DNA from: Curtobacterium sp. MCLR17_032
GTDB taxonomy: Bacteria > Actinomycetota > Actinomycetes > Actinomycetales > Microbacteriaceae
Reading direction: 5' to 3'
Assembly: GCF_003234795.2 (NCBI RefSeq)
Contig: NZ_CP126268.1
Location: 2,418,001 to 2,482,000, forward strand
DNA: 64,000 nt
Position numbers and translations under genes: made by a program. The notes beneath the pieces were generated by a model that was not told where the DNA came from, made no database searches, and saw only the letters and a list, made by a program, of their open reading frames with translations. This document shows positions 1 through 64,000 of the stretch, piece after piece. The number at the start of each line of letters is the position of its first letter. Position 1 is the stretch's first letter.

Positions 1-377
1 GCCTGGACCTGGTCCTCGTCCGAGAACACGATCGCGATCTTGCTGAGGATGTCGAGGTGCTCGTTGTTCACGCCCGCGATGCCGACGACGAAGCGGACGT
101 CGTTGCCGTCCCAGTCGATCGGGGTGGCGTAGCGGACGAAGGACAGCGCGGAGGCCTTGATGGCGTCCTTCGCGTCGTTCGTGCCGTGCGGGATCGCCAG
201 GGAGTTGCCCATGTACGTCGAGACGCTCTTCTCGCGCTCGAGCATGGCGGGGTAGTAGTCCGCGGTGACCGCGCCGACCTCCTGGAGGATCGCAGCCGCC
301 TCCTTCATCGCCTCCGACTTGGTCGGCGCAGCGTCCTCGGTGTGGATGCGGATCTGGCTCTCCTGCAGGACGGGCAT
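1..377 (-). CDS. mtlF: PTS mannitol-type EIIA component, 3' part beyond window edge
   Basis: Cytoplasmic phosphocarrier that passes phosphate from HPr to the IIB domain of the mannitol transporter. The ATG at 377 opens a frame beginning MPVLQESQIR and running off the left edge, so about 125 residues are visible. The segment SLAIPHGTND holds the expected phosphorylated histidine (His64) of the fructose/mannitol EIIA family. The gene follows mtlA on the same strand after a 74-bp gap and belongs to the ptsI-mtlA-mtlF transcription unit. A mannitol 5-phosphate dehydrogenase could follow outside the window; that is a guess. Substrate assignment rests on the neighbouring IICB gene. Confidence 0.9.
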   Translation of the reverse strand, partial: MPVLQESQIRIHTEDAAPTKSEAMKEAAAILQEVGAVTADYYPAMLEREKSVSTYMGNSLAIPHGTNDAKDAIKASALSFVRYATPIDWDGNDVRFVVGIAGVNNEHLDILSKIAIVFSDEDQVQ

Positions 378-451
378 ACGGTTCTCCTTGTTCGTGGTGG
401 ACGGCGGAAGAGGGGACGGTCGCCCGTCCCCTCCCCCATCGTGCTCTTGTC

Positions 452-2011
452 TTACTGGTTCTTGAGCTGGTCGACGACCTGGTCGTACTGCGGTGCGTTC
501 ATGAAGTTACCGACCGACACGTGCTGGGCGTTCGGGTTCTTCTGCTTCGCGCGGTCCGTCAGCTCTTCCTGGGTGATGATGAGGTCCTCGTCACCCGAGA
601 GGTTCGCGATCGCCTTGTTGGTGACCGTGACGTTCTCGATCCCGGCCTTCTTGATCTTGTTGCGGAGGACGCTGGCGCCCATCGCACTCGAACCCATGCC
701 GGCGTCGCACGCGAACACGACGTTCTCGACGCGCGTCGCCGTGGCGGTGCTGGCGGAACCGACACCCCCGAGGGAGGCCTCGGCCTCTTCCTCGTTGGCC
801 GGGGAGTTGTTGCCGAGCAGACCCGAGGTCGCGGAGTTGACGTCGCGGCCCTTGTTCTGCTGCAGCTTCGCCATCGCGGCGCTCATGTCGCCGCCGGTGC
901 CGGAGGCCAGGTCACGCTTGCGGCTGGCGAGGAGGAAGAACGACGCCACCGCGAACGACACCGCTGCGGACAGGACGACCGAGAGGATGACGCCGACGTA
1001 GCTGTCCTTCGCCGTCGCGGTGAGGACCGCGATGATCGAACCGGGCGAGGCCGGCGCGACGAGGCCGGACTGGAAGGCGACGTTGGTGGCGACACCGGTC
1101 GCGCCACCGAGGATGACGGCGACGAACAGGATCGGCTTCTGCAGCACGTACGGGAAGTAGATCTCGTGGATGCCACCGAAGAACTGGATGAGGATCGCGC
1201 CGGGAGCGGTCGAGCGGGCGATGCCGACACCGAAGAAGGTGAAGGCGAGCAGGATGCCGAGGCCGGGGCCGGGGTTCGCCTCGAGGAGGAACAGGATCGA
1301 CTTGCCGGATTCCTGGACCTGCTGCGCGCCCAGCTGGTCGAGCACGCCGTGGTTGATCGCGTTGTTGAGGAAGAACACCTTCGCCGGCTCGATGATGACG
1401 CTGGCGAGCGGCAGCAGCGAGCTGTCGACGAGGAACTTCACCGCGGCACCGAGACCCTCGGCGATGAGCTTGAAGAGCGGGGCCAGCCAGAAGAAGCCGA
1501 CCAACGCGAGCAGGAACCCGAGGATGCCGGCCGCGTAGTTGTTGACGAGCATCTCGAAGCCGGGCTTGATCTTGCCGTCCCAGATCTTGTCGATCTGCTT
1601 GATGAGGTACGCACCGAGCGGACCACAGATCATCGCGCCGAGGATCATGATCGTGCCGTTGGCACCGATGATGACGCCCATGGCCATCACGGAACCGACG
1701 ACGGCGCCGCGGGTCTCGTACACCATGCGGCCGCCCTGGAAGGCGATCGCGAGCGGGATGAGGTAGGTCAGGATCGGGCTGACGAGGCCGATGTTGGCGA
1801 CGCCGTTGGTCTCCCCGAAGCCACCGAGGACGCCGACCGGCGTCCACCCGGTCTCGATGAAGAACGCGGTGATGAGGCCCCACGCGATGAAGATCGCGAT
1901 GTTGGGCATCACCATGCCGGACAGGAACGTGCCGAACTTCTGGACGGCGACGCGAGCGCCACCCCGCGACTTGTCGCGGGTGTCTGGCGCTGCAACGGAC
2001 GACGTTGTCAT
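452..2011 (-). CDS. mtlA: PTS mannitol transporter subunit IICB
   Basis: Membrane permease that takes up and phosphorylates mannitol (or a close hexitol). The 519-residue protein has an N-terminal IIC domain with several hydrophobic helices (for example residues about 25-55, 95-150 and 275-370) and a C-terminal IIB domain. VVFACDAGMGSS carries the phosphorylated cysteine, Cys435. The linker between the domains (about residues 375-425) is polar and unconserved-looking. No IIA domain is fused, which agrees with the separate EIIA gene downstream. The start ATG at 2011 gives MTTSSVAAPD and lies 69 bp after ptsI. Assignment to mannitol is from family resemblance; other hexitols are possible. Confidence 0.93.
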   Translation of the reverse strand: MTTSSVAAPDTRDKSRGGARVAVQKFGTFLSGMVMPNIAIFIAWGLITAFFIETGWTPVGVLGGFGETNGVANIGLVSPILTYLIPLAIAFQGGRMVYETRGAVVGSVMAMGVIIGANGTIMILGAMICGPLGAYLIKQIDKIWDGKIKPGFEMLVNNYAAGILGFLLALVGFFWLAPLFKLIAEGLGAAVKFLVDSSLLPLASVIIEPAKVFFLNNAINHGVLDQLGAQQVQESGKSILFLLEANPGPGLGILLAFTFFGVGIARSTAPGAILIQFFGGIHEIYFPYVLQKPILFVAVILGGATGVATNVAFQSGLVAPASPGSIIAVLTATAKDSYVGVILSVVLSAAVSFAVASFFLLASRKRDLASGTGGDMSAAMAKLQQNKGRDVNSATSGLLGNNSPANEEEAEASLGGVGSASTATATRVENVVFACDAGMGSSAMGASVLRNKIKKAGIENVTVTNKAIANLSGDEDLIITQEELTDRAKQKNPNAQHVSVGNFMNAPQYDQVVDQLKNQ

Positions 2012-2080
2012 GTGCGTTGACTCTCTGTGTGGGGTGCTGCTGCAGGGATCGGGTGGGGTGCTGTGGGGCGTGGTGCGGGC

Positions 2081-3736
2081 TCAGACGGCGTGCGCTGCGG
2101 CCGCAGCGGACCTGGCGGTCGCTGCCGTGCTCGCGGCGAGTGCCGCCTGGGCCATCTCGCGGGCTTCGTCGAGGGTGTGCTTGCCGAGTTCGGCACGCAC
2201 GTCGGCGAGGGCCGCGGGGGTCATCGAGAGGGTGGTGGCGCCGAGGCCGACGAGGACGACGGCGAGCAGCGGGTCGGCCGCGGCCTCACCGCAGATGCCG
2301 ACCGCCTTGCCGGCGTCCGCTCCGGCCGCGCCGAGCTGGGCGACGAGGCGGAGTACGGCGGGGTGCCACGGGTCCTGGTAGTGCGCGACGGTGCCGAGCA
2401 TGCGGTCGGCGGCCAACGTGTACTGGGTCAGGTCGTTCGTGCCGATGGACACGAAGTCGGCGGAGCGCAGGACCTGTTCGGCCATCAGCGCCAGGGAGGG
2501 CACCTCGGCCATCACGCCGGCGGTGCGGATCCCGAGTTCACGGGCGAGGTCGACGAAGTACTCGGTCTCCTCGGCGTCGGCGACCATCGGGGCCATCACC
2601 CAGAGGTCGGCCTCGGTCGCGGCGTCGGCCTGGGCCAGCGCGGTCAGCTGGTCGCGGAGGACCTGCTCGTGGTTCCGGAGCGCCCGGAGTCCACGACGGC
2701 CGAGCGCCGGGTTCTCCTCGTCCTTGTCCGTGAGGAACGGCAGCGGCTTGTCGGCACCGGCGTCGAGCGCACGGACGACGACCTTCTTGCCGGGGAACGC
2801 GGCGAGGAGCTGCTCGTAGGACGCCTGCTGGGACGCGACGGTCGGAGCGGTGGGCGAGTCGAGGAACAGGAACTCGGTGCGGAACAGGCCGACACCCTCG
2901 GCGCCGAGGTCGACGGCGGCCTGGGCGTCGGCGGGGCTGCCGAGGTTCGCGAGCAGGGGCACGACGTGTCCGTCGGCGAGGGCGCCGGCGGTGAGCGGTG
3001 CGGCCAGGGCGGCACGGCGGTCGGCGATGCGCTGCTCGACGTCGGCGACGAGCTCGTCGCTCGGCTCGGTGACGACGGTGCCCGCGCCCGCGTCGACGAC
3101 CACGTGCTGGCCCTCGGCGAGGTCGTCCGCACCGGTGACGCCGACGATCGCGGTGATGCCCTTGGCGCGGGCCAGGATGGCGGTGTGCGAGGTCGGTCCG
3201 CCGTCACGGGTGACGAGGGCCAGGACCTTGTCGAGGTCGAGCAGGGCGGTGTCAGCCGGTGCGAGGTCGCGGGCGACGAGCACGAACGGGGTCGCCGACT
3301 CCGGCACGCCCGGGGCCGGGACACCGCGGAGCTTCGCGACGATGCGCTGGGCGACGTCGTCGAGGTCGGCGGCACGCTCCCCCATGTAGCCGCCCATGCC
3401 GACGAGCAGGTCGCGGAACTGGGCGAACGCCTCGTACACGGCGCGCTCGGCGTTCGTGCCGCCGTCGATGCGGGCGTGCACGTCGTCCAGGAGGGTCGGG
3501 TCCTGGGCCATCAGCGCCTGCGCCTCGAGCACGGCCTGGGCGTCGCCGCCGGCGAGCCGCCCGCGCTCGTTCAGTTCTTCGGCCACCGCGGCGAGCGCGG
3601 TGTGCACGGCCTGCTTGGCGTCGTCGGCCGAGCCCTCGAGCGGTGCGGTCGAGGGGGCTCCCAGCGGGTCCGCCATCCGGAGCACGGGGCCGTGGGCAAC
3701 GCCGCGGCCGACGCCGGTTCCGAGCAGATCGGACAT
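2081..3736 (-). CDS. ptsI: Phosphoenolpyruvate-protein phosphotransferase (PTS enzyme I)
   Basis: Cytosolic enzyme I, which autophosphorylates from PEP and passes phosphate to HPr. The 551-residue length is normal for the family. GGPTSHTAILAR contains the active-site histidine, His184, in the swivelling domain. The C-terminal PEP-binding barrel shows VGLFRTEFLF, GTNDLTQY and the end motif GICGEAA with the conserved cysteine. It is first in a leftward transcript with mtlA and mtlF and divergent from the DeoR regulator. Placing enzyme I inside a substrate operon suggests mannitol-type sugars are a main PTS input here (inference). Confidence 0.96.
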   Translation of the reverse strand: MSDLLGTGVGRGVAHGPVLRMADPLGAPSTAPLEGSADDAKQAVHTALAAVAEELNERGRLAGGDAQAVLEAQALMAQDPTLLDDVHARIDGGTNAERAVYEAFAQFRDLLVGMGGYMGERAADLDDVAQRIVAKLRGVPAPGVPESATPFVLVARDLAPADTALLDLDKVLALVTRDGGPTSHTAILARAKGITAIVGVTGADDLAEGQHVVVDAGAGTVVTEPSDELVADVEQRIADRRAALAAPLTAGALADGHVVPLLANLGSPADAQAAVDLGAEGVGLFRTEFLFLDSPTAPTVASQQASYEQLLAAFPGKKVVVRALDAGADKPLPFLTDKDEENPALGRRGLRALRNHEQVLRDQLTALAQADAATEADLWVMAPMVADAEETEYFVDLARELGIRTAGVMAEVPSLALMAEQVLRSADFVSIGTNDLTQYTLAADRMLGTVAHYQDPWHPAVLRLVAQLGAAGADAGKAVGICGEAAADPLLAVVLVGLGATTLSMTPAALADVRAELGKHTLDEAREMAQAALAASTAATARSAAAAAHAV

Positions 3737-3828
3737 GGGGAGACTCCTTCATCTCACGCGCAGCAGCGGTGGGTGGTTCGGGGGCGGTGCGGTGTCCGGC
3801 GCGTGCTGCGTCCGGACGACTCTGCAGC

Positions 3829-3857
3829 ACCATACATCGCGTCGCGTTGACAAACAA
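3829..3857 (-). promoter_or_regulatory. Putative sigma-70-type promoter for ptsI-mtlA-mtlF
   Basis: Read leftward, TTGTTT (3857-3852) and TATGGT (3834-3829) are separated by 17 bp, about 95 bp upstream of the ptsI start. The -35 box overlaps the -35 box of the rightward promoter, so RNA polymerases at the two promoters should exclude each other (inference). Confidence 0.5.
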
Positions 3858-3876
3858 ACACATCCGGGGATAAAAA
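3847..3876 (+). promoter_or_regulatory. Putative promoter for the DeoR regulator and ptsH
   Basis: TTGACA (3847-3852) and TAAAAA (3871-3876) are separated by 18 bp. This is close to the sigma-70 consensus, and AT-rich enough to stand out in this genome. Transcription would begin near 3883, leaving an unusually long leader of roughly 170 nt before the ATG at 4056. Confidence 0.5.
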
Positions 3877-3905
3877 TGCAGAAACAGATGCCCGTTTGCG
3901 TTTGC
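3851..3905. promoter_or_regulatory. Candidate DeoR-family operator
   Basis: CAAACAAACA at 3851-3860 and GTTTGCGTTTGC at 3894-3905 form an imperfect inverted pair flanking the rightward -10 region and the leftward -35 region. The adjacent regulator is a DeoR-type repressor, so these are its most likely binding sites. This is inference from placement and symmetry only. Confidence 0.35.
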
Positions 3906-4055
3906 CGTCCAGGACTGCAGCGGGCCGACCGGTCGGAACGTGCCCGAGCATGTCCGTTCCGCTCCACATCGCCCTCCCCGACCTGGTGCACAGCCCGGAC
4001 GGACAGCCCCGACGCACAGCCCGACCCGAGCGATCCGCTCACCAGATGAGGCCCC

Positions 4056-4826
4056 ATGTACGCACCAGAACGCCACCAGCGCATCGTCGAGCAGGCGCGC
4101 GCCCACGGCCGGGTCGACGTCAAGGACCTCGCCGAGCTGCTCGCCGTCACGCCCGAGACGATCCGCCGTGACCTGACGAGCCTCGAGCGTCGCGGGCTCG
4201 TCCGCCGCGCCCACGGCGGGGCGATCCCGGTCGAGCGGATCACCCTGCACCCGGGGGTCGGCGACCGTGGCGGCATCAACCAGACCGAGAAGATGGTGAT
4301 CGCCGAGGCCGCTCTCGCCGAACTGCCGGAGAACGGCTCGGTGATGATCGACGCCGGTACCTCGACGATCTGCCTGGCCGAGATGCTGCCCACCGACCGG
4401 GGCCTGACCGTCGTCACGCACTCGCTGCCGGTGGCGATGGCCGTCGCGAACCGCCCGGGCATCGACCTGCACCTGCTGGGCGGCAACATCCGGAGCGACT
4501 CGCTCGCCGGGGTCGGCACGTGGACGCACCAGCTCATCGGCATGGTCAGCGTCGACGTCGCCTTCGTCAGCATCAACGGCATCACCCCGGAGCGTGGCCT
4601 GACGACGCACAACATGGCCGAGGCCGCCGTGAAGAGCGCCATGATCAAGTCCGCGCGCCGGAGCATCCTGCTCGCCGACCACACCAAGTTCGGACGCGAG
4701 GAGTTCGGCCGCGTCGCCCCGCTCGCCGCGATCGACACGATCATCACGGACCCCGGTGTCAACCTGGACCTGGTCCGCGAGGTCGAGGCCGCCGGCACCG
4801 AGGTCTTCTGGCCCGGCCGCGACTGA
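4056..4826 (+). CDS. DeoR/GlpR family transcriptional regulator
   Basis: Sugar-phosphate-responsive repressor of the DeoR family; 256 residues is the normal length. The N-terminal helix-turn-helix covers about residues 5-57, with RIVEQARAHGRVDVKDLAEL and the signature TPETIRRDLTSLERRGLV. The C-terminal effector domain shows IDAGTST, which in this family binds a phosphorylated sugar. ATG at 4056 is preceded by GATGAGG. It is divergent from ptsI-mtlA-mtlF and upstream of ptsH, so it probably controls the PTS genes. The effector may be a mannitol or fructose phosphate (inference). Confidence 0.9.
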   Translation: MYAPERHQRIVEQARAHGRVDVKDLAELLAVTPETIRRDLTSLERRGLVRRAHGGAIPVERITLHPGVGDRGGINQTEKMVIAEAALAELPENGSVMIDAGTSTICLAEMLPTDRGLTVVTHSLPVAMAVANRPGIDLHLLGGNIRSDSLAGVGTWTHQLIGMVSVDVAFVSINGITPERGLTTHNMAEAAVKSAMIKSARRSILLADHTKFGREEFGRVAPLAAIDTIITDPGVNLDLVREVEAAGTEVFWPGRD

Positions 4827-4913
4827 CGCCCCGACCGCCGGACACGAACCACCAGACCCACCCCACAGGCGCTCGCTACCATGAGCGCACCACCCGTCGA
4901 CAGGAGCCCATCG

Positions 4914-5186
4914 ATGTCCGAAGCCACCCGCACCGTCACCGTCGCCAGCGCCTCCGGCCTGCACGCACGGCCCGCGTCGCTGTTCGTCCAGACCGTCACC
5001 GCGTCCGGCCACCAGGTCACCATCGCCAAGGGCGAGAAGTCGGCCAACGCCGGCAGCATCCTCGGCCTCCTCGGCCTCGGCGTCGAGAACGGCGACCAGG
5101 TCACGCTGACCGTGTCCGGCGACGACGCCGAGACCACCGCGGACAGCCTGGTCGACTTCCTGCAGACGGACCACGACGCGGCCTGA
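4914..5186 (+). CDS. ptsH: Phosphocarrier protein HPr
   Basis: Small cytosolic PTS phosphocarrier between enzyme I and EIIA. The protein is 90 residues (MSEATRTVTVASASGLHARP...) with phosphorylated His17 in SGLHARPAS. Ser48 in NAGSILGLLGLG aligns with regulatory Ser46 of Gram-positive HPr; I see no HPr kinase in the window. An upstream in-frame ATG at 4881 would add 11 residues without similarity. The ATG at 4914 is preferred because CAGGAG lies just upstream and the product then matches normal HPr length. It follows the DeoR gene after 87 bp and ends before a strong palindromic terminator. Confidence 0.96.
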   Translation: MSEATRTVTVASASGLHARPASLFVQTVTASGHQVTIAKGEKSANAGSILGLLGLGVENGDQVTLTVSGDDAETTADSLVDFLQTDHDAA

Positions 5187-5213
5187 CGCGCGCCGGTCGC
5201 TGCGCGACCACCT

Positions 5214-5261
5214 GACGGACGGGAGGCCCGGTACCAGCTGGTACCGGGCCTCCCGTCCGTC
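5214..5261 (+). terminator. Perfect 48-bp palindromic terminator
   Basis: Two exact 24-bp arms, GACGGACGGGAGGCCCGGTA + CCAG and their reverse complement, abut without a loop, 27 bp after the ptsH stop. No U-tract follows. It belongs to the repeated GACGGACGGGAGGC arm family also seen at 11227, 46433 and 53566. Confidence 0.8.
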
Positions 5262-5298
5262 GTCGGGACCGTCGGGCGCCGCCGATAGGCTGGACCGC

Positions 5299-7183
<1,885 letters not shown>

Positions 7184-7189
7184 CCGACC

Positions 7190-7777
7190 GTGCTCCCCGT
7201 CACGCTCGAGTCGGCACGGGTCCGGCTCGACCTGCCGACGCGCGCGGACACGGTCGCGATCACCGAGGCCTGCCAGGACCCGGAGATCGCCCGCTGGACG
7301 ACGATCCCGCAGCCCTACCGGGCGAAGGACGCGCAGGCGTTCGTCGACGCGCTCGTCGGCCCCGGGTGGGCGTCCGACCGTGAGTACACCTGGGCGATCC
7401 GGCGGCAGGGGTCGACCTGGCTCGACGGCGTGATCAGCTACCGGACCGCCCGCCGGGACCTCGGGTTCTGGTTGGCCCCGAGCGCTCGTGGTGCGGGCCT
7501 GGTGTCCGACGCCGTGGAGCTCGTGGTGGGCTGGGCCTTCGCACAGGGTGCCCCGGACGTGTACTGGGAGTGCTACGTCGGCAACACGGCCTCGGCCGCC
7601 GTCGCCCGTCGTGCTGGCTTCGCGTACACCGGCAGCGGGGACGCCCTCGTGCCGAACCGCGACGGCTCCCCCGCACCCGCGTGGAAGGGCCTGCGGCGCG
7701 CGGACGGGACGCCCGCGTCGGACCTGCCCTGGCCTCCCGGATCGAAGTCGGGGCCCGCCGGTAGTCTCGCTCCGTGA
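7190..7777 (+). CDS. GNAT family N-acetyltransferase (RimJ/RimL-like)
   Basis: Predicted acetyl-CoA-dependent N-acetyltransferase of 195 residues. The N-terminal LESARVRLDLPTRADTVAI and the central GFWLAPSARGAGLVSDAVEL, which carries an acetyl-CoA-binding loop, are typical of the RimJ/RimL subgroup. NTASAAVARRAGF near residue 135 is the usual C-terminal acetyltransferase motif. The substrate cannot be read from the sequence. The start is GTG at 7190; the end overlaps the ribD GTG start by four bases (GTGA), so translation is probably coupled with ribD. The last 35 residues are proline- and glycine-rich and probably unstructured. Confidence 0.85.
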   Translation: MLPVTLESARVRLDLPTRADTVAITEACQDPEIARWTTIPQPYRAKDAQAFVDALVGPGWASDREYTWAIRRQGSTWLDGVISYRTARRDLGFWLAPSARGAGLVSDAVELVVGWAFAQGAPDVYWECYVGNTASAAVARRAGFAYTGSGDALVPNRDGSPAPAWKGLRRADGTPASDLPWPPGSKSGPAGSLAP

Positions 7778-8886
7778 GCCACACCGCACCCGACACGACC
7801 CCGGCACCGTCCGGTCCGCCCGCCAGCGAAGCAGAGGTCCGGGCGATGCGCCGTGCCCTCGAACTCGCGGCCCGCGGCCCCGTCGTCGGTGACCACGCCC
7901 GGGTCGGTGCCGTCGTGCTCTCCCCCGACGGCCAGGTGCTCGGTGAGGGCTGGCACCGGGGTGCCGGCACCCCGCACGCCGAGGTCGACGCGATGGCGAA
8001 GGTCGACCCGGCGCACCTCCGTGGCGCGACCGCCGTGGTGACCCTCGAGCCCTGCGACCACGTCGGCCGCACCGGGCCGTGCTCCGTCGCGCTCATCGAC
8101 GCCGGTGTCGCCCGGGTCGTGTACGCCGTCGACGACCCCGGCCCGGCCGCCCACGGCGGTGCAGACCGGCTGCGAGCCGCCGGCGTCGACGTCGTGCCGG
8201 ACGTGCTCGCCGACCAGGCCGAGGCGTTCCTCGAGCGCTGGCTGCTCTCGGTCCGGCTCGGCCGCCCCTGGGTGACCGTGAAGTGGGCCGCCAGCCTGGA
8301 CGGTCGTGCAGCGGCGGCCGACGGCACCAGCCAGTGGATCACCGGTGCCGCGGCCCGGCAGCACGTGCACGAGCAGCGTGCCGCGCACGACGCCGTCCTC
8401 GTCGGCACCGGCACCGCCCTGGCCGACGACCCGAGCCTGACGGCCCGCGGCGACGCCGGGGAGTTCCTCGCCGACCAGCCGCTGCCCGTCGTCCTCGGCG
8501 ACCGGCCGTTGCCGGCCGACGCGGCCCTGCACCGCCATCCCCGCGGGGTCGTCACCATCCCCGGCCACGACCTCGACGCCGCCCTCCGCTCGCTCCGCCA
8601 GCGGGGCGTCCACAGTGTCCTCGTCGAGGGCGGACCGACCGTCGCGTCGGCGTTCATCGCGGCCGGACTGGCCGACGAACTGCTCGTCTACCTGGCCCCG
8701 GTGCTCCTCGGCGGACCCCGCGTCGCACTCGGCGACATCGGGGTGGGAAGTATCCACGCAGCGCGGATGTTGCGTGTAATGTCAACGTCCAGCCTCGGCC
8801 CCGACCTGCTGGTCCGCGCCCGCACGGTCCCGCAGCGGCCCGACGGCGCGGTCGACGGGGCCCCCACCGACCGGAGCACCACATGA
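7774..8886 (+). CDS. ribD: Bifunctional riboflavin deaminase/reductase RibD
   Basis: Catalyses steps two and three of riboflavin synthesis: deamination, then NADPH reduction of the pyrimidine intermediate. The 370-residue protein has an N-terminal zinc deaminase domain with PHAEVDAMAK and EPCDHVGRTGPC, and a C-terminal reductase domain beginning near VTVKWAASLDGR with LVEGGPTVASAF near the end. The start is GTG at 7774, overlapping the acetyltransferase stop. The stop overlaps the ribA ATG by four bases. I see no FMN riboswitch upstream, and the ribE, ribH and ribB functions are not in the window. Confidence 0.94.
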   Translation: MSHTAPDTTPAPSGPPASEAEVRAMRRALELAARGPVVGDHARVGAVVLSPDGQVLGEGWHRGAGTPHAEVDAMAKVDPAHLRGATAVVTLEPCDHVGRTGPCSVALIDAGVARVVYAVDDPGPAAHGGADRLRAAGVDVVPDVLADQAEAFLERWLLSVRLGRPWVTVKWAASLDGRAAAADGTSQWITGAAARQHVHEQRAAHDAVLVGTGTALADDPSLTARGDAGEFLADQPLPVVLGDRPLPADAALHRHPRGVVTIPGHDLDAALRSLRQRGVHSVLVEGGPTVASAFIAAGLADELLVYLAPVLLGGPRVALGDIGVGSIHAARMLRVMSTSSLGPDLLVRARTVPQRPDGAVDGAPTDRSTT

Positions 8887-9536
8887 CCGACGCACTCACC
8901 TCCGCCACCCCCGGGAGCCCGGTCTCGTTCGAAGTCTCCACGAACGTCCCCACCACGCACGGGCTCTTCGAGATGCGCGCCTACCGGGACCTCGTGACGA
9001 GCGCCGAGCACGTCGCCGTGATCGCGAAGACCCCCGACGGGCAGGCCCCCTCGGACGGCGCCCTCGTCCGCGTGCACTCGGAGTGTCTGACCGGCGAGGC
9101 CTTCGGGTCGCTGAAGTGCGAGTGCGGCCCGCAGCTCGACGCCGCGCTCGACACCATCGCGGCCGAAGGCGGGGTCGTCGTCTACCTGCGGGGACACGAG
9201 GGTCGCGGCATCGGCCTCATCAACAAGCTCAAGGCGTACCGCCTGCAAGAGGACGGCCTGGACACGCTCGACGCCAACCTGGCGCTCGGCCTGCCCGCCG
9301 ACTCCCGCGAGTACGGCGGCGCCGCCGGCATCCTCGCCGACCTCGGCATCACCCGCGTGCGGCTGCTCACGAACAACCCCGAGAAGCGTCGGCAGCTCGT
9401 CGAGCACGGCATCACGGTGGACTCCCTCGTGCCGCTCGTCGTCGGCATCTCCGCGCAGAACTCGGGGTACCTCGACACCAAGCGCGACCGGATGGGCCAC
9501 ACGCTGCCGTCGCACCTGGGTACCGGCGCGGCCTGA
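8883..9536 (+). CDS. ribA: GTP cyclohydrolase II
   Basis: First committed enzyme of riboflavin synthesis, opening the GTP imidazole ring. The product is 217 residues (MTDALTSATPG...). ECLTGEAFGSLKCECGPQL carries the three zinc cysteines, and YLRGHEGRGIGL is the conserved active-site segment. It is monofunctional: no DHBP synthase domain is fused to the N-terminus, unlike many actinobacterial RibBA proteins. The ATG at 8883 overlaps the ribD stop (ATGA), the usual sign of coupled translation. The stop codon lies inside the first unit of a 24-bp tandem repeat. Confidence 0.93.
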   Translation: MTDALTSATPGSPVSFEVSTNVPTTHGLFEMRAYRDLVTSAEHVAVIAKTPDGQAPSDGALVRVHSECLTGEAFGSLKCECGPQLDAALDTIAAEGGVVVYLRGHEGRGIGLINKLKAYRLQEDGLDTLDANLALGLPADSREYGGAAGILADLGITRVRLLTNNPEKRRQLVEHGITVDSLVPLVVGISAQNSGYLDTKRDRMGHTLPSHLGTGAA

Positions 9537-9602
9537 CCCGGCACGACCGGCTCGGCCTGATCCGGCACGGCCGGCACGGCCTGACCCGGCACGGCGAACT
9601 GA
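9531..9602. repeat. 24-bp tandem repeat, three units, spanning the ribA stop codon
   Basis: Units at 9531-9554, 9555-9578 and 9579-9602 share GCCTGAYCCGGCACG and differ at a few positions, mainly in the last third. The first GCC TGA is the Ala-stop end of ribA, so the gene end has been copied twice downstream. Confidence 0.8.
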
Positions 9603-9620
9603 CGGCTCGCTCGGGGTCGA

Positions 9621-9650
9621 TTCGCAGGTGTCCGACATCCGTCGTACACT
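9621..9650 (+). promoter_or_regulatory. Weak candidate promoter for the MHS transporter
   Basis: TTCGCA (9621-9626) and TACACT (9645-9650) are spaced by 18 bp, about 150 bp before the transporter start. The -10 box is good and the -35 box poor. The remaining bases up to 9796 show no other recognisable element. Confidence 0.3.
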
Positions 9651-9796
9651 GATGACCCCGTCACGAGCGGGACCACCACCTCCGAACGCACCCGACCCGG
9701 TGTCCGCGCCACCCCGCGCGAACCGCGTCGTCAGTCCGCCGTCCGGTCACCGCAGCGCTGTCCGAACGCGCGCGCACCTCGAAGGTCCTCACACGC

Positions 9797-11200
9797 ATGT
9801 CCGCCGCACCGGCCACCACGACGTCCGCCCCGAAGACGAACCCGCGCTCGCGCGTCGTCGTCGCGAGCCTCGTCGGCACCACGATCGAGTTCTACGACTT
9901 CTACGTCTACGCGACGGCCGCCGTCCTCGTCTTCCCCACCCTGTTCTTCCCGAACGAGGACCCGACGGCATCGCAGCTGTCCTCGTTCGTCACCTTCGCG
10001 CTGGCGTTCTTCGCCCGCCCGGTCGGGTCGATCCTGTTCGGCCACTTCGGTGACCGGATCGGCCGGAAGACCACCCTCGTCGCGTCCCTGCTCGTGATGG
10101 GCATCGCGACGTTCCTCATCGGCTGCCTGCCGACCTTCGGCTCGGTCGGGGTCCTGGCGCCGGTGCTGCTCGGCGTCCTCCGCTTCGCCCAGGGCGTCGG
10201 CCTCGGCGGCGAGTGGTCCGGCGCGGCACTGCTCGCGACCGAGAACGCCCCCGAGGGCAAGCGCGGCGTGTTCGGTTCGATGCCGCAGCTCGGCGCCCCG
10301 ATCGGCTTCCTGCTCGCCAACGGCCTGTTCATCATCATCAACGCCGCGCTGCCCGCCGGCGCCGACGGCACCCCGAACGCCGACTTCCAGGCGTGGGGCT
10401 GGCGGATCCCGTTCCTGGTCTCGTCGGTGTTCGTCCTGATCGGGCTCTACGTGCGCTTCCGTCTGGTCGAGTCCACGGTGTTCCGCGGCGTGCAGGACTC
10501 CGGTTCGGTCGCGAAGGTGCCGCTCGGCCGGGTGTTCCGCACCTCGTGGCGCGCGGTCGTCGTCGGCACCTTCGGCATGGTCGCCACCTACGTGCTCTTC
10601 TACTTCATGACGACCTTCACGCTGAACTACGGCACCACCGGCACCGTGGCCTCGAAGCTCGTCCCGCAGATCGGCCTCGGCTACTCCCGCGGCGAGTTCC
10701 TGTCGCTGCTCATGATCGGCGTCGTGTTCTTCGGCATCTGCACCCCCATCGCCGGCATGCTCGCCGACAAGTTCGGACGTCGGCGCACCCTCATCCCGAC
10801 CACGATCGGCATCGCGCTGTTCGGCCTGACGTTCCAGTTCTGGTTCGCGGCGGCGCACGGACCGATCACCGTCGTCACGTTCCTCATCGTCGGCCTGTCG
10901 CTGATGGGGCTCACCTTCGGGCCGATGGGTGCCCTGCTGCCGGAGCTGTTCCCGACCAACGTCCGGTACACCGGCTCCGCCCTGGCGTACAACGTCGCGT
11001 CGATCCTCGGCGCCTCGCTGGCACCGTCGATCGCCCTGAAGCTGTGGCAGCCGGACGGCAACATCTTCCTCGTCGGCCTGTACCTGACCATCGCGGCGGT
11101 CGTGACGCTGGTCGCGCTGTTCCTCGTCCGCGAGACCCGTGGCAGCGACCTCGAGGACGCCGCCGACGACCAGCCGCTCCCGGAGCGGGTGGCTCGGTAG
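9797..11200 (+). CDS. MHS-family MFS transporter (metabolite:H+ symporter)
   Basis: Inner-membrane proton symporter of the major facilitator superfamily; 467 residues with about 12 hydrophobic helices. The start TTIEFYDFYVYATAAVLVFP, the loop GHFGDRIGRKTTL after helix 2 and DKFGRRRTL in the second half are typical of the metabolite:H+ symporter group that carries organic acids, betaines or proline. The exact substrate is unknown. ATG at 9797 gives MSAAPATTTS. The gene stands alone between the ribA repeats and a strong palindromic terminator. Confidence 0.88.
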   Translation: MSAAPATTTSAPKTNPRSRVVVASLVGTTIEFYDFYVYATAAVLVFPTLFFPNEDPTASQLSSFVTFALAFFARPVGSILFGHFGDRIGRKTTLVASLLVMGIATFLIGCLPTFGSVGVLAPVLLGVLRFAQGVGLGGEWSGAALLATENAPEGKRGVFGSMPQLGAPIGFLLANGLFIIINAALPAGADGTPNADFQAWGWRIPFLVSSVFVLIGLYVRFRLVESTVFRGVQDSGSVAKVPLGRVFRTSWRAVVVGTFGMVATYVLFYFMTTFTLNYGTTGTVASKLVPQIGLGYSRGEFLSLLMIGVVFFGICTPIAGMLADKFGRRRTLIPTTIGIALFGLTFQFWFAAAHGPITVVTFLIVGLSLMGLTFGPMGALLPELFPTNVRYTGSALAYNVASILGASLAPSIALKLWQPDGNIFLVGLYLTIAAVVTLVALFLVRETRGSDLEDAADDQPLPERVAR

Positions 11201-11226
11201 CGACGACCGCGCCGGCGCGCGCACCC

Positions 11227-11275
11227 GACGGACGGGAGGCTCCCCCACGGACCAGTGGGGAGCCTCCCGTCCGTC
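11227..11275 (+). terminator. Palindromic terminator after the MHS transporter
   Basis: Arms GACGGACGGGAGGCTCCCC and the reverse complement surround a short loop around 11246-11256. The outer 14 bases are identical to the arm at 5214, while the inner arm differs. Confidence 0.75.
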
Positions 11276-11307
11276 TGTCGGTCCTGCAGTGAGAGAATCC
11301 ATGCACG

Positions 11308-13170
11308 ATGAGCAACTTGTTCGCACGCCCGAAGAAGACCGACGGCCCCCGCGCCACCTTCGGCCGACTGCTGTCCTACCTGTTCGAGAACAAGCCGGCG
11401 ATGGTCGTCATCATCGTGCTGAGCATCCTCGGGGCCGGGGCGTCCCTGGCGCAGCCACTGCTCGTCAACCAGGTCGTCACCGCCGTCCAGCAGGGCACCG
11501 GCATGTCGACGCTCGTGTGGATCCTCGTCGTCCTGGTGCTCGTCGCCGGGGTCCTCAACGGCGTGCAGCACTTCCTGCTGCAGCGGGCCGGCGAGGGCGT
11601 CGTGCTCTCCACCCGACGCAAGCTCATCGCGCGGATCCTCAACCTGCCGATCTCGGAGTTCGACGTCCGCCGCACCGGTGACCTGGTGTCCCGCGTCGGC
11701 AGTGACACGACGCTCCTCCGGGCCGTCCTGACGCAGGGGCTCATCGAGTCGATCGGCGGCGCGCTCACCTTCACCGGAGCCGTGATCGCGATGGCGGTCA
11801 TCGACCCGCTGCTCCTCGTCGTGGTGATCGTCATCGTGATCGTCGCCGTGGTCGTCGTCGGCGGGCTCAGCCGGCGCATCCGGGTCGCCTCGAAGGCCGC
11901 CCAGGAGAAGGTCGGCGACCTCACCGCCGCCGTCGAACGCGGCATCGGCGCCGTCCGCACCATCCGTGCCGCGGGTGCCACCGCGCGTGAGGTCAGCGAG
12001 GTCGACCAGCACGCGACCGAGGCGTACCAGCGCGGCCTCGTCATCGCCCGGATGTCGGCGTTCGTCGTGCCGGTCGCGAGCATCGTCATGCAGGTCGCGT
12101 TCATCGCCGTGCTCGGCATCGGCGGTGCGCAGGTCGCGGCGGGCACGATCACCATCGCGACCCTCATCACGTTCATCCTGCTGCTCTTCATGATGATCAT
12201 GCCGCTCGGTCAGGCGCTCGGCGCGGTCGTCGCCGTGGCGCAGGCGCTCGGCGCGCTCGGACGCATCGAAGAGGTCCTACACCTGCCGACCGAGAACCAG
12301 GACGACGCCGCCGTGCGGCCGGCCGCGGCGATCGCGACCGGTGACGCCATCACGTTCGAGCGCGTCACCTTCCGGTACGCGGCAGCCCCGGACGCCGTGG
12401 GCGCGGACGGCGCGCGGGCGTCCGGTGCGGATGCGGATGCGGGTGCCAGTGCCGGTGCGGGCGCTCTGGCCCTCGGGGTCGGTGACGACCCGGCCGTGCT
12501 GCACGACGTGTCGTTCAGCGTCCCCCGCGGCGCTCGGGTCGCCCTGGTCGGACCGTCCGGTGCCGGCAAGTCGACCACGCTCGCGCTCATCGAACGGTTC
12601 TACGACCCGACCGAGGGTGTCATCCGACTCGGTGGTCTGGACGTCCGGGGCCTCGACCGCGGCGAGCTGCGGGCGCAGATCGGGTATGTCGAACAGGACG
12701 CCCCGGTGCTCGCCGGCACGATCCGGGCGAACCTGCTGCTCGGGTCACCGGACGCCTCGGAGTCCGAGTGCGTCCGGGTGCTCGAAGCCGTGAACCTCGG
12801 CGACGTCCTGCACCGCGACCCCCGCGGCCTCGACGCGCAGGTCGGCGAGGACGGCGTGATGCTCTCGGGCGGTGAACGGCAGCGCCTGGCCATCGCGCGG
12901 GCCCTGCTCGCCGCCCCCCCGATCCTCCTGCTCGACGAGTCGACGTCCTCGCTCGACGGCGTGAACGAGCAGAAGATGCGCCTGGCCATCGACGCGGTCG
13001 CCGAGGACCGCACGCTGCTCGTCATCGCCCACCGGCTGTCCACCGTGGTGGACTCGGACGTCATCGTCGTGCTCGAGCACGGCCGCGTCGTCGGTGTCGG
13101 CACCCACTCCGAGCTCGTGCAGAGCACCCCGCTCTACCGGGACCTGGCGAAGCACCAGCTCCTCGTCTGA
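11308..13170 (+). CDS. ABC-type multidrug/lipid exporter (fused permease-ATPase)
   Basis: Half-size ABC exporter of 620 residues, acting as a dimer. The membrane domain (about residues 20-310) contains the usual six helices. The ATPase domain has Walker A GPSGAGKST, signature LSGGERQRLAIARALL, Walker B ILLLDESTSSLD and the switch histidine in LLVIAHRLSTV. An alanine/glycine/aspartate-rich stretch (about residues 357-395) interrupts the start of the ATPase domain between FRYAA and PAVLHDVSF. Substrate unknown; MsbA/LmrA-like exporters are the nearest style. ATG at 11308 follows the palindromic terminator closely, so any leader is short. Confidence 0.9.
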   Translation: MSNLFARPKKTDGPRATFGRLLSYLFENKPAMVVIIVLSILGAGASLAQPLLVNQVVTAVQQGTGMSTLVWILVVLVLVAGVLNGVQHFLLQRAGEGVVLSTRRKLIARILNLPISEFDVRRTGDLVSRVGSDTTLLRAVLTQGLIESIGGALTFTGAVIAMAVIDPLLLVVVIVIVIVAVVVVGGLSRRIRVASKAAQEKVGDLTAAVERGIGAVRTIRAAGATAREVSEVDQHATEAYQRGLVIARMSAFVVPVASIVMQVAFIAVLGIGGAQVAAGTITIATLITFILLLFMMIMPLGQALGAVVAVAQALGALGRIEEVLHLPTENQDDAAVRPAAAIATGDAITFERVTFRYAAAPDAVGADGARASGADADAGASAGAGALALGVGDDPAVLHDVSFSVPRGARVALVGPSGAGKSTTLALIERFYDPTEGVIRLGGLDVRGLDRGELRAQIGYVEQDAPVLAGTIRANLLLGSPDASESECVRVLEAVNLGDVLHRDPRGLDAQVGEDGVMLSGGERQRLAIARALLAAPPILLLDESTSSLDGVNEQKMRLAIDAVAEDRTLLVIAHRLSTVVDSDVIVVLEHGRVVGVGTHSELVQSTPLYRDLAKHQLLV

Positions 13171-13185
13171 GGCCCTCCCGCAACA

Positions 13186-13243
13186 CGCAACGTGGGCGGC
13201 GCCACGCGACGGAGTACCGCTGCGAGGAACCGCCCACGTTGCG
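13186..13243. terminator. Bidirectional terminator between ABC exporter and gabD
   Basis: CGCAACGTGGGCGG (13186-13199) and CCGCCCACGTTGCG (13230-13243) are exact 14-bp inverted arms with a 30-bp spacer, between two convergent genes. Confidence 0.65.
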
Positions 13244-13256
13244 TTTCGCGGCGGTG

Positions 13257-14791
13257 TCAGGCGGCGAAGGGGTCGGGCGTCAGGACGTAGACCGTCTCGA
13301 GGTACTCCTCGAGGCCCTCGTGCGAACCCTCGCGGCCGAGCCCGGAGGCCTTCACGCCGCCGAACGGGAACGCCGCGTTCGACACGACGCCCGTGTTCCA
13401 CCCGAGCATCCCCGTCTCCAGGCGCTCGGCCAGACGCTGCCCACGACGCATGTCCTCGGTGAACGCGTAGGCGACCAGGCCGTACTCGGTGTCGTTGGCG
13501 AGGCGGATGCCCTCCTCCTCGGTCGCGAAGCGCGTGATCGACACCACCGGGCCGAAGATCTCGGTCGTCAGGATGTCGGACCCGGGCTGCACGTCGTCCA
13601 GCAGCGTCGGCGCGTAGTAGGTGCCCTCGCGCTCGACCCGCTGCCCGCCGGAGACCAGTCGGGCGCCCCGCTCGACCGCGTCGTCGACGAGCCCCGCGGC
13701 CTTGTCGACCGCGCGGGAGTCGATGAGCGGCCCGATGTCCGTGCCCTCCTCAGTGCCCCGGCCGATCCGCAGCGCGTCGATCCGCTCGGCGAGTGCCGCC
13801 GTGAACGCGTCAGCGATGCCGTCCTGCACGAAGAAGCGGTTCGCCGCAGTGCAGGCCTCGCCGACGTTGCGGAACTTCGCCTGCATGGCCGCGTCCACCG
13901 CCGGTCGAGGTCGGCGTCGTCGAACACCAGCAGCGGGGCGTTGCCGCCGAGCTCCATGCTCGTCTTCAGCACGTTGTCCGCCGCCTGCTTGAGCAGCGCC
14001 GAACCGACCGGGGTCGAGCCGGTGAACGTGAGCTTGCGGAGCCGTCGGTCCGCGATCACCGGTGCGGACAGGGCCTTCGCGTCGGAGGCTGGCACCACGT
14101 TGAGCACCCCGTCCGGCAGCCCGGCACGACGGAACAGCTCGACCAGGTACAGCGTCGTCAGCGGGGTGAGGTCGGCGGGCTTCAGGACGACCGTGCACCC
14201 GGCGGCCAGGGCCGGTGCGATCTTCCGTGTCGCCATCGCGAGCGGGAAGTTCCACGGCGTGATCGCGTACACCGGACCGACCGGGCGCTTGAGGACGATG
14301 CCGCGACCGGTGCCCTCGGGGTTCGTGCGGTAGTCGCCGCCGATCCGGACGGCCTCCTCCGAGAACCAGCGGAGGAACTCGGCGCCGTAGACGACCTCGC
14401 CGCGGGACTCCGCCAGCGGCTTGCCCATCTCGAGCGTCATGATCGCGGCGATGTCGTCCGCATGCTCGTGCACGAGGTCGAACGTCCGCCGGAGCAGGTC
14501 GGAGCGACGCCGCGGTGCGGTCGCGGCCCAGTCCTCCTGCGTGGCGACGGCGGCGTCCAGGGCGGCGATGCCGTCCTCCGGGGTGGCGTCCGCGACGCTC
14601 GCGAGCACCGCGCCGGTGGACGGGTCACGCACGTCGAAGGTCGCGCCGCCGCTGGCCGGACGCCAGGAGCCGCCGATGAACAGGCCGGTGGGGACGTCCG
14701 GGACGCTGACGTGCGCGTCCCCGACCGTGGTGCTGGTGGCTGCGGTGTCCGTCGTGCTGGCGGTGTTGCTGGTGGTGGTCTGGTCGGTCAC
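13257..14791 (-). pseudogene. gabD: NAD(P)-dependent succinate-semialdehyde dehydrogenase, frameshifted
   Basis: Aldehyde dehydrogenase that oxidises succinate semialdehyde to succinate in GABA breakdown. Read from GTG at 14791 (MTDQTTTSNT...), the frame matches the family to VFDDADLD. It then becomes nonsense near 13901-13906, and the correct frame resumes as AVDAAMQAKFRNVGEAC. One missing G in the leftward sequence GACCGGCGGTGG explains it; adding one base gives an open 511-residue protein, the normal length. The break separates the glutamate motif MELGGNAP from the catalytic cysteine motif GEACTAANRF, so neither half would work alone. A sequencing error is a real alternative. The start overlaps the pncA stop (GTGA) and has a strong GGGAGGAG site. 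Confidence 0.85.
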
Positions 14792-15426
14792 AGGACCGCT
14801 CCTCCCGGGCGCTGACGCCCCTCGTCCATGTCGCTGTGCCCGGTGTGTCCGCCCTCGTCGCGGACCTCCTCGAGCGCAGCCTCGCTGTTCGCCGGGTCGA
14901 TGCCCACCACGAGGTCCTCGTACACGAAGACGTCGAGGCCCGCGTGCACCCCGTCGAGCGCGGACGCCCGGACGCAGTGGTCGGTGGCGATGCCCACGAT
15001 GTCGACGGCGTGCACGTCGCGGTCGAAGAAGACGTCGACGAGGTCCGCCCCCGCTTCCGTCGTGCCCTCGAACGCCGAGTACGCCGGCTCGCCCTGGCCC
15101 TTGCGGACGTGGACGTCGACGAACGACAGGTCGAGTGCCGGGTGGTACTCGGCCCCCGGCGTGTCGGCGACACAGTGCGCCGGCCACGTCGTCCGGAAGT
15201 CCGGGCCGTCGGCGCCGTCCGGGCTGTCGGTCACGGCGAAGTGTCCACCGTTGTCGCCGGTGGCGTCGTGCCAGTCGCGGGAGGCGACCACGAGGTCGTA
15301 CTCGTCGGCGTGCCGGCGGAGGAACGCGGTGATGCGCTCGGCGAGTACCGCTCCCCCGTCGACCGCGAGCGCGCCGCCCTCGGTGAAGTCGTTCTGGACG
15401 TCGGTGATGAGCAGTGCCCTGGCCAT
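14788..15426 (-). CDS. pncA: Nicotinamidase (isochorismatase family)
   Basis: Hydrolyses nicotinamide to nicotinate for NAD salvage. The 212-residue product starts MARALLITDVQNDFTEGG, with the catalytic Asp9. The metal-site segment VASRDWHDATGDNGGHF follows, the active-site lysine is probably in VDVHVRKGQG, and Cys151 is in IATDHCVRAS. The ATG at 15426 lies about 24 bp beyond the dacB stop region on the same strand. The stop overlaps the gabD start by four bases, coupling the two; pairing NAD salvage with an NAD-dependent dehydrogenase is reasonable but may be coincidence. Confidence 0.92.
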   Translation of the reverse strand: MARALLITDVQNDFTEGGALAVDGGAVLAERITAFLRRHADEYDLVVASRDWHDATGDNGGHFAVTDSPDGADGPDFRTTWPAHCVADTPGAEYHPALDLSFVDVHVRKGQGEPAYSAFEGTTEAGADLVDVFFDRDVHAVDIVGIATDHCVRASALDGVHAGLDVFVYEDLVVGIDPANSEAALEEVRDEGGHTGHSDMDEGRQRPGGAVL

Positions 15427-15449
15427 GCCTCCATCCAACACCCGTCGGG

Positions 15450-16958
15450 TCAGGAGCCGGTGAGCGAGCCTCCGCACCGGTAGACGGCGGCCGTGACGGT
15501 GTCGAGTGCCGGCAGCGCGGCGGCCCGCGGCGACCCGATGGCGTAGAAGGCGAAGGTCAGCTTCGTGCCGTCGGCGGCGTCGATGTAGCCGCCGAGGGTG
15601 TTCGCGCTGTCGATCCACCCGGTCTTCGCGTGCACCTTGCCACGGGCGACCGCGTTCGCCCCCGTGAACCGGCTCGACAGCGTGCCGGACACCCCGGCGA
15701 CCGGCAGGACCTGTGCCAGGATGCCGAGGCCCTTGTCGCCCCGCGTCACCGGGACCATCAGGTGGGCGACGAACGACGGCGACACGGCGTTCGACGCGCT
15801 CTCACCGGAGCCGTCGACGATGCGGATGCCGGACGGGTCGACGCCGTACCCGCGGAGGGCGTTGCTGTAGACACTGGTCAGCGAGGCCGCGGTCCCACCG
15901 GCGCCAGCCTGCTTCGACGAGACCCGGGCGAGCATCTCGGCGAGGGTGTTGTCCGAGTTCGGGATCATCTGCCCGATCAGCGTCGACACCGGCTGCGACT
16001 GCACCTGGGCGATGGTGTTCTGCGAGGTCGTCGCGCGCTGCGTCACCTGGGCGGTGGACGCACCGACCACACCGGCGTCGGCGAGCGCCGCACGGAAGGC
16101 CACGCCCGCCCGGCCGATCGGGTCCGTGGACCGCGGGGAGGTCGCGGCCGCCGGGTTCGCGCGGTCACCATCGACCATGAGCGCAGTCACGTTCGGCTGG
16201 TACCCGATGGTCCGCTCGCTGATCGGCCAGGTCGGGTCCCAGGCGTCGGCCGCGCTCCACCAGGTGCCGTCGGCGACGATGGTCGTCACCGGCGTGTTGC
16301 CGAGTCGCGCCTTCACCTGCTGCGCGAGCTGCCCGAGGCTCGGGGCCCCCGGGTAGACGGAGCCGCGGCCCGCCGTCAGGGTCGCGTCGCCGTGCCCGAC
16401 GAGGGCGATGCTGCCGTTCCCCTCGTCGGTCACGGTCGTCGGGATGGTGTGTGCGCCTCCGAGGACCGCCAGGGCGGTCGCGCTCGTCAGGGTCTTCATC
16501 ACGCTGCCGGTCTGCGCGGGCGTCCCGCCCTCACGGGAGAACAGCTCTTCCCCGGTGGCCGCGTTCATCACGTAGCCCTCGAAGCGGCCGAGACCGCTGG
16601 CCGAGGCCGCAGCGGCGACCGAGCAGGTCCGAGCGGCCGCCTGCGCCGACGCGGTCGGTGTCGGCGTCGCGGTCGGCTTCGCGGTCGGTGTGGCCGCCGG
16701 GGTCCGCGTCGGTGTCGCGGACGACGTCGGTGTCCGGGTGGCGAGCGGCGTTCGGGAGGCGCTGGCCGACCCCGCAGCGCTCGGCTGGTCCGCAGTCGCC
16801 GCGTTCACCGCGACCACCCCGCCCGAGGCGACCGCGAGGACCACGACGAGTCCACCGACCGCCCACGGCACGGGCTTCCGGCGGACGGAGGCGCGCAGGG
16901 CAGCCACGGAACGGTGGACGGGGCCGCCGACGGGCGGCTGGGGTGACTGCGGAGACAT
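15450..16958 (-). CDS. dacB: D-alanyl-D-alanine carboxypeptidase/endopeptidase, PBP4 type
   Basis: Extracytoplasmic serine peptidase (family S13) that trims or cleaves peptidoglycan peptides. The 502-residue protein has an N-terminal membrane anchor/signal (about residues 32-55, PWAVGGLVVVLAVASGGVVA). A Thr/Pro/Ser-rich linker with TPT repeats (about 70-105) precedes the catalytic domain. The active-site set is complete: SVMK with Ser152, SDN in IPNSDNTLAE and KTG in VHAKTGW. The long TPT linker should hold the enzyme away from the membrane within the wall (inference). Start ATG at 16958, MSPQSPQPPV. Confidence 0.9.
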   Translation of the reverse strand: MSPQSPQPPVGGPVHRSVAALRASVRRKPVPWAVGGLVVVLAVASGGVVAVNAATADQPSAAGSASASRTPLATRTPTSSATPTRTPAATPTAKPTATPTPTASAQAAARTCSVAAAASASGLGRFEGYVMNAATGEELFSREGGTPAQTGSVMKTLTSATALAVLGGAHTIPTTVTDEGNGSIALVGHGDATLTAGRGSVYPGAPSLGQLAQQVKARLGNTPVTTIVADGTWWSAADAWDPTWPISERTIGYQPNVTALMVDGDRANPAAATSPRSTDPIGRAGVAFRAALADAGVVGASTAQVTQRATTSQNTIAQVQSQPVSTLIGQMIPNSDNTLAEMLARVSSKQAGAGGTAASLTSVYSNALRGYGVDPSGIRIVDGSGESASNAVSPSFVAHLMVPVTRGDKGLGILAQVLPVAGVSGTLSSRFTGANAVARGKVHAKTGWIDSANTLGGYIDAADGTKLTFAFYAIGSPRAAALPALDTVTAAVYRCGGSLTGS

Positions 16959-17043
16959 CCAGGCGATCCTACGAGACGCGGGCCCGAGCCTCCAGGCCCA
17001 GGGTCGACAGCGGGCCGTCGTCAGACGGGGTCAACCGTGGCAC

Positions 17044-18030
<987 letters not shown>

Positions 18031-18102
18031 GCGTCGTGTCTACCAGCAGCGCCCGCCCCGGTCGTGGCGAGATCGGCGACCTGTGGACAGATCCGTGCTG
18101 CA

Positions 18103-18166
18103 CAGGTCGCACTCTCCACAGGTCGTTCCGTGCGCGGGTCGTTCCGTGCGCAGGTCCTCCGTGCAC
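18103..18166. repeat. 16-bp direct repeats, four units, in a divergent intergenic region
   Basis: CAGGTCGTTCCGTGCG at 18119-18134 is followed by a one-mismatch copy at 18135-18150, a shortened copy (CAGGTCCTCCGTGCA) and a diverged copy before it (CAGGTCGCACTCTCCA, 18103-18118). They lie between two divergent genes, so they could be protein-binding sites, though simple repeat expansion is also possible. Confidence 0.6.
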
Positions 18167-18212
18167 CGGCCGTCAGGACGCGGAGCGTACCGTGCGGGTC
18201 ACCAGCCGGCAC

Positions 18213-18254
18213 GACTGGAGGCCCGACACCGGAACGCGGGACGGGCCTCCAGTC
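18213..18254. terminator. Terminator-like hairpin in the leader of the GH13 gene
   Basis: GACTGGAGGCCC and GGGCCTCCAGTC form exact 12-bp arms with an 18-bp loop. The hairpin lies 55 bp upstream of the GTG at 18309 and resembles the GGAGGC-type terminators, but here it precedes a gene rather than following one. No U-tract follows. Confidence 0.5.
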
Positions 18255-18308
18255 CGACGCACTGGTGGGCACGCGCGCCGGGGGCGCGCACCGACGCGAG
18301 GAGGCGCC

Positions 18309-19976
18309 GTGACCGGACCGGAACCGTGGTGGACAGGAGCCGTCGTCTACCAGGTGTACCCGCGGAGCTTCGCCGACGGGAACGGCGACGGGGTCGGCGA
18401 CCTCGCCGGCCTGCGACGCCGCCTGGACCACATCGCAGAGCTCGGCGTGGACGTCGTCTGGCTGTCGCCGGTGTACCGGTCGCCCCAGGCCGACAACGGC
18501 TACGACATCGCCGACTACGAGGACATCGACCCGCTGTTCGGCACCATCGACGAGTTCGACGCGCTGCTGGTCGAGGTGCACCAGCGCGGCATGAAGCTCG
18601 TCATGGACCTCGTCGTCAACCACTCCAGCGACCAGCACCCCTGGTTCCGTGCCGCCCGGCAGTCCCGCACCTGCCCGAAGCACGACTGGTACATCTGGCG
18701 CGACCCGGTCGACGGCCACGAGCCGAACAACTGGCGTGCCGCGTTCGGTGGCCCGGCCTGGTCGTGGGACCCCGGCACCGGTCAGTACTACCTGCACATG
18801 TTCACGCCGCAGCAGCCGGACCTGAACTGGGAGAACCCGGACCTCCGCGCCGCCGTGTACGACATGATGAACCGCTGGCTGGACCGCGGTGTCGACGGGT
18901 TCCGGATGGACGTCATCAACCACATCGCCAAGGACGACGACGCCCTCTCCGGCGACAGCGACGCGTACGTCATGCAACCGCGCATCCACGAGCACCTGCA
19001 GGAGATGCACAAACGCGTCTTCGCCGGTCGGGAGGCCCTGCTCACCGTCGGCGAGATGCCCGGTGTCACCGTGGAGGACGCCGCGCTCTTCACCGACCCG
19101 GAACGCCACGAGCTCGACATGGTGTTCCAGTTCGAGCACGTCGGCCTCGACCACACGCCCTCGTCGAAGTTCACCCGACAGGAGACCGACCTGCCCGCGC
19201 TCAAGCGCTCCCTGGCCCGGTGGCAGACCGGGCTCGAGGAACGCGGGTGGAACTCGCTGTACCTGTCGAACCACGACCAGCCACGGCCGGTGTCCCGGTT
19301 CGGCGCCGGGCTGTCCGACCCCTTCGCCTTCCGCTACGAGTCGGCCACGCTGCTCGCGACCGTGCTGCACCTGCACCGCGGCACCCCGTACGTCTACCAG
19401 GGCGACGAGATCGGCATGGTGAACGCCGGCTTCACCAGCCTGGACGAGTACCGGGACATCGAGTCGCTGAACTGGTTCCGCGGAGCCGTCGGCGGCGGGA
19501 TGCCCGAGCCCGAGGCGATCGAGGCCCTCGCCTTCCGCAGCCGCGACAACGCCCGCACGCCCATCCCCTGGGACGACAGCGAGCCCGCCGGCGGGTTCTC
19601 CACCGCCGAACCGTGGATCGGCATGGGGCAGGGCTGGCCGCAGGTCACCGTCGCGGGTGACCGGGCCGCCGGGGACCGCTCGGTCTACGAGCACCACCGT
19701 CGGCTCATCGACCTGCGGCACCGCTCCCGCACCGTGCGGCTCGGGAGCTTCGCGCTGCTCGAGCCCGAGCACCCGGCGCTGTGGGCGTTCACACGGGCGC
19801 TCCCCGACGCGGACGAGGCACCGCTCGTCGTGGTCGCGAACCTGTCGGCGTCGGACCTGGAGCTGCCGGAGTCGGTCCGGAGGCGCGTGGGGGCGTTGGT
19901 GCTGGGGAACCTCGGTGAGCCGGCGGTCGCCGGGCGGTTGCGTCCGTGGGAGGCGCGCGTGCACGAGTGCCGGTGA
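18309..19976 (+). CDS. Glycoside hydrolase family 13 alpha-glucosidase
   Basis: Cytosolic enzyme acting on alpha-1,4 or alpha-1,6 glucosides (alpha-glucosidase, oligo-1,6-glucosidase or trehalose-6-phosphate hydrolase type). The 555-residue protein starts at GTG 18309 behind GAGGAGG (MTGPEPWWTG...); the open frame extends further upstream but without family-like sequence. The barrel motifs are visible: VVYQVYPRSF, DLVVNHSSD, DGFRMDVINHI with nucleophile Asp201, LLTVGEMPG with acid Glu249, and LYLSNHDQPR with the transition-state Asp. No signal peptide. The length and QPDLNWENPD suit the exo-acting oligosaccharide group; exact specificity is uncertain. Confidence 0.9.
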   Translation: MTGPEPWWTGAVVYQVYPRSFADGNGDGVGDLAGLRRRLDHIAELGVDVVWLSPVYRSPQADNGYDIADYEDIDPLFGTIDEFDALLVEVHQRGMKLVMDLVVNHSSDQHPWFRAARQSRTCPKHDWYIWRDPVDGHEPNNWRAAFGGPAWSWDPGTGQYYLHMFTPQQPDLNWENPDLRAAVYDMMNRWLDRGVDGFRMDVINHIAKDDDALSGDSDAYVMQPRIHEHLQEMHKRVFAGREALLTVGEMPGVTVEDAALFTDPERHELDMVFQFEHVGLDHTPSSKFTRQETDLPALKRSLARWQTGLEERGWNSLYLSNHDQPRPVSRFGAGLSDPFAFRYESATLLATVLHLHRGTPYVYQGDEIGMVNAGFTSLDEYRDIESLNWFRGAVGGGMPEPEAIEALAFRSRDNARTPIPWDDSEPAGGFSTAEPWIGMGQGWPQVTVAGDRAAGDRSVYEHHRRLIDLRHRSRTVRLGSFALLEPEHPALWAFTRALPDADEAPLVVVANLSASDLELPESVRRRVGALVLGNLGEPAVAGRLRPWEARVHECR

Positions 19977-20024
19977 CGGGCCTCCCGGGGTGGGGCCGGG
20001 TGATCGTCGACGTGCGTGCGGGTT

Positions 20025-20069
20025 GCGCGCTGCACTGGTGCGGGCTGCACTGCTCCGGGCTGCACTGCT
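20025..20069. repeat. 15-bp tandem repeat, three units, after the GH13 gene
   Basis: Units at 20025-20039, 20040-20054 and 20055-20069 share GGGCTGCACTGCT or close variants, followed by a partial GTGCACTG. They lie in the 120-bp gap between the GH13 stop and the tRNA-Thr terminator and have no recognised role. Confidence 0.7.
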
Positions 20070-20096
20070 GTGCACTGAGCCGCTCCGGGAACGGAG

Positions 20097-20128
20097 AACC
20101 CCCTCGCTCCGGGAGGAACGAGGGGGTT
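20097..20128 (-). terminator. Terminator of tRNA-Thr
   Basis: AACCCCCTCG and CGAGGGGGTT are exact 10-bp inverted arms around a 12-bp loop, just beyond the 3' end of the leftward tRNA gene. It may also stop rightward transcription from the GH13 gene. Confidence 0.7.
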
Positions 20129-20132
20129 TCGG

Positions 20133-20205
20133 AGCCGCCTGTCGGAATCGAACCGACGACCTATTCATTACGAGTGAATCGCTCTACCGACTGAGCTAAG
20201 GCGGC
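20133..20205 (-). tRNA. tRNA-Thr (anticodon CGT)
   Basis: Read leftward from 20205, a 73-nt cloverleaf is complete: acceptor GCCGCCT/AGGCGGC, D-arm GCTC...GAGC, anticodon arm ATTCA-CTCGTAA-TGAAT with anticodon CGT (decodes ACG), and T-arm GTCGG-TTCGATT-CCGAC. CCA is not encoded. A TACAGT -10-like box lies at 20246-20241, just before the TetR stop. Confidence 0.97.
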
Positions 20206-20251
20206 GGACGCTTCGGAGATCCGGAGCGGCACGAGAAATCACTGTACAGGA

Positions 20252-20908
20252 TCAGACGAGGGAGCGCGAAACGAGCGCGCCGAGATCGGCGAAGGACCGC
20301 GCGAGTTCGTCGACGAGGTGCGCGTCGGCATCCCCCTCGGACCACTCCCACCAGGCGTGCCGCAGAGCGGCCATGCCCACGAGCGACGCCAGCCGGGCGC
20401 GGCGACGGACCTCGTCGTCTGCCGGCGTCGCGGGCGCGCTGCTCTCGTCCGGCAGGCCGTCCTCGCGCCGCAGCCGTCGCTCGACGACCGACTGGACAGC
20501 GGCCTGGAACTCCTTCATCGACGCCATCCGCTGACTGAAGAGCTCCGGGTTCGCGCGGAGGACCTGCTGCCGCTCGCCGATCAGCCCGCGCTCGTCGATG
20601 AGTTCGTGTGCGGAGTGCACGAGCAGGGCGCCGAGGTCGGCGAGCAACTCCCCCGACGGGCCGCCGGCGACGAAGGTCTCGACGTCCTCACCCTGGGGCA
20701 GGGTCGGGTCGTCGCCGAGGATCGCCTGCTCCTTGCTCGGGAAGTAGTTGAAGAACGTGCGCGGCGAGACGTCCGCGCGACGGGAGACCTCGTCGACCGT
20801 GACCGCCGAGAGCCCGTGCTCGATCGCGATGCTGAGCGCGGCCTGCTGGATCGCCAGGCGGGTGGCGCGGCGCTTCCGTTCGCGGAGGCCCGGTGCAGCG
20901 TCGGTCAT
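20252..20908 (-). CDS. TetR/AcrR family transcriptional regulator
   Basis: One-component DNA-binding repressor of 218 residues. The N-terminal helix-turn-helix (about residues 10-57) reads RLAIQQAALSIAIEHGLSAV then VDEVSRRADVSPRTFFNYFP, a classical TetR signature. The C-terminal ligand-binding half is unconserved, so neither ligand nor target can be named. ATG at 20908 gives MTDAAPGLRE. It stands alone between holB and tRNA-Thr, and its end probably overlaps the tRNA promoter. No obvious partner transporter is adjacent. Confidence 0.9.
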   Translation of the reverse strand: MTDAAPGLRERKRRATRLAIQQAALSIAIEHGLSAVTVDEVSRRADVSPRTFFNYFPSKEQAILGDDPTLPQGEDVETFVAGGPSGELLADLGALLVHSAHELIDERGLIGERQQVLRANPELFSQRMASMKEFQAAVQSVVERRLRREDGLPDESSAPATPADDEVRRRARLASLVGMAALRHAWWEWSEGDADAHLVDELARSFADLGALVSRSLV

Positions 20909-21004
20909 GGGGCGATCCTCCCACGTCGACCATCGCGCCCAGCATGAGAACCCTGTCGGGATCCCCAGGCTGCGTCGAGGTCCCGTCCGCTCATGTGCCG
21001 GTCC

Positions 21005-22147
21005 TCAGCGGACCGCGCGGGCGACCGTGACGAGCAGCGCCTCGAGGGCCAGGAGCGCTGCGACGTTCGCCCCGATCCGCTGCCGGGCCGTCGCGATGGC
21101 ATCGAGTACCTCGAGCGCCGCCGCGGGCGGGACCGACGGCAGAGCCCGCTCGAGCTCGTGTCGGATCGCCAGGTTCACCGGCTCGGTCGGCGCACCGAGT
21201 CCGAGCAACAGCAGGTCGCGGTACAGCGAGGACACGTCGACCAGGATGCGGTCCAGACCATCGCGGAGGCTGCGGGTCGCCCGGCGCTTCTGGTCCTCCT
21301 CGAGCACGCGGAGCTGCGAGCGGAGGGCCGGGGGGACGGTGCCGCCCGGCTGCACGCCGAGGGACCGGAGGGCGGCATCGCGCTCTTCGGCGTCCCGTTC
21401 GAGGGTGATCGCCTTCGCGTCCTCGTCCGCCACGGCCAGCAACGCGGCCGCGGCGTTCACGGCGTCGCCGACGCTGCGGATCGCGAGGACCGTGGTCAGT
21501 GTCCGTCGGCGACGGTCGCGGGCGTCCTCGCTCGTGGCCAGGCGCTGCGCCATGCCGATGTGACTCTGGGCCTGACGGGCGGCATCGGTCGCGAGGCCGC
21601 GGTCCACACCGGTCCGCGCCACGATCAGGTCGGCGACCGACTCGATGCCCGGCACCCGCAGTCGGACCGAACGCACGCGCGACCGGATCGTCGGCAGCAG
21701 GTCGGCCTCACTCGGGGCGCACAGGATCCACACGGTGCGCTCCGGCGGTTCCTCGAGCGCCTTGAGCAGGAGGTTCGAGGTCCGTTCGGTCATCCGGTCG
21801 GCGTCCTCGACGATCAGCACGCGGTACCGGCCCACCGAGGGCGAGAAGTGCGACGAGGTCACCAGCTGTCGGATCTCGTCGATCGTGATGATGACGCGCT
21901 GGGTCGTCAGTCGGGCGACGTCGGGGTGCGTGCCGGCGCTGATCAGCCGGAGCGTGTGGTCGTCGTCCGGGCCGTTGCCGACCAGGGCGGCGGCGAAGGC
22001 CGCGGCGACGTTGGAGCGACCAGAGCCGGGCGGGCCGGTGATCAACCACGAGTGGGTCATGCCACCCGTGCCGTCGGTCGACTCGGCGGCACTCCGCAGC
22101 GCGGCGACGGACTCTTCCTGCCCGGTCAGGCCATCCCACACACTCAC
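21005..22147 (-). CDS. holB: DNA polymerase III subunit delta'
   Basis: Clamp-loader subunit that, with delta and the gamma/tau complex, loads the sliding clamp. The 380-residue protein begins MSVWDGLTGQEESVAALRSA. ITGPPGSGRSNVAAAF is a P-loop with Arg instead of the usual Lys, consistent with a delta' subunit that does not hydrolyse ATP. VLIVEDADRMTERTSNLLLK, EEPPERTVWIL and TIRSRVRSVRL are the expected AAA+ motifs, the last being the SRC-like motif in degenerate form. It follows tmk after 76 bp in the topA-tmk-holB cluster. Confidence 0.92.
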   Translation of the reverse strand: MSVWDGLTGQEESVAALRSAAESTDGTGGMTHSWLITGPPGSGRSNVAAAFAAALVGNGPDDDHTLRLISAGTHPDVARLTTQRVIITIDEIRQLVTSSHFSPSVGRYRVLIVEDADRMTERTSNLLLKALEEPPERTVWILCAPSEADLLPTIRSRVRSVRLRVPGIESVADLIVARTGVDRGLATDAARQAQSHIGMAQRLATSEDARDRRRRTLTTVLAIRSVGDAVNAAAALLAVADEDAKAITLERDAEERDAALRSLGVQPGGTVPPALRSQLRVLEEDQKRRATRSLRDGLDRILVDVSSLYRDLLLLGLGAPTEPVNLAIRHELERALPSVPPAAALEVLDAIATARQRIGANVAALLALEALLVTVARAVR

Positions 22148-22223
22148 GCGACGATCCTCGCAGGACCCACTGACGGGCCGGACGCTCGGCCCGCTGACGG
22201 GCGCGTCACTGCCTCGCGGGGCA

Positions 22224-22871
22224 TCAGGCAGCGCCGATCAGGGCGGCGACGGCCGTTCGGATGCGCTCCTGCACCAGGTCGGCCGACTCGGCGGCGTCGA
22301 CGACCAGGAACCGGTGCGGCTCGGCACGGGCCATGTCGAGGAACGCCTGCCGGACGGTCTCGTGGAAGGTCGCCGCCTCGGACTCGAGGCGATCGAACAC
22401 GTCACCGCGAGCGGCGGCGACACGTTCGCGCCCGATGCTGACGTCGAGGTCGAGCAGCACCGTGAGGTCCGGCGTCATGCCGTCGGCCGCCCAGTCCGAC
22501 ACCGAACGGATCTGGTCGGCGCCGAGGTCACGCGCCACGCCCTGGTACGCCACCGACGAGTCGATGTACCGGTCCTGCAGGACGACGTCACCGCGGGCCA
22601 CGGCAGGACGGACGACCGTCTCGACGTGGTGTGCGCGGTCGGCGGCGTAGAGCAGCGCCTCAGCACGGGGTGTCACGTGGCCGCGGTCGTGCAGGACGAT
22701 CTCGCGGATGCGCTGCCCGAGGTCCGTGCCACCGGGCTCCCGGGTCCGGACGACCCGCCGACCGTGCGCCCCGAGCCACTGCTCGAGACGCTCGGCCTGC
22801 GTGGTCTTGCCTGCGCCGTCACCGCCCTCGAGGGTGATGAACCAGCCGCGGTCGGCGCCGTCCGTCGTCAC
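22224..22871 (-). CDS. tmk: Thymidylate kinase
   Basis: Phosphorylates dTMP to dTDP for DNA synthesis. The 215-residue protein shows P-loop ITLEGGDGAGKTTQAERLE, REPGGTDLGQRIREI and LQDRYIDSSVAYQGVAR with the DR(Y/H) motif. The start is GTG at 22871 (MTTDGADRGWF), overlapping the topA stop by four bases (GTGA), so translation is coupled. With tdk elsewhere in the window, both salvage and de novo dTTP supply are represented. Confidence 0.95.
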   Translation of the reverse strand: MTTDGADRGWFITLEGGDGAGKTTQAERLEQWLGAHGRRVVRTREPGGTDLGQRIREIVLHDRGHVTPRAEALLYAADRAHHVETVVRPAVARGDVVLQDRYIDSSVAYQGVARDLGADQIRSVSDWAADGMTPDLTVLLDLDVSIGRERVAAARGDVFDRLESEAATFHETVRQAFLDMARAEPHRFLVVDAAESADLVQERIRTAVAALIGAA

Positions 22872-25669
22872 TTCTTCTTCGCGGGGGCGCGACGGGCCGG
22901 GGCCTTCTTCTTGACCGGGCCCTTGGCGCGCTTGTCGGCGAGCAGCTGGACGGCTCGCTCGAAGTCGACCGTCTCGACCTCTTCACCGCGCGGGATCGTG
23001 GCGTTCGTCTCACCGTCGGTGACGTACGGGCCGAAGCGGCCGTCCTTCACCTTGATCGGCTTGCCGGACACCGGGTCCGCGTCGAACTCCTTGAGCGCAG
23101 CGCTGGCGGCACGCTTGGCTCCGTACTTCGGCTGCGCGAACAGTTCGAGGGCCCCGGGCAGGTCCACGTCGAAGATGGCGTCCTCGCTCGGGAGGGTCCG
23201 GGTGTCCGTGCCCTTCTTGAGGTAGGGCCCGTACCGCCCGTTCTGCGCGGTGATCTCGTCGCCGGACTCCGGGTCCTTCCCGACGGTGCGCGGGAGGTCC
23301 AGGAGCTTCAGCGCGGTCTCGAGGTCGACCGAACCCGGGTCCATCGACTTGAAGAGGGATGCGGTGCGCTCCTTCGGCGCGGCGGCCTTCTTGGCCGTCG
23401 TCTTCTTGGCGGGCGCCTTCTTCGCGGCCGCGGTCTTGCTCGCGGCCGTCTTGGTGGTGGTCTTCGTGTCGGCTGCCGCTGCTGCCGGCTCGGGTTCGGC
23501 CGCCAGGACCTCTCCCGTGGCCGGGTCGACGGTCGGCTCGGGCTCAGGGGTGCGCTCGGTCACGTACGGACCGAAGCGGCCGTCCTTCGCCAGGACCTCT
23601 TTGCCCGTCTCCGGGTTGATGCCGACCACGCGGTCGCTGACGACCGGGGCCTCGACCAGTTCACGGGCCTTGTCGAGGGTGAGCTCGTCCGGCGCGATGT
23701 CCTCGGGCACGTTGACGCGGCGCGGCTTCTCCGGGTCGTCGCTCGGGGTCTCGATGTAGGGGCCGTACCGACCGATGCGGAGGGTGAGGCCCGGCGCGAG
23801 TTCGACCGAGTTGATCTCGCGGGCGTCGATCTCGCCGAGGTTGTCGATGACCGTGCGGAGACCGCGCTGGTCACCGCCACCGAAGTAGAACTCCTTGAGC
23901 CAGTCGACGCGGTCTTCCTCGCCGTTGGCGATCCGGTCGAGGTCGTTCTCCATCTCGGCGGTGAAGTCGTACTGCACCAGGTCGCCGAAGTAGTCCTCGA
24001 GCAGTCGGACGACGCTGAACGCGATCCAGTTCGGCACCAGAGCGGTACCGCGCTGCGTCACGTACCCACGGTCCATGATCGTGGAGAGGATCGCGGCGTA
24101 GGTCGACGGGCGTCCGATGCCGAGCTCTTCGAGCGTCTTCACCAGGCTGGCCTCGGTGTAGCGCGGCGGAGCGGAGGTGTCGTGTCCCTTGGCAGCGACG
24201 TCTGAGACGCCCAGGTGGTCGCCCTCGGCCATCTGCGGCAGCTTCGCGTCGTCGGCGGAGTCGCTCGAGGCGCGTTCTTCGTCCCGGCCCTCTTCGTAGG
24301 CGTTGAGGAAGCCGCGGAACGTGATGACGGTACCGGAGGCGGTGAACTCGACGTCGGTGCCGTTCGCGGTGCTCGCGAGGCCCTCGACCGGTTCGGTCGA
24401 CGCGATGCCGAGCACGACCGACGCGGTCGAGCCCTTCGCGTCGGCCATCTGCGACGCGACGGTGCGCTTCCAGATGAGGTCGTAGAGACGGAGGTCGTTG
24501 CCTCGGAGGACACCCTCCATCTGCGACGGCGTCTTGAACGTGTCACCGGCGGGACGGATGGCCTCGTGGGCCTCCTGCGCGTTCTTGCTCTTGCCGGCGT
24601 AGGACCGGGGCTTGGCCGGGATCGAGTCCGCTCCGTAGAGCGTGGTCGCCTGCTTCCGAGCAGCGGAGATCGCCTGCTGCGACAGCGACGCGGAGTCGGT
24701 ACGCATGTAGGTGATGTGGCCGTTCTCGTACAGCGACTGCGCGACGCTCATCGTCTGGCGAGCGGAGAAGCGGAGCTTGCGCGCCGCTTCCTGCTGCAGC
24801 GTCGACGTGGTGAACGGAGCGGCCGGTCGCCGCGTGTACGGCTTCGACTCGACGCTGCGGACGACGGCGTCGCCGGCCCGGTCGAGGACCGCGGACAGCG
24901 AGCTGGCGGAACCCTCGTCGAGACGGACGACGTCGGACGTGGTCTGGCCCTGGTCGTCGAAGTCACGACCGGAGGCGACGCGCTTGCCGTGGATCCGGGC
25001 GAGGCGAGCCGTGAAGCCGCCCTGCTCGGGCTTCTCGAAGCGGGCCGTCAGGTCCCAGTAGTTGGCGGAGACGAACGCGAGACGCTCGCGCTCCCGGTCG
25101 ACGACCAGGCGGGTGGCGGCGGACTGCACACGACCGGCGGAGAGCCCGGGGCCGACCTTGCGCCAGAGGACCGGCGAGACCTCGTACCCGTAGAGACGGT
25201 CGAGGATGCGGCGGGTCTCCTGGGCGTCGACCAGCGCGGTGTCGAGTTCACGCGTGGCTTCCTGGGCGCGCTGGATCGCTTCCTTGGTGATCTCGTGGAA
25301 CACCATGCGCTTCACGGGCACCTTGGGCTTCAGCACCTGGAGCAGGTGCCACGCGATGGCCTCGCCTTCGCGGTCTTCATCTGTTGCGAGGTAGAGCTCG
25401 TCGGCGTCCTTCAGGGCGCGCTTGAGGTCGGCGACGGTCTTCTTCTTCGCATCGGAGACGACGTAGTACGGCTCGAAGCCGTTGTCGACGTCGACCGAGA
25501 ACTTGCCGAGGGAGCCCTTCTTGAGCTCGGCCGGGAGGTTCTTGGGCTCGACGAGGTCACGGATGTGTCCGACGGAGGCCTGGACCTCGTATCCGTCGCC
25601 GAGGTATTGCGCGATCGTCTTCGCCTTCGCGGGGCTCTCGACGATCACGAGCTTCTTCGTGCCTGGCAC
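22868..25669 (-). CDS. topA: DNA topoisomerase I
   Basis: Type IA topoisomerase that relaxes negative supercoils. The 933-residue protein starts at GTG 25669 behind AAGGAG (MPGTKKLVIVESPAKAKTI...); the frame is open further upstream but lacks similarity. The Toprim domain is at the N-terminus with LYLATDEDREGEAIAWHL. The catalytic tyrosine is Tyr321 in HITYMRTDS. Instead of zinc fingers, the C-terminus has repeated GRYGPY/GRFGPYV modules, as known for actinobacterial TopA. It also has two lysine/alanine-rich stretches (about residues 730-760 and the last 20) that should bind DNA non-specifically. Confidence 0.95.
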   Translation of the reverse strand: MPGTKKLVIVESPAKAKTIAQYLGDGYEVQASVGHIRDLVEPKNLPAELKKGSLGKFSVDVDNGFEPYYVVSDAKKKTVADLKRALKDADELYLATDEDREGEAIAWHLLQVLKPKVPVKRMVFHEITKEAIQRAQEATRELDTALVDAQETRRILDRLYGYEVSPVLWRKVGPGLSAGRVQSAATRLVVDRERERLAFVSANYWDLTARFEKPEQGGFTARLARIHGKRVASGRDFDDQGQTTSDVVRLDEGSASSLSAVLDRAGDAVVRSVESKPYTRRPAAPFTTSTLQQEAARKLRFSARQTMSVAQSLYENGHITYMRTDSASLSQQAISAARKQATTLYGADSIPAKPRSYAGKSKNAQEAHEAIRPAGDTFKTPSQMEGVLRGNDLRLYDLIWKRTVASQMADAKGSTASVVLGIASTEPVEGLASTANGTDVEFTASGTVITFRGFLNAYEEGRDEERASSDSADDAKLPQMAEGDHLGVSDVAAKGHDTSAPPRYTEASLVKTLEELGIGRPSTYAAILSTIMDRGYVTQRGTALVPNWIAFSVVRLLEDYFGDLVQYDFTAEMENDLDRIANGEEDRVDWLKEFYFGGGDQRGLRTVIDNLGEIDAREINSVELAPGLTLRIGRYGPYIETPSDDPEKPRRVNVPEDIAPDELTLDKARELVEAPVVSDRVVGINPETGKEVLAKDGRFGPYVTERTPEPEPTVDPATGEVLAAEPEPAAAAADTKTTTKTAASKTAAAKKAPAKKTTAKKAAAPKERTASLFKSMDPGSVDLETALKLLDLPRTVGKDPESGDEITAQNGRYGPYLKKGTDTRTLPSEDAIFDVDLPGALELFAQPKYGAKRAASAALKEFDADPVSGKPIKVKDGRFGPYVTDGETNATIPRGEEVETVDFERAVQLLADKRAKGPVKKKAPARRAPAKKK

Positions 25670-25763
25670 GTGTCTCCTTGATCGATGGTGCTGATCGGCC
25701 GACGGACGTCGTGGAAGCGTCCGGGTCGACCGGGAATTCGGTGACCGGCGGGCCGACAGGCAC

Positions 25764-25769
25764 ACCATA
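25764..25769 (-). promoter_or_regulatory. Candidate -10 element of topA
   Basis: Read leftward, TATGGT at 25769-25764 within GTGTATGGTGTG matches the -10 box proposed for ptsI. No convincing -35 box is seen at the right distance. It lies in the 187-bp gap between the Tad locus and topA, about 95 bp upstream of the start. Confidence 0.3.
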
Positions 25770-25856
25770 CACACTCCGGTGGGGATGGCCGGTGGAGCCG
25801 GAGCCGGTCCGCCACACATGACCGGACCGCTCGGACTGCCGTCGGCGCGTCGCCGA

Positions 25857-26195
25857 TCACGGCCGCGGACCGGCGACGGCGACCGCGTGGGCGGACAGCG
25901 GACCGGTGCCGACGGAGACCTCGACCCGGGCGCGCGCGCCGTCGACACCGCAGCCGACGAGGACGGCTGCGTTGACCCGAGCGAGTCGTTCAGCGGCGAC
26001 GCAGGGTGGGTCCGTCACGAGGCCGACGGTCGCTGCCGCCGCGGCGAGCGCCGCCGCGTCAGCTGCGCCTCGGGCACGCGCGGCCGCGACCCGGTGGCCG
26101 GCGGCACCGAGCAACGCGGCCGTCACGATGCTGGTCGTCGCCAGGACCGCGATGAGCACGACCGTCGCGGAACCACGCTCACCGACCGGCCGCAT
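25857..26195 (-). CDS. TadE-like secreted/membrane protein (Rv3654c-like), last gene of the Tad locus
   Basis: 112-residue protein with a single N-terminal hydrophobic segment: MRPVGERGSATVVLIAVLAT followed by a helix to about residue 35. This is the type IV prepilin-like arrangement of TadE family proteins, with GERGSATV before the membrane helix. The rest is alanine-rich with two cysteines (PPC, VGCGVD) that could form a disulfide. It overlaps the preceding tadE by 17 bases. Probable role: minor pilin or pilus assembly component in the Flp/Tad system. Confidence 0.75.
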   Translation of the reverse strand: MRPVGERGSATVVLIAVLATTSIVTAALLGAAGHRVAAARARGAADAAALAAAAATVGLVTDPPCVAAERLARVNAAVLVGCGVDGARARVEVSVGTGPLSAHAVAVAGPRP

Positions 26196-26592
26196 CGGCT
26201 TCGTCCGTTGCGCAGCTGTCCCCCTGCAGGACGATGCCCGAGAAGGGCCCCGTCCCGGCGGGACGCCCGGCGTGGACGCAGACGAGGCCGGCAGCGTGCT
26301 CGACCCGGACGGACTCGGCGTCCGCCTGGTCGAGCGCCTGCCGAGCAGCCGGCTCGTCCCCGCGAGCGGTGGCCCGGGCAGCGACGGCAGCGGCGGTCTG
26401 CAGCCGCCCCTGCCCGTCGACGGCGAGCACCCCGGCGATCCCGACTGTCAGGACGACCGCGACGACGGGCAGTGCGAGGGCGAACTCGACCGTGACCGAG
26501 CCGCGGTCGCGCCCGGGGCCGCACCCGACACGATGTACTGCTCTCATGGGGCCAGGTCTCATGGAGTCAGTTCTCATGGGGTCAGTTCTCAT
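26179..26592 (-). CDS. TadE-family pilus protein with a repeated start region
   Basis: Minor pilin-like membrane protein of up to 137 residues. GSVTVEFALALPVVAVVLTV at about residues 28-47 is the typical TadE N-terminal glutamate-plus-helix motif. The C-terminal part has two cysteines (LVCVH, GDSCAT). The first ATG at 26592 overlaps the stop of the upstream small pilin gene (ATGA). That start is the first of four ATGs spaced by 15 bp, giving MRTDP-MRTDS-MRPGP-MRAV. Translation could begin at any of the four; the last (26547) gives 122 residues and is nearest to the family norm. Confidence 0.78.
   Translation of the reverse strand: MRTDPMRTDSMRPGPMRAVHRVGCGPGRDRGSVTVEFALALPVVAVVLTVGIAGVLAVDGQGRLQTAAAVAARATARGDEPAARQALDQADAESVRVEHAAGLVCVHAGRPAGTGPFSGIVLQGDSCATDEADAAGR
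26548..26592 (-). repeat. 15-bp tandem repeat duplicating a start codon
   Basis: Leftward units ATGAGAACTGACCCC, ATGAGAACTGACTCC and ATGAGACCTGGCCCC, followed by ATGAGAGCAGTAC, each begin with ATGAGA. The unit is in frame with tadE, so it multiplies possible start sites. Confidence 0.8.
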
Positions 26593-26783
26593 GGAGTCAG
26601 CGCCGTCCGGACCAGGTCGGTCAGGATCGCCTGGACCTCTCCGGAGCGCATCACTGCGACGAGCACCCCGGCGAAGGCGACCGCGGCGAGGATGACGACC
26701 GCGTACTCCGCCGTGGCGGATCCCCGCTCCTCGGCGATCCGGCTCCGCAGCGCCGTCCAGTGCACCCGATGGTGTTCCCGCAT
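26589..26783 (-). CDS. Small Flp-pilin-like protein (DUF4244 type)
   Basis: 64-residue protein, MREHHRVHWT..., with the motif EERGSATAEYAVVILAAVAF. A glycine precedes an SATAEY segment with glutamate at +5 and a long hydrophobic helix, the hallmark of Flp/type IV prepilins. It is the likely major pilin of this locus. ATG at 26783 is preceded by an AAGAG-like site. The stop overlaps the ATG of the following tadE gene. Upstream 146 bp separate it from the TadC gene; a promoter there is possible but I cannot point to one. Confidence 0.8.
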   Translation of the reverse strand: MREHHRVHWTALRSRIAEERGSATAEYAVVILAAVAFAGVLVAVMRSGEVQAILTDLVRTALTP

Positions 26784-26929
26784 CTCTTCGTTCCTCTCTA
26801 CTGTGGCGCCGGCCGCTCCGGCGCTCTGGGCGGACCCGGCAACGAGGTGGTCCGTCGTTCCCTGCCCTGGATCCACCTTCGGCGAGGACGACCTCGGGCA
26901 GGAGAGCCACGATCCGGTCCGTGCAGAGG

Positions 26930-27814
26930 TCAGCGGAGTCCGGGAGATGTGGAGGAGAGGATCCCGAGCACGACGGGCACCACCCCGACGCACACGAACG
27001 CCGGCAGCACGCAGACCCCGAGCGGCAGCACCAACCGCACCCCGAGTCGTTCGGCCCGCACCAGACCCTCGGCAGCGGCGTCAGCGCGTCGGTCGACGGC
27101 AGCGGCGCGGAGGAGCCCGGCTGCCGGGACGCCGGCGTGGTCTGCCAGGGCGAGGGTCTCGGCGAGCCGCCGCCGGTCCACCTCGGGCCAGTCGCGGTCG
27201 CCGTAGACCGCCGCGACCGTCCGATCAGCGTCGGACCAGGCGCCGCCGCCGGACAGCGCGACGGCCCAGACCTCGAGGAGCAGGCCGGGCGCTCCCCCGG
27301 TGTCGGCCGCCGCGGCGGCGAGCAGGTGCCGGCTCCAGCGCACGGCCACGGCCACGAGCAGTGCTGCGACGACGACGCAGGACCACCCAAGCGGCGTCCT
27401 GGTGAGGACGCCGACGGTGTCGACGCCCCATGCCGAGCCGAGCAGCACACCGAAGGCCGGCAGTGCCAAGACCACCCGGGCGCTGGCCCGTGGACCGGCG
27501 AGGGCCGTGCGCACCGCTCGCTCCGCTGCGGCCCGGTCACGCAGGGCTCCGGCGAGGGCGCGGAGTGCGGGGACGACGGGCGATCCGGTCCGGGCAGCCA
27601 CGGCGAGCACGCCGTCGACCTCGGACTCACCGGGGCTGGGCGGCCTCCCGACGGACGACGACCGGCGTGGTCCGGAGCCGGCGCCGGCTCCGGCGCCGGC
27701 TCCGAGTTCGGCCACCAGCGTCAGCGCCCGGGGCGGCGGCACCCCGGCCGCCACCAACACCGCGACGCGATCCACCGCGCGCGCCACGGCGAGCGCATCA
27801 TCCGGCGGCGTCAC
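26930..27814 (-). CDS. Type II secretion F domain protein (TadB/TadC-like)
   Basis: Inner-membrane platform protein of the Flp pilus machine, 294 residues. A cytoplasmic F domain (TGSPVVPALRALAGALRDRA) is followed by two close hydrophobic helices (about residues 112-160) and a final pair at the C-terminus (LGVRLVLPLGVCVLPAFVCV). The start is GTG at 27814, overlapping the tadA end by four bases. Most Tad loci, including the mycobacterial one, encode two such proteins (TadB and TadC); only one is present here. Confidence 0.82.
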   Translation of the reverse strand: MTPPDDALAVARAVDRVAVLVAAGVPPPRALTLVAELGAGAGAGAGSGPRRSSSVGRPPSPGESEVDGVLAVAARTGSPVVPALRALAGALRDRAAAERAVRTALAGPRASARVVLALPAFGVLLGSAWGVDTVGVLTRTPLGWSCVVVAALLVAVAVRWSRHLLAAAAADTGGAPGLLLEVWAVALSGGGAWSDADRTVAAVYGDRDWPEVDRRRLAETLALADHAGVPAAGLLRAAAVDRRADAAAEGLVRAERLGVRLVLPLGVCVLPAFVCVGVVPVVLGILSSTSPGLR

Positions 27815-29199
27815 GCTCCGCGGGTCCGTCGATGGGCGCCGCTGGCGGCGCGAGGTCGCTGGCGCGCCACACCGCCGTCACCGGTGTCGGCGTCGTGCAC
27901 TCCAGCGGGACCGACACCACCGCCGGCGCCACCGCCGGGACCGCCGGGAGCGCCGGGACGGTCGGGAGGGCCGGTGACGCCACGATCGACCCCGCTGGCG
28001 TTCCCGCTGGTGGGCAGAGGACCGACACCGTCGTCGCTGTCACCGTCGACACGCGCGGGCGCCACCCTGGCGCGGCGTGCCCGCTCCCCGCCGGACGCCC
28101 CCGCGGGCGAACCGGACCGCCCGCGCCCCTCGAACCCCGTGCTCGCTCCGACCGACACCGCCGCAGGCCCACGCCCGGGCCCGGGCCCGGGCCCGAGTCC
28201 AGCCCCGGACTCCGCCACCGCCACCACCTCGAGCCGCCCCTGCCGGTCCACGCCGAACCGCCCGACCTCCGCGAGCCGCCGGACCCCGTTCCGGCGCTCC
28301 ACGTGCAGGACGAGGTCGAACGCACTCGCCGCCTGCCGTGCCAAGGACTCCGGACCCAGCCCGGCGAGCGCCCCGAGCGCCTCGAGCCGCGCCGCGACGT
28401 CGCCGACCCCGTTCGCGTGGACCGTCCCCGCTCCCCCGTCGTGCCCGGTGTTCAGCGCCGAGGTGAGCTCGCGGATCTCGGCGCCCCGACACTCCCCCAC
28501 GACGATGCGGTCGGGCCGCATCCGCAGCGCTTCGCGGAGCAGCCGTTCCGTCCCGAGCGCACCCGCGCCCTCTGCGTTGGCCTGCCGCGCTTCGAGGGCG
28601 ACGACGTGCGGGTGGTCGATCCGGAGTTCGGCGACGTCCTCGACCGTGACGATCCGTTCGTTCGTCGGGACCGACCCGAGCATCGCTGCGAGCAGGGTCG
28701 TCTTGCCGCTGCCGGTCGCCCCGGTGACGAGGACGTTCCGTCGTTCCTGCACGGCCCGTTCGACGACGGCCCGCGGCACGTGCTGGAAGAAGCCGCCGTC
28801 GGCGAGCCGGTCGATCGTCGGGAGTGCGTTCTGTGGCAGTCGGATCGAGATGGTGGTGCCGAGGACGCTCACCGGCGCCAGGACCACGTGGACCCGGATG
28901 CCGTCGCCGTGACGGACGTCCGCGCACGGTGTGGTCTCGTCGACGTGGCGACCACCGCGGGCCACGAGGGCTCGAGCGAGGTCACGGGTCCGCCGTTCCG
29001 AGAGGACCAGGCCGCTGACCGCGGTGAGCGCACCGCCACGGTCGGTCCAGACCCCGCGTCCCCCGAGCACCAGGACGTCAGTGACGCGGTCGTCGGCGAC
29101 GAGGGGTGCGAGTTCCTCGAAGTCGACGAGCGCGGCGGCCTGACGACGGTGCTCCGGACGTGGGGTGCCGGGGAGGAACGGTGCGCGATGCCGGTGCAT
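27811..29199 (-). CDS. tadA: Pilus assembly ATPase TadA/CpaF
   Basis: Hexameric secretion ATPase powering Flp pilus assembly. From ATG 29199 (MHRHRAPFLPG...) the product has 462 residues; the open frame extends 74 codons upstream but lacks family resemblance. VTDVLVLGGRGVW starts the N-terminal domain. Walker A is GATGSGKTTLL, Walker B is RIVVGECRGAEI, and GTVHANGVGDVAARLEAL is the C-terminal conserved segment. After VEVVAV the protein continues for about 130 residues of Gly/Pro/Ala/Asp-rich, disordered-looking sequence, unusual for the family. Confidence 0.88.
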   Translation of the reverse strand: MHRHRAPFLPGTPRPEHRRQAAALVDFEELAPLVADDRVTDVLVLGGRGVWTDRGGALTAVSGLVLSERRTRDLARALVARGGRHVDETTPCADVRHGDGIRVHVVLAPVSVLGTTISIRLPQNALPTIDRLADGGFFQHVPRAVVERAVQERRNVLVTGATGSGKTTLLAAMLGSVPTNERIVTVEDVAELRIDHPHVVALEARQANAEGAGALGTERLLREALRMRPDRIVVGECRGAEIRELTSALNTGHDGGAGTVHANGVGDVAARLEALGALAGLGPESLARQAASAFDLVLHVERRNGVRRLAEVGRFGVDRQGRLEVVAVAESGAGLGPGPGPGRGPAAVSVGASTGFEGRGRSGSPAGASGGERARRARVAPARVDGDSDDGVGPLPTSGNASGVDRGVTGPPDRPGAPGGPGGGAGGGVGPAGVHDADTGDGGVARQRPRAASGAHRRTRGA

Positions 29200-29530
29200 G
29201 TCGACGACGGTACGGACGGGGCGGGCCCGGCCAGTGCCTCCAGGACGGACCGGTGGAGAACGCAACCACCGCTGGCGAGAGTGCGGGACTTGTACCCCGA
29301 ACTTGTCGGCCGTACCCCGCCGTCGAGCCCCGGATCCCGAGGATTCCGGGGCTCTCGCCGGTCCGCAATGAGGGGGACACTCGAAGATCGGTCGGTGCAG
29401 TCCGTGTGGTTGCAGGAGCACGATGCGTCATCCTGCCGGTGGACCGCTCTGTCCACCGTTCCGCGTACCTGCGCGGATCGAGCAGGTCTGAGCGGGCCTC
29501 ACGGAGGGCCCGGGAGATGCGGGCGCCGCG
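29200..29530. other. Leader region between 6C RNA and tadA
   Basis: 331 bp without a convincing gene. It holds a perfect hairpin (29325-29354) and, read leftward, two copies of ACAAGT spaced by 13 bp within GACAAGTTCGGGGTACAAGT (29310-29291), about 90-110 bp before tadA, which might be regulator sites. The overlapping frames extending tadA upstream show no homology-like pattern. Confidence 0.5.
29325..29354 (-). terminator. Perfect 10-bp hairpin between 6C RNA and tadA
   Basis: GAGCCCCGGA and TCCGGGGCTC flank a 10-base loop. No T-run follows, so it could be a factor-dependent terminator or a leader structure of the tad transcript. Confidence 0.4.
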
Positions 29531-29631
29531 GGAAAAAGAAGAGGCGGCACCTGTTGGGGGGAACGGGTGCCGCCAGGACACCGGCGGATTGGGGGGAATC
29601 TTGGCCGGCGCCACCGGGAACGAGCCCGGCA
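29531..29631 (-). ncRNA. 6C small RNA
   Basis: Read leftward, two neighbouring stem-loops each expose six cytosines: ATTCCCCCCAAT (C-run at 29596-29591) and GTTCCCCCCAAC (29561-29556). The second stem, GGCGGCACC (29574-29566) with GGTGCCGCC (29551-29543), is followed by TCTTCTTTTT at 29541-29533, a good intrinsic terminator. Paired C6 loops with a terminal terminator define the actinobacterial 6C RNA family. The M. tuberculosis member (B11) also lies beside the Tad locus and upstream of acs, which strengthens the call. The 5' end is set from the -10 box and is approximate. Confidence 0.88.
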
Positions 29632-29637
29632 GGAACA

Positions 29638-29643
29638 ACTGTA
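29638..29643 (-). promoter_or_regulatory. Candidate -10 element of the 6C RNA
   Basis: Leftward TACAGT at 29643-29638, seven bases before the proposed RNA start. No good -35 box is seen. The remaining stretch up to acs (29644-29865) holds a TAGTCT hexamer at 29786-29791 that could serve acs; nothing else is recognised. Confidence 0.4.
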
Positions 29644-29865
29644 CCCCAGGAACCGGATCCGACGACACCTCTGACCGGAGAACGCGATCGAGTGCGTGGA
29701 TCGACCATCCGGCCGTGCGGGACCGGAGCCGAGCATCCGCGGTGAGCGAGTTGTCCACAGGCGCCTCGGCGGCGTCGGCGCTCGGAGTAGTCTCCGGAGG
29801 CGCCCGGTCATCGACTGCCTCGGTGGCCCGACCGCGACCCCGGCGGACGAGACGAGAGGACATCG

Positions 29866-31875
<2,010 letters not shown>

Positions 31876-31889
31876 CGCGGTGAACGTGC

Positions 31890-31925
31890 GGAGAGCCTCC
31901 AGGCCGGTCGGTCTGGAGGCTCTCC
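31890..31925. terminator. Bidirectional terminator between acs and ridA
   Basis: GGAGAGCCTCCAG and CTGGAGGCTCTCC are exact 13-bp arms with a 10-base loop between convergent genes. The motif GGAGGC recurs in other terminators of the window. Confidence 0.8.
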
Positions 31926-31959
31926 TGCTGTCCGCGGACCGGTCACGTCCGCCGGTGGT

Positions 31960-32421
31960 TCAGTCCGTCAACTCGACGATCAGCTCCACCTCGACGGGGG
32001 CGTCGAGCGGGAGCACCGCGACGCCGACGGCGCTGCGGGCGTGGATGCCCGCTTCACCGAAGACGTCGCCGATGAGCTGCGAGGCGCCGTTCGCGACGCC
32101 GGGCTGACCGGTGAAGGAGGGGTCCGAGGCGACGAAGACGGTCACCTTGACGACCTTCGCCACCCGGTCGAGCGACCCGGCGACGCTCTGCACGGCGGCG
32201 AGGCCGTTCAGTGCGGCCTGCCGAGCCTGCGCGGTCGCGGTCTCGGCGTCGACCGCGGACCCGACCTTGCCGGTGACCGGGAGGGCGCCGTCGACGAAGG
32301 GCAGCTGCCCCGCGGTGAAGACGTGCGAGCCCGAGACCACGGCCGGGACGTACGCCGCGACGGGCGCGGCGACGGCCGGGATCGTGAGGCCGAGCTCGCG
32401 CAGGCGGTCCTCGATGCTCAT
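31960..32421 (-). CDS. RidA family protein (YjgF/YER057c/UK114)
   Basis: Small trimeric protein of 153 residues, MSIEDRLRELGLTIPAVAAP. It belongs to the longer RidA subgroup, with VSGSHVFTAGQLPFVDGALP and AARQAALNGLAAVQSVAGSL-like core segments. RidA proteins hydrolyse reactive enamine/imine intermediates, but this subgroup lacks firm functional data and the usual active-site arginine position is not obvious to me. The ATG overlaps the stop of the upstream 52-codon gene, a pairing also known from mycobacteria (Rv3678A-Rv3678c, from memory). Confidence 0.85.
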   Translation of the reverse strand: MSIEDRLRELGLTIPAVAAPVAAYVPAVVSGSHVFTAGQLPFVDGALPVTGKVGSAVDAETATAQARQAALNGLAAVQSVAGSLDRVAKVVKVTVFVASDPSFTGQPGVANGASQLIGDVFGEAGIHARSAVGVAVLPLDAPVEVELIVELTD

Positions 32422-32576
32422 GCGTCGGCCTTCGGACGCTTCAGGTAGGCGACCAGGCCGCCCTCCGGGCCGGTGACGACCTGGACCAGCTCCCAGCCCT
32501 GGTCACCGAAGTTGTTCAGGATGGCAGTGGTGTTGTGGATGATCAACGGAGTCGTGAGGTATTCCCAGCGGCGCAT
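32418..32576 (-). CDS. Small DUF4177-like protein upstream of ridA
   Basis: 52-residue protein translated leftward from ATG 32576: it begins MRRWEYLTTPLIIHNTTAIL and ends KRPKADA. The Trp-Glu-Tyr start and the central DQGWELVQVV are the hallmarks of the small DUF4177 family, whose function is unknown. The stop overlaps the ridA ATG (ATGA), indicating coupled translation. It is divergent from the PBP gene, only 50 bp away. Confidence 0.82.
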   Translation of the reverse strand: MRRWEYLTTPLIIHNTTAILNNFGDQGWELVQVVTGPEGGLVAYLKRPKADA

Positions 32577-32626
32577 GCGGTTCCTTGCCAGCCTTTCAGT
32601 CCGAGGTGTCGTTTAGGCTGCATCCT

Positions 32627-35263
32627 ATGTCTGCCCAGAAGACGTCTGCCCGTCGGACCAAGCCCGTCTCCGCAGTCGGCGCCTTCATCGGTTTCGTCGG
32701 CTTCAGCGCACTCGCCGGTCTGCTCGTCACGATCGGGGTCACCCCGGCCATCGCGGTCGCCGGTGTGACGACGACCTCGACCATCGGGGTGTTCGAGTCC
32801 CTGCCCGAGTACATCGAGCTCGGCGACCTGCCCCAGCGCAACGAAGTGCTGGCGTACCAGGGCGGCAAGCCCGTGCACCTGGCGACGGTCTACGACCAGA
32901 ACCGCCAGGAACTGAAGTACGACCAGATCAGCGACAACCTGAAGAACGCGGCCATCGACGGCGAGGACAAGCGCTTCTGGGACCACGGCGGGGTCGACAT
33001 GACTTCGCTGGTGCGAGCTGGTGTGGGGACGGTCGCGGGCGGTGGCCTCGGTGACTCGGGCGGTGGCTCGACCCTGACCATGCAGCTGGTCCGCAACATC
33101 AAGATGCAGCAGGCACTCGAGCTCCCGACACAGGAAGAGCGCCTCAAGGCCTACAACGAGGCCACGAAGGTCTCGGTCTCCCGCAAGCTCGAGGAGATGA
33201 AGCTCGCGATCGGGCTCGCGAAGAAGTACTCGAAGAAGGACATCCTCACCGGGTACCTCAACATCGCCTTCTTCGGCGACCAGACCTACGGCGTGCAGGC
33301 CGCGGCCCAGCACTACTACGGCAAGAACGCCACGGACCTGACCCCCGCAGAGGGCGCGTCGATCCTGGCCATCGTGCAGTCGCCGAACACCCGCAACCTG
33401 TCGGACCCCAAGTTCTACGAGGCCAACGTCGCCCGACGTGACGTCATCCTCAAGTCGATGTACGCGCAGAAGCACATCGACAAGAAGCAGTTCGACGAGG
33501 CCATCGCCTCGAAGCCGGCCGACTACGTGCACCTGACCGACCCGACCCAGGGCTGCAAGGCTTCCGCCGGCAACGGTTCGCAGTTCTTCTGCGACTACGC
33601 CGTGCAGATCGTCAAGCAGATGTCGCAGCTCGGTGCGACGCAGAAGCAGCGCGACGCAGCCTGGCGCAACGGCGGGTACACGATCCAGACCACGCTGAAC
33701 CTGGACCTGAACAACGCGCAGAAGGACCTGATCAACCAGTACGCACCGAACACCGAGTCCAGGTTCGCCCTGGGTGGCGTGCTGAACTCGGTCGAGGCCG
33801 ACACCGGCCGTGTGCTGACGATGGTGCAGAACAAGAACTACAACCAGCTGGCCAAGTGCGGCTCGCAGGGCGCAGACCCGAACGCCTGTGCGCCGGCCAC
33901 CGACACGGGTCTGAACCTCAGTGTCGACCAGCAGTACGGCGGCGGCGAGGGCTTCCAGACCGGTTCGACGTTCAAGCCGTTCACGCTGCTGAACTGGCTG
34001 CAGAACGGCCACGGCCTGCAGGAGATCGTGAACGGGACGCCGCGGACGTTCTCGAGCTTCACGCAGTGCAAGTCGCCGATCTACACGCCGTACCCGGTGC
34101 GGAACGACGCACCGGGCGAGGGCGGCAACATGACCGTCGAGAACGCGACCTACCGCTCGATCAACAACTCGTACGTCCAGATGGCCCAGAAGCTCGACTT
34201 CTGCGACATCCGCGACACGGCCGAGAGTCTCGGCGTGCACCTGGCGAAGCCGCGCGCAACTTCGACCGAGTACGCGGACGACATGTCCAAGAAGACGACG
34301 AGCGACGTCCGGACGAACCCGTCGTTCGTCCTCGGTACCAACTACATCGCACCGCTGACGATGGCTGCCGCGTACGCGGGCATCGCGAACAAGGGCACGT
34401 TCTGCCGGCCGATCGCGATCGACAACGTCACGAACGCCGACGGCAAGTCGCTCGGCGGCCAGCCGAAGGACTGCACCCAGGCGATCGACCCGCAGGTCGC
34501 GGCCACCGCGATCTACGCGCTCAAGAAGGTCCTGACCATCGGTACCGCGGTCAACGGCCGGACGCCGGACGGCTTCGACGAGTTCGCCAAGACCGGTACC
34601 ACCGACGAAGCAGACCAGATCTGGCTCGTCGGCGCGACCAGCAAGGCCGCGACCGCTGCGTGGATGGGCAACATCGAGGGCAAGCAGAGCCTCCGGTTCG
34701 TCTACGGTCCGAACGGCCAGTACGCCGGCTCCCGCACCGCGCTCTGGCGCCAGGCGCAGGCCGTCGTGAACACCCAGTACCCGGGCGGCGAGTTCGAGAC
34801 CCCGTCCGCGGCGGCCATCCGCGGCAACAGCATCACCGTCCCGAACGTGGCCGGGCAGACCCCCGACGCGGCACGGGCAGCGCTCGCGAACGTCGGCCTG
34901 ACCTACGTCGACGGCGGAGTGCAGTCCGGCGGCGGAACCGCGGGGACGGTCTCGTCGACCAGTCCGGCAGCCGGACTCCAGCTCTCCAAGGGCTCGAGCG
35001 TGACGGTCTACACCACCGACGGCTCGCAGGCCTCGGTCCCCGATGTCGGCGGCAAGAAGGTCGACGACGCGAAATCGACCCTGTCCGATGCCGGGTTCAC
35101 GAACGTGGCCGTCGCGGGCGACTACGAGCGCGGCAACGGCAAGAACGAGTGCACGGTCGCCGCGGTCGCTCCGGGCGCCGGGACGGCCACGGCGAAGACC
35201 ACCGGGGTGACCCTCAAGCTGTTCGGCAACAAGGACGGCAAGGCGCCGAAGGACTGCCGATGA
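32627..35263 (+). CDS. ponA: Class A penicillin-binding protein with two PASTA domains
   Basis: Bifunctional peptidoglycan transglycosylase/transpeptidase of 878 residues. One N-terminal membrane helix lies at about residues 18-48. The transglycosylase domain shows AAIDGEDKRFWDHGGVD with the catalytic Glu and GGSTLTMQLVRN. The transpeptidase has STFK with Ser447, SINNSYV (SxN) and FAKTGTT (KTG). Two PASTA domains follow at about 738-803 and 804-878, as in mycobacterial PonA2. The ATG at 32627 is preferred over 32585; TAGGCT at 32613-32618 would make the mRNA nearly leaderless. Confidence 0.94.
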   Translation: MSAQKTSARRTKPVSAVGAFIGFVGFSALAGLLVTIGVTPAIAVAGVTTTSTIGVFESLPEYIELGDLPQRNEVLAYQGGKPVHLATVYDQNRQELKYDQISDNLKNAAIDGEDKRFWDHGGVDMTSLVRAGVGTVAGGGLGDSGGGSTLTMQLVRNIKMQQALELPTQEERLKAYNEATKVSVSRKLEEMKLAIGLAKKYSKKDILTGYLNIAFFGDQTYGVQAAAQHYYGKNATDLTPAEGASILAIVQSPNTRNLSDPKFYEANVARRDVILKSMYAQKHIDKKQFDEAIASKPADYVHLTDPTQGCKASAGNGSQFFCDYAVQIVKQMSQLGATQKQRDAAWRNGGYTIQTTLNLDLNNAQKDLINQYAPNTESRFALGGVLNSVEADTGRVLTMVQNKNYNQLAKCGSQGADPNACAPATDTGLNLSVDQQYGGGEGFQTGSTFKPFTLLNWLQNGHGLQEIVNGTPRTFSSFTQCKSPIYTPYPVRNDAPGEGGNMTVENATYRSINNSYVQMAQKLDFCDIRDTAESLGVHLAKPRATSTEYADDMSKKTTSDVRTNPSFVLGTNYIAPLTMAAAYAGIANKGTFCRPIAIDNVTNADGKSLGGQPKDCTQAIDPQVAATAIYALKKVLTIGTAVNGRTPDGFDEFAKTGTTDEADQIWLVGATSKAATAAWMGNIEGKQSLRFVYGPNGQYAGSRTALWRQAQAVVNTQYPGGEFETPSAAAIRGNSITVPNVAGQTPDAARAALANVGLTYVDGGVQSGGGTAGTVSSTSPAAGLQLSKGSSVTVYTTDGSQASVPDVGGKKVDDAKSTLSDAGFTNVAVAGDYERGNGKNECTVAAVAPGAGTATAKTTGVTLKLFGNKDGKAPKDCR

Positions 35264-36213
35264 GCCGCGGCCGCGGTGCCCTCGGCGTCCTGGCCGCGGG
35301 TGCCGCGGTCGGTGTCGCCTCGGCAGCCTGGGGCGCACTGGTCGAACGCCGGCGGTTCGGCATCCGGTGGGAGACGGTCCCCGTCCTGCCCGCCGGTTCC
35401 CGTGACGTGACGGTGCTGCACCTCTCCGACATCCACATGGCGCCGTGGCAGGCCGACAAGCAGCAGTGGATCCGCGACCTCAGCCTGGTCGAGCCGGACT
35501 TCATCGTGAACACCGGCGACAACCTCGGGCACGAGACCGCCAACGCCGCCGTCGAGTACACCCTCGAGCCGTTCCGCGGCATCCCCGGAGCGTTCGTGTA
35601 CGGCTCGAACGACTTCTTCGCCCCGTCCCCGCGGAACCCGGCGCGCTACCTCTCCGGTCCGAGCACGATGCGGCCCGAGGCGCCTCCGGCGAAGCTCGAC
35701 GTCGATCGGCAGACGGCCTTCTTCGAGTCACTCGGCTGGCTCGACCTCAACAACCGCGCCCGTGCGATCGAGGTCCGCGGCTCACGCTTCGAGCTCTTCG
35801 GCACCTCCGACGCGCACCGCGGCTGGGACCGTCTCGATCTGCTGCCGGCCAACGTCGACGAGATGCGCTCCGAGGTCCCCTGGTCCGAGGACGAGACCGG
35901 CCCCTCCCCCGTCTCCATCGGCGTCACGCACGCGCCCTACCGTCGAGTGTTGGACGCCTTCGTCACGCAGGGCGCGGACGTCGTGTTCGCCGGGCACACC
36001 CACGGCGGCCAGGTCGCCGTCCCCGGAGTCGGGGCACTGGTGACGAATTCGGACCTCCCCCGTCGGTACGCCAGCGGACTGCACCAGTGGCAGAACCGGA
36101 CGCACTGGTCGTGGCTCAACGTCTCGGCCGGCCTCGGCACCTCGATCTACGCCCCGATCCGGTTCGCCGTACGCCCCGAGGCCGTGGTCGTCACTCTCAC
36201 CGCCCGAGTCTGA
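35260..36213 (+). CDS. Membrane-anchored metallophosphoesterase
   Basis: Calcineurin-like phosphoesterase of 317 residues. An N-terminal hydrophobic stretch (residues 7-27) looks like a signal anchor. The two-metal site is complete: LSDIHM, NTGDN, GSND, GVTHAP and FAGHTHGGQ. The natural substrate is unknown; relatives include YkuE-like and UDP-diacylglucosamine hydrolase-like enzymes. ATG at 35260 overlaps the PBP stop (ATGA). The same PBP-phosphoesterase pair is found in mycobacteria (Rv3682-Rv3683, from memory), so a role in the cell envelope is plausible. Confidence 0.88.
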   Translation: MSRGRGALGVLAAGAAVGVASAAWGALVERRRFGIRWETVPVLPAGSRDVTVLHLSDIHMAPWQADKQQWIRDLSLVEPDFIVNTGDNLGHETANAAVEYTLEPFRGIPGAFVYGSNDFFAPSPRNPARYLSGPSTMRPEAPPAKLDVDRQTAFFESLGWLDLNNRARAIEVRGSRFELFGTSDAHRGWDRLDLLPANVDEMRSEVPWSEDETGPSPVSIGVTHAPYRRVLDAFVTQGADVVFAGHTHGGQVAVPGVGALVTNSDLPRRYASGLHQWQNRTHWSWLNVSAGLGTSIYAPIRFAVRPEAVVVTLTARV

Positions 36214-36341
36214 GCCACACCGGGGTCCGCATCGGAGGTCGGCCGCCCGGCTGTCACCTGTGCACCTGGTGGTCACGTGCCTCCCGATCGGGTCCGCCGA
36301 GGACCTCTCCGCCGGAGCGACAGCCGGGCGCCGGAGGGGAT

Positions 36342-36422
36342 CGTGGGCCGGTCGCCCGCACGTCCTGGTTCCCACGACAGCTGCGGTCGCGGGCCGGTTG
36401 CGCGCATCTCCTTGTTCCCGCG
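36342..36422. repeat. Pair of related 35-nt hairpin elements
   Basis: 36342-36376 and 36388-36422 share the pattern stem-GGCCGGTYGCSCGCAYSTCC-TKGTT-stem. Stems are CGTGGG/CCCACG in the first and CGCGGG/CCCGCG in the second; the T-A to C-G change preserves pairing. A shortened relative (GCGGGCTCTCCTTGTTTCCG) lies at 36807-36826. Confidence 0.6.
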
Positions 36423-36615
36423 CCGCGTCGGTAGGCGCCAGGCCGGTCCTCGGGCACCCCGCCGCTCAGCGTGCGCCCGCGCGGGTCGGTGGGTGCCGGT
36501 CCGGGGGGACGCCGGTCCGGGGGGCGCGCCGGTCTGCGGCCGCAGCCGTGTGCGGAGGCCCGGCCGTGTGGTCCGACTCAACGCGGCGAATCGCGACGCG
36601 CCCGGCCGACATCGC

Positions 36616-36649
36616 GTGGTCGTGAGCACCCCCGAACATCGGATAGACT
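36616..36649 (+). promoter_or_regulatory. Promoter of tRNA-Pro
   Basis: TAGACT at 36644-36649 is the -10 box, about 35 bp before the tRNA. GTGGTCGTGAGCACCC at 36616-36631 covers the -35 region and recurs exactly upstream of tRNA-Ser. Confidence 0.6.
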
Positions 36650-36684
36650 TCTGGGGTTGCTCCGGGAACGGAGTGATCACACCG

Positions 36685-36759
<75 letters not shown>

Positions 36760-36764
36760 AGCCA

Positions 36765-36794
36765 CGGCCCTGGTTCCACTCGGAACCAGGGCCG
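36765..36794 (+). terminator. Terminator of tRNA-Pro
   Basis: CGGCCCTGGTTCC and GGAACCAGGGCCG form a perfect 13-bp stem with a four-base loop, followed by TTCTGCATTT. Confidence 0.85.
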
Positions 36795-36865
36795 TTCTGC
36801 ATTTCCGCGGGCTCTCCTTGTTTCCGGATCAGCCGTCGTCCCGCCCGGCGGCCGAACGGGTCGCC

Positions 36866-37230
36866 GCACAACGAGAACCGGTCCGCACCAGGGCCTCCCC
36901 CGGTGCGAATCGGTTCCGGTAGTGCATCTCCACCCCGCACCCGCACCGGCACGGTGCAAGCCAGGTCGGCGTGCCGCTGGCCGGGTCGACGCACAACAAG
37001 AACCGGTCTGCACCAGGGCTTCCCGCGGCGCAAACCGGTTCCGGTAGTGCCTGTCCAGGCCGAACCGGCGCAGGGCGAGCCAGGCCGGCGTGCCGAGCAG
37101 CCGGCAACCGGCTGGGTCGCCGCACAACGAGAACCGGTCCGCGCCAGGGTTTCCCGCGGCGCGAACCGGTTCCGGTAGTGCTTGTCCATGCCGAACCGGC
37201 GCAGCGCGAGCCAGGCTGCGTGCCGGCCCG
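36866..37230. repeat. Three-unit tandem array of hairpin-forming repeats
   Basis: Units begin at 36866, 36991 and 37122 (periods 125 and 131 bp). Each starts with a 60-bp core (36866-36925, 36991-37050, 37122-37181) from GCACAAC to GTAGTGC. The core folds on itself: GAACCGGT-C-CGCACC pairs with GGTGCG-A-ATCGGTTC around an AGGGCCTCCC-type loop. Differences between cores keep the pairing: C-G to T-A at one pair and A-T to G-C at another. The spacer between cores is also related (CCGAACCGGCGCAG...GCGAGCCAGGC). The array is gene-free and lies between the tRNA-Pro terminator and a monooxygenase gene. Confidence 0.8.
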
Positions 37231-37257
37231 CGCCCGCCAGCGGCGCCGGCCGCTCCC

Positions 37258-38298
37258 CTACGCCACCGCGACGCCCGGGCGGACCAGACGCCCCTCGGCG
37301 TGCAGCCCGGCGACGACCTCGAGCGCCTGGTGCCGGTAGCGCGCCTGTGCGGCGCCCGGAGCGACGATGACACCGTCCGCCCCGGTCGACTCGACCAGGT
37401 CGTTGATCTTCGCTGCGACCTGCTCACGCGTGCCGTACGCCTGACGCTCGGTGCGGGCGGCGATGAACCGACGCTCGCGGTCCGAGAACTGGTAGGCGCG
37501 CGCCTCGTCCATGGACACCGGCTCGGGCTTCGTGCCCTGACGCATCCGGATGAAGGAGATCATGCCCGGGGCGCTCTGCTCCTCGACCACGGCGGGGTCC
37601 TCGTCGGTGACGACCTGCACGCCGATCAGTGCGAGGGGCTCCGACCGGAAGCGGGACGGCCGGAACGACTGGTGGTAGAGCGCCAGTGCCGCTTCGGTGT
37701 TGTCCGAGGCGAAGTGGTGCGCGAACGCGAAGGCGATGCCGAGTGCACCGGCGACCTGCGCGCTGTACCCGGAGGAACCGAGCAGCCAGAACTCGGGCAC
37801 GTCGCCGTAGCCGGGGACGGCGCGGATCCGGGAGAGCGGGTTCGACTCCTCCATGCCGGTGAAGAACCCGATCAGGTCGGCGAGCTGCTGCGGGAAGTCG
37901 TCGACGTCCAGGCGGTCGGTGCGACGCAGCGCCATCGCGGTCGCCCCGTCCGTACCGGGTGCGCGACCGATGCCGAGGTCCACGCGGTCGCCGTACAGGG
38001 CGCGGAGGGTGCCGAACTGCTCGGCGATGACGAGGGGTGCGTGGTTCGGCAGCATCACACCACCGGATCCGATGCGGATGGTGGAGGTCGCGGCTCCGAC
38101 GGCGCTCAGCAGCACGGCAGGTGCGGACGACGTGATGCCCGGCATGCCGTGGTGCTCGGCGACCCAGATCCGTTCGTAGCCGAGCTGCTCGGCTCGGACG
38201 GCCATGTCGATCGAGCCCTGCAGGGCTTCGGTGTTCGACTGGCCGTACTCGCGCGTGGCGAGGTCGAGGACGGAAAGGTGCAGGGGTGCGTCACTCAT
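37258..38298 (-). CDS. LLM class flavin-dependent oxidoreductase (luciferase-like monooxygenase)
   Basis: Predicted FMN/F420-type monooxygenase with the bacterial luciferase barrel, 346 residues. The N-terminal [40 protein letters not shown] and [20 protein letters not shown] are typical of the MsnO8/YhbW-like group. [19 protein letters not shown] is the mid-protein phosphate-binding segment. The substrate is unknown. ATG at 38298 gives [10 protein letters not shown]. It is the downstream neighbour of the tdk operon on the same strand, separated by a 21-bp repeat array. Confidence 0.9.
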
Positions 38299-38340
38299 GT
38301 CGGAGCCAACGTGAGCCGCCCCGAGACCATTCCGCGCCTC

Positions 38341-38424
38341 CAGTCCGGGACGGAGCGTCAGCAGTCCGGGACGGAGCGTCAGCAGTCCGGGACGGAGCGT
38401 CAGCAGTCCGGGACGGCGCGTCAG
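38341..38424. repeat. 21-bp tandem repeat, four units, ending on the tdk stop codon
   Basis: CAGTCCGGGACGGAGCGTCAG is repeated at 38341, 38362 and 38383 exactly, with one mismatch at 38404. The tdk stop codon (38421-38423) is the TCA of the last unit's GCGTCAG. Confidence 0.9.
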
Positions 38425-39056
38425 CGCTCGGCGGCGCCGTCCAACCGCCCACCGGACTCGGTGAGGTAGCAGTTGGCGCAGAGCGACTCGTACTCGACGT
38501 CCGTGCCGTCGATGGCGACCTGTGACCCGTCGAAGACGAACTGCCCGTGGATCTTCCGCGCGTTGAACACCGCCTTGCGTCCGCAGCGGCAGATCGTCTT
38601 GAGCTCTTCCAGGGAGTGCGCGACCTCGAGCAACCGCCGGCTGCCGGGGAACGCCTCGGTGCGGAAGTCGGTGCGGATGCCGTACGCCAGGACCGGGATC
38701 TGGTCGAGGACGGCGATCCGCAGCAGGTCGTCGACCTGCCGGGGGGTGAGGAACTGGGCCTCGTCGACGAGCACGCAGCTGACCGGTCGGACCATGCCGT
38801 CCAGGCGCGCGGACTCCGGGTCGGTGGCACCGGCCTCGGCGACGGCGGCACGGACGTCCACGTCGGCGGGCAGCACCACGTCGACGGTCCGGGTCACACC
38901 GAGCCGCGAGACGATCTCACGGTCGCCCTTCGTGTCGACGGCGGGCTTCGCGAGCAGGACCCGCTGACCGCGCTCCTCGTAGTTGTAGGCGGCCTGCAGG
39001 AGTCCGGTGCTCTTGCCGCTGTTCATCGCGCCGAAGCGGAAGTAGAGCTTCGCCAC
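38421..39056 (-). CDS. tdk: Thymidine kinase
   Basis: Salvage enzyme phosphorylating thymidine. The 211-residue type II kinase has P-loop [16 protein letters not shown] near the N-terminus, [15 protein letters not shown] as Walker B with the catalytic glutamate, and zinc cysteines in TICRCGRKA and SLCANCYL. The start is GTG at 39056, sharing one base with the stop of the response regulator gene (TAGTG), so tdk is the last gene of a two-component operon, an unusual setting. Its end coincides with a 21-bp repeat array. Confidence 0.95.
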
Positions 39057-39757
39057 TACGCGAGGAACCCGTCCTCCGCCGCACGACGGATCAGGTCGGA
39101 CTTCTTCGACGCCGGGCGACCGACCTTCGCGTACTTCTCGCGGACGCGGCGCAGGTAGGTCTTCGCGGTCTCGTACTGCACGTTCATCTGCGCGGCGACC
39201 TCGTTGGTGGAGTAGCCGGAGACGTACAGGCGGAGCGCTTCTTCTTCACCGTGGCTGAGCTTGGGCCGCTGGTGGGCGCTCGCGCCGGTGGGCAACGGCC
39301 GCCACTCGCGCTGCGCGGGGGTCTCGCGGGCGACGCCCATGACCTCGCGCGCGATGTCCATGACCTCGCGCATCGGCAGGGACTTCGACAGGAACGCGGC
39401 CGCGCCGGCGGCGAGCGACCGGTCGCGGGACTCGCGGGCGTCGACGCTGGAGAGCACGATGACCTTCGCACCGGCGGCACGGCAGGTGCGCACCCGGGCT
39501 TCGATGGAGACGGGCTCCTTGAGCTGGAAGTCGAGGAACACCAGGTCGGTCGGGAAGCTGTCGCTGTGCACCATCTCGAGCCAGGTGTGTGCGGTGAGGG
39601 CCAGGTCGAAGTCGAAGGCGTTCACCGCGATCCAGCTCGACAGGCTGTCGAGCAGGACCTCGTGGTCGTCGAGGATGGCCAGGCGCACCCGTCGCGAACC
39701 CGGGGTCGGCATCGACGGACCGCCCTCCGCGAGACGGTTCGGGTCAGTGCTGGTCAT
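39056..39757 (-). CDS. LuxR-type (NarL-like) response regulator
   Basis: DNA-binding response regulator of 233 residues. The receiver domain starts near RVRLAILDDHEVLLDSL (acidic pair), has phospho-acceptor Asp76 in LVFLDFQL and KSLPMREV with the conserved lysine. The LuxR-type helix-turn-helix is LRLYVSGYSTNEVAAQMNVQ then YETAKTYLRRVREKYAKVGR. A shorter start (MPTPGSRR) is possible. It overlaps the end of the upstream membrane protein gene by 14 bases and tdk by one base. Targets are unknown. Confidence 0.9.
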   Translation of the reverse strand: MTSTDPNRLAEGGPSMPTPGSRRVRLAILDDHEVLLDSLSSWIAVNAFDFDLALTAHTWLEMVHSDSFPTDLVFLDFQLKEPVSIEARVRTCRAAGAKVIVLSSVDARESRDRSLAAGAAAFLSKSLPMREVMDIAREVMGVARETPAQREWRPLPTGASAHQRPKLSHGEEEALRLYVSGYSTNEVAAQMNVQYETAKTYLRRVREKYAKVGRPASKKSDLIRRAAEDGFLA

Positions 39758-40982
39758 ACGAGAACCTTAATGTCAGTGACGATGGTCGGACGGCGACGTC
39801 GGTGTCGGGGAACGTCACGCGGAGCACGGCGAAGTAGGGATCGAACGTCCGGTGGATCCCGACGTCGGAGTCCGCGACCACGACGTCGAAGGTCATCCCG
39901 ACCCGCGGCGTCGTCGAGCCCGCGGCACCGGCCGTCGGTCTGGCCGCTGGCCCGTCCGCACCCAGGCCGGGCGCGAGCGCGCCGACGGGGGCGACCGTGA
40001 CCCGGACGCCGGCCGGGTCGACCGTCGCGGAGCCGAGCAGCGCCCGGACGAAGGTCCGGACGACGGTCCGCTGGTCCGCGTCCATGGCCGACGCCAGCCC
40101 CTCCGGGTCGTGGACGGTCGCCGCGGCGTCGCCCGACACCCGGACGGCGTACTCGAGCCAGGTCCGGTCCGCCTCGGCGACCATCGCCTGGCGTATGCCG
40201 TCGGCGATCGCGCGTGCTCGAGCACGGTCGGCGTCGGTGATCGAGGCGCGGGTCCGGAGCTCGGCGAAGAACGGTGCGACGTCGCGCGCCAGGATCGTGG
40301 ACCGGTCCTGCTGGACGCTCGCGGTGATGCCGTCGCGTTCAGCCCGCTCGACGGAGTAGGACCCGGCACGGATCTGGACCCGTTCCGCCAGACCGGCGAA
40401 GGTCCGCGCGAACACGGCGGCCGCGGCGGTCAGGACCAGGGTCGGCGCAGCCGCCAGGAACGCGGCCACGGACACCGGGACGCCGGCCGGGTACACCGCG
40501 GCGACCGTCCCGGCGGTCACGCCGTTGACAACCGCCAGGACGAGCCCGCCGACGACCAGGTCCACCCACGGCCGGTACGGCGCGACCTCGACGATGCCGA
40601 CCGCGCACAGCAGGACCATGAAGTCGTTGACGAGGGAACGGTCCGGCCCCCACTGCGCCGCCGAACTGGTCACGGTCGCGGCCGCGAGCAACGCGACGTG
40701 GGCGACGAACGACCAGCGCGGGAACGGCGCACGGAACGGACTGGAGGCGCTGATCACCACCACCGCGGAGGCCGCCAGCAGCAGGACGGTCAGGGCACTG
40801 ACCGTCGGGGTGCCGACGACGTCGCGGTCGAACAGGGACACCAGGCTCGCCCAGAGCACCCCGCCGGCGCCGATCACGACCGCGAGGGGTCGGGACCCCA
40901 TCGCGCCGAGCGGGTCGTACTGCTGAGCGGTCCGGCGGCCGCTGCCGCTGCCGCTGCCGCGGTCCGCGCGGCCGGCGGTCAC
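39744..40982 (-). CDS. Membrane protein resembling a degenerate sensor kinase
   Basis: 412-residue protein between a histidine kinase and a response regulator gene. Residues about 25-195 contain five or six hydrophobic helices. The cytoplasmic remainder begins with a helical segment (VERAERDGITASVQQDRSTI) where a kinase dimerisation domain would be, but no phosphorylatable histidine in a kinase context and no N, G1 or G2 ATP-binding motifs are seen. The final 100 residues are beta-rich and unrecognised. It starts at GTG 40982 with a four-base overlap with the kinase gene. Probable pseudokinase or signalling partner; function unknown. Confidence 0.65.
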   Translation of the reverse strand: MTAGRADRGSGSGSGRRTAQQYDPLGAMGSRPLAVVIGAGGVLWASLVSLFDRDVVGTPTVSALTVLLLAASAVVVISASSPFRAPFPRWSFVAHVALLAAATVTSSAAQWGPDRSLVNDFMVLLCAVGIVEVAPYRPWVDLVVGGLVLAVVNGVTAGTVAAVYPAGVPVSVAAFLAAAPTLVLTAAAAVFARTFAGLAERVQIRAGSYSVERAERDGITASVQQDRSTILARDVAPFFAELRTRASITDADRARARAIADGIRQAMVAEADRTWLEYAVRVSGDAAATVHDPEGLASAMDADQRTVVRTFVRALLGSATVDPAGVRVTVAPVGALAPGLGADGPAARPTAGAAGSTTPRVGMTFDVVVADSDVGIHRTFDPYFAVLRVTFPDTDVAVRPSSLTLRFSYDQH

Positions 40983-42280
40983 GACGCACGCTCCACGTCG
41001 TCGTCACCGGCGAGGTGCACGACCGGCGCGGAGCCGATCGTCGCCGCGTACGGGACGCTCATCATCACGCTCGTGCCGGAACCGGGCGACGACCACACCT
41101 GGACGTCGCCGCCGACGCGGCCGATGCGTTCGCGGACGGAGTTCCGGAGGCCCATCCGGTCGGCGCCGGTCGCCTGCTCGTCGAACCCGCGCCCGTCGTC
41201 GACCACCATCACGGTGCAGGCCGCACCGTCGTCGAAGACGCTGACCTCGGCGGTGTCGGTGCCGGCGTGCTTGAGGACGTTCGCCAGGCACTGCCCGACG
41301 GCGCGGACGACGGCGGTCATGGCCCGCGGATCCAGGCGCCCGACGGACGACGGGTCGCCCGTCACGGCGACCTGGAGGCCCGCGGCCCGCTGCTCGTCGA
41401 TCATCCGCTCGAACGCGGTGACCGCTTCGGACGCGGCGTCGGCCGCATCGGCGCCGTCCGACGCGGCGGCGTCCCCTGCGAGCCAGGCCCGGCCGGTGAG
41501 CATCGCGACGTCGGACTCCATGGTCCGGGCGAGGTGCTCGTCCATCGGTCCGGCCGGTGCGAGGGCGATGGCGTTGAGGTGGTTCAGGACCGTGTCGTGC
41601 AGGATCGCGGCGGCTTCTGCCTCGATGCCGGCGCGGTACGCGGTGACGTGTTCTTCCCGGGCGGACCGCAGCAGTTCGGGTTGGACGCGCTCGGACCGCG
41701 CGGTCGACCGGCTGACCGCGACGACGAGCGCGATGACGAAGCCGAGCGTCACCCAGGCGAGCACGAGGGGGTGGTCAGGGCCGCCGGACCGAGCAGCTGC
41801 GACGGAGGTCACGACCCTCCCGACGGTGAAGCCGGACACCGACCAGAGGACGACACGGAGGGTGCCACTCCCCGATCCGCCGATGAGGACGAGCGGCACG
41901 ACGACCAAGGACAGCAGGTAGGAGCTGACCCAGGGGACGTCGGCGAGTTCACGTTGCACGACCGTGGCGAACCACCACGCGCAGATGCCCCCGACGACGA
42001 GGAAGGCCGCGCCGGACCGCCAGGTACCGACATGCGTGTGCACGGCGATCATGACGAGCATCGGCACGACGGCCAGGACGGCGCCGAGGACGTGGTCGTT
42101 CGGGGCGTCGAGACGGTAGAGGACCAACAGCAGCGCCGCGGCCACGAGGGAGCCGATCGCCGCCGCGTGGAAGGCGCGCACCGTCGACCACGCGTTCACC
42201 CGAGGGGCGAGATGCGTGGGGATGCCGAGCACCGGGGCTGTCCTTCCGTGCGGTCGAGGGGTCACGGAGCACCCGGACAA
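40979..42280 (-). CDS. Two-component sensor histidine kinase
   Basis: Membrane sensor kinase of up to 433 residues. Several hydrophobic helices (about residues 35-190) form the sensor part without a large extracellular domain. The phosphorylated histidine is His228 in AILHDTVLNHLN, the HisKA_3 type that partners NarL/LuxR regulators. The ATPase domain shows LANVLKHAG (N box), VVDDGRGFD (G1), GLRNSVRERI and PGSGTSVMMSVP (G2). The exact start is uncertain; ATG/GTG alternatives exist in the first 30 codons. First gene of the kinase, partner, regulator, tdk operon. Confidence 0.88.
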   Translation of the reverse strand: MSGCSVTPRPHGRTAPVLGIPTHLAPRVNAWSTVRAFHAAAIGSLVAAALLLVLYRLDAPNDHVLGAVLAVVPMLVMIAVHTHVGTWRSGAAFLVVGGICAWWFATVVQRELADVPWVSSYLLSLVVVPLVLIGGSGSGTLRVVLWSVSGFTVGRVVTSVAAARSGGPDHPLVLAWVTLGFVIALVVAVSRSTARSERVQPELLRSAREEHVTAYRAGIEAEAAAILHDTVLNHLNAIALAPAGPMDEHLARTMESDVAMLTGRAWLAGDAAASDGADAADAASEAVTAFERMIDEQRAAGLQVAVTGDPSSVGRLDPRAMTAVVRAVGQCLANVLKHAGTDTAEVSVFDDGAACTVMVVDDGRGFDEQATGADRMGLRNSVRERIGRVGGDVQVWSSPGSGTSVMMSVPYAATIGSAPVVHLAGDDDVERAS

Positions 42281-42468
42281 CGAGTGCTCTCCACAGCCGA
42301 CGACCGTTCGGGAGGTCGTTCAGCGGCGGGGGCGCCACCATCGATCCAACCACGATGCACGAGGTGGTGTACCCCGATCAGGTCCTCAGGCGGCAGACCG
42401 GACCATGGTACCGGCGACCACCGACCCTCTGCTGTCCCCCGGACACGGGCTCGTGGACCTCCGACGAG

Positions 42469-43659
42469 TCAGAACAGCCGCGGCCCGCCGGGACCGGACG
42501 ACGTCCGCCGGACCGGGGCCGACGTCGGCGACGGCGCCAGCGACGGCGACGACGAAGCAGCAGTCCGCGCTGGCTGCCGCCCGTTCGTCGGTCGGTACTC
42601 GGCCCGGTGGGCGTACCCGGGGTCGGCGCGCTTCAGTGGCGACTGGTCGGACGTGCGCGGGACGGCGTCGTCCGAGAAGCCCATCGACCCGGTAGCGGGG
42701 TCGACCTGCCCGAGGGACAGCCCGTGCTCACGGAGGATGGGGCGGACCCGCTCAGCCAGCCACCGCCGGTAGTCCTTCGGCGCGTAGGTGTTGTCGAGGT
42801 ACATCGCCCGGTACCGGCCGACCAGGTCCGGGTGGGTGCGGCCGAGCCACTCGTACCACCACGGCTTGATGCCCGGCTTGAGGTGCAGCGCGGAGTACAT
42901 CAGGCTCGTGGCACCCGACGCCGCCGCGCGTCCGACCGCGTCCTGCAGGTGGGCCCGGGTGTCCGTGATGTAGGGCAGGACCGGCATGAGGAAGACCGAG
43001 CAGTCGAGTCCGGCGTCTCGGACCGCACGGACGGTCGCCAACCGGGCCGAGGTCGTCGGCGTCCCCGGTTCGACGGACTGCTGCAGGTCGTCGTCGTACA
43101 CTGCGATCGACATGGCGATGTCCACCGGCACGGACTTCGCCGCTTCGACCAGCAGCGGGATGTCCCGGCGGAGCAGGCTGCCCTTGGTGAGGATGCTGAA
43201 CGGCGTCCCCGACTCCGCCAGCGCTCGGATGATGCCGGGCATCAGGCGGTAGCGTCCCTCGGCCCGCTGGTACGGATCGGTGTTGGTGCCGAGTGCCACC
43301 GGGTGCCGGTCCCAGCTCGGCTTGGCGAGTTCGCGCGTCAGGACGTCCGCCACGTTGGTCTTCACGACGATCTGCTGGTCGAAGTCCGCGCCGCCGTCGA
43401 ACTCGAGGTAGGTGTGGGTCGGGCGGGCGAAGCAGTACACGCACGCGTGGCTGCACCCCCGGTAGGGGTTGATGGTCACCCCCCAGGTGCCGCCGTCCGC
43501 TCCCCCGACCTTGTTCAGCGCCGACTTCGCCAGGACTTCGTGGAACGTCACGCCGGCGAACTCCGGGGTCGTCACACTCCGGACGAACCCGCTGTTCGAC
43601 TCGAGCCCGGGGAGCATGTCGCTCCGCTCGGCCGTGATCGCCTGTCCGTCCCACCGCAT
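42469..43659 (-). CDS. Radical SAM protein of the Rv2578c family, SOS-box controlled
   Basis: Iron-sulfur enzyme of 396 residues. The cluster cysteines are Cys69, Cys73 and Cys76 in GCSHACVYCFARP (CX3CX2C), the arrangement shared with spore photoproduct lyase-like enzymes. VALGTNTDPYQ and FSILTKGSLLRRDIPLL are further family segments. The last 70 residues are basic and Ser/Pro/Ala-rich, apparently disordered. ATG at 43659 (MRWDGQAIT) is preferred over 43677, because a perfect LexA box at 43668-43683 overlaps the longer start. SOS control points to DNA repair; the reaction is unknown. Confidence 0.87.
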   Translation of the reverse strand: MRWDGQAITAERSDMLPGLESNSGFVRSVTTPEFAGVTFHEVLAKSALNKVGGADGGTWGVTINPYRGCSHACVYCFARPTHTYLEFDGGADFDQQIVVKTNVADVLTRELAKPSWDRHPVALGTNTDPYQRAEGRYRLMPGIIRALAESGTPFSILTKGSLLRRDIPLLVEAAKSVPVDIAMSIAVYDDDLQQSVEPGTPTTSARLATVRAVRDAGLDCSVFLMPVLPYITDTRAHLQDAVGRAAASGATSLMYSALHLKPGIKPWWYEWLGRTHPDLVGRYRAMYLDNTYAPKDYRRWLAERVRPILREHGLSLGQVDPATGSMGFSDDAVPRTSDQSPLKRADPGYAHRAEYRPTNGRQPARTAASSSPSLAPSPTSAPVRRTSSGPGGPRLF

Positions 43660-43667
43660 GCACTCAT

Positions 43668-43683
43668 TCGAACACACGTTCGA
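43668..43683. promoter_or_regulatory. LexA binding site (SOS box)
   Basis: TCGAACACACGTTCGA matches the actinobacterial consensus TCGAAC-N4-GTTCGA at every fixed position. It lies 9 bp upstream of the radical SAM start codon. The only other gene nearby, mqo, ends at 43706 and reads toward the box, so the radical SAM gene is the clear target. Confidence 0.85.
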
Positions 43684-43705
43684 ACGGGGCGCAAGGCGAC
43701 CGAAG

Positions 43706-45193
43706 TCAGCGGTGCAGTCCGAGCACCGCCGCAGTGCGGTCGAGTGTGGCGTCCGCCAGCGCGGCGTCGTCGCCGAGGTCCTGCCCGTACGTCGGGACCA
43801 TCTCGCGCACCGTGGGCTGCCAGCCGTCCCACCGGTCCGGGAAGCACTTGCGGAGCATGCTCAACATGATCGGCACCGCCGTCGACGCACCCGGCGATGC
43901 TCCGAGCAGCCCGGCGATCGAGCCGTCCGCCGACGTGATGACCTCGGTCCCGAACTGCAGGACGCCGCCCTTGTCCTTGTCCGGCTTGATGACCTGGACG
44001 CGCTGGCCGGCCGTGATCCGGTGCCAGTTCTCGGGCTCGGCTGCGGGCATGAAGTCGCGGAGGGCGTCGAACTTGGTCTGCTTGGACGCCAGGAGCTGCC
44101 CGATCAGGTACCGGACCAGGTCGAAGTTCGAGAACGCGACGCTGAGCATCGGCCGCAGGTTGTGCGGCCGGATCGAGGCGAACAGGTCGAGGACCGAGCC
44201 CTGCTTGAGGAACTTCGGGCTGAACCCGGCGTACGGGCCGAACATCAGCGAGGCGCTGCCGTCGACGATGCGGGTGTCCAGGTGCGGCACGGACATCGGC
44301 GGAGCACCGACGCTCGCCTTGCCGTAGACCTTCGCCGAGTGCTTCTGCACGACCTCGGGGTCATCGGTGCGGAGGAACTCGCCGGACACCGGGAACCCGC
44401 CGTAGCCGCGGATCTCCGGGATGCCGGACTTCTGCAGCAGCTGCAGGGCGCCACCACCCGCACCGACGAAGACGAAGTCCGCCGCGATGCGCTGCTTGGT
44501 TCGACCGACCTCGTTGCGGACGTCGAGCACCCAGCCGTCGGACACCTTCGAGCGGACGATCTTCGTGACGCGGTGCGACGGCTCGAACTCGAGCCCGTCG
44601 ATCTCGAGCCGGTCGAACAGCTGTCGGGTCAGCGAGCCGAAGTCGACGTCCGAGCCGGCCGCCGAGTAGGTCGCCGCGATCGGCTGGTCCTTCTTGCGGC
44701 CCGGGATGAGCGCCGGCGCCCACTTGCGGATCTGCTCGGCGTCCTCGCTGTACTCGAGCCCCGCGAACAGCGGGTGGTCCTTCATGGCGTCGTAGCGGGC
44801 ACGCATGTAGGCGACGTTGTCCGCACCCCAGACGAACGAGATGTGCGGCGTCGGGTTGATGAAGCTCTTCGGGTCGGGCAGGGTGCCGTCCTCGACCAGG
44901 TGCGACCAGAACTGGCGTGACACCTGGAACTGCTCGTTGACCGTCACGGCCTTCGCGATCTCGACGCGACCGTCCGGCAGCTCTGGCGTGTAGTTCAGCT
45001 CGCAGAGTGCGGAGTGGCCCGTCCCGGCGTTGTTCCACGGGTTCGAGGACTCCTGCGCTGCCGAGCCGAGTCGCTCGTAGACGCGGATCTTCCAGTCCGG
45101 CTCGAGCCGGTGGATGATCGCGGCGAGCGTGGCGCTCATGATCCCTCCCCCGACGAGGACGACATCGATGGGGTCCACCTGCTTCACTGCCAC
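43706..45193 (-). CDS. mqo: Malate:quinone oxidoreductase
   Basis: Peripheral membrane flavoprotein that oxidises malate to oxaloacetate and reduces quinone. The 495-residue length is normal. The FAD-binding start is IDVVLVGGGIMSATLAAIIH, and NNAGTGHSALCELNYTPE, GAGGGALQLLQKSGIPE and LLGASPGASTAVPIML are highly characteristic of the family. ATG at 45193 (MAVKQVDPID). It is likely monocistronic; the next leftward gene has its own SOS-controlled start. Confidence 0.96.
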   Translation of the reverse strand: MAVKQVDPIDVVLVGGGIMSATLAAIIHRLEPDWKIRVYERLGSAAQESSNPWNNAGTGHSALCELNYTPELPDGRVEIAKAVTVNEQFQVSRQFWSHLVEDGTLPDPKSFINPTPHISFVWGADNVAYMRARYDAMKDHPLFAGLEYSEDAEQIRKWAPALIPGRKKDQPIAATYSAAGSDVDFGSLTRQLFDRLEIDGLEFEPSHRVTKIVRSKVSDGWVLDVRNEVGRTKQRIAADFVFVGAGGGALQLLQKSGIPEIRGYGGFPVSGEFLRTDDPEVVQKHSAKVYGKASVGAPPMSVPHLDTRIVDGSASLMFGPYAGFSPKFLKQGSVLDLFASIRPHNLRPMLSVAFSNFDLVRYLIGQLLASKQTKFDALRDFMPAAEPENWHRITAGQRVQVIKPDKDKGGVLQFGTEVITSADGSIAGLLGASPGASTAVPIMLSMLRKCFPDRWDGWQPTVREMVPTYGQDLGDDAALADATLDRTAAVLGLHR

Positions 45194-45272
45194 CCGTCGA
45201 GCCTACCTCCGTTCCCTGCGCGGCCGCGGATCACCTTGCACCTGATGGTCGATTGCGATCCCACATATCTCA

Positions 45273-45278
45273 TACAGT
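45273..45278 (+). promoter_or_regulatory. Candidate -10 element of the wall-anchored protein gene
   Basis: TACAGT at 45273-45278 in an unusually AT-rich stretch (CACATATCTCATACAGTG), 35 bp before the chosen ATG. No good -35 box is seen at 16-18 bp; TTGCGA at 45253 is only 14 bp away. Confidence 0.4.
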
Positions 45279-45312
45279 GTTGGGGTTCCTGGCCCTCCAC
45301 CGAAAGCACACC

Positions 45313-46422
45313 ATGCGCCGCACCACGACCATGGCCGGGCTCGTCGCCGTCCCCCTCCTCGCGACCGCCCCGCTCCTCGCCGTCTCCACGTCGGCTTCCG
45401 CCCAGACCGTCGTCGACGCGACCACGTCCGACTCGACGGTCACCAGCACGCTCCGCCTCGCCGGCTCGAACGGCTTCGTCGCCGTGGGCAGCGTCGACGG
45501 CGTCGAGCAGGCACACACGAACGCCGCCACCGCCGACGCCGTGCTCCACCCGGAGCCCGGCGCCAGCGGTCCGCTGATCATCGGCGATCGGTGCTTCAGC
45601 CCGCTCAACGGACCGGGTCTGCCCTACGCGCTCGTCATCGACGCCACCGACCCGTCGCGGTGCCTCACCATGCGCACCGTCGCGAGCGCCGACGGTTCGC
45701 TCCGGTTCGTCGCGGACGACGCACTCTCCCCCGGCAACGGACTGACGCTCGAGCAGACCCCCGGGTCCTCCGCACTCCGTCTCGGCGACGCCGGCTCCGA
45801 CTTCGACGTCGTCACCCGCGGGGAGTTCACGGCTCCGGAGCTCACCGAGACGACGATCACGGTCGGTTCCGACCTGGCCGGCACCGCGCAGCCCGGTGCC
45901 CACGTCGTGGTCGTCCGAGGTACCGACGTGCTCTGCGAAGCGGACGCCGCCGGCGAGGACGCCTCGCAGCCCGGCGCGTGGTCGTGCGCCGCCGACCTGC
46001 AGGTCGGCGAGCACGACCTCGAGCTCTACGGCGTCTCAGCGGCGAACCAGCCGGCAGGCCCCCGCGCGGTGCACGTCGTCGTCGCCGACGCCAGCACCGA
46101 TCCCGGGACGGATCCGGGCACCGACCCCGGCACCGACCCGGGCACCGACCCCAGCCCCGAGCCCGGACCCGACCCCGACCCGGGCACCGACCCGGACCCG
46201 GCGCCCGGCGTCGATCCCGCCCCCGGCGCCGGATCCCTGCCGGGTACCCCGTCCGCGACCACCGCACCGACGCCGACCAGCAGCCCGACGGCGACGGCAG
46301 CACTCCCCGATCGGCTCGCCTACACGGGTGCCGAGGTCGGCACGGCCACTGCCGCCGCCGGCGTGTTCCTCGGCCTGGGTGGTCTCCTGACCGTCCTGCG
46401 CCGACGCCTGCGTCGGTCCTGA
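45313..46422 (+). CDS. Secreted wall-anchored protein with LAYTG sorting signal
   Basis: Surface protein of 369 residues. Signal peptide: MRRTTTMAGLVAVPLLATAP through about residue 33, with cleavage likely after SASA. The mature part (about 35-255) has no domain I recognise; it contains paired cysteines (GDRCFS, SRCLTM, VLCEAD, WSCAAD) and a beta-rich pattern. A wall-spanning linker follows with repeated DPGT units. The C-terminus is a sorting signal: LAYTG, a hydrophobic helix and a basic tail RRRLRRS. LAxTG is the substrate motif of class E sortases; no sortase is in the window. Function unknown. Confidence 0.82.
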   Translation: MRRTTTMAGLVAVPLLATAPLLAVSTSASAQTVVDATTSDSTVTSTLRLAGSNGFVAVGSVDGVEQAHTNAATADAVLHPEPGASGPLIIGDRCFSPLNGPGLPYALVIDATDPSRCLTMRTVASADGSLRFVADDALSPGNGLTLEQTPGSSALRLGDAGSDFDVVTRGEFTAPELTETTITVGSDLAGTAQPGAHVVVVRGTDVLCEADAAGEDASQPGAWSCAADLQVGEHDLELYGVSAANQPAGPRAVHVVVADASTDPGTDPGTDPGTDPGTDPSPEPGPDPDPGTDPDPAPGVDPAPGAGSLPGTPSATTAPTPTSSPTATAALPDRLAYTGAEVGTATAAAGVFLGLGGLLTVLRRRLRRS

Positions 46423-46432
46423 CCCACCGGCA

Positions 46433-46488
46433 CCACGACGGACGGGAGGCCCGCTACCAGCTGGTAGCGGGCCTCCCGTCCGTCGTGG
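46433..46488. terminator. Perfect 56-bp palindrome between convergent genes
   Basis: The 28-bp arm beginning CCACGACGGACGGGAGGCCC is followed directly by its exact reverse complement, with no loop. It serves the wall-protein gene and, from the other side, asd. It shares its outer arm with the palindrome at 5214. Confidence 0.8.
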
Positions 46489-46494
46489 CGTGCG

Positions 46495-48854
<2,360 letters not shown>

Positions 48855-49017
48855 GGGCACGCACTCCTGGGGACGGTTCTCCGCGACGTCACGCGGCTCG
48901 ACAATCGTAGACGGTGTTCCACGGATGTTGCGTCCGAGCGGGTCGGCACGCAACGATCCCGCGTGGGCACCCGGACAGGTCGCTCGACCGGCGGGCAGTC
49001 CGGGGTGCGGGTCCGGG

Positions 49018-49617
49018 TCAGCCGCCGACGACCCGACGACCCTCGAACGCACGGCCGAGGGTGACCTCGTCCGCGTACTCCAGGTCGCCGCCCACCGGCA
49101 GCCCCGAGGCCAGACGGGTCGTGCGGATGCCCATCGGGACGAGCAACCGGCTGAGGTAGGTCGCGGTCGCCTCACCCTCGAGGTTCGGGTCCGTGGCGAT
49201 GATGACCTCGTCCACGGTGCCGTCGGCGAGCCGCACCATGAGTTGCTGGATCCGCAGGTCGTCCGGTCCGACGCCGTCGATCGGGCTGATCGCCCCACCG
49301 AGCACGTGGTAGAGCCCCCGGAACTCGCGGGTGCGCTCGATCGCGGCGACGTCCTTGGCTTCCTCGACGACGCAGATCGTCGCCGGCGACCGTCGCGGGT
49401 CTCGGCAGATGCTGCACTGCACGTTCTCGGTGACGTTGCCGCAGACCTCGCAGAAACGGACCCGCTCCTTGACGTCCGCCAGGAGCTCGGACAGGCGGGT
49501 CGGGTCGAACGACTCGGTCTGCAGGATGTGGAACGCGATCCGCTGCGCCGACTTCGGACCGATGCCGGGCAGCCGCCCGAACTCGTCGATGAGGTCCTGC
49601 ACGATGCCGTCGTACAT
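49018..49617 (-). CDS. recR: Recombination protein RecR
   Basis: RecFOR-pathway recombination mediator of 199 residues. An N-terminal helix-hairpin-helix ([20 protein letters not shown]), a zinc finger with [16 protein letters not shown], and a Toprim domain with [19 protein letters not shown] are all in place. The ATG at 49617 overlaps the dnaX stop by one base. The dnaX-recR pair is conserved widely in bacteria. Confidence 0.96.
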
Positions 49618-52499
49618 CAGATCGTCCCCTCGGTCAGCGACGTCTCCTCGATGAACTGCGCACCGAGGATCTCACGCACGACCGCCTCGCCGTAGCGTCC
49701 GGGGACGGGGGCACGACGGGCGCCTGACGGCGCCTGCTGGGCCTGACGGGACGGCTGCGCCTGGGCGTTCGGCTGCTGCGGAGCGGTCGGCTGCTGTGCG
49801 GCAGCCGGCTTGGCTGCAGCGGGCTGCGACGGGACGCGGCCGGACGGTGCGGAACGGCCGTGACCGGGGTCCGGGAAGGGCGCGCCGTCGTCGAACGGCT
49901 CGTCGTCCAGCGGGTAGTCGTCCACCGGGATCGCGTCGGCCGGCACGGGAGGCGCGGCGGACCCGGACGGGGACGCTGCGGTCCTCGATCGGGTCGGCTC
50001 CGGCGACTGTGCGGGCGCAGCTGCCTCGGCAGGCGCGGTCGTCTCGGCAGGCGCGGCCGTCTCGGTAGGCGCGGCGCGCTCGGCCGGGGCGACGGTGGCG
50101 TCCGACGGGACGACGCCGAAGGGCGCGCCCCACGCGGGGACGACGTCCTCGGGCACGGCACCGGTCGTCGGGTCCGACGCGGGGATCGTCGCGACGGCCC
50201 ACTCGGTGACCGGTCCGGAGTCCTGGGCTGCGGGCTGCGCGGGGGCTGATCGCTCGGGAGCTGATCGCTCCGCGGCGGGACGCTCGGATGCGGGGCGCTC
50301 GGGAGCGGATGCTCCCTGCGGGGCGGAACGCTCCGGCGTGAGGCGTTCCGACGTCTGGCGTTCCGGCGCAGACGGCTGCGACGCCGACGCCGGATCGGCC
50401 TGCGGCTGGCGCTGACCCTGCGGCGCGCGCTGTTCGGGCTGCTCCGGAGACTCTGCCTGCTTCGGCGCCGAAGCCTGCTGCGGCGCCGTGGTCCGGGCGG
50501 ACTGCTCGGGCTTCGCCGGGGCCTGCTGCACCGGCGTTGGCTGCGGGGGCGCCTGCTGCGCCGGCGGCTGCTGTGCGGGTGCCTGCGCCGGCCGGGCACC
50601 GGCAGCGCCCGGTCCGCGTGCCACGAACTTCACCCGGAAACCGAGCAGGTCCGTGATCGCGCTGCGGAGGTGCTCGCTGACGCTGGTGTCCGGCCCGCTC
50701 ATCTCCTTGAACGAGGCCACGTCCTGCTGGCTCGGGAACGTCAGGGTCAGGACGTCGTCCTTGAGCGCGGTGACCTGTGCCGTCGCGACGACCGCCCACG
50801 CCGAACGCTTGGCGCGCTGGACGTGCTCGACGATCTGCGGCCAGGTGTCCCGCATCTGCTGCAGACCGACCGGGGTCACGGAGCGGACCGCGGGCTCGGA
50901 CCCGATGACCGTGCCGACTCCGGTGGAGGACGGCGAGGCCTGTCCCTCGGGCTCGGAGTCTCCGGCAGAGCCGGGCTCTGCCGTGGCAGGTTCCGGCTTC
51001 CGGGTGGTGGTGTCGGTCGCCGGGACCGCGGCGGCCCAGGACGCTGCGGCGTCGCGTGCCGCTTCGCCCGGGCCCTCGTCCGTGTGCGAGGCCGGGGCCT
51101 CGGGAGCAGTGGAGGCAACGGGAGACGCGGTGCTGGTCGGAGCGGCACCCGCCGGAGCCGGTGGGGCGGCGGACGCAGCAGTCGGCACCGAGGCCGAGGG
51201 AGCAGCCACGGGTGCCGCAGCAGGCGCCGTCGGAGCAGATCCCCCCGGAGCAGATCCCCTCGGAGCGGACGTCGTCGGAGCGGACGTCGTCGCGGCCGGC
51301 ATCGTCTCCGGCGGAGCCTGGTGTCCGCCGGCATCGCCGACACCGACGCGACGCTCGAGCCGCTCGACACGGGCGAGTGCACCGCGCTGGGTGTCGTCGG
51401 CCTCGGGCACGAGCATCCGGGCGACCATGAGTTCGAGGTGCAGTCGGGGCGAGGTCGCACCGGTCATCTCGGTCAGGGCACGGTTGGCGATGTCGGCACC
51501 CCGGGACAGCGCGGTGGCACCGAAGACCCCGGCCTGGCGGGACATCGTGTCGAGCTCTTCGGGCGAGATGCCGCGGAGGACCGCACCGGCGCTCTCGTTG
51601 GTGGCCGCGACGACGATCAGGTCGCGGAGGCGTTCGAGCAGGTCCTCGACGAAGCGGCGCGGGTCCTGACCGGTCTGGACCACGCGGTCGATCGCCGAGA
51701 ACGCGGACGCTGGGTCAGCCACGGCGAGCGCGTCGACCACGTCGTCGAGCAGGGCGGCGTCGGTGTAGCCGAGCAGGGCGACGGCCCGCTCGTAGGCGAT
51801 CGCACCGTCTTCGCTGCCGGCCATCAGCTGGTCGAGCAGCGACAGGGTGTCGCGCACCGAGCCGCCGCCGGCACGGACCACGAGCGGCAGCACACCGGGG
51901 GCGACCGAGACGGACTCCTGCGTGCAGAGCTGCTCGATGTACTCGAGCATCGTGGCCGGCGGGACCAGGCGGAACGGGTAGTGGTGGGTCCGGGACCGGA
52001 TCGTGCCGATGACCTTCTCGGGCTCGGTGGTGGCGAAGATGAACTTGACGTGCTCGGGCGGTTCCTCGACCAGCTTGAGCAGCGCGTTGAAGCCCTGCGG
52101 CGTGACCATGTGCGCTTCGTCGAGGATGAAGATCTTGTAGCGGTCGCGCGCCGGGGCGAAGACGGCACGGTCGCGGAGGTCACGGGCGTCGTCGACACCG
52201 TTGTGGCTGGCGGCGTCGATCTCGATCACGTCGAGGGAGCCACTGCCGCCACGCGCGAGTTCGACACAGCTGGGGCAGACGCCGCACGGGGTGTCGGTCG
52301 GGCCCTCGGCGCAGTTCAGGCAGCGCGCGAGGATGCGTGCCGAGGTCGTCTTGCCGCAGCCGCGCGGGCCGCTGAACAGGTACGCGTGGTTGACGCGGTT
52401 GGTCCGGAGTGCGGTGCGGAGCGGGTCCGTCACCTGCGACTGCCCGATCAGCTCGGCGAAGTTCTCGGGCCGGTAACGGCGATACAGGGCGGTGACCAC
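49617..52499 (-). CDS. dnaX: DNA polymerase III subunits gamma and tau
   Basis: Clamp-loader ATPase of 960 residues. The N-terminal AAA+ domain (about 1-370) has Walker [15 protein letters not shown], a zinc module with cysteines in [19 protein letters not shown], Walker [12 protein letters not shown] and [13 protein letters not shown] tau-like domain lies near residues 545-630 ([20 protein letters not shown]). It is surrounded by very long Ala/Pro/Glu/Ser-rich stretches (about 390-530 and 640-920) with repeats such as APERSAPAQ, making the protein much longer than the E. coli tau. I see no obvious slippery site for a gamma product. Start GTG at 52499. Confidence 0.94.
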
Positions 52500-52573
52500 G
52501 CGACCAGGGTAGTCGGGACCGCCGACACCTCGACACCGCTCTCCACAGCCCGTCCGACGGCGATCGAAACAGA

Positions 52574-52744
52574 GCGAGCACGCCCCAGAAACGAAGAAGA
52601 CTCCTCACGCACGGAACCAACACAGCCCCGGTGCCCATCGCGAGCACGCCCCAGAAACGAAGAAGACTCCTCACGCACGGAACCAACACAGCCCCGGTGC
52701 CCATCGCGAGCACGCCCCAGAAACGAAGAAGACTCCTCACGCAC
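52574..52744. repeat. 66-bp tandem repeat derived from the SRP RNA 3' end
   Basis: Copies start at 52574, 52640 and 52706. The first two are 66 bp and virtually identical; the third is its first 39 bp and runs into the SRP RNA gene. Leftward, each copy begins GTGCGTGAGGAGTC, the 3' strand of the SRP RNA terminal helix, followed by TTCTTCGTTTCT, a T-rich tail. The array fills most of the gap between ffs and dnaX. Confidence 0.9.
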
Positions 52745-52818
52745 CCGCCAGAGCCCGGTTACCCTTGCTGCGTTTCCGCCCTGGGGGAGTTGGCCTGGAT
52801 GGCGTCACGTGAGGAGCC
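52731..52818 (-). ncRNA. ffs: Signal recognition particle RNA (4.5S type)
   Basis: Small bacterial SRP RNA that binds Ffh for membrane protein targeting. Leftward from 52818, GGCTCCTCACG pairs with CGTGAGGAGTC at the 3' end. The apical domain carries the conserved Ffh-binding core GGCGGAAACGCAGCAAGGG with the GNRA-type loop, and the asymmetric loop side CAGGCC. The length is about 88 nt. Position next to dnaX matches other Gram-positive genomes. Ends are inferred from the terminal helix. Confidence 0.92.
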
Positions 52819-52825
52819 GCTGAAC

Positions 52826-52831
52826 ACTCTA
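52826..52831 (-). promoter_or_regulatory. Candidate -10 element of ffs
   Basis: Leftward TAGAGT at 52831-52826, eight bases before the proposed RNA 5' end. Its upstream part overlaps the ribosome binding site of the rightward gene at 52859, so the two promoters and leader are interleaved. Confidence 0.45.
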
Positions 52832-52858
52832 CCGGACGGAAGGAGCAGCATCGAACCC

Positions 52859-53533
52859 ATGAAGATCGCCATCGCAGGGGGACACGGCCAGATCGCCCTG
52901 ATCCTCGAACGCCTCATCACCGAAGCCGGACACGACGCCATCGGCATCGTCCGGAACCCCGCGCACGTCTCCGACGTCGAACAGACGGGTGCGCGAGCAC
53001 TGGTCGCCGACCTGGAACAACTGGGTGAGGACGAGCTGGCGCTCCGCCTGCGCGGTGTGGACGCGGTGGTGTTCGCCGCGGGCGCCGGGCCGAACAGCGG
53101 TGCCGAGCGGAAGCTCTCGGTGGACCGGGACGCCGCTGTGCTCCTCGCCGAGGCCGCGGTGCGCCTGGACATCGAGCGCTTCGTGATGATCTCCGCGATG
53201 GGCGCGGACGCGTACGACCCGGAGCGTGCGAAGCTGCCCGCCCAGGACGAGGACGACGTCTTCCAGGTCTACCTCCGCGCGAAGGCCGAGGCGGACGCGA
53301 ACGTGCGGATGCGTCGGTTCCGGTGGACGATCGTCCGCCCGGGCGGCCTCCTCGACACCCCGCCGCAGGGCACGGTGACGGTGGGTCGCACGGTCCCCCG
53401 CGGTTCGATCCCCCGCGCGGACGTCGCGGCCGTCGTCCTGCACGCGCTGCTCGACGACACGGCGGTCGGCAAGCAGTTCGAGGTCACCAGCGGTGACACG
53501 CCGATCCCGGCCGCGCTGAACGCGCTCGGCTGA
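52859..53533 (+). CDS. NAD(P)-binding atypical short-chain dehydrogenase (NmrA/YwnB-like)
   Basis: Predicted nucleotide-binding protein of 224 residues. The N-terminal Rossmann loop is IAIAGGHGQIALILERLITE; in the family GGxGxxG is usual, here GGHGQIA. DAVVFAAGAG, ERFVMISAMGAD and WTIVRPGGLLDTP are the conserved mid and C-terminal segments. It lacks an obvious YxxxK catalytic pair, so it may be a redox sensor or chaperone rather than an enzyme. ATG at 52859 follows AAGGAG. The gene stands between ffs (divergent) and a palindromic terminator. Confidence 0.85.
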   Translation: MKIAIAGGHGQIALILERLITEAGHDAIGIVRNPAHVSDVEQTGARALVADLEQLGEDELALRLRGVDAVVFAAGAGPNSGAERKLSVDRDAAVLLAEAAVRLDIERFVMISAMGADAYDPERAKLPAQDEDDVFQVYLRAKAEADANVRMRRFRWTIVRPGGLLDTPPQGTVTVGRTVPRGSIPRADVAAVVLHALLDDTAVGKQFEVTSGDTPIPAALNALG

Positions 53534-53565
53534 CGGAACGGAACCCTTGACGGACCGGACCGTTT

Positions 53566-53614
53566 GACGGACGGGAGGCCCACCACCGGTCCGGTGGTGG
53601 GCCTCCCGTCCGTC
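53566..53614. terminator. Near-perfect palindromic terminator between convergent genes
   Basis: Two exact 24-bp arms (GACGGACGGGAGGCCCACCA + CCGG) with a single-base centre. It separates the NAD(P)-binding protein gene from ackA and shares the outer 16 bp of the arm with 5214 and 46433. Confidence 0.8.
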
Positions 53615-53659
53615 AGGGGGTCGCGCCGCGCACGACGCCGGCCGACGGGACGACGCTGG

Positions 53660-54856
53660 TCAGAGCGCGACCGCTGCCGACTGCCGCGCGATCTCGAGTT
53701 CCTCGTCGGTCGGGATGACGAGGACCGCGACACTGGAGGCGTCCGTCGAGATGCGGCGAGCCTCCTTGGAGTGCAGCTCGTTGCGGTCCGGGTCGATCTC
53801 GATGCCCAGGTGCTCCAGGCCGGCGAGCACCCGACGGCGGAGCAGGGCGTTGTTCTCCCCCACTCCCGCGGTGAACACGACGGCGTCGAGCCCGCCGAGC
53901 TGGGCGGTGTAGGCGCCCACGTAGCGGCGGATCCGGTGGCGGTACACGGCGAGCGCCGCCTCCGCCGTCTCGTCGCCCTTCGTCGCGGCGTCCTGGACGT
54001 CGCGCATGTCACCGCTGCCGGTCAGGCCGAGGAGCCCCGACTGCTTGTTGAGCATGGTGTCGAGTTCGTCGAAGGACAGCCCGGCCTCGCGGTGCAGGTG
54101 GATGAGCACAGCCGGGTCGAGGTCGCCGGAGCGGGTGCCCATCACGAGGCCCTCGAGGGGGGTGAGCCCCATCGACGTCTCGATCGACTTCCCGCCGTCG
54201 ATGGCGGCGGCCGACGCCCCGTTGCCGAGGTGCAGGACGATCGTCTTCAGCTCTGAGAGCGGCCGGTCGAGGAAGACCGCGGCCTGCTCGGAGACGTACT
54301 TGTGGCTCGTGCCGTGCATGCCGTAGCGGCGGATCTGGTACTGCTCGGCGAGGTCTGCCGGGATCGCGTACGTGTACGCGTGCGGCGGCATCGTCTGGTG
54401 GAACGCGGTGTCGAACACGGCGACGTGCGGGACGTCCGAGAAGACCTGCTTCGCGGCCCGGATGCCCTCGAGGTTCGCCGGGTTGTGCAGCGGCGCGAGG
54501 CTCGACAGGTCGTCGATCTCCTGCTCGACCTCGTCGGTCACGACGGTGGCCTGGTCGAACCGGGTCCCACCGTGCACCACGCGGTGACCGACGACGGCCG
54601 GCGGGTGCTCGTCGAAGGACGGCCCGACCTTGCCGAACGCGTCGATCATCGCCTGGAAGCCGGCGGCGTGGTCGGGGACCTCGGCGCTGTCGTTCGACGA
54701 GGTCTCCCCGGTCAACGCGTTGGTGTGCTTCCACGACCCGCGGGACTCGCCGATGCGCTCGACGAGTCCGGACGCGAGCGTGCGCTCGTCGTCGAGCTCG
54801 ATGAGCTGGTACTTGAAGGAACTCGAGCCGGAGTTGACGACGAGGGCTGCACTCAC
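53660..54856 (-). CDS. ackA: Acetate kinase
   Basis: Interconverts acetyl phosphate plus ADP and acetate plus ATP. The 398-residue protein starts ALVVNSGSSSFKYQL. GHRVVHGGTRF, VFDTAFHQTMP, HLGNGASAAAI and MGTRSGDLDP are all family signatures. The start ATG/GTG at 54856 overlaps the pta stop by four bases, forming a coupled pta-ackA operon for acetate overflow and acetyl phosphate control. Confidence 0.97.
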   Translation of the reverse strand: MSAALVVNSGSSSFKYQLIELDDERTLASGLVERIGESRGSWKHTNALTGETSSNDSAEVPDHAAGFQAMIDAFGKVGPSFDEHPPAVVGHRVVHGGTRFDQATVVTDEVEQEIDDLSSLAPLHNPANLEGIRAAKQVFSDVPHVAVFDTAFHQTMPPHAYTYAIPADLAEQYQIRRYGMHGTSHKYVSEQAAVFLDRPLSELKTIVLHLGNGASAAAIDGGKSIETSMGLTPLEGLVMGTRSGDLDPAVLIHLHREAGLSFDELDTMLNKQSGLLGLTGSGDMRDVQDAATKGDETAEAALAVYRHRIRRYVGAYTAQLGGLDAVVFTAGVGENNALLRRRVLAGLEHLGIEIDPDRNELHSKEARRISTDASSVAVLVIPTDEELEIARQSAAVAL

Positions 54857-57006
54857 GAGGGGTCGCTTTCTGTTCGAGCAGTCGGCGCTGCTTCGGTTCG
54901 AGCGGTTGGCGCTGCCGTGCCCGCCTGGATCGCGGTGATGGCGACGGTGTTCACGATGTCGCTGACGAGCGCGCCGCGGGACAGGTCGTTGATCGGCTTG
55001 CGGAGCCCCTGCAGGACCGGTCCGATCGCGACCGCCCCGGCCGAGCGCTGCACCGCCTTGTACGTGTTGTTGCCGGTGTTGAGGTCCGGGAAGATGAAGA
55101 CCGTCGCCTGCCCGGCCACCGGGGACCCGGGCATCTTCGTGCTCGCGACCGTCGGGTCGGCGGCGGCGTCGTACTGGATCGGTCCCTCGACGGGCAGGTC
55201 GGGACGACGCTCGCGGACGAAGGCGGTGCCGGCACGGACCTTGTCGACGTCCGCACCCGACCCACTGTCGCCGGTCGAGTAGCTGAGCATCGCGACCCGG
55301 GGCTCGATGCCGAACTGCGTCGCGGTCTCGGCGGACGAGATCGCGATGTCGGCGAGCTGCTCACTGGTCGGGTCCGGGATCACGGCGCAGTCGCCGTACA
55401 CCAGGACGCGGTCGGCGAGGGCCATCAGGAACACGCTCGACACGATGGAGGTGTCCGGCCGGGTCTTGATGATCTCGAACGACGGCCGGATGGTGTGCGC
55501 CGTGGTGTGCTTCGCGCCGGACACCATGCCGTCGGCGAGCCCGAGCTGCACCATGAGCGTGCCGAAGTACGAGACGTCGGTGACGGTGTCGCGGGCGAGC
55601 TCGACGCTCATCCCCTTGTGGGCGCGGAGGGCCGTGTACTCCTGGGCGAACCGCTCGCGCAGCTCCGGGTCGAACGGGGAGAGCAGCTGCGCGGCGTCCA
55701 GGTCGAGTCCGAGCTCCGTCGCGCGTGCGCGGATGGCGGCCGGGTCGCCGAGGATCGTCAGGTCACACACCTGCCGCTGCAGCAGCGTCGACGCCGCGCG
55801 GAGGATGCGGTCGTCGTCACCCTCGGGCAGGACGATGTGCTTGCGGTGCTCACGCGCCCGGTCGATCAGCCCGTGCTCGAACATCAGCGGCGTCACCACC
55901 CCGGACGGCGTCAGCTGGAGTCGGGCGAGCAGCGCCTCGGCGTCGACGTGCCGCTCGAACAGCGCCAGGGCCAGGTCGGCCTTGCGGGGCGAGTCGGCCG
56001 CGAGCCGCCCGCGCGTCTGCGTGATGCGGAGTGCGGTGTCGTAGGTGCCGAGGTCGCTCTGGGCGATCGGCAGCGAACTCGACAGGCCCTCGAGCAGCCG
56101 GGAGATCTGCGGAGCGGTCTCGAAGCCGCCGTTGAGGATGACGCCGGCGATGCTCGGGAACGTCTCCGACTCGTTGGCGAGCAGCGTGGCGATGAGGACG
56201 TCGTTGCGGTCGCCCGGGACGACGACGATGCCACCCTCGATGAGCCGCGGCAGGACGTTCTCCATGCTCATGCCGGCGACCACGGTGCCCAGGGCCTCCC
56301 GGTCGAGCAGCGCGTCGTCGCCGCGCACCAGGGTCGCGCCGGTCGCGGCCAGCAGGGCACGGACGGTCGGGGCGACGAGGACCGCGTCCTCCGGGATCGC
56401 CCACACGGGGGCGTCCGGGTGGTGGTCGTGCACCGCGGTGCTGACGCTCGCGACGATCGATTCGAGGGCGTCCGGGTCGGAGCGGTTCACCACGACGCCG
56501 AAGAGCTGGGCGTGTTCGGCGCGGAGTTCACTCGTGGTGACGTCGGCGACCTGCGCCATGTCGTCCGCGGTCCGGGGCGCGCGCTCGGCCGAGTCCCGAC
56601 CGCCGAGCACCAGCAGCACGGGCGCGCCGAGGTTCGCCGCGACCTTGGCGTTGAAGGAGAGCTCCGTCGGGCTGCCGACGTCGGTGTAGTCGGAGCCCAG
56701 GACGACCACCGCGTCGCAGCGTCGCTCCACCTGGCCGAAGCGGGTGATGATCGTCGCGAGGGCCGCGTCCGGGTCCGCGTGCACGTCGTCGTACGTCACC
56801 CCGACCGCGTCGTCGTACGGGATCTCGACGGCGGTGTGCTGGAGCAGGAGCTCGAGGACGTAGTCGGGTTCGGCGACCGACCGCGCGACCGGTCGGAAGA
56901 CGCCGACGCGTCCGACGGTGCGGGCGAGCGTCTCGAGCACGCCGAGTGCGACGGTGCTCTTCCCGGTGTGTCCTTCGGCTGACGTGATGTAGATGCGGGT
57001 CGACAC
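54853..57006 (-). CDS. pta: Phosphate acetyltransferase, long form
   Basis: Transfers acetyl from CoA to phosphate. From GTG 57006 the protein has 717 residues (MSTRIYITSAEGHTGKSTVA); upstream codons in frame lack family sequence. The N-terminal third is a BioD/CobB-like P-loop domain (EGHTGKST). A DRTGG domain follows near residues 220-330, and the catalytic PTA domain fills the C-terminal half (from HRKHIVLPEGDDDRILRAA, with MVSGAKHTTAHTIRPSFEII). This three-domain form is like E. coli Pta. Confidence 0.95.
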   Translation of the reverse strand: MSTRIYITSAEGHTGKSTVALGVLETLARTVGRVGVFRPVARSVAEPDYVLELLLQHTAVEIPYDDAVGVTYDDVHADPDAALATIITRFGQVERRCDAVVVLGSDYTDVGSPTELSFNAKVAANLGAPVLLVLGGRDSAERAPRTADDMAQVADVTTSELRAEHAQLFGVVVNRSDPDALESIVASVSTAVHDHHPDAPVWAIPEDAVLVAPTVRALLAATGATLVRGDDALLDREALGTVVAGMSMENVLPRLIEGGIVVVPGDRNDVLIATLLANESETFPSIAGVILNGGFETAPQISRLLEGLSSSLPIAQSDLGTYDTALRITQTRGRLAADSPRKADLALALFERHVDAEALLARLQLTPSGVVTPLMFEHGLIDRAREHRKHIVLPEGDDDRILRAASTLLQRQVCDLTILGDPAAIRARATELGLDLDAAQLLSPFDPELRERFAQEYTALRAHKGMSVELARDTVTDVSYFGTLMVQLGLADGMVSGAKHTTAHTIRPSFEIIKTRPDTSIVSSVFLMALADRVLVYGDCAVIPDPTSEQLADIAISSAETATQFGIEPRVAMLSYSTGDSGSGADVDKVRAGTAFVRERRPDLPVEGPIQYDAAADPTVASTKMPGSPVAGQATVFIFPDLNTGNNTYKAVQRSAGAVAIGPVLQGLRKPINDLSRGALVSDIVNTVAITAIQAGTAAPTARTEAAPTARTESDPS

Positions 57007-57074
57007 CTTCCCCAGGGTAGACCTCGCATGTGCTCGGACCTCCGGAGCACCCGTGAACTCCGGGCCCGGCACAG

Positions 57075-57107
57075 GTGGTCGTGAGCACCCTCGCAGACCT
57101 GTACCAT
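57075..57107 (+). promoter_or_regulatory. Promoter of tRNA-Ser
   Basis: TACCAT at 57102-57107 is the -10 candidate, 30 bp before the tRNA. The 16-mer GTGGTCGTGAGCACCC at 57075-57090 is identical to the element before tRNA-Pro, at nearly the same distance from the -10 box. Confidence 0.6.
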
Positions 57108-57136
57108 GGGGTGTCGTCACCGTGAGGTGATGGCTC

Positions 57137-57221
57137 GGAGGATTCGCCTAGTGGCCTATGGCGCACGCTTGGAAAGCGTGTTGGGTGCAAGCCCTCGGGG
57201 GTTCGAATCCCCCATCCTCCG
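57137..57221 (+). tRNA. tRNA-Ser (anticodon GGA)
   Basis: An 85-nt tRNA with a long variable arm: acceptor GGAGGAT/ATCCTCC, anticodon arm CACGC-TTGGAAA-GCGTG with anticodon GGA (decodes UCC/UCU), variable arm TTGGGTGCAAGCCCTC, and T-arm GGGGG-TTCGAAT-CCCCC. CCA is not encoded. Confidence 0.97.
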
Positions 57222-57232
57222 CAGGAACCAGA

Positions 57233-57266
57233 CGGAACCCCCGCAGCACCAGCTGCGGGGGTTCCG
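57233..57266 (+). terminator. Terminator of tRNA-Ser
   Basis: CGGAACCCCCGCA and TGCGGGGGTTCCG form a perfect 13-bp stem around an eight-base loop, 11 bp after the tRNA. Confidence 0.8.
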
Positions 57267-57580
57267 TCGTTCCGGTCTCCCCCAGCCGGGAGGCCCGTCC
57301 ACCGCTGGTCCCCCAGGCTGCGGACCGGCCCGCACCCCGTCTCCTGCGGACCCTCCGGAAAGCGGTACCCGGCCTGTCCGGCGCCCCGTTCCTCCCCTAT
57401 GCTGACCGGACCGAGCACGCCGGAGGGACCCGGTCGGGCTCGGCACCATCGGACGGCACAGACGCCGTCCCGGGCCGACCACGATTCGTGCCCGGCGCCA
57501 TCATCGCTCGCACACCGAGCCCCGTCTCCCGGGGCGGATGTCGGGCGATCCGGCGCAGTCCGGGGACGAGGAGGCCTGCC
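57267..57580. other. Intergenic region before the PH-like membrane protein gene
   Basis: 314 bp with open frames but no convincing gene. A TATGCT hexamer at 57398-57403 could be a -10 box; its distance of about 170 bp to the GTG at 57581 would give a long leader. No riboswitch or repeat is recognised. Confidence 0.45.
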
Positions 57581-58222
57581 GTGGGGGCAACGACGGCGCG
57601 AGCGACACCGCTCGACACCAGCACCGCAGACGTGGTCATCCGACCGCGCGCTGCCCTCGTGCGTTCAACGGCACTGAGCATCGGCTTCTCGGCCGTCCCG
57701 ATCGCCGTCGCCGTCGTCTGGGTCGCCGTCCCGAACGGTCCCTGGCTCGTCGTCGGCGCCGTGGTCGGGCTGTTCACCCTCGCCGTCCTGGTGGCGTTCC
57801 TGCGCCTGCGTTCGTCCTTCGTGGCGGTCGACCCCGACCGGGTGGCGATCCGGGGGGTCCTCAGCGCGCGACGATCGTTCGCCAGGGCACAGGTGCACGA
57901 GGTCGTGCTCGCCGCCACGCACGGCGCCGCGGTCGACCGCACCAGCCGCGAGCTCGTCGCCTTCGACGCGAACGGCGAGACGCTCTTCCGGATGCGCGGG
58001 GAGGTCTGGGGCGACGACGGCATCGACCGCCTGGTCGACACGCTCGACGTCCGCACCACCCGCTTGGCCCGGCCGATGTCGACGCGGGAGTTCACCCGGC
58101 GCTGGCCCGGCATCCGCGCCTGGTACGAGCGGCCCCGCGCCTACGTGCTGGTCGGTGGCGTGACCGCGCTCGCCGTCGGGGGTCTGCTCGTGGCCGAGGC
58201 CGTGGGGCTCGCGCGCCGCTGA
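57581..58222 (+). CDS. Two-helix membrane protein with PH-like domain
   Basis: 213-residue protein of unknown function. GTG at 57581 has GAGGAG about eight bases upstream and gives MGATTARATPLD; the longer upstream frame looks non-coding. Two adjacent hydrophobic helices (about residues 28-70) are followed by a beta-rich segment (RLRSSFVAVDPDRVAIRGVL...VHEVVLAA) that resembles bacterial PH-like domains. One C-terminal helix ends the protein (AYVLVGGVTALAVGGLLVAE). It converges on the HerA-like gene across 69 bp of short GC repeats (CGGCGCTCCGG, 58238-58275). Confidence 0.7.
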   Translation: MGATTARATPLDTSTADVVIRPRAALVRSTALSIGFSAVPIAVAVVWVAVPNGPWLVVGAVVGLFTLAVLVAFLRLRSSFVAVDPDRVAIRGVLSARRSFARAQVHEVVLAATHGAAVDRTSRELVAFDANGETLFRMRGEVWGDDGIDRLVDTLDVRTTRLARPMSTREFTRRWPGIRAWYERPRAYVLVGGVTALAVGGLLVAEAVGLARR

Positions 58223-58291
58223 CCGTCCCGGCGCCGCCGATGTCGGCGCTCCGGCGTCGGCGCTCCGGCGTCAGCGCTACCGATGTCCGTG

Positions 58292-60346
58292 CTACCGGCG
58301 TCGACGCAGCGTCGAGAAGACGCCGCGCACGACCTCCTTCGCGATCGACCGTCCGAGCGAGCTGCCCAGCGCACCGCCGAGCAGGTCGCTCAGCGGATCG
58401 CCGCTCGCCCGCGAGGTCGAGGACGAGGACGAGGACCGATGGGACCGACCGGACCGTGACGACGACCGCGACCGCCGTTCCGCTGCAGCACGGTCGGCGC
58501 GCTCGATGTCCCGCTGCGCCTTCTCGTACTCCGCCTGCGCCGCCGCCCGCTCCTTCGCCTCGCGCTTCGCGTCGGCAGCCGCCCGGCGGGACGCCTCGAC
58601 CCGGGCCTTCGCGTCCGCACGTTCGGCATCGGCTGCGGCGTCTGCAGCGGCCTCGGCCGCGTCGTCGGCCGCTGCCTGGGCTGCGGCCGCCTCGAGTCGG
58701 CGGGCGAGCATCTCGTGCGCCGAGTCCGGGTCGACGCGGGTGCCGTAGGTCGCCAGCAGCGGTGAGGCGTCGACGCGCGCCTGCATCACGTCCGCCGGCA
58801 TCGGGTCCATCGAGCCGCGCGGTGCCCGGAGCCGGGTCCACGCGACCGGGGTCGGTGCGCCGCGTTCGTCCATCACGGTGACGATCGCTTCACCGGTCGC
58901 CAGGGAGGTCAGCACCTGCGCCAGGTCGTAGTCGCTCGTCGGGTACGTCGACACCGCAGCACGGAGGGCCTTGGCGTCGTCGGGGGTGTGCGCGCGGAGC
59001 TGGTGCTGGATGCGCGACCCGAGCTGCGCCAGGACCTCGCTCGGCAGGTCCTCGGGGCTCTGGGTGACGAAGACGATGCCGACGCCCTTCGACCGGATCA
59101 GCCGGACCGTGCGGACGATCTGGTCGCGGAAGTCCTTCGAGGCGCCGTCGAACAGCAGGTGCGCCTCGTCGAAGAAGAACACGAGTTCCGGACGGTCGCG
59201 GTCCCCCACCTCGGGCAGCTCGTTGAACAGGTCGGCGAGCAGCCACATCAGGAAGGTCGAGAAGACCTGCGGCCGGTCCTGCACGCCCGGCACCTCGAGC
59301 AGGCTGACGATCCCCGGGCCGTCGGCGGCCGTCCGGAGGAACAGCCGGGTGTCGATCTCCGGCTCGCCGAAGAACTGGTCGGCACCGGCGTCGGCGAACG
59401 TGATGAGTTCGCGGAGGATGACGCCCGCGGTCTGCTTCGACAGCCCGCCGAGCTCCGCCAGCTCCGCCTTGCCCTCGGGGCTGGTCAGGAAGGTCAGGAC
59501 GCTCCGCAGGTCGGTGAGGTCCACGAGCGGCAGCCCGGCGCGTTCGGCGTGGTGGAACACCAGGCCCAGGGACGACTCCTGCGTGTGGTTCAGCCCGAGG
59601 ACCTTGGCGAGCAGCAGCGGGCCGAACCCGGACACCGTTGCCCGGATCGGCACGCCGGTCCCCTGCCCGCCCAGGGAGTACAGCTCCACCGGCACCGCGG
59701 CGGGCGACCAGTCCTGGCCGATCCCCGTCGTCCGGTCGAGCAGGCGGTCACTCGGTGTACCGGGCAACCCGAGGCCGGACAGGTCGCCCTTCACGTCGGC
59801 CGCGAAGACCGGCACCCCGGCGGCGGCGATCTGTTCAGCGAGCAGCTGCAGGGTGCGGGTCTTGCCGGTGCCCGTCGCGCCGGCCACCAGGCCGTGCCGG
59901 TTGAGCATGCCGAGCGGGATGCGGATCTGCACGTCGGGGAGCGCGTCGCCGTTCACCAGCGCGCCGAGTTCGAGCACGCTGCCCGTGACCTGGTACCCCT
60001 GCCGGACCAGGGCGACCGCGTCGGCGTCGAGCGGAGCCGCGGACGCGGGAGCGGGCGGCGCTGCGGACGCGGGAGCGGGCGGAGCCGCCGCAGCGGGAGC
60101 GAGCGGAGCCGCCGTGTCGGTCGACTCGGACGCCGGCGCGACCGCCTGCACGTCCGCCGGCTGCGCACCGGACGTGACCGGAGCCTCCGCACCCGACGCG
60201 ACCGGAGCCTCCGCCCCGGCTCGCACCGCGGCCGCGAGCTCGTCCGCCCGTCGCGCCGCGTCCTCTGCCAGCCGCACCGCTTCGTCCGCTGCGGCCCGCG
60301 CAGCCGCCGCCGCTGCCCGTGCCTGCTCCACCGCGTCGTCGTCCAT
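58292..60346 (-). CDS. HerA/DUF853-type ATPase
   Basis: FtsK/HerA-superfamily ATPase of 684 residues. The core begins near residue 120 (LDADAVALVRQGYQVTGSVL). Walker A is VAGATGTGKTRTLQLLAEQ near residue 155, and Walker B is PELVFFFDEAHLLFDGASKD. TQSPEDLPSEVLAQLGSRIQ and MDERGAPTPVAWTRLRAPRG are typical of the DUF853/YjgR group. The function in vivo is unresolved. Both ends are extended: about 115 alanine-rich residues at the N-terminus with AAPPAPAS repeats, and an Ala/Glu/Arg coiled coil near residues 545-640 before a Ser/Arg-rich segment. Confidence 0.88.
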   Translation of the reverse strand: MDDDAVEQARAAAAAARAAADEAVRLAEDAARRADELAAAVRAGAEAPVASGAEAPVTSGAQPADVQAVAPASESTDTAAPLAPAAAAPPAPASAAPPAPASAAPLDADAVALVRQGYQVTGSVLELGALVNGDALPDVQIRIPLGMLNRHGLVAGATGTGKTRTLQLLAEQIAAAGVPVFAADVKGDLSGLGLPGTPSDRLLDRTTGIGQDWSPAAVPVELYSLGGQGTGVPIRATVSGFGPLLLAKVLGLNHTQESSLGLVFHHAERAGLPLVDLTDLRSVLTFLTSPEGKAELAELGGLSKQTAGVILRELITFADAGADQFFGEPEIDTRLFLRTAADGPGIVSLLEVPGVQDRPQVFSTFLMWLLADLFNELPEVGDRDRPELVFFFDEAHLLFDGASKDFRDQIVRTVRLIRSKGVGIVFVTQSPEDLPSEVLAQLGSRIQHQLRAHTPDDAKALRAAVSTYPTSDYDLAQVLTSLATGEAIVTVMDERGAPTPVAWTRLRAPRGSMDPMPADVMQARVDASPLLATYGTRVDPDSAHEMLARRLEAAAAQAAADDAAEAAADAAADAERADAKARVEASRRAAADAKREAKERAAAQAEYEKAQRDIERADRAAAERRSRSSSRSGRSHRSSSSSSTSRASGDPLSDLLGGALGSSLGRSIAKEVVRGVFSTLRRRR

Positions 60347-60412
60347 GCGGCACAGCCTAGGGACGCACCGGTCCCGCCGTCCGGCCGGTCGGCAGACCTG
60401 TGGAGAACCCGG

Positions 60413-61669
60413 TCAGTGCGTCAGCGCCGGGACGGTCCGGGGCCGCACGACGACCCACAGGACCAGGATCGCGACGGCTGCCGTGCAGCCCATCACGAGC
60501 GCCATCGGGGTGGCGGTCGAGATGCCGAGCAGTCCGACGACCGGTGAGATGAGTCCGGCGACGCCGAAGTTCAGGGCTCCGAGGAGCGAGGCGGCGGTAC
60601 CGGCCTCCTTGCCGTGCGAGGCGAGTCCGATCACCTGCACGAGCGGGAACGAGAACCCGCAGGCGGCGATGTAGAACCACAGCGGGATGAGCACGCCGAC
60701 CAGCCCGGCACCGAGCTGGTCGAGGACCACGATCGCCAGGGCGGCGAGGAACAGGGTCGCCGTCGAGCCGACCAGGATCCACTGCGGACCGACCCGCTGC
60801 GCCAGCCGCGACGAGATCTGCACTCCGAGGACCACACCGACGGAGTTCACCGCGAAGAGCAACCCGTACTGCTGGGGATCGAGCCCGAACACGCCCTGGA
60901 ACAGGAACGGCGAGGCGCTGAGGTACGAGAACAAGCCGCTGAAGACCATCGCGCCGATCAGGGCGACGCCGACGAAGATCCGGTCCGAGAACAGCGCCTT
61001 GTACCGCTGCCCGATGGTGGAGTGACCGGACTCCTGGCGTCGCTCCTTCGGGAGGGTCTCGACGATGAGCAGGATCGACGCGATCACGACGGCGGTTCCG
61101 TAGCAGGCGAGGAACACGAAGATCCCGCGCCACGAGACGAACCGCAGCATCTGCGACCCGATCAGCGGCGCGAGGATCGGCGCCAGGCCGTTCACCATCG
61201 CCAGACGCGACAGCATCCGGACGAGGGGCTTGCCGCCGAACAGGTCACGGACGGTCGCCATCGCGACCACACCACCGGCCGCGGCGCCCATGCCCTGCAG
61301 CACGCGGAACACGGCCAGCACCTCGACGTTCGGCGCGAGGGCGGCGCAGATCGACGCCACGACGTGCACGCTGGTCGCGATGATGAGGGGCAGTCGGCGT
61401 CCGACCTTGTCGCTCCACGGTCCGACCAGTAGCTGGCCGATCGCGAAGCCGATGGTGGTCGCCGTCAGGGTGAGCTGGACGGCGCCCTCGGAGATGCCGA
61501 GGTCGCGCTCGAGCGACGGGAACGCCGGCAGGTACAGGTCGATGGTGAACGGCCCGAGCGCCGTGAGCGCTCCGAGCACGAAGACGTAGACCAGACGCTG
61601 ACCACGGGTCAGGGAGTCGCCGGGGTGCAGGATGGTCTTGTGGGGACCGGTGGTCGCGGGCGCGGACAC
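60413..61669 (-). CDS. Bcr/CflA-type MFS drug transporter
   Basis: Multidrug exporter of 418 residues with about 12 helices. GPFTIDLYLPAFPSLERDLG in helix 1, GPWSDKVGRRLPLI after helix 2 and FRVLQGMGAAAGGVVAMATV in helix 4 are characteristic of the Bcr/CflA drug-resistance group. The GTG at 61669 is preferred because GGAGG lies about eight bases upstream; an ATG at 61738 would overlap the promoter described here. Divergent from a TetR regulator, which is the usual arrangement for a repressor-controlled efflux pump. Confidence 0.9.
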   Translation of the reverse strand: MSAPATTGPHKTILHPGDSLTRGQRLVYVFVLGALTALGPFTIDLYLPAFPSLERDLGISEGAVQLTLTATTIGFAIGQLLVGPWSDKVGRRLPLIIATSVHVVASICAALAPNVEVLAVFRVLQGMGAAAGGVVAMATVRDLFGGKPLVRMLSRLAMVNGLAPILAPLIGSQMLRFVSWRGIFVFLACYGTAVVIASILLIVETLPKERRQESGHSTIGQRYKALFSDRIFVGVALIGAMVFSGLFSYLSASPFLFQGVFGLDPQQYGLLFAVNSVGVVLGVQISSRLAQRVGPQWILVGSTATLFLAALAIVVLDQLGAGLVGVLIPLWFYIAACGFSFPLVQVIGLASHGKEAGTAASLLGALNFGVAGLISPVVGLLGISTATPMALVMGCTAAVAILVLWVVVRPRTVPALTH

Positions 61670-61712
61670 GAGGGGATCCTCCGAAGGGGACGAGAGAGTG
61701 GGATCGGCCGCT

Positions 61713-61724
61713 CGAATCGATTCG
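61713..61724. promoter_or_regulatory. Candidate TetR operator
   Basis: CGAATCGATTCG is a perfect 12-bp palindrome just downstream of the expected transcription start of the MFS gene, in the divergent gap shared with a TetR gene. Binding here would block transcription. Inference from symmetry and position. Confidence 0.45.
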
Positions 61725-61736
61725 GTCCGTTCCACC

Positions 61737-61766
61737 ATGGTACGGGTTGCCCCGGACGGGCGACAA
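61737..61766 (-). promoter_or_regulatory. Putative promoter of the MFS drug transporter
   Basis: Leftward TTGTCG (61766-61761) and TACCAT (61742-61737) are spaced by 18 bp, about 70 bp before the GTG at 61669. The rest of the 294-bp divergent region (61767-61963) contains a single half of the GACGGGAGGC arm (at 61838-61849) without its partner, and no clear TetR-gene promoter. Confidence 0.45.
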
Positions 61767-61963
61767 CCGTCGGACGGGACGGTCCGCGCTCCACGGCTCG
61801 ATCGCGCCCCGCCCGGTCGCCGCTTCCGCCGGGGCACGGACGGGAGGCCCGCCAACCGTCCTCGATGCCGGTGCGGCGGACGTGTGGCCGGGCCGGACGG
61901 TGCGGTACGGTCGGACTCCTGACCCGCGCTCGTCGCGGGACCGATCGAGATGGGAGGAGCGTC

Positions 61964-62545
61964 ATGGTCGACGCTCGGATCCTGCACACGACGGCCGCAC
62001 TCCGCGAAGCCGTCCTGCGCCTCGCCGCCGATCGTCCGGTCTCCGAGATCACGGTCGCGGACGTCACCCGTGCCGCCGGCATCAACCGCGCGACGTTCTA
62101 CTCGCACGCGGTCTCCCCCGGCTCGTTGCTGGCGGACGTCCTGACGCCCGAACTCGACCGGATCCGTGCGGACGACGCCGAGGCCCGCCGCGTGGCCGTC
62201 GAGCGGGGTGCTGGCCCGGACGACCTCGCCGCCATCACCCGGCGGGGCATCAACGCCGTCGTCGACCACGTCACCGCACACCGCGAGATCTACGCGCTCG
62301 CCCTGCCCGACCCGGCGGACGCGTCGCTGCACCGCCTGCTCGTCGACCACTTCACGGTGTCGAGCACGATGCACATCCAGGAGCTCGACCCCGCCGTGAA
62401 GCCGGAGCTCATCGACGAGGTCGCGGCGGGCTTCGTGGCCCAGGGCTTCGTCGGCGCGATCGAGGCCTGGCTCGGTGGCCCCCGCCGGTCCCGCAAGGCC
62501 CTGGTCGAGACGATCACCCGGTCGTTCCCGGCCTGGTGGAGCTGA
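61964..62545 (+). CDS. TetR/AcrR family regulator, divergent from MFS transporter
   Basis: Repressor of 193 residues starting at ATG 61964 behind GGGAGGAG (MVDARILHTTAALREAVLRL). The helix-turn-helix is PVSEITVADVTRAAGINRAT then FYSHAVSPGSLLADVL, the typical TetR DNA-binding unit. The C-terminal half is helical and probably binds the drug or metabolite exported by the neighbouring MFS protein. The end is 18 bp from the convergent lipoprotein gene. Confidence 0.9.
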   Translation: MVDARILHTTAALREAVLRLAADRPVSEITVADVTRAAGINRATFYSHAVSPGSLLADVLTPELDRIRADDAEARRVAVERGAGPDDLAAITRRGINAVVDHVTAHREIYALALPDPADASLHRLLVDHFTVSSTMHIQELDPAVKPELIDEVAAGFVAQGFVGAIEAWLGGPRRSRKALVETITRSFPAWWS

Positions 62546-62563
62546 CCAGCCCCTCCGAACCTG

Positions 62564-63139
62564 CTACTGCTTCGTCGGCTCCTCGCCGCGCTGCAGCGAC
62601 GACACCGTGTCGACCGCCCGGCTGACCAGCGCCGCGTCCGAGTCGCCGCCGTCGACGCGGTAGTCCGACGACAGTCCGTCGTTCCCGCCCCCGGAGGACG
62701 GCAGCGCGCCATCGAGCGCGACCACCACGACCCCGGCGTCGTGCGCGGTGCGGAGCTCGGTGCGGAGCGCCGACGCATCCGCCGCACGGACGAGCAGGGC
62801 CTTCGCACCGGTCCGGACCAGGTCGCGGACCGCCGCACGCTGCCGTGCGGGCTGGTCGCCGGTGGCGACGCGGATGTCCGGGCGGAACCCGGCCTCGGTC
62901 AGCTCCTCGCGGAACCGGGTGGCCAGGGAGCGGCCGTCGCCCGAGTCGCTCGGGGTCCCAGCGTCCTCGGTCAGCACGACACCGATCACCGCGTTGTCGG
63001 CGAAGCCGCCGTCGGAACTCGTCAGGTCGGTGCTCCGGACCGGGGTGGGTGCGGCCGTGGTGGTGCCCGTGCAGCCGGCGAGCACGACCGTCGCCGCCGC
63101 GAGGGCGGCGGTCAGGACGGCGACTGCGGTGCGGCGCAC
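62564..63139 (-). CDS. Short substrate-binding-like lipoprotein
   Basis: Lipoprotein of 191 residues from GTG 63139, behind GAGGAGGAAC (MRRTAVAVLTAALAAATVVL). The lipobox is VVLAGC at about residues 19-24. The mature part resembles the first lobe of periplasmic sugar-binding/LacI-type proteins: VIGVVLTEDAGT, RFREELTEAGF, VRDLVRTGAKALLVRAADA and AGVVVVALDGALP. A full binding protein has about 300 residues and two lobes; the second lobe is missing. No permease or ATPase genes are adjacent, so its role is unclear. Confidence 0.75.
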   Translation of the reverse strand: MRRTAVAVLTAALAAATVVLAGCTGTTTAAPTPVRSTDLTSSDGGFADNAVIGVVLTEDAGTPSDSGDGRSLATRFREELTEAGFRPDIRVATGDQPARQRAAVRDLVRTGAKALLVRAADASALRTELRTAHDAGVVVVALDGALPSSGGGNDGLSSDYRVDGGDSDAALVSRAVDTVSSLQRGEEPTKQ

Positions 63140-63168
63140 GGTTCCTCCTCGTTCCGGGGTCTGCCAGG

Positions 63169-64000
63169 CTACCCGTCCGACACCGGCGGGGGCGGGACCG
63201 CTCCGAGTCGGCGGACGGCGACGAGCCCCACGAGGGCGATCAGCGTCATCGCCACGAACACCAGCGTGAAGGCGACCGGCTCCTCCCGACCGCCCGCGGC
63301 CGTGAACAGCAGCCCGGCCACCGCGAGGCCGACGACGCTGCCCGAGGCGTCCGCGATCGTCAGGGCGGAACTCGCGAAGCCGTCGTCGCCCTCGCGCGAG
63401 AACCGGAGCGTCAACATCGACGTCCGCGGGTAGGCGACGCCCATCCCCGCGCCGCCGACGAACCACCCGGCGACGAGCACCCAGGCGGGCAGGCCGACGA
63501 AGGCCACCGCGAGTGCCGACAGCAGGCTCACCAGGACCAGCCCGAGCCCCACGGCGAACGCCCGGGCCGCGGGCAACCGGTCCTCGCCGAGCCGGCCGTG
63601 CGCCCAGCTCGCCGACGCCCAGCTCAGTGCCGCGACCGTCAGGGCGAGCCCGGCGGCCGAGGCGCTCAGCCCGTGCTGGGCCTGCAGCAGGAACGGCACG
63701 TACGCCTCGCTGCCGAAGAACCCCGCGGCCAGGACGCCGCGGAGCAGCACCACCGACGGCAGGCCCGGCCCCCCGGTGAAGGTCCGTCGCGGCAGCAGCG
63801 GGCGGAGTGCCGCCCAGGCCCCGACGAGCCCGACGACGACCGAGGCGACCCGGACCGGCACGGGCAGGTCCGGGGCGAGGTTGAGCAGGAGCACCGCTGC
63901 GGCGGCGCCGACCGACCACCCGATGCGGCTGCCCTGCCAGGGCGGGCGTGCCTCCAGGGCGGGTGCGTGCAGACGGCGGAGCGTGGGGACCAGGCACGCG
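63169..64000 (-). CDS. MFS transporter, 5' part beyond window edge
   Basis: C-terminal 277 residues of a major facilitator protein; the frame is open through the right edge, so the start is not seen. Eight or so hydrophobic helices are visible, including FFGSEAYVPFLLQAQHGLSA and GWFVGGAGMGVAYPRTSMLT, a pattern found in DHA2-like drug transporters. It ends 30 bp beyond the start of the lipoprotein gene, on the same strand. Substrate unknown. Confidence 0.85.
   Translation of the reverse strand, partial: ACLVPTLRRLHAPALEARPPWQGSRIGWSVGAAAAVLLLNLAPDLPVPVRVASVVVGLVGAWAALRPLLPRRTFTGGPGLPSVVLLRGVLAAGFFGSEAYVPFLLQAQHGLSASAAGLALTVAALSWASASWAHGRLGEDRLPAARAFAVGLGLVLVSLLSALAVAFVGLPAWVLVAGWFVGGAGMGVAYPRTSMLTLRFSREGDDGFASSALTIADASGSVVGLAVAGLLFTAAGGREEPVAFTLVFVAMTLIALVGLVAVRRLGAVPPPPVSDG

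Follow-up and report, generated by a model that had tools for sequence, protein, structure and literature searches.

Between a proline tRNA gene of Curtobacterium sp. MCLR17_032 and the 3' end of an oppositely oriented gene, three similar hairpins stand in a row. The locus raises the question of what these hairpins are, how they came to be repeated here and what keeps their arms paired. The window, i.e. the whole stretch of DNA analyzed, comprises 64,000 nucleotides (positions 2418001-2482000 of the single 3.71-Mb host contig). The evidence presented below indicates that the array consists of three tandem copies of a dispersed, genus-specific palindrome, which probably serves at the 3' ends of genes as an intrinsic terminator working in both directions.

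The array in the window and its dispersed family

Table 1. Features of the window discussed in the text (window coordinates).
Feature	Position	Strand	Remarks
tRNA-Pro(cgg)	36685..36759	+	tRNA / Rfam match
tRNA-Pro's own terminator-like hairpin	36764..36795	+	14-bp perfect stem; distinct from array
Tandem array	36857..37227	.	TRF: 2.9 copies, period ~131 bp
Unit 1, 60-nt palindrome	36866..36925	.	22/28 Watson-Crick pairs, 6 non-Watson-Crick; - strand U-rich tail TTCTCGTTGT
Unit 1 with 17-nt flanks	36849..36942	.	~94 nt; family-wide flank consensus, matched only partly by unit 1
Unit 2, 60-nt palindrome	36991..37050	.	21/28 Watson-Crick pairs, 7 non-Watson-Crick; - strand U-rich tail TTCTTGTTGT
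Unit 2 with 17-nt flanks	36974..37067	.	family flank consensus
Unit 3, 60-nt palindrome	37122..37181	.	22/28 Watson-Crick pairs, 6 non-Watson-Crick; closest unit to LLM stop codon, 76 nt
Unit 3 with 17-nt flanks	37105..37198	.	family flank consensus
Luciferase-like monooxygenase-type (LLM) gene (presumed family)	37258..38298	-	3' end faces array
GACGGGAGGC...GCCTCCCGTC palindromes	5214-5261, 11227-11275, 46433-46488, 53565-53615		between/after genes; core variable yet paired
CGCAACGTGGGCGG...CCGCCCACGTTGCG palindrome	13183-13246		convergent gap

Both a repeat search, which places successive units 125 and 131 bp apart, and TRF recovered the three copies. The hairpin array described in an earlier, sequence-only reading of this DNA is thus real, and every pair change named there is present. 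The stem of about 15 bp given in that reading is too short: the hairpin has a 28-bp stem and a 4-nt loop, with most mirrored positions forming Watson-Crick pairs (Table 1), while the 63,940 60-mers of the window average 8.2 of 28. Beyond the array just three window 60-mers reach 21 pairs, and they lie within other long palindromes (46431, 5208 and 13185). In units 1, 2 and 3, respectively, stem columns 19/42 read C-G, T-A and C-G, columns 16/45 read G.T, G-C and G-C, and columns 22/39 read A-T, A.C and G-C; the reported paired changes therefore stand at all three positions, save that unit 2 is mispaired at the last of them.

Open frames overlap the array, which is unsurprising in DNA of this G+C content, and a codon-usage gene caller accepted no gene over it. 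When window positions 36600-37300 were compared with Rfam at the gathering score, the tRNA alone passed and the hairpins matched no family, so that a known RNA family was rejected. For the three units, RNA folding z scores run from -3.6 to -5.4 on the + strand and, with lower predicted folding energy, from -5.5 to -6.4 on the - strand. The transition-type mismatches of the three copies are 10 A.C and one G.T on the + strand, i.e. mostly G.U on the - strand; a terminator scan of the window flagged two of the three copies (units 1 and 2), on the - strand only; and the + strand tail TTCCGGTAGT contains less T than the - strand tails. The G.U mismatches and the lower energy on the - strand fit use of the array by the gene whose 3' end faces it, which we take to be of the luciferase-like monooxygenase type, but this asymmetry is a hint only, because the three copies are not independent. 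It is likely that the LLM gene is the user of the - strand hairpins.

The LLM gene was matched in 39 of the 40 genus genomes (own counted). The tRNA-Pro gene adjoins it in 10 of the 30 loci examined (own counted), some of them in relatives without the array, which leaves the sequence-only proposal that the hairpins were inserted here on account of the tRNA without support. The covariance model described below matches 7 of 29 relatives' loci at this site, several others bear different palindromes as judged by eye, and in three relatives (genomes G019, G024 and G034) one related copy sits between the tRNA and the LLM gene. Our array is a local tandem amplification of the unit that is single in these three genomes, and the earlier claim that it was not simply a duplication cannot be upheld.

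A tRNA-linked island was likewise rejected: the same two genes are neighbors in array-less relatives, and a tRNA accompanies an element in only two of the 31 own element regions, the window and L039, with no other tRNA within 0.8 kb of an element in a scan of the 30 regions outside the window. The L039 element (4972-5031 of that locus, own 147571-147630) is a near-perfect family member, whose right neighbor, 87 nt away, is the 3' end of a tRNA-Phe belonging to a tRNA-Glu/Asp/Phe cluster. Two other repeats occur in the window, namely a 21-bp sequence (CAGTCCGGGACGGAGCGTCAG) present in four near-perfect copies between two co-directed genes (38341-38425), and a 66-bp unit in 2.6 copies with 100% matches, likely recent (52574-52744).

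A spaced-pattern search of the own genome returned 34 forward and 30 reverse matches, compared with 3 and 2 when the same pattern was written in reverse order. Thirty of the matches measure exactly 60 nt and were aligned without gaps, those of other lengths being left out. Searched at E<=1 with the covariance model built from these 30 copies, the own genome yielded 110 strand-matches, which comprise 54 places matched on both strands; two further weak single-strand matches (2372446 and 1479442) were not included in the placement counts. The aligned 60-mers begin with GCACAAC and end with GT(T/A/G)GTGC, and these heptamers are near-invariant and symmetric (GCACAAC/GTTGTGC), though their conservation, like part of the U count given below, is built in, because the ends defined the family.

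The family consensus extends beyond the hairpin: a 17-nt motif flanks the 60-mer on both sides, bringing the whole to about 94 nt. In 198 flanks the motif reads the same outward on either side, roughly GNN(G/T)CCGNNNSGCRCC, with G at position 1 in 84%, C at position 6 in 94%, G at position 12 in 78% and C at position 15 in 83%. Pairing between the two flanks is close to that predicted from column frequencies (0.88 vs 0.88 at position 6, 0.59 vs 0.52 at position 5), so the flank looks like a sequence motif rather than an extra stem; mutual information within flanks is high at several column pairs of these related copies, and yielded no clear pairing. The incomplete copy at 657977 and the misaligned one at 1773762 were left out of the flank, strand-bias, tail and U-column analyses. 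The outward motif CCGNNNSGCRCC (e.g. L045, L049) and the 5' stem arm CCGGCTCGAACC are similar, which gives the impression of an element built from four alternating copies of one motif.

The dispersed 60-nt palindrome is restricted to Curtobacterium in the scans made. The covariance model matches all 40 sampled Curtobacterium genomes (own counted), while among 150 genomes of the family Microbacteriaceae strong matches are confined to the three of the same genus. In eight of the remaining 147, weak strand-matches occur, one or two per genome, and by eye the weak matches from other genera are single hairpins, several with U-rich tails. An exact-pattern scan of 84,980 species genomes matched 109 stretches; the 80 of these that were listed all come from Curtobacterium or 'Microbacteriaceae bacterium PS02333'. 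The pattern occurs in none of the viral contigs scanned, and a phage origin was accordingly rejected. A Y1 (RAYT-type) transposase was found in none of the 40 genus genomes, the control being positive in 5 of 14 genomes, which rejects a RAYT-driven REP element; together with the Rfam result, this bears out the sequence-only statement that no known transposon explains the array, as far as transposases of the Y1 type are concerned. Along the own chromosome the 32 sites are evenly spaced (KS p=0.97), and therefore show no origin or terminus bias. Five other own loci contain tandem arrays of 3-4 hairpins each, spaced by about 140-290 bp (74140-74717, 546944-547603, 1409360-1410051, 1533126-1533493 and 1773312-1773688). 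Pairing is poor in some of them (74140-74717, 1773312-1773688), and such arrays may be decaying or serving another purpose.

Location at gene 3' ends and the U-rich arm

Genes around the elements were called with a small custom codon-usage script instead of annotation, to which tRNAs are invisible. On this basis, 28 of the 54 own places are convergent, 24 tandem and 2 divergent, and none lies inside a called gene (overlap >20 nt). The element at 147571 was scored tandem by this protein-only caller; it faces the 3' end of tRNA-Phe and is therefore convergent. At the level of sites (657977 left out), 19 of 32 are convergent, vs 26 of 161 nearby element-free gaps (p=1.2e-6), and 1 of 32 is divergent, vs 51 of 161 (p=2.3e-4). 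The own elements and those of relatives, with the 80 of 109 stretches listed among them, yield 161 deduplicated elements with gene context, 113 of them convergent, 43 tandem, 4 divergent and 1 inside a gene; nine more had no gene context. At 47 single-element convergent sites, the element follows the stop codon at a median distance of 61.5 nt.

This arrangement suggests a terminator working in both directions. From either side, RNA polymerase would transcribe the A-rich lower arm first, a GC-rich hairpin would then form in the transcript, and the polymerase would be released at the complementary U-rich arm (UUUCUGUUGUGC-like) transcribed next; the - strand copies of the array would end the transcript of the LLM gene. 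As in a terminator, a stable GC-rich hairpin lies directly downstream of stop codons and is followed by a U-rich tail on each strand, although the scan flagged one strand only in the window. The arm 3' of the GC-rich stem lacks an uninterrupted U run. Counted over the five tail columns not prescribed by the seed pattern, T averages 2.85 among the 30 seed copies, 1.93 among the 22 remaining, less typical own copies and 2.99 among 47 relatives' elements, with a background of 13% T in intergenic DNA. The ten-base tail has a mean of 5.8 U, a figure that is partly built in, because up to five of the T counted were prescribed by the search patterns. A weak U tract does not disqualify the element, because sections of the TERMITe study of Streptomyces terminators (PMC12207403) describe very stable, covarying hairpins with 3-4 U of 10.

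A very stable hairpin directly past stop codons would also suit a role in shielding mRNA from exonucleases after termination elsewhere. Such a role does not call for the U-rich and mirroring A-rich arms that are conserved here, and we regard it as very unlikely.

Conservation in place and the origin of paired changes

The positions of the elements are conserved between species. By flanking sequence, 17 of 18 elements sampled in G019 (15 loci) and all five sampled in G024 and G034 lie at own-element sites, as do 5 of 14 loci in G023, a more distant genome; these counts may favor shared sites, because the relatives' elements sampled were the best-scoring ones listed, with per-genome positions partly covered.

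Pairing is maintained both between unlinked copies and between species. Among the 30 own copies, both sides vary in 14 of the 28 stem pairs, and paired cells make up 92.7%, vs 86.5% in shuffled alignments and 33-43% in slid controls. Of five covariation measures, four exceeded every one of 500 shuffles, while 28 shuffles reached the fifth, that of further pair types. Comparison of orthologous stems (21 comparisons at 12 own sites) revealed 27 two-sided changes that preserve Watson-Crick pairing, as against 3 that fail to, along with 41 changes on one side; if the sides changed independently, about 1.4 complementary double changes would be expected, on the assumption that one third of random double changes are complementary. 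At site 889869, where ten species have exact 60-mers (the 61-nt copy of G018 being left out of the ten-row alignment), two-sided changes affect 12 of the 28 pairs, and the covariation score, 0.329, is higher than in any of 500 shuffles (mean 0.182) or any slid control. As the stems change two-sidedly at orthologous sites, the position is conserved while the pairing is maintained. The search for further copies that the sequence-only reading had proposed thus turned out in its favor: covariance-model copies occur in relatives, and their differences preserve pairing. Selection for the hairpin is the likely agent that keeps the paired changes.

The inner stem sequence that varies and yet stays paired also bears on the possibility that the palindrome is a DNA signal, i.e. 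a cruciform or a site for a dimeric protein such as a chromosome-organising factor. Near-invariant end heptamers, a flank that behaves as a sequence motif and a symmetry that holds regardless of the direction of transcription would all fit such a signal; the drifting core, the strong tie to gene 3' ends, with only 2 of 54 places divergent, and the even spread of the sites would not, and we find this explanation highly improbable.

A plain RNA terminator predicts a preference for G.U and a U-richer tail on the sense strand, and neither was observed at tandem sites. At 19 such sites, the transcript strand shows no preference for G.U over A.C (7 vs 8 sites, 4 ties), and sense tails are no U-richer than antisense ones (6 vs 14 with 23 ties among 43 elements, p=0.14; the 11 exact-pattern elements, which could hardly differ, supplied 10 ties). 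Strictly, a bidirectional element need not show a sense-strand preference where only one gene ends, but the absence of such a preference weakens the case, and the conserved 17-nt flank beyond the hairpin is superfluous in the textbook model of a terminator. The poorly paired arrays, and an orthologous site at which G024 lacks a long palindrome, likewise count against a terminator.

The lack of sense-strand bias at tandem sites suggests that correction of one arm by the other at the DNA level may contribute. In its extreme form, this explanation holds that template switching from one arm to the other, known as quasipalindrome correction, produces the paired changes without any need for selection on RNA. 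Passages of PMC8794818 describe the process in RNA hairpins, with loop inversion as a mark of it. One clear loop inversion was found: the copy at 1179663 in G019 is identical to the own copy at 58 of 60 positions as the reverse complement, vs 54 in direct orientation, while G034 has the own orientation. This is the single clear case in 21 comparisons, the two-sided changes are unclustered (4 adjacent vs 4.2 expected), and mutation alone leaves the position at gene ends unexplained. We therefore consider template switching unlikely as the whole explanation, while template-switch repair between arms perhaps helps to maintain the paired changes of a terminator hairpin.

Exchange of palindromes between species and relation to known systems

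Individual sites differ across species in presence, absence and replacement of the element. At 1686210 the 60-mer family is present in the own genome, G034, G035 and G023, whereas G019, G024 and G001 bear a different palindrome with AACACCGGTGTT arms and G018 has a third kind; the convergent gene pair is absent in G006 and G009. The L147 site shows the reverse case, with the 60-mer family in G019 and a AACACCGGTGTT-type hairpin in the own genome. This family, with ACACCGGTGTT arms in G019:C1:1925015-1925074 and other genomes of the genus, is patchily distributed, being present in 17 of the 40 (own counted); at 1686210 it stands in three species where others have the 60-mer, and among the matches listed it spans exactly 60 nt in nearly all copies.

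The 889869 site was obtained from 28 of 30 genomes, with the 60-mer family in 11, another hairpin in 9 (counting the weaker matches L327, L336 and L339, of 32-39 bits) and none above threshold in 6, while 2 genomes were unreadable. Among the six element-less genomes, two are not convergent and three have gaps of 4-16 bp; in G024 there is no long palindrome and the gap is 81 bp shorter than the own one. Five of the eight unshared G023 loci were queried in the own genome, and the 60-mer family is present in none: two have other long palindromes, two lack any that long, and in the fifth a gene has been inserted. For a second family, GACGGGAGGC...GCCTCCCGTC, an exact pattern matched 161 copies in the own genome, 40 in another genome of the genus and none in 78 sampled genomes of other genera. 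The third type found in the window, CGCAACGTGGGCGG...CCGCCCACGTTGCG, is also present at L186, where G023 bears the 60-mer. One gene-end site can therefore hold different palindrome families in different species.

Such patchy occupancy, together with the exchange of families at one site and the shorter, element-free gap of G024 at 889869, would be expected of a selfish or once-mobile palindromic repeat (REP-, ERIC- or MITE-like) that survives mostly where insertion is harmless, between convergent genes, with termination incidental. The fixed length of 60 nt, the common ends and 17-nt flanks at unrelated sites, and the tandem arrays at several sites point in the same direction. This origin is nonetheless improbable in view of the missing Y1 transposase (the type searched for), the location of nearly all sampled G019, G024 and G034 elements (a best-scoring sample) at own-element sites, the co-evolution of stems in place and the absence of viral matches. 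As a tentative possibility, Curtobacterium may possess palindromic terminator cassettes that are interchangeable: several genus-level families, unrelated to each other, whose outer arms stay constant while their paired cores drift, would swap at the same gene-end site between species, spread by a non-RAYT route and be kept near-perfect by DNA-level arm correction.

Repeated extragenic palindromes are a known kind of element, of which the Curtobacterium 60-mer family is a variant not found in the literature covered; none of the publications listed in the literature searches deals with Curtobacterium palindromes. Stem-loop repeat families have been described in parts of PMC2267715 and PMC12306157, and in the main text of the latter Curtobacterium and Microbacteriaceae are absent. 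The 60-mer copies and their orthologous sites form a natural data set for termination in high-GC actinobacteria with weak U tracts, and equally for the choice between RNA selection and DNA template switching as the source of paired hairpin changes. They suggest that terminators can be gained, lost and swapped as units, and, if bidirectional, the elements would offer ready-made insulators for actinobacterial genetics.

ERIC elements are intergenic palindromes of about 127 bp, genus- or family-wide and of obscure spread. By description, the 60-mer resembles them as a genus-wide intergenic palindrome and is set apart by its length. REP, GTAG and CGTC repeats are characterized in sections of PMC3733652 as extragenic palindromes located mostly between convergent or co-directed genes, with several families in some genomes; REPs are 20-40 bp long and tagged on one side by GTAG or CGTC, and CGTC repeats are apparently without a dedicated transposase. 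The 60-mer shares with them the repeated extragenic palindrome and the convergent or tandem placement, and differs in its 60-nt length, symmetric ends, lack of the GTAG/CGTC tag and lack of a Y1 transposase.

Terminators are usually unrelated in sequence. In another actinobacterium, Mycobacterium tuberculosis, the TRIT motif of the RNIE paper is reportedly a repeated, conserved terminator-like motif, to which the 60-mer can be likened by description. The TRIT motif is named in PMC3526491, and clusters of hairpins as terminators are discussed in passages of PMC8355165. Unlike Streptomyces terminators, in which A tracts are virtually absent according to sections of PMC12207403, the 60-mer has an A-rich arm. 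Uptake signals of Neisseria and Pasteurellaceae, as outlined in parts of PMC1852404, form repeated inverted pairs that serve as terminators and are enriched tail-to-tail. The 60-mer is likewise a repeated inverted sequence at converging gene ends, while its half-site (<=1 mismatch) is confined within the window to the three hairpins, on which ground a DNA uptake signal, for which numerous single half-sites would be expected, genes included, was rejected. In build, the 60-mer resembles the bidirectional terminators treated by TransTermHP in the same source, which consist of an A-rich side, a GC hairpin and a U-rich side: the 60-mer has the same GC-rich hairpin with A-rich and U-rich sides, placed between convergent genes, and departs from them in that dozens of its sites share one sequence, an exact length of 60 nt and 17-nt flanks.
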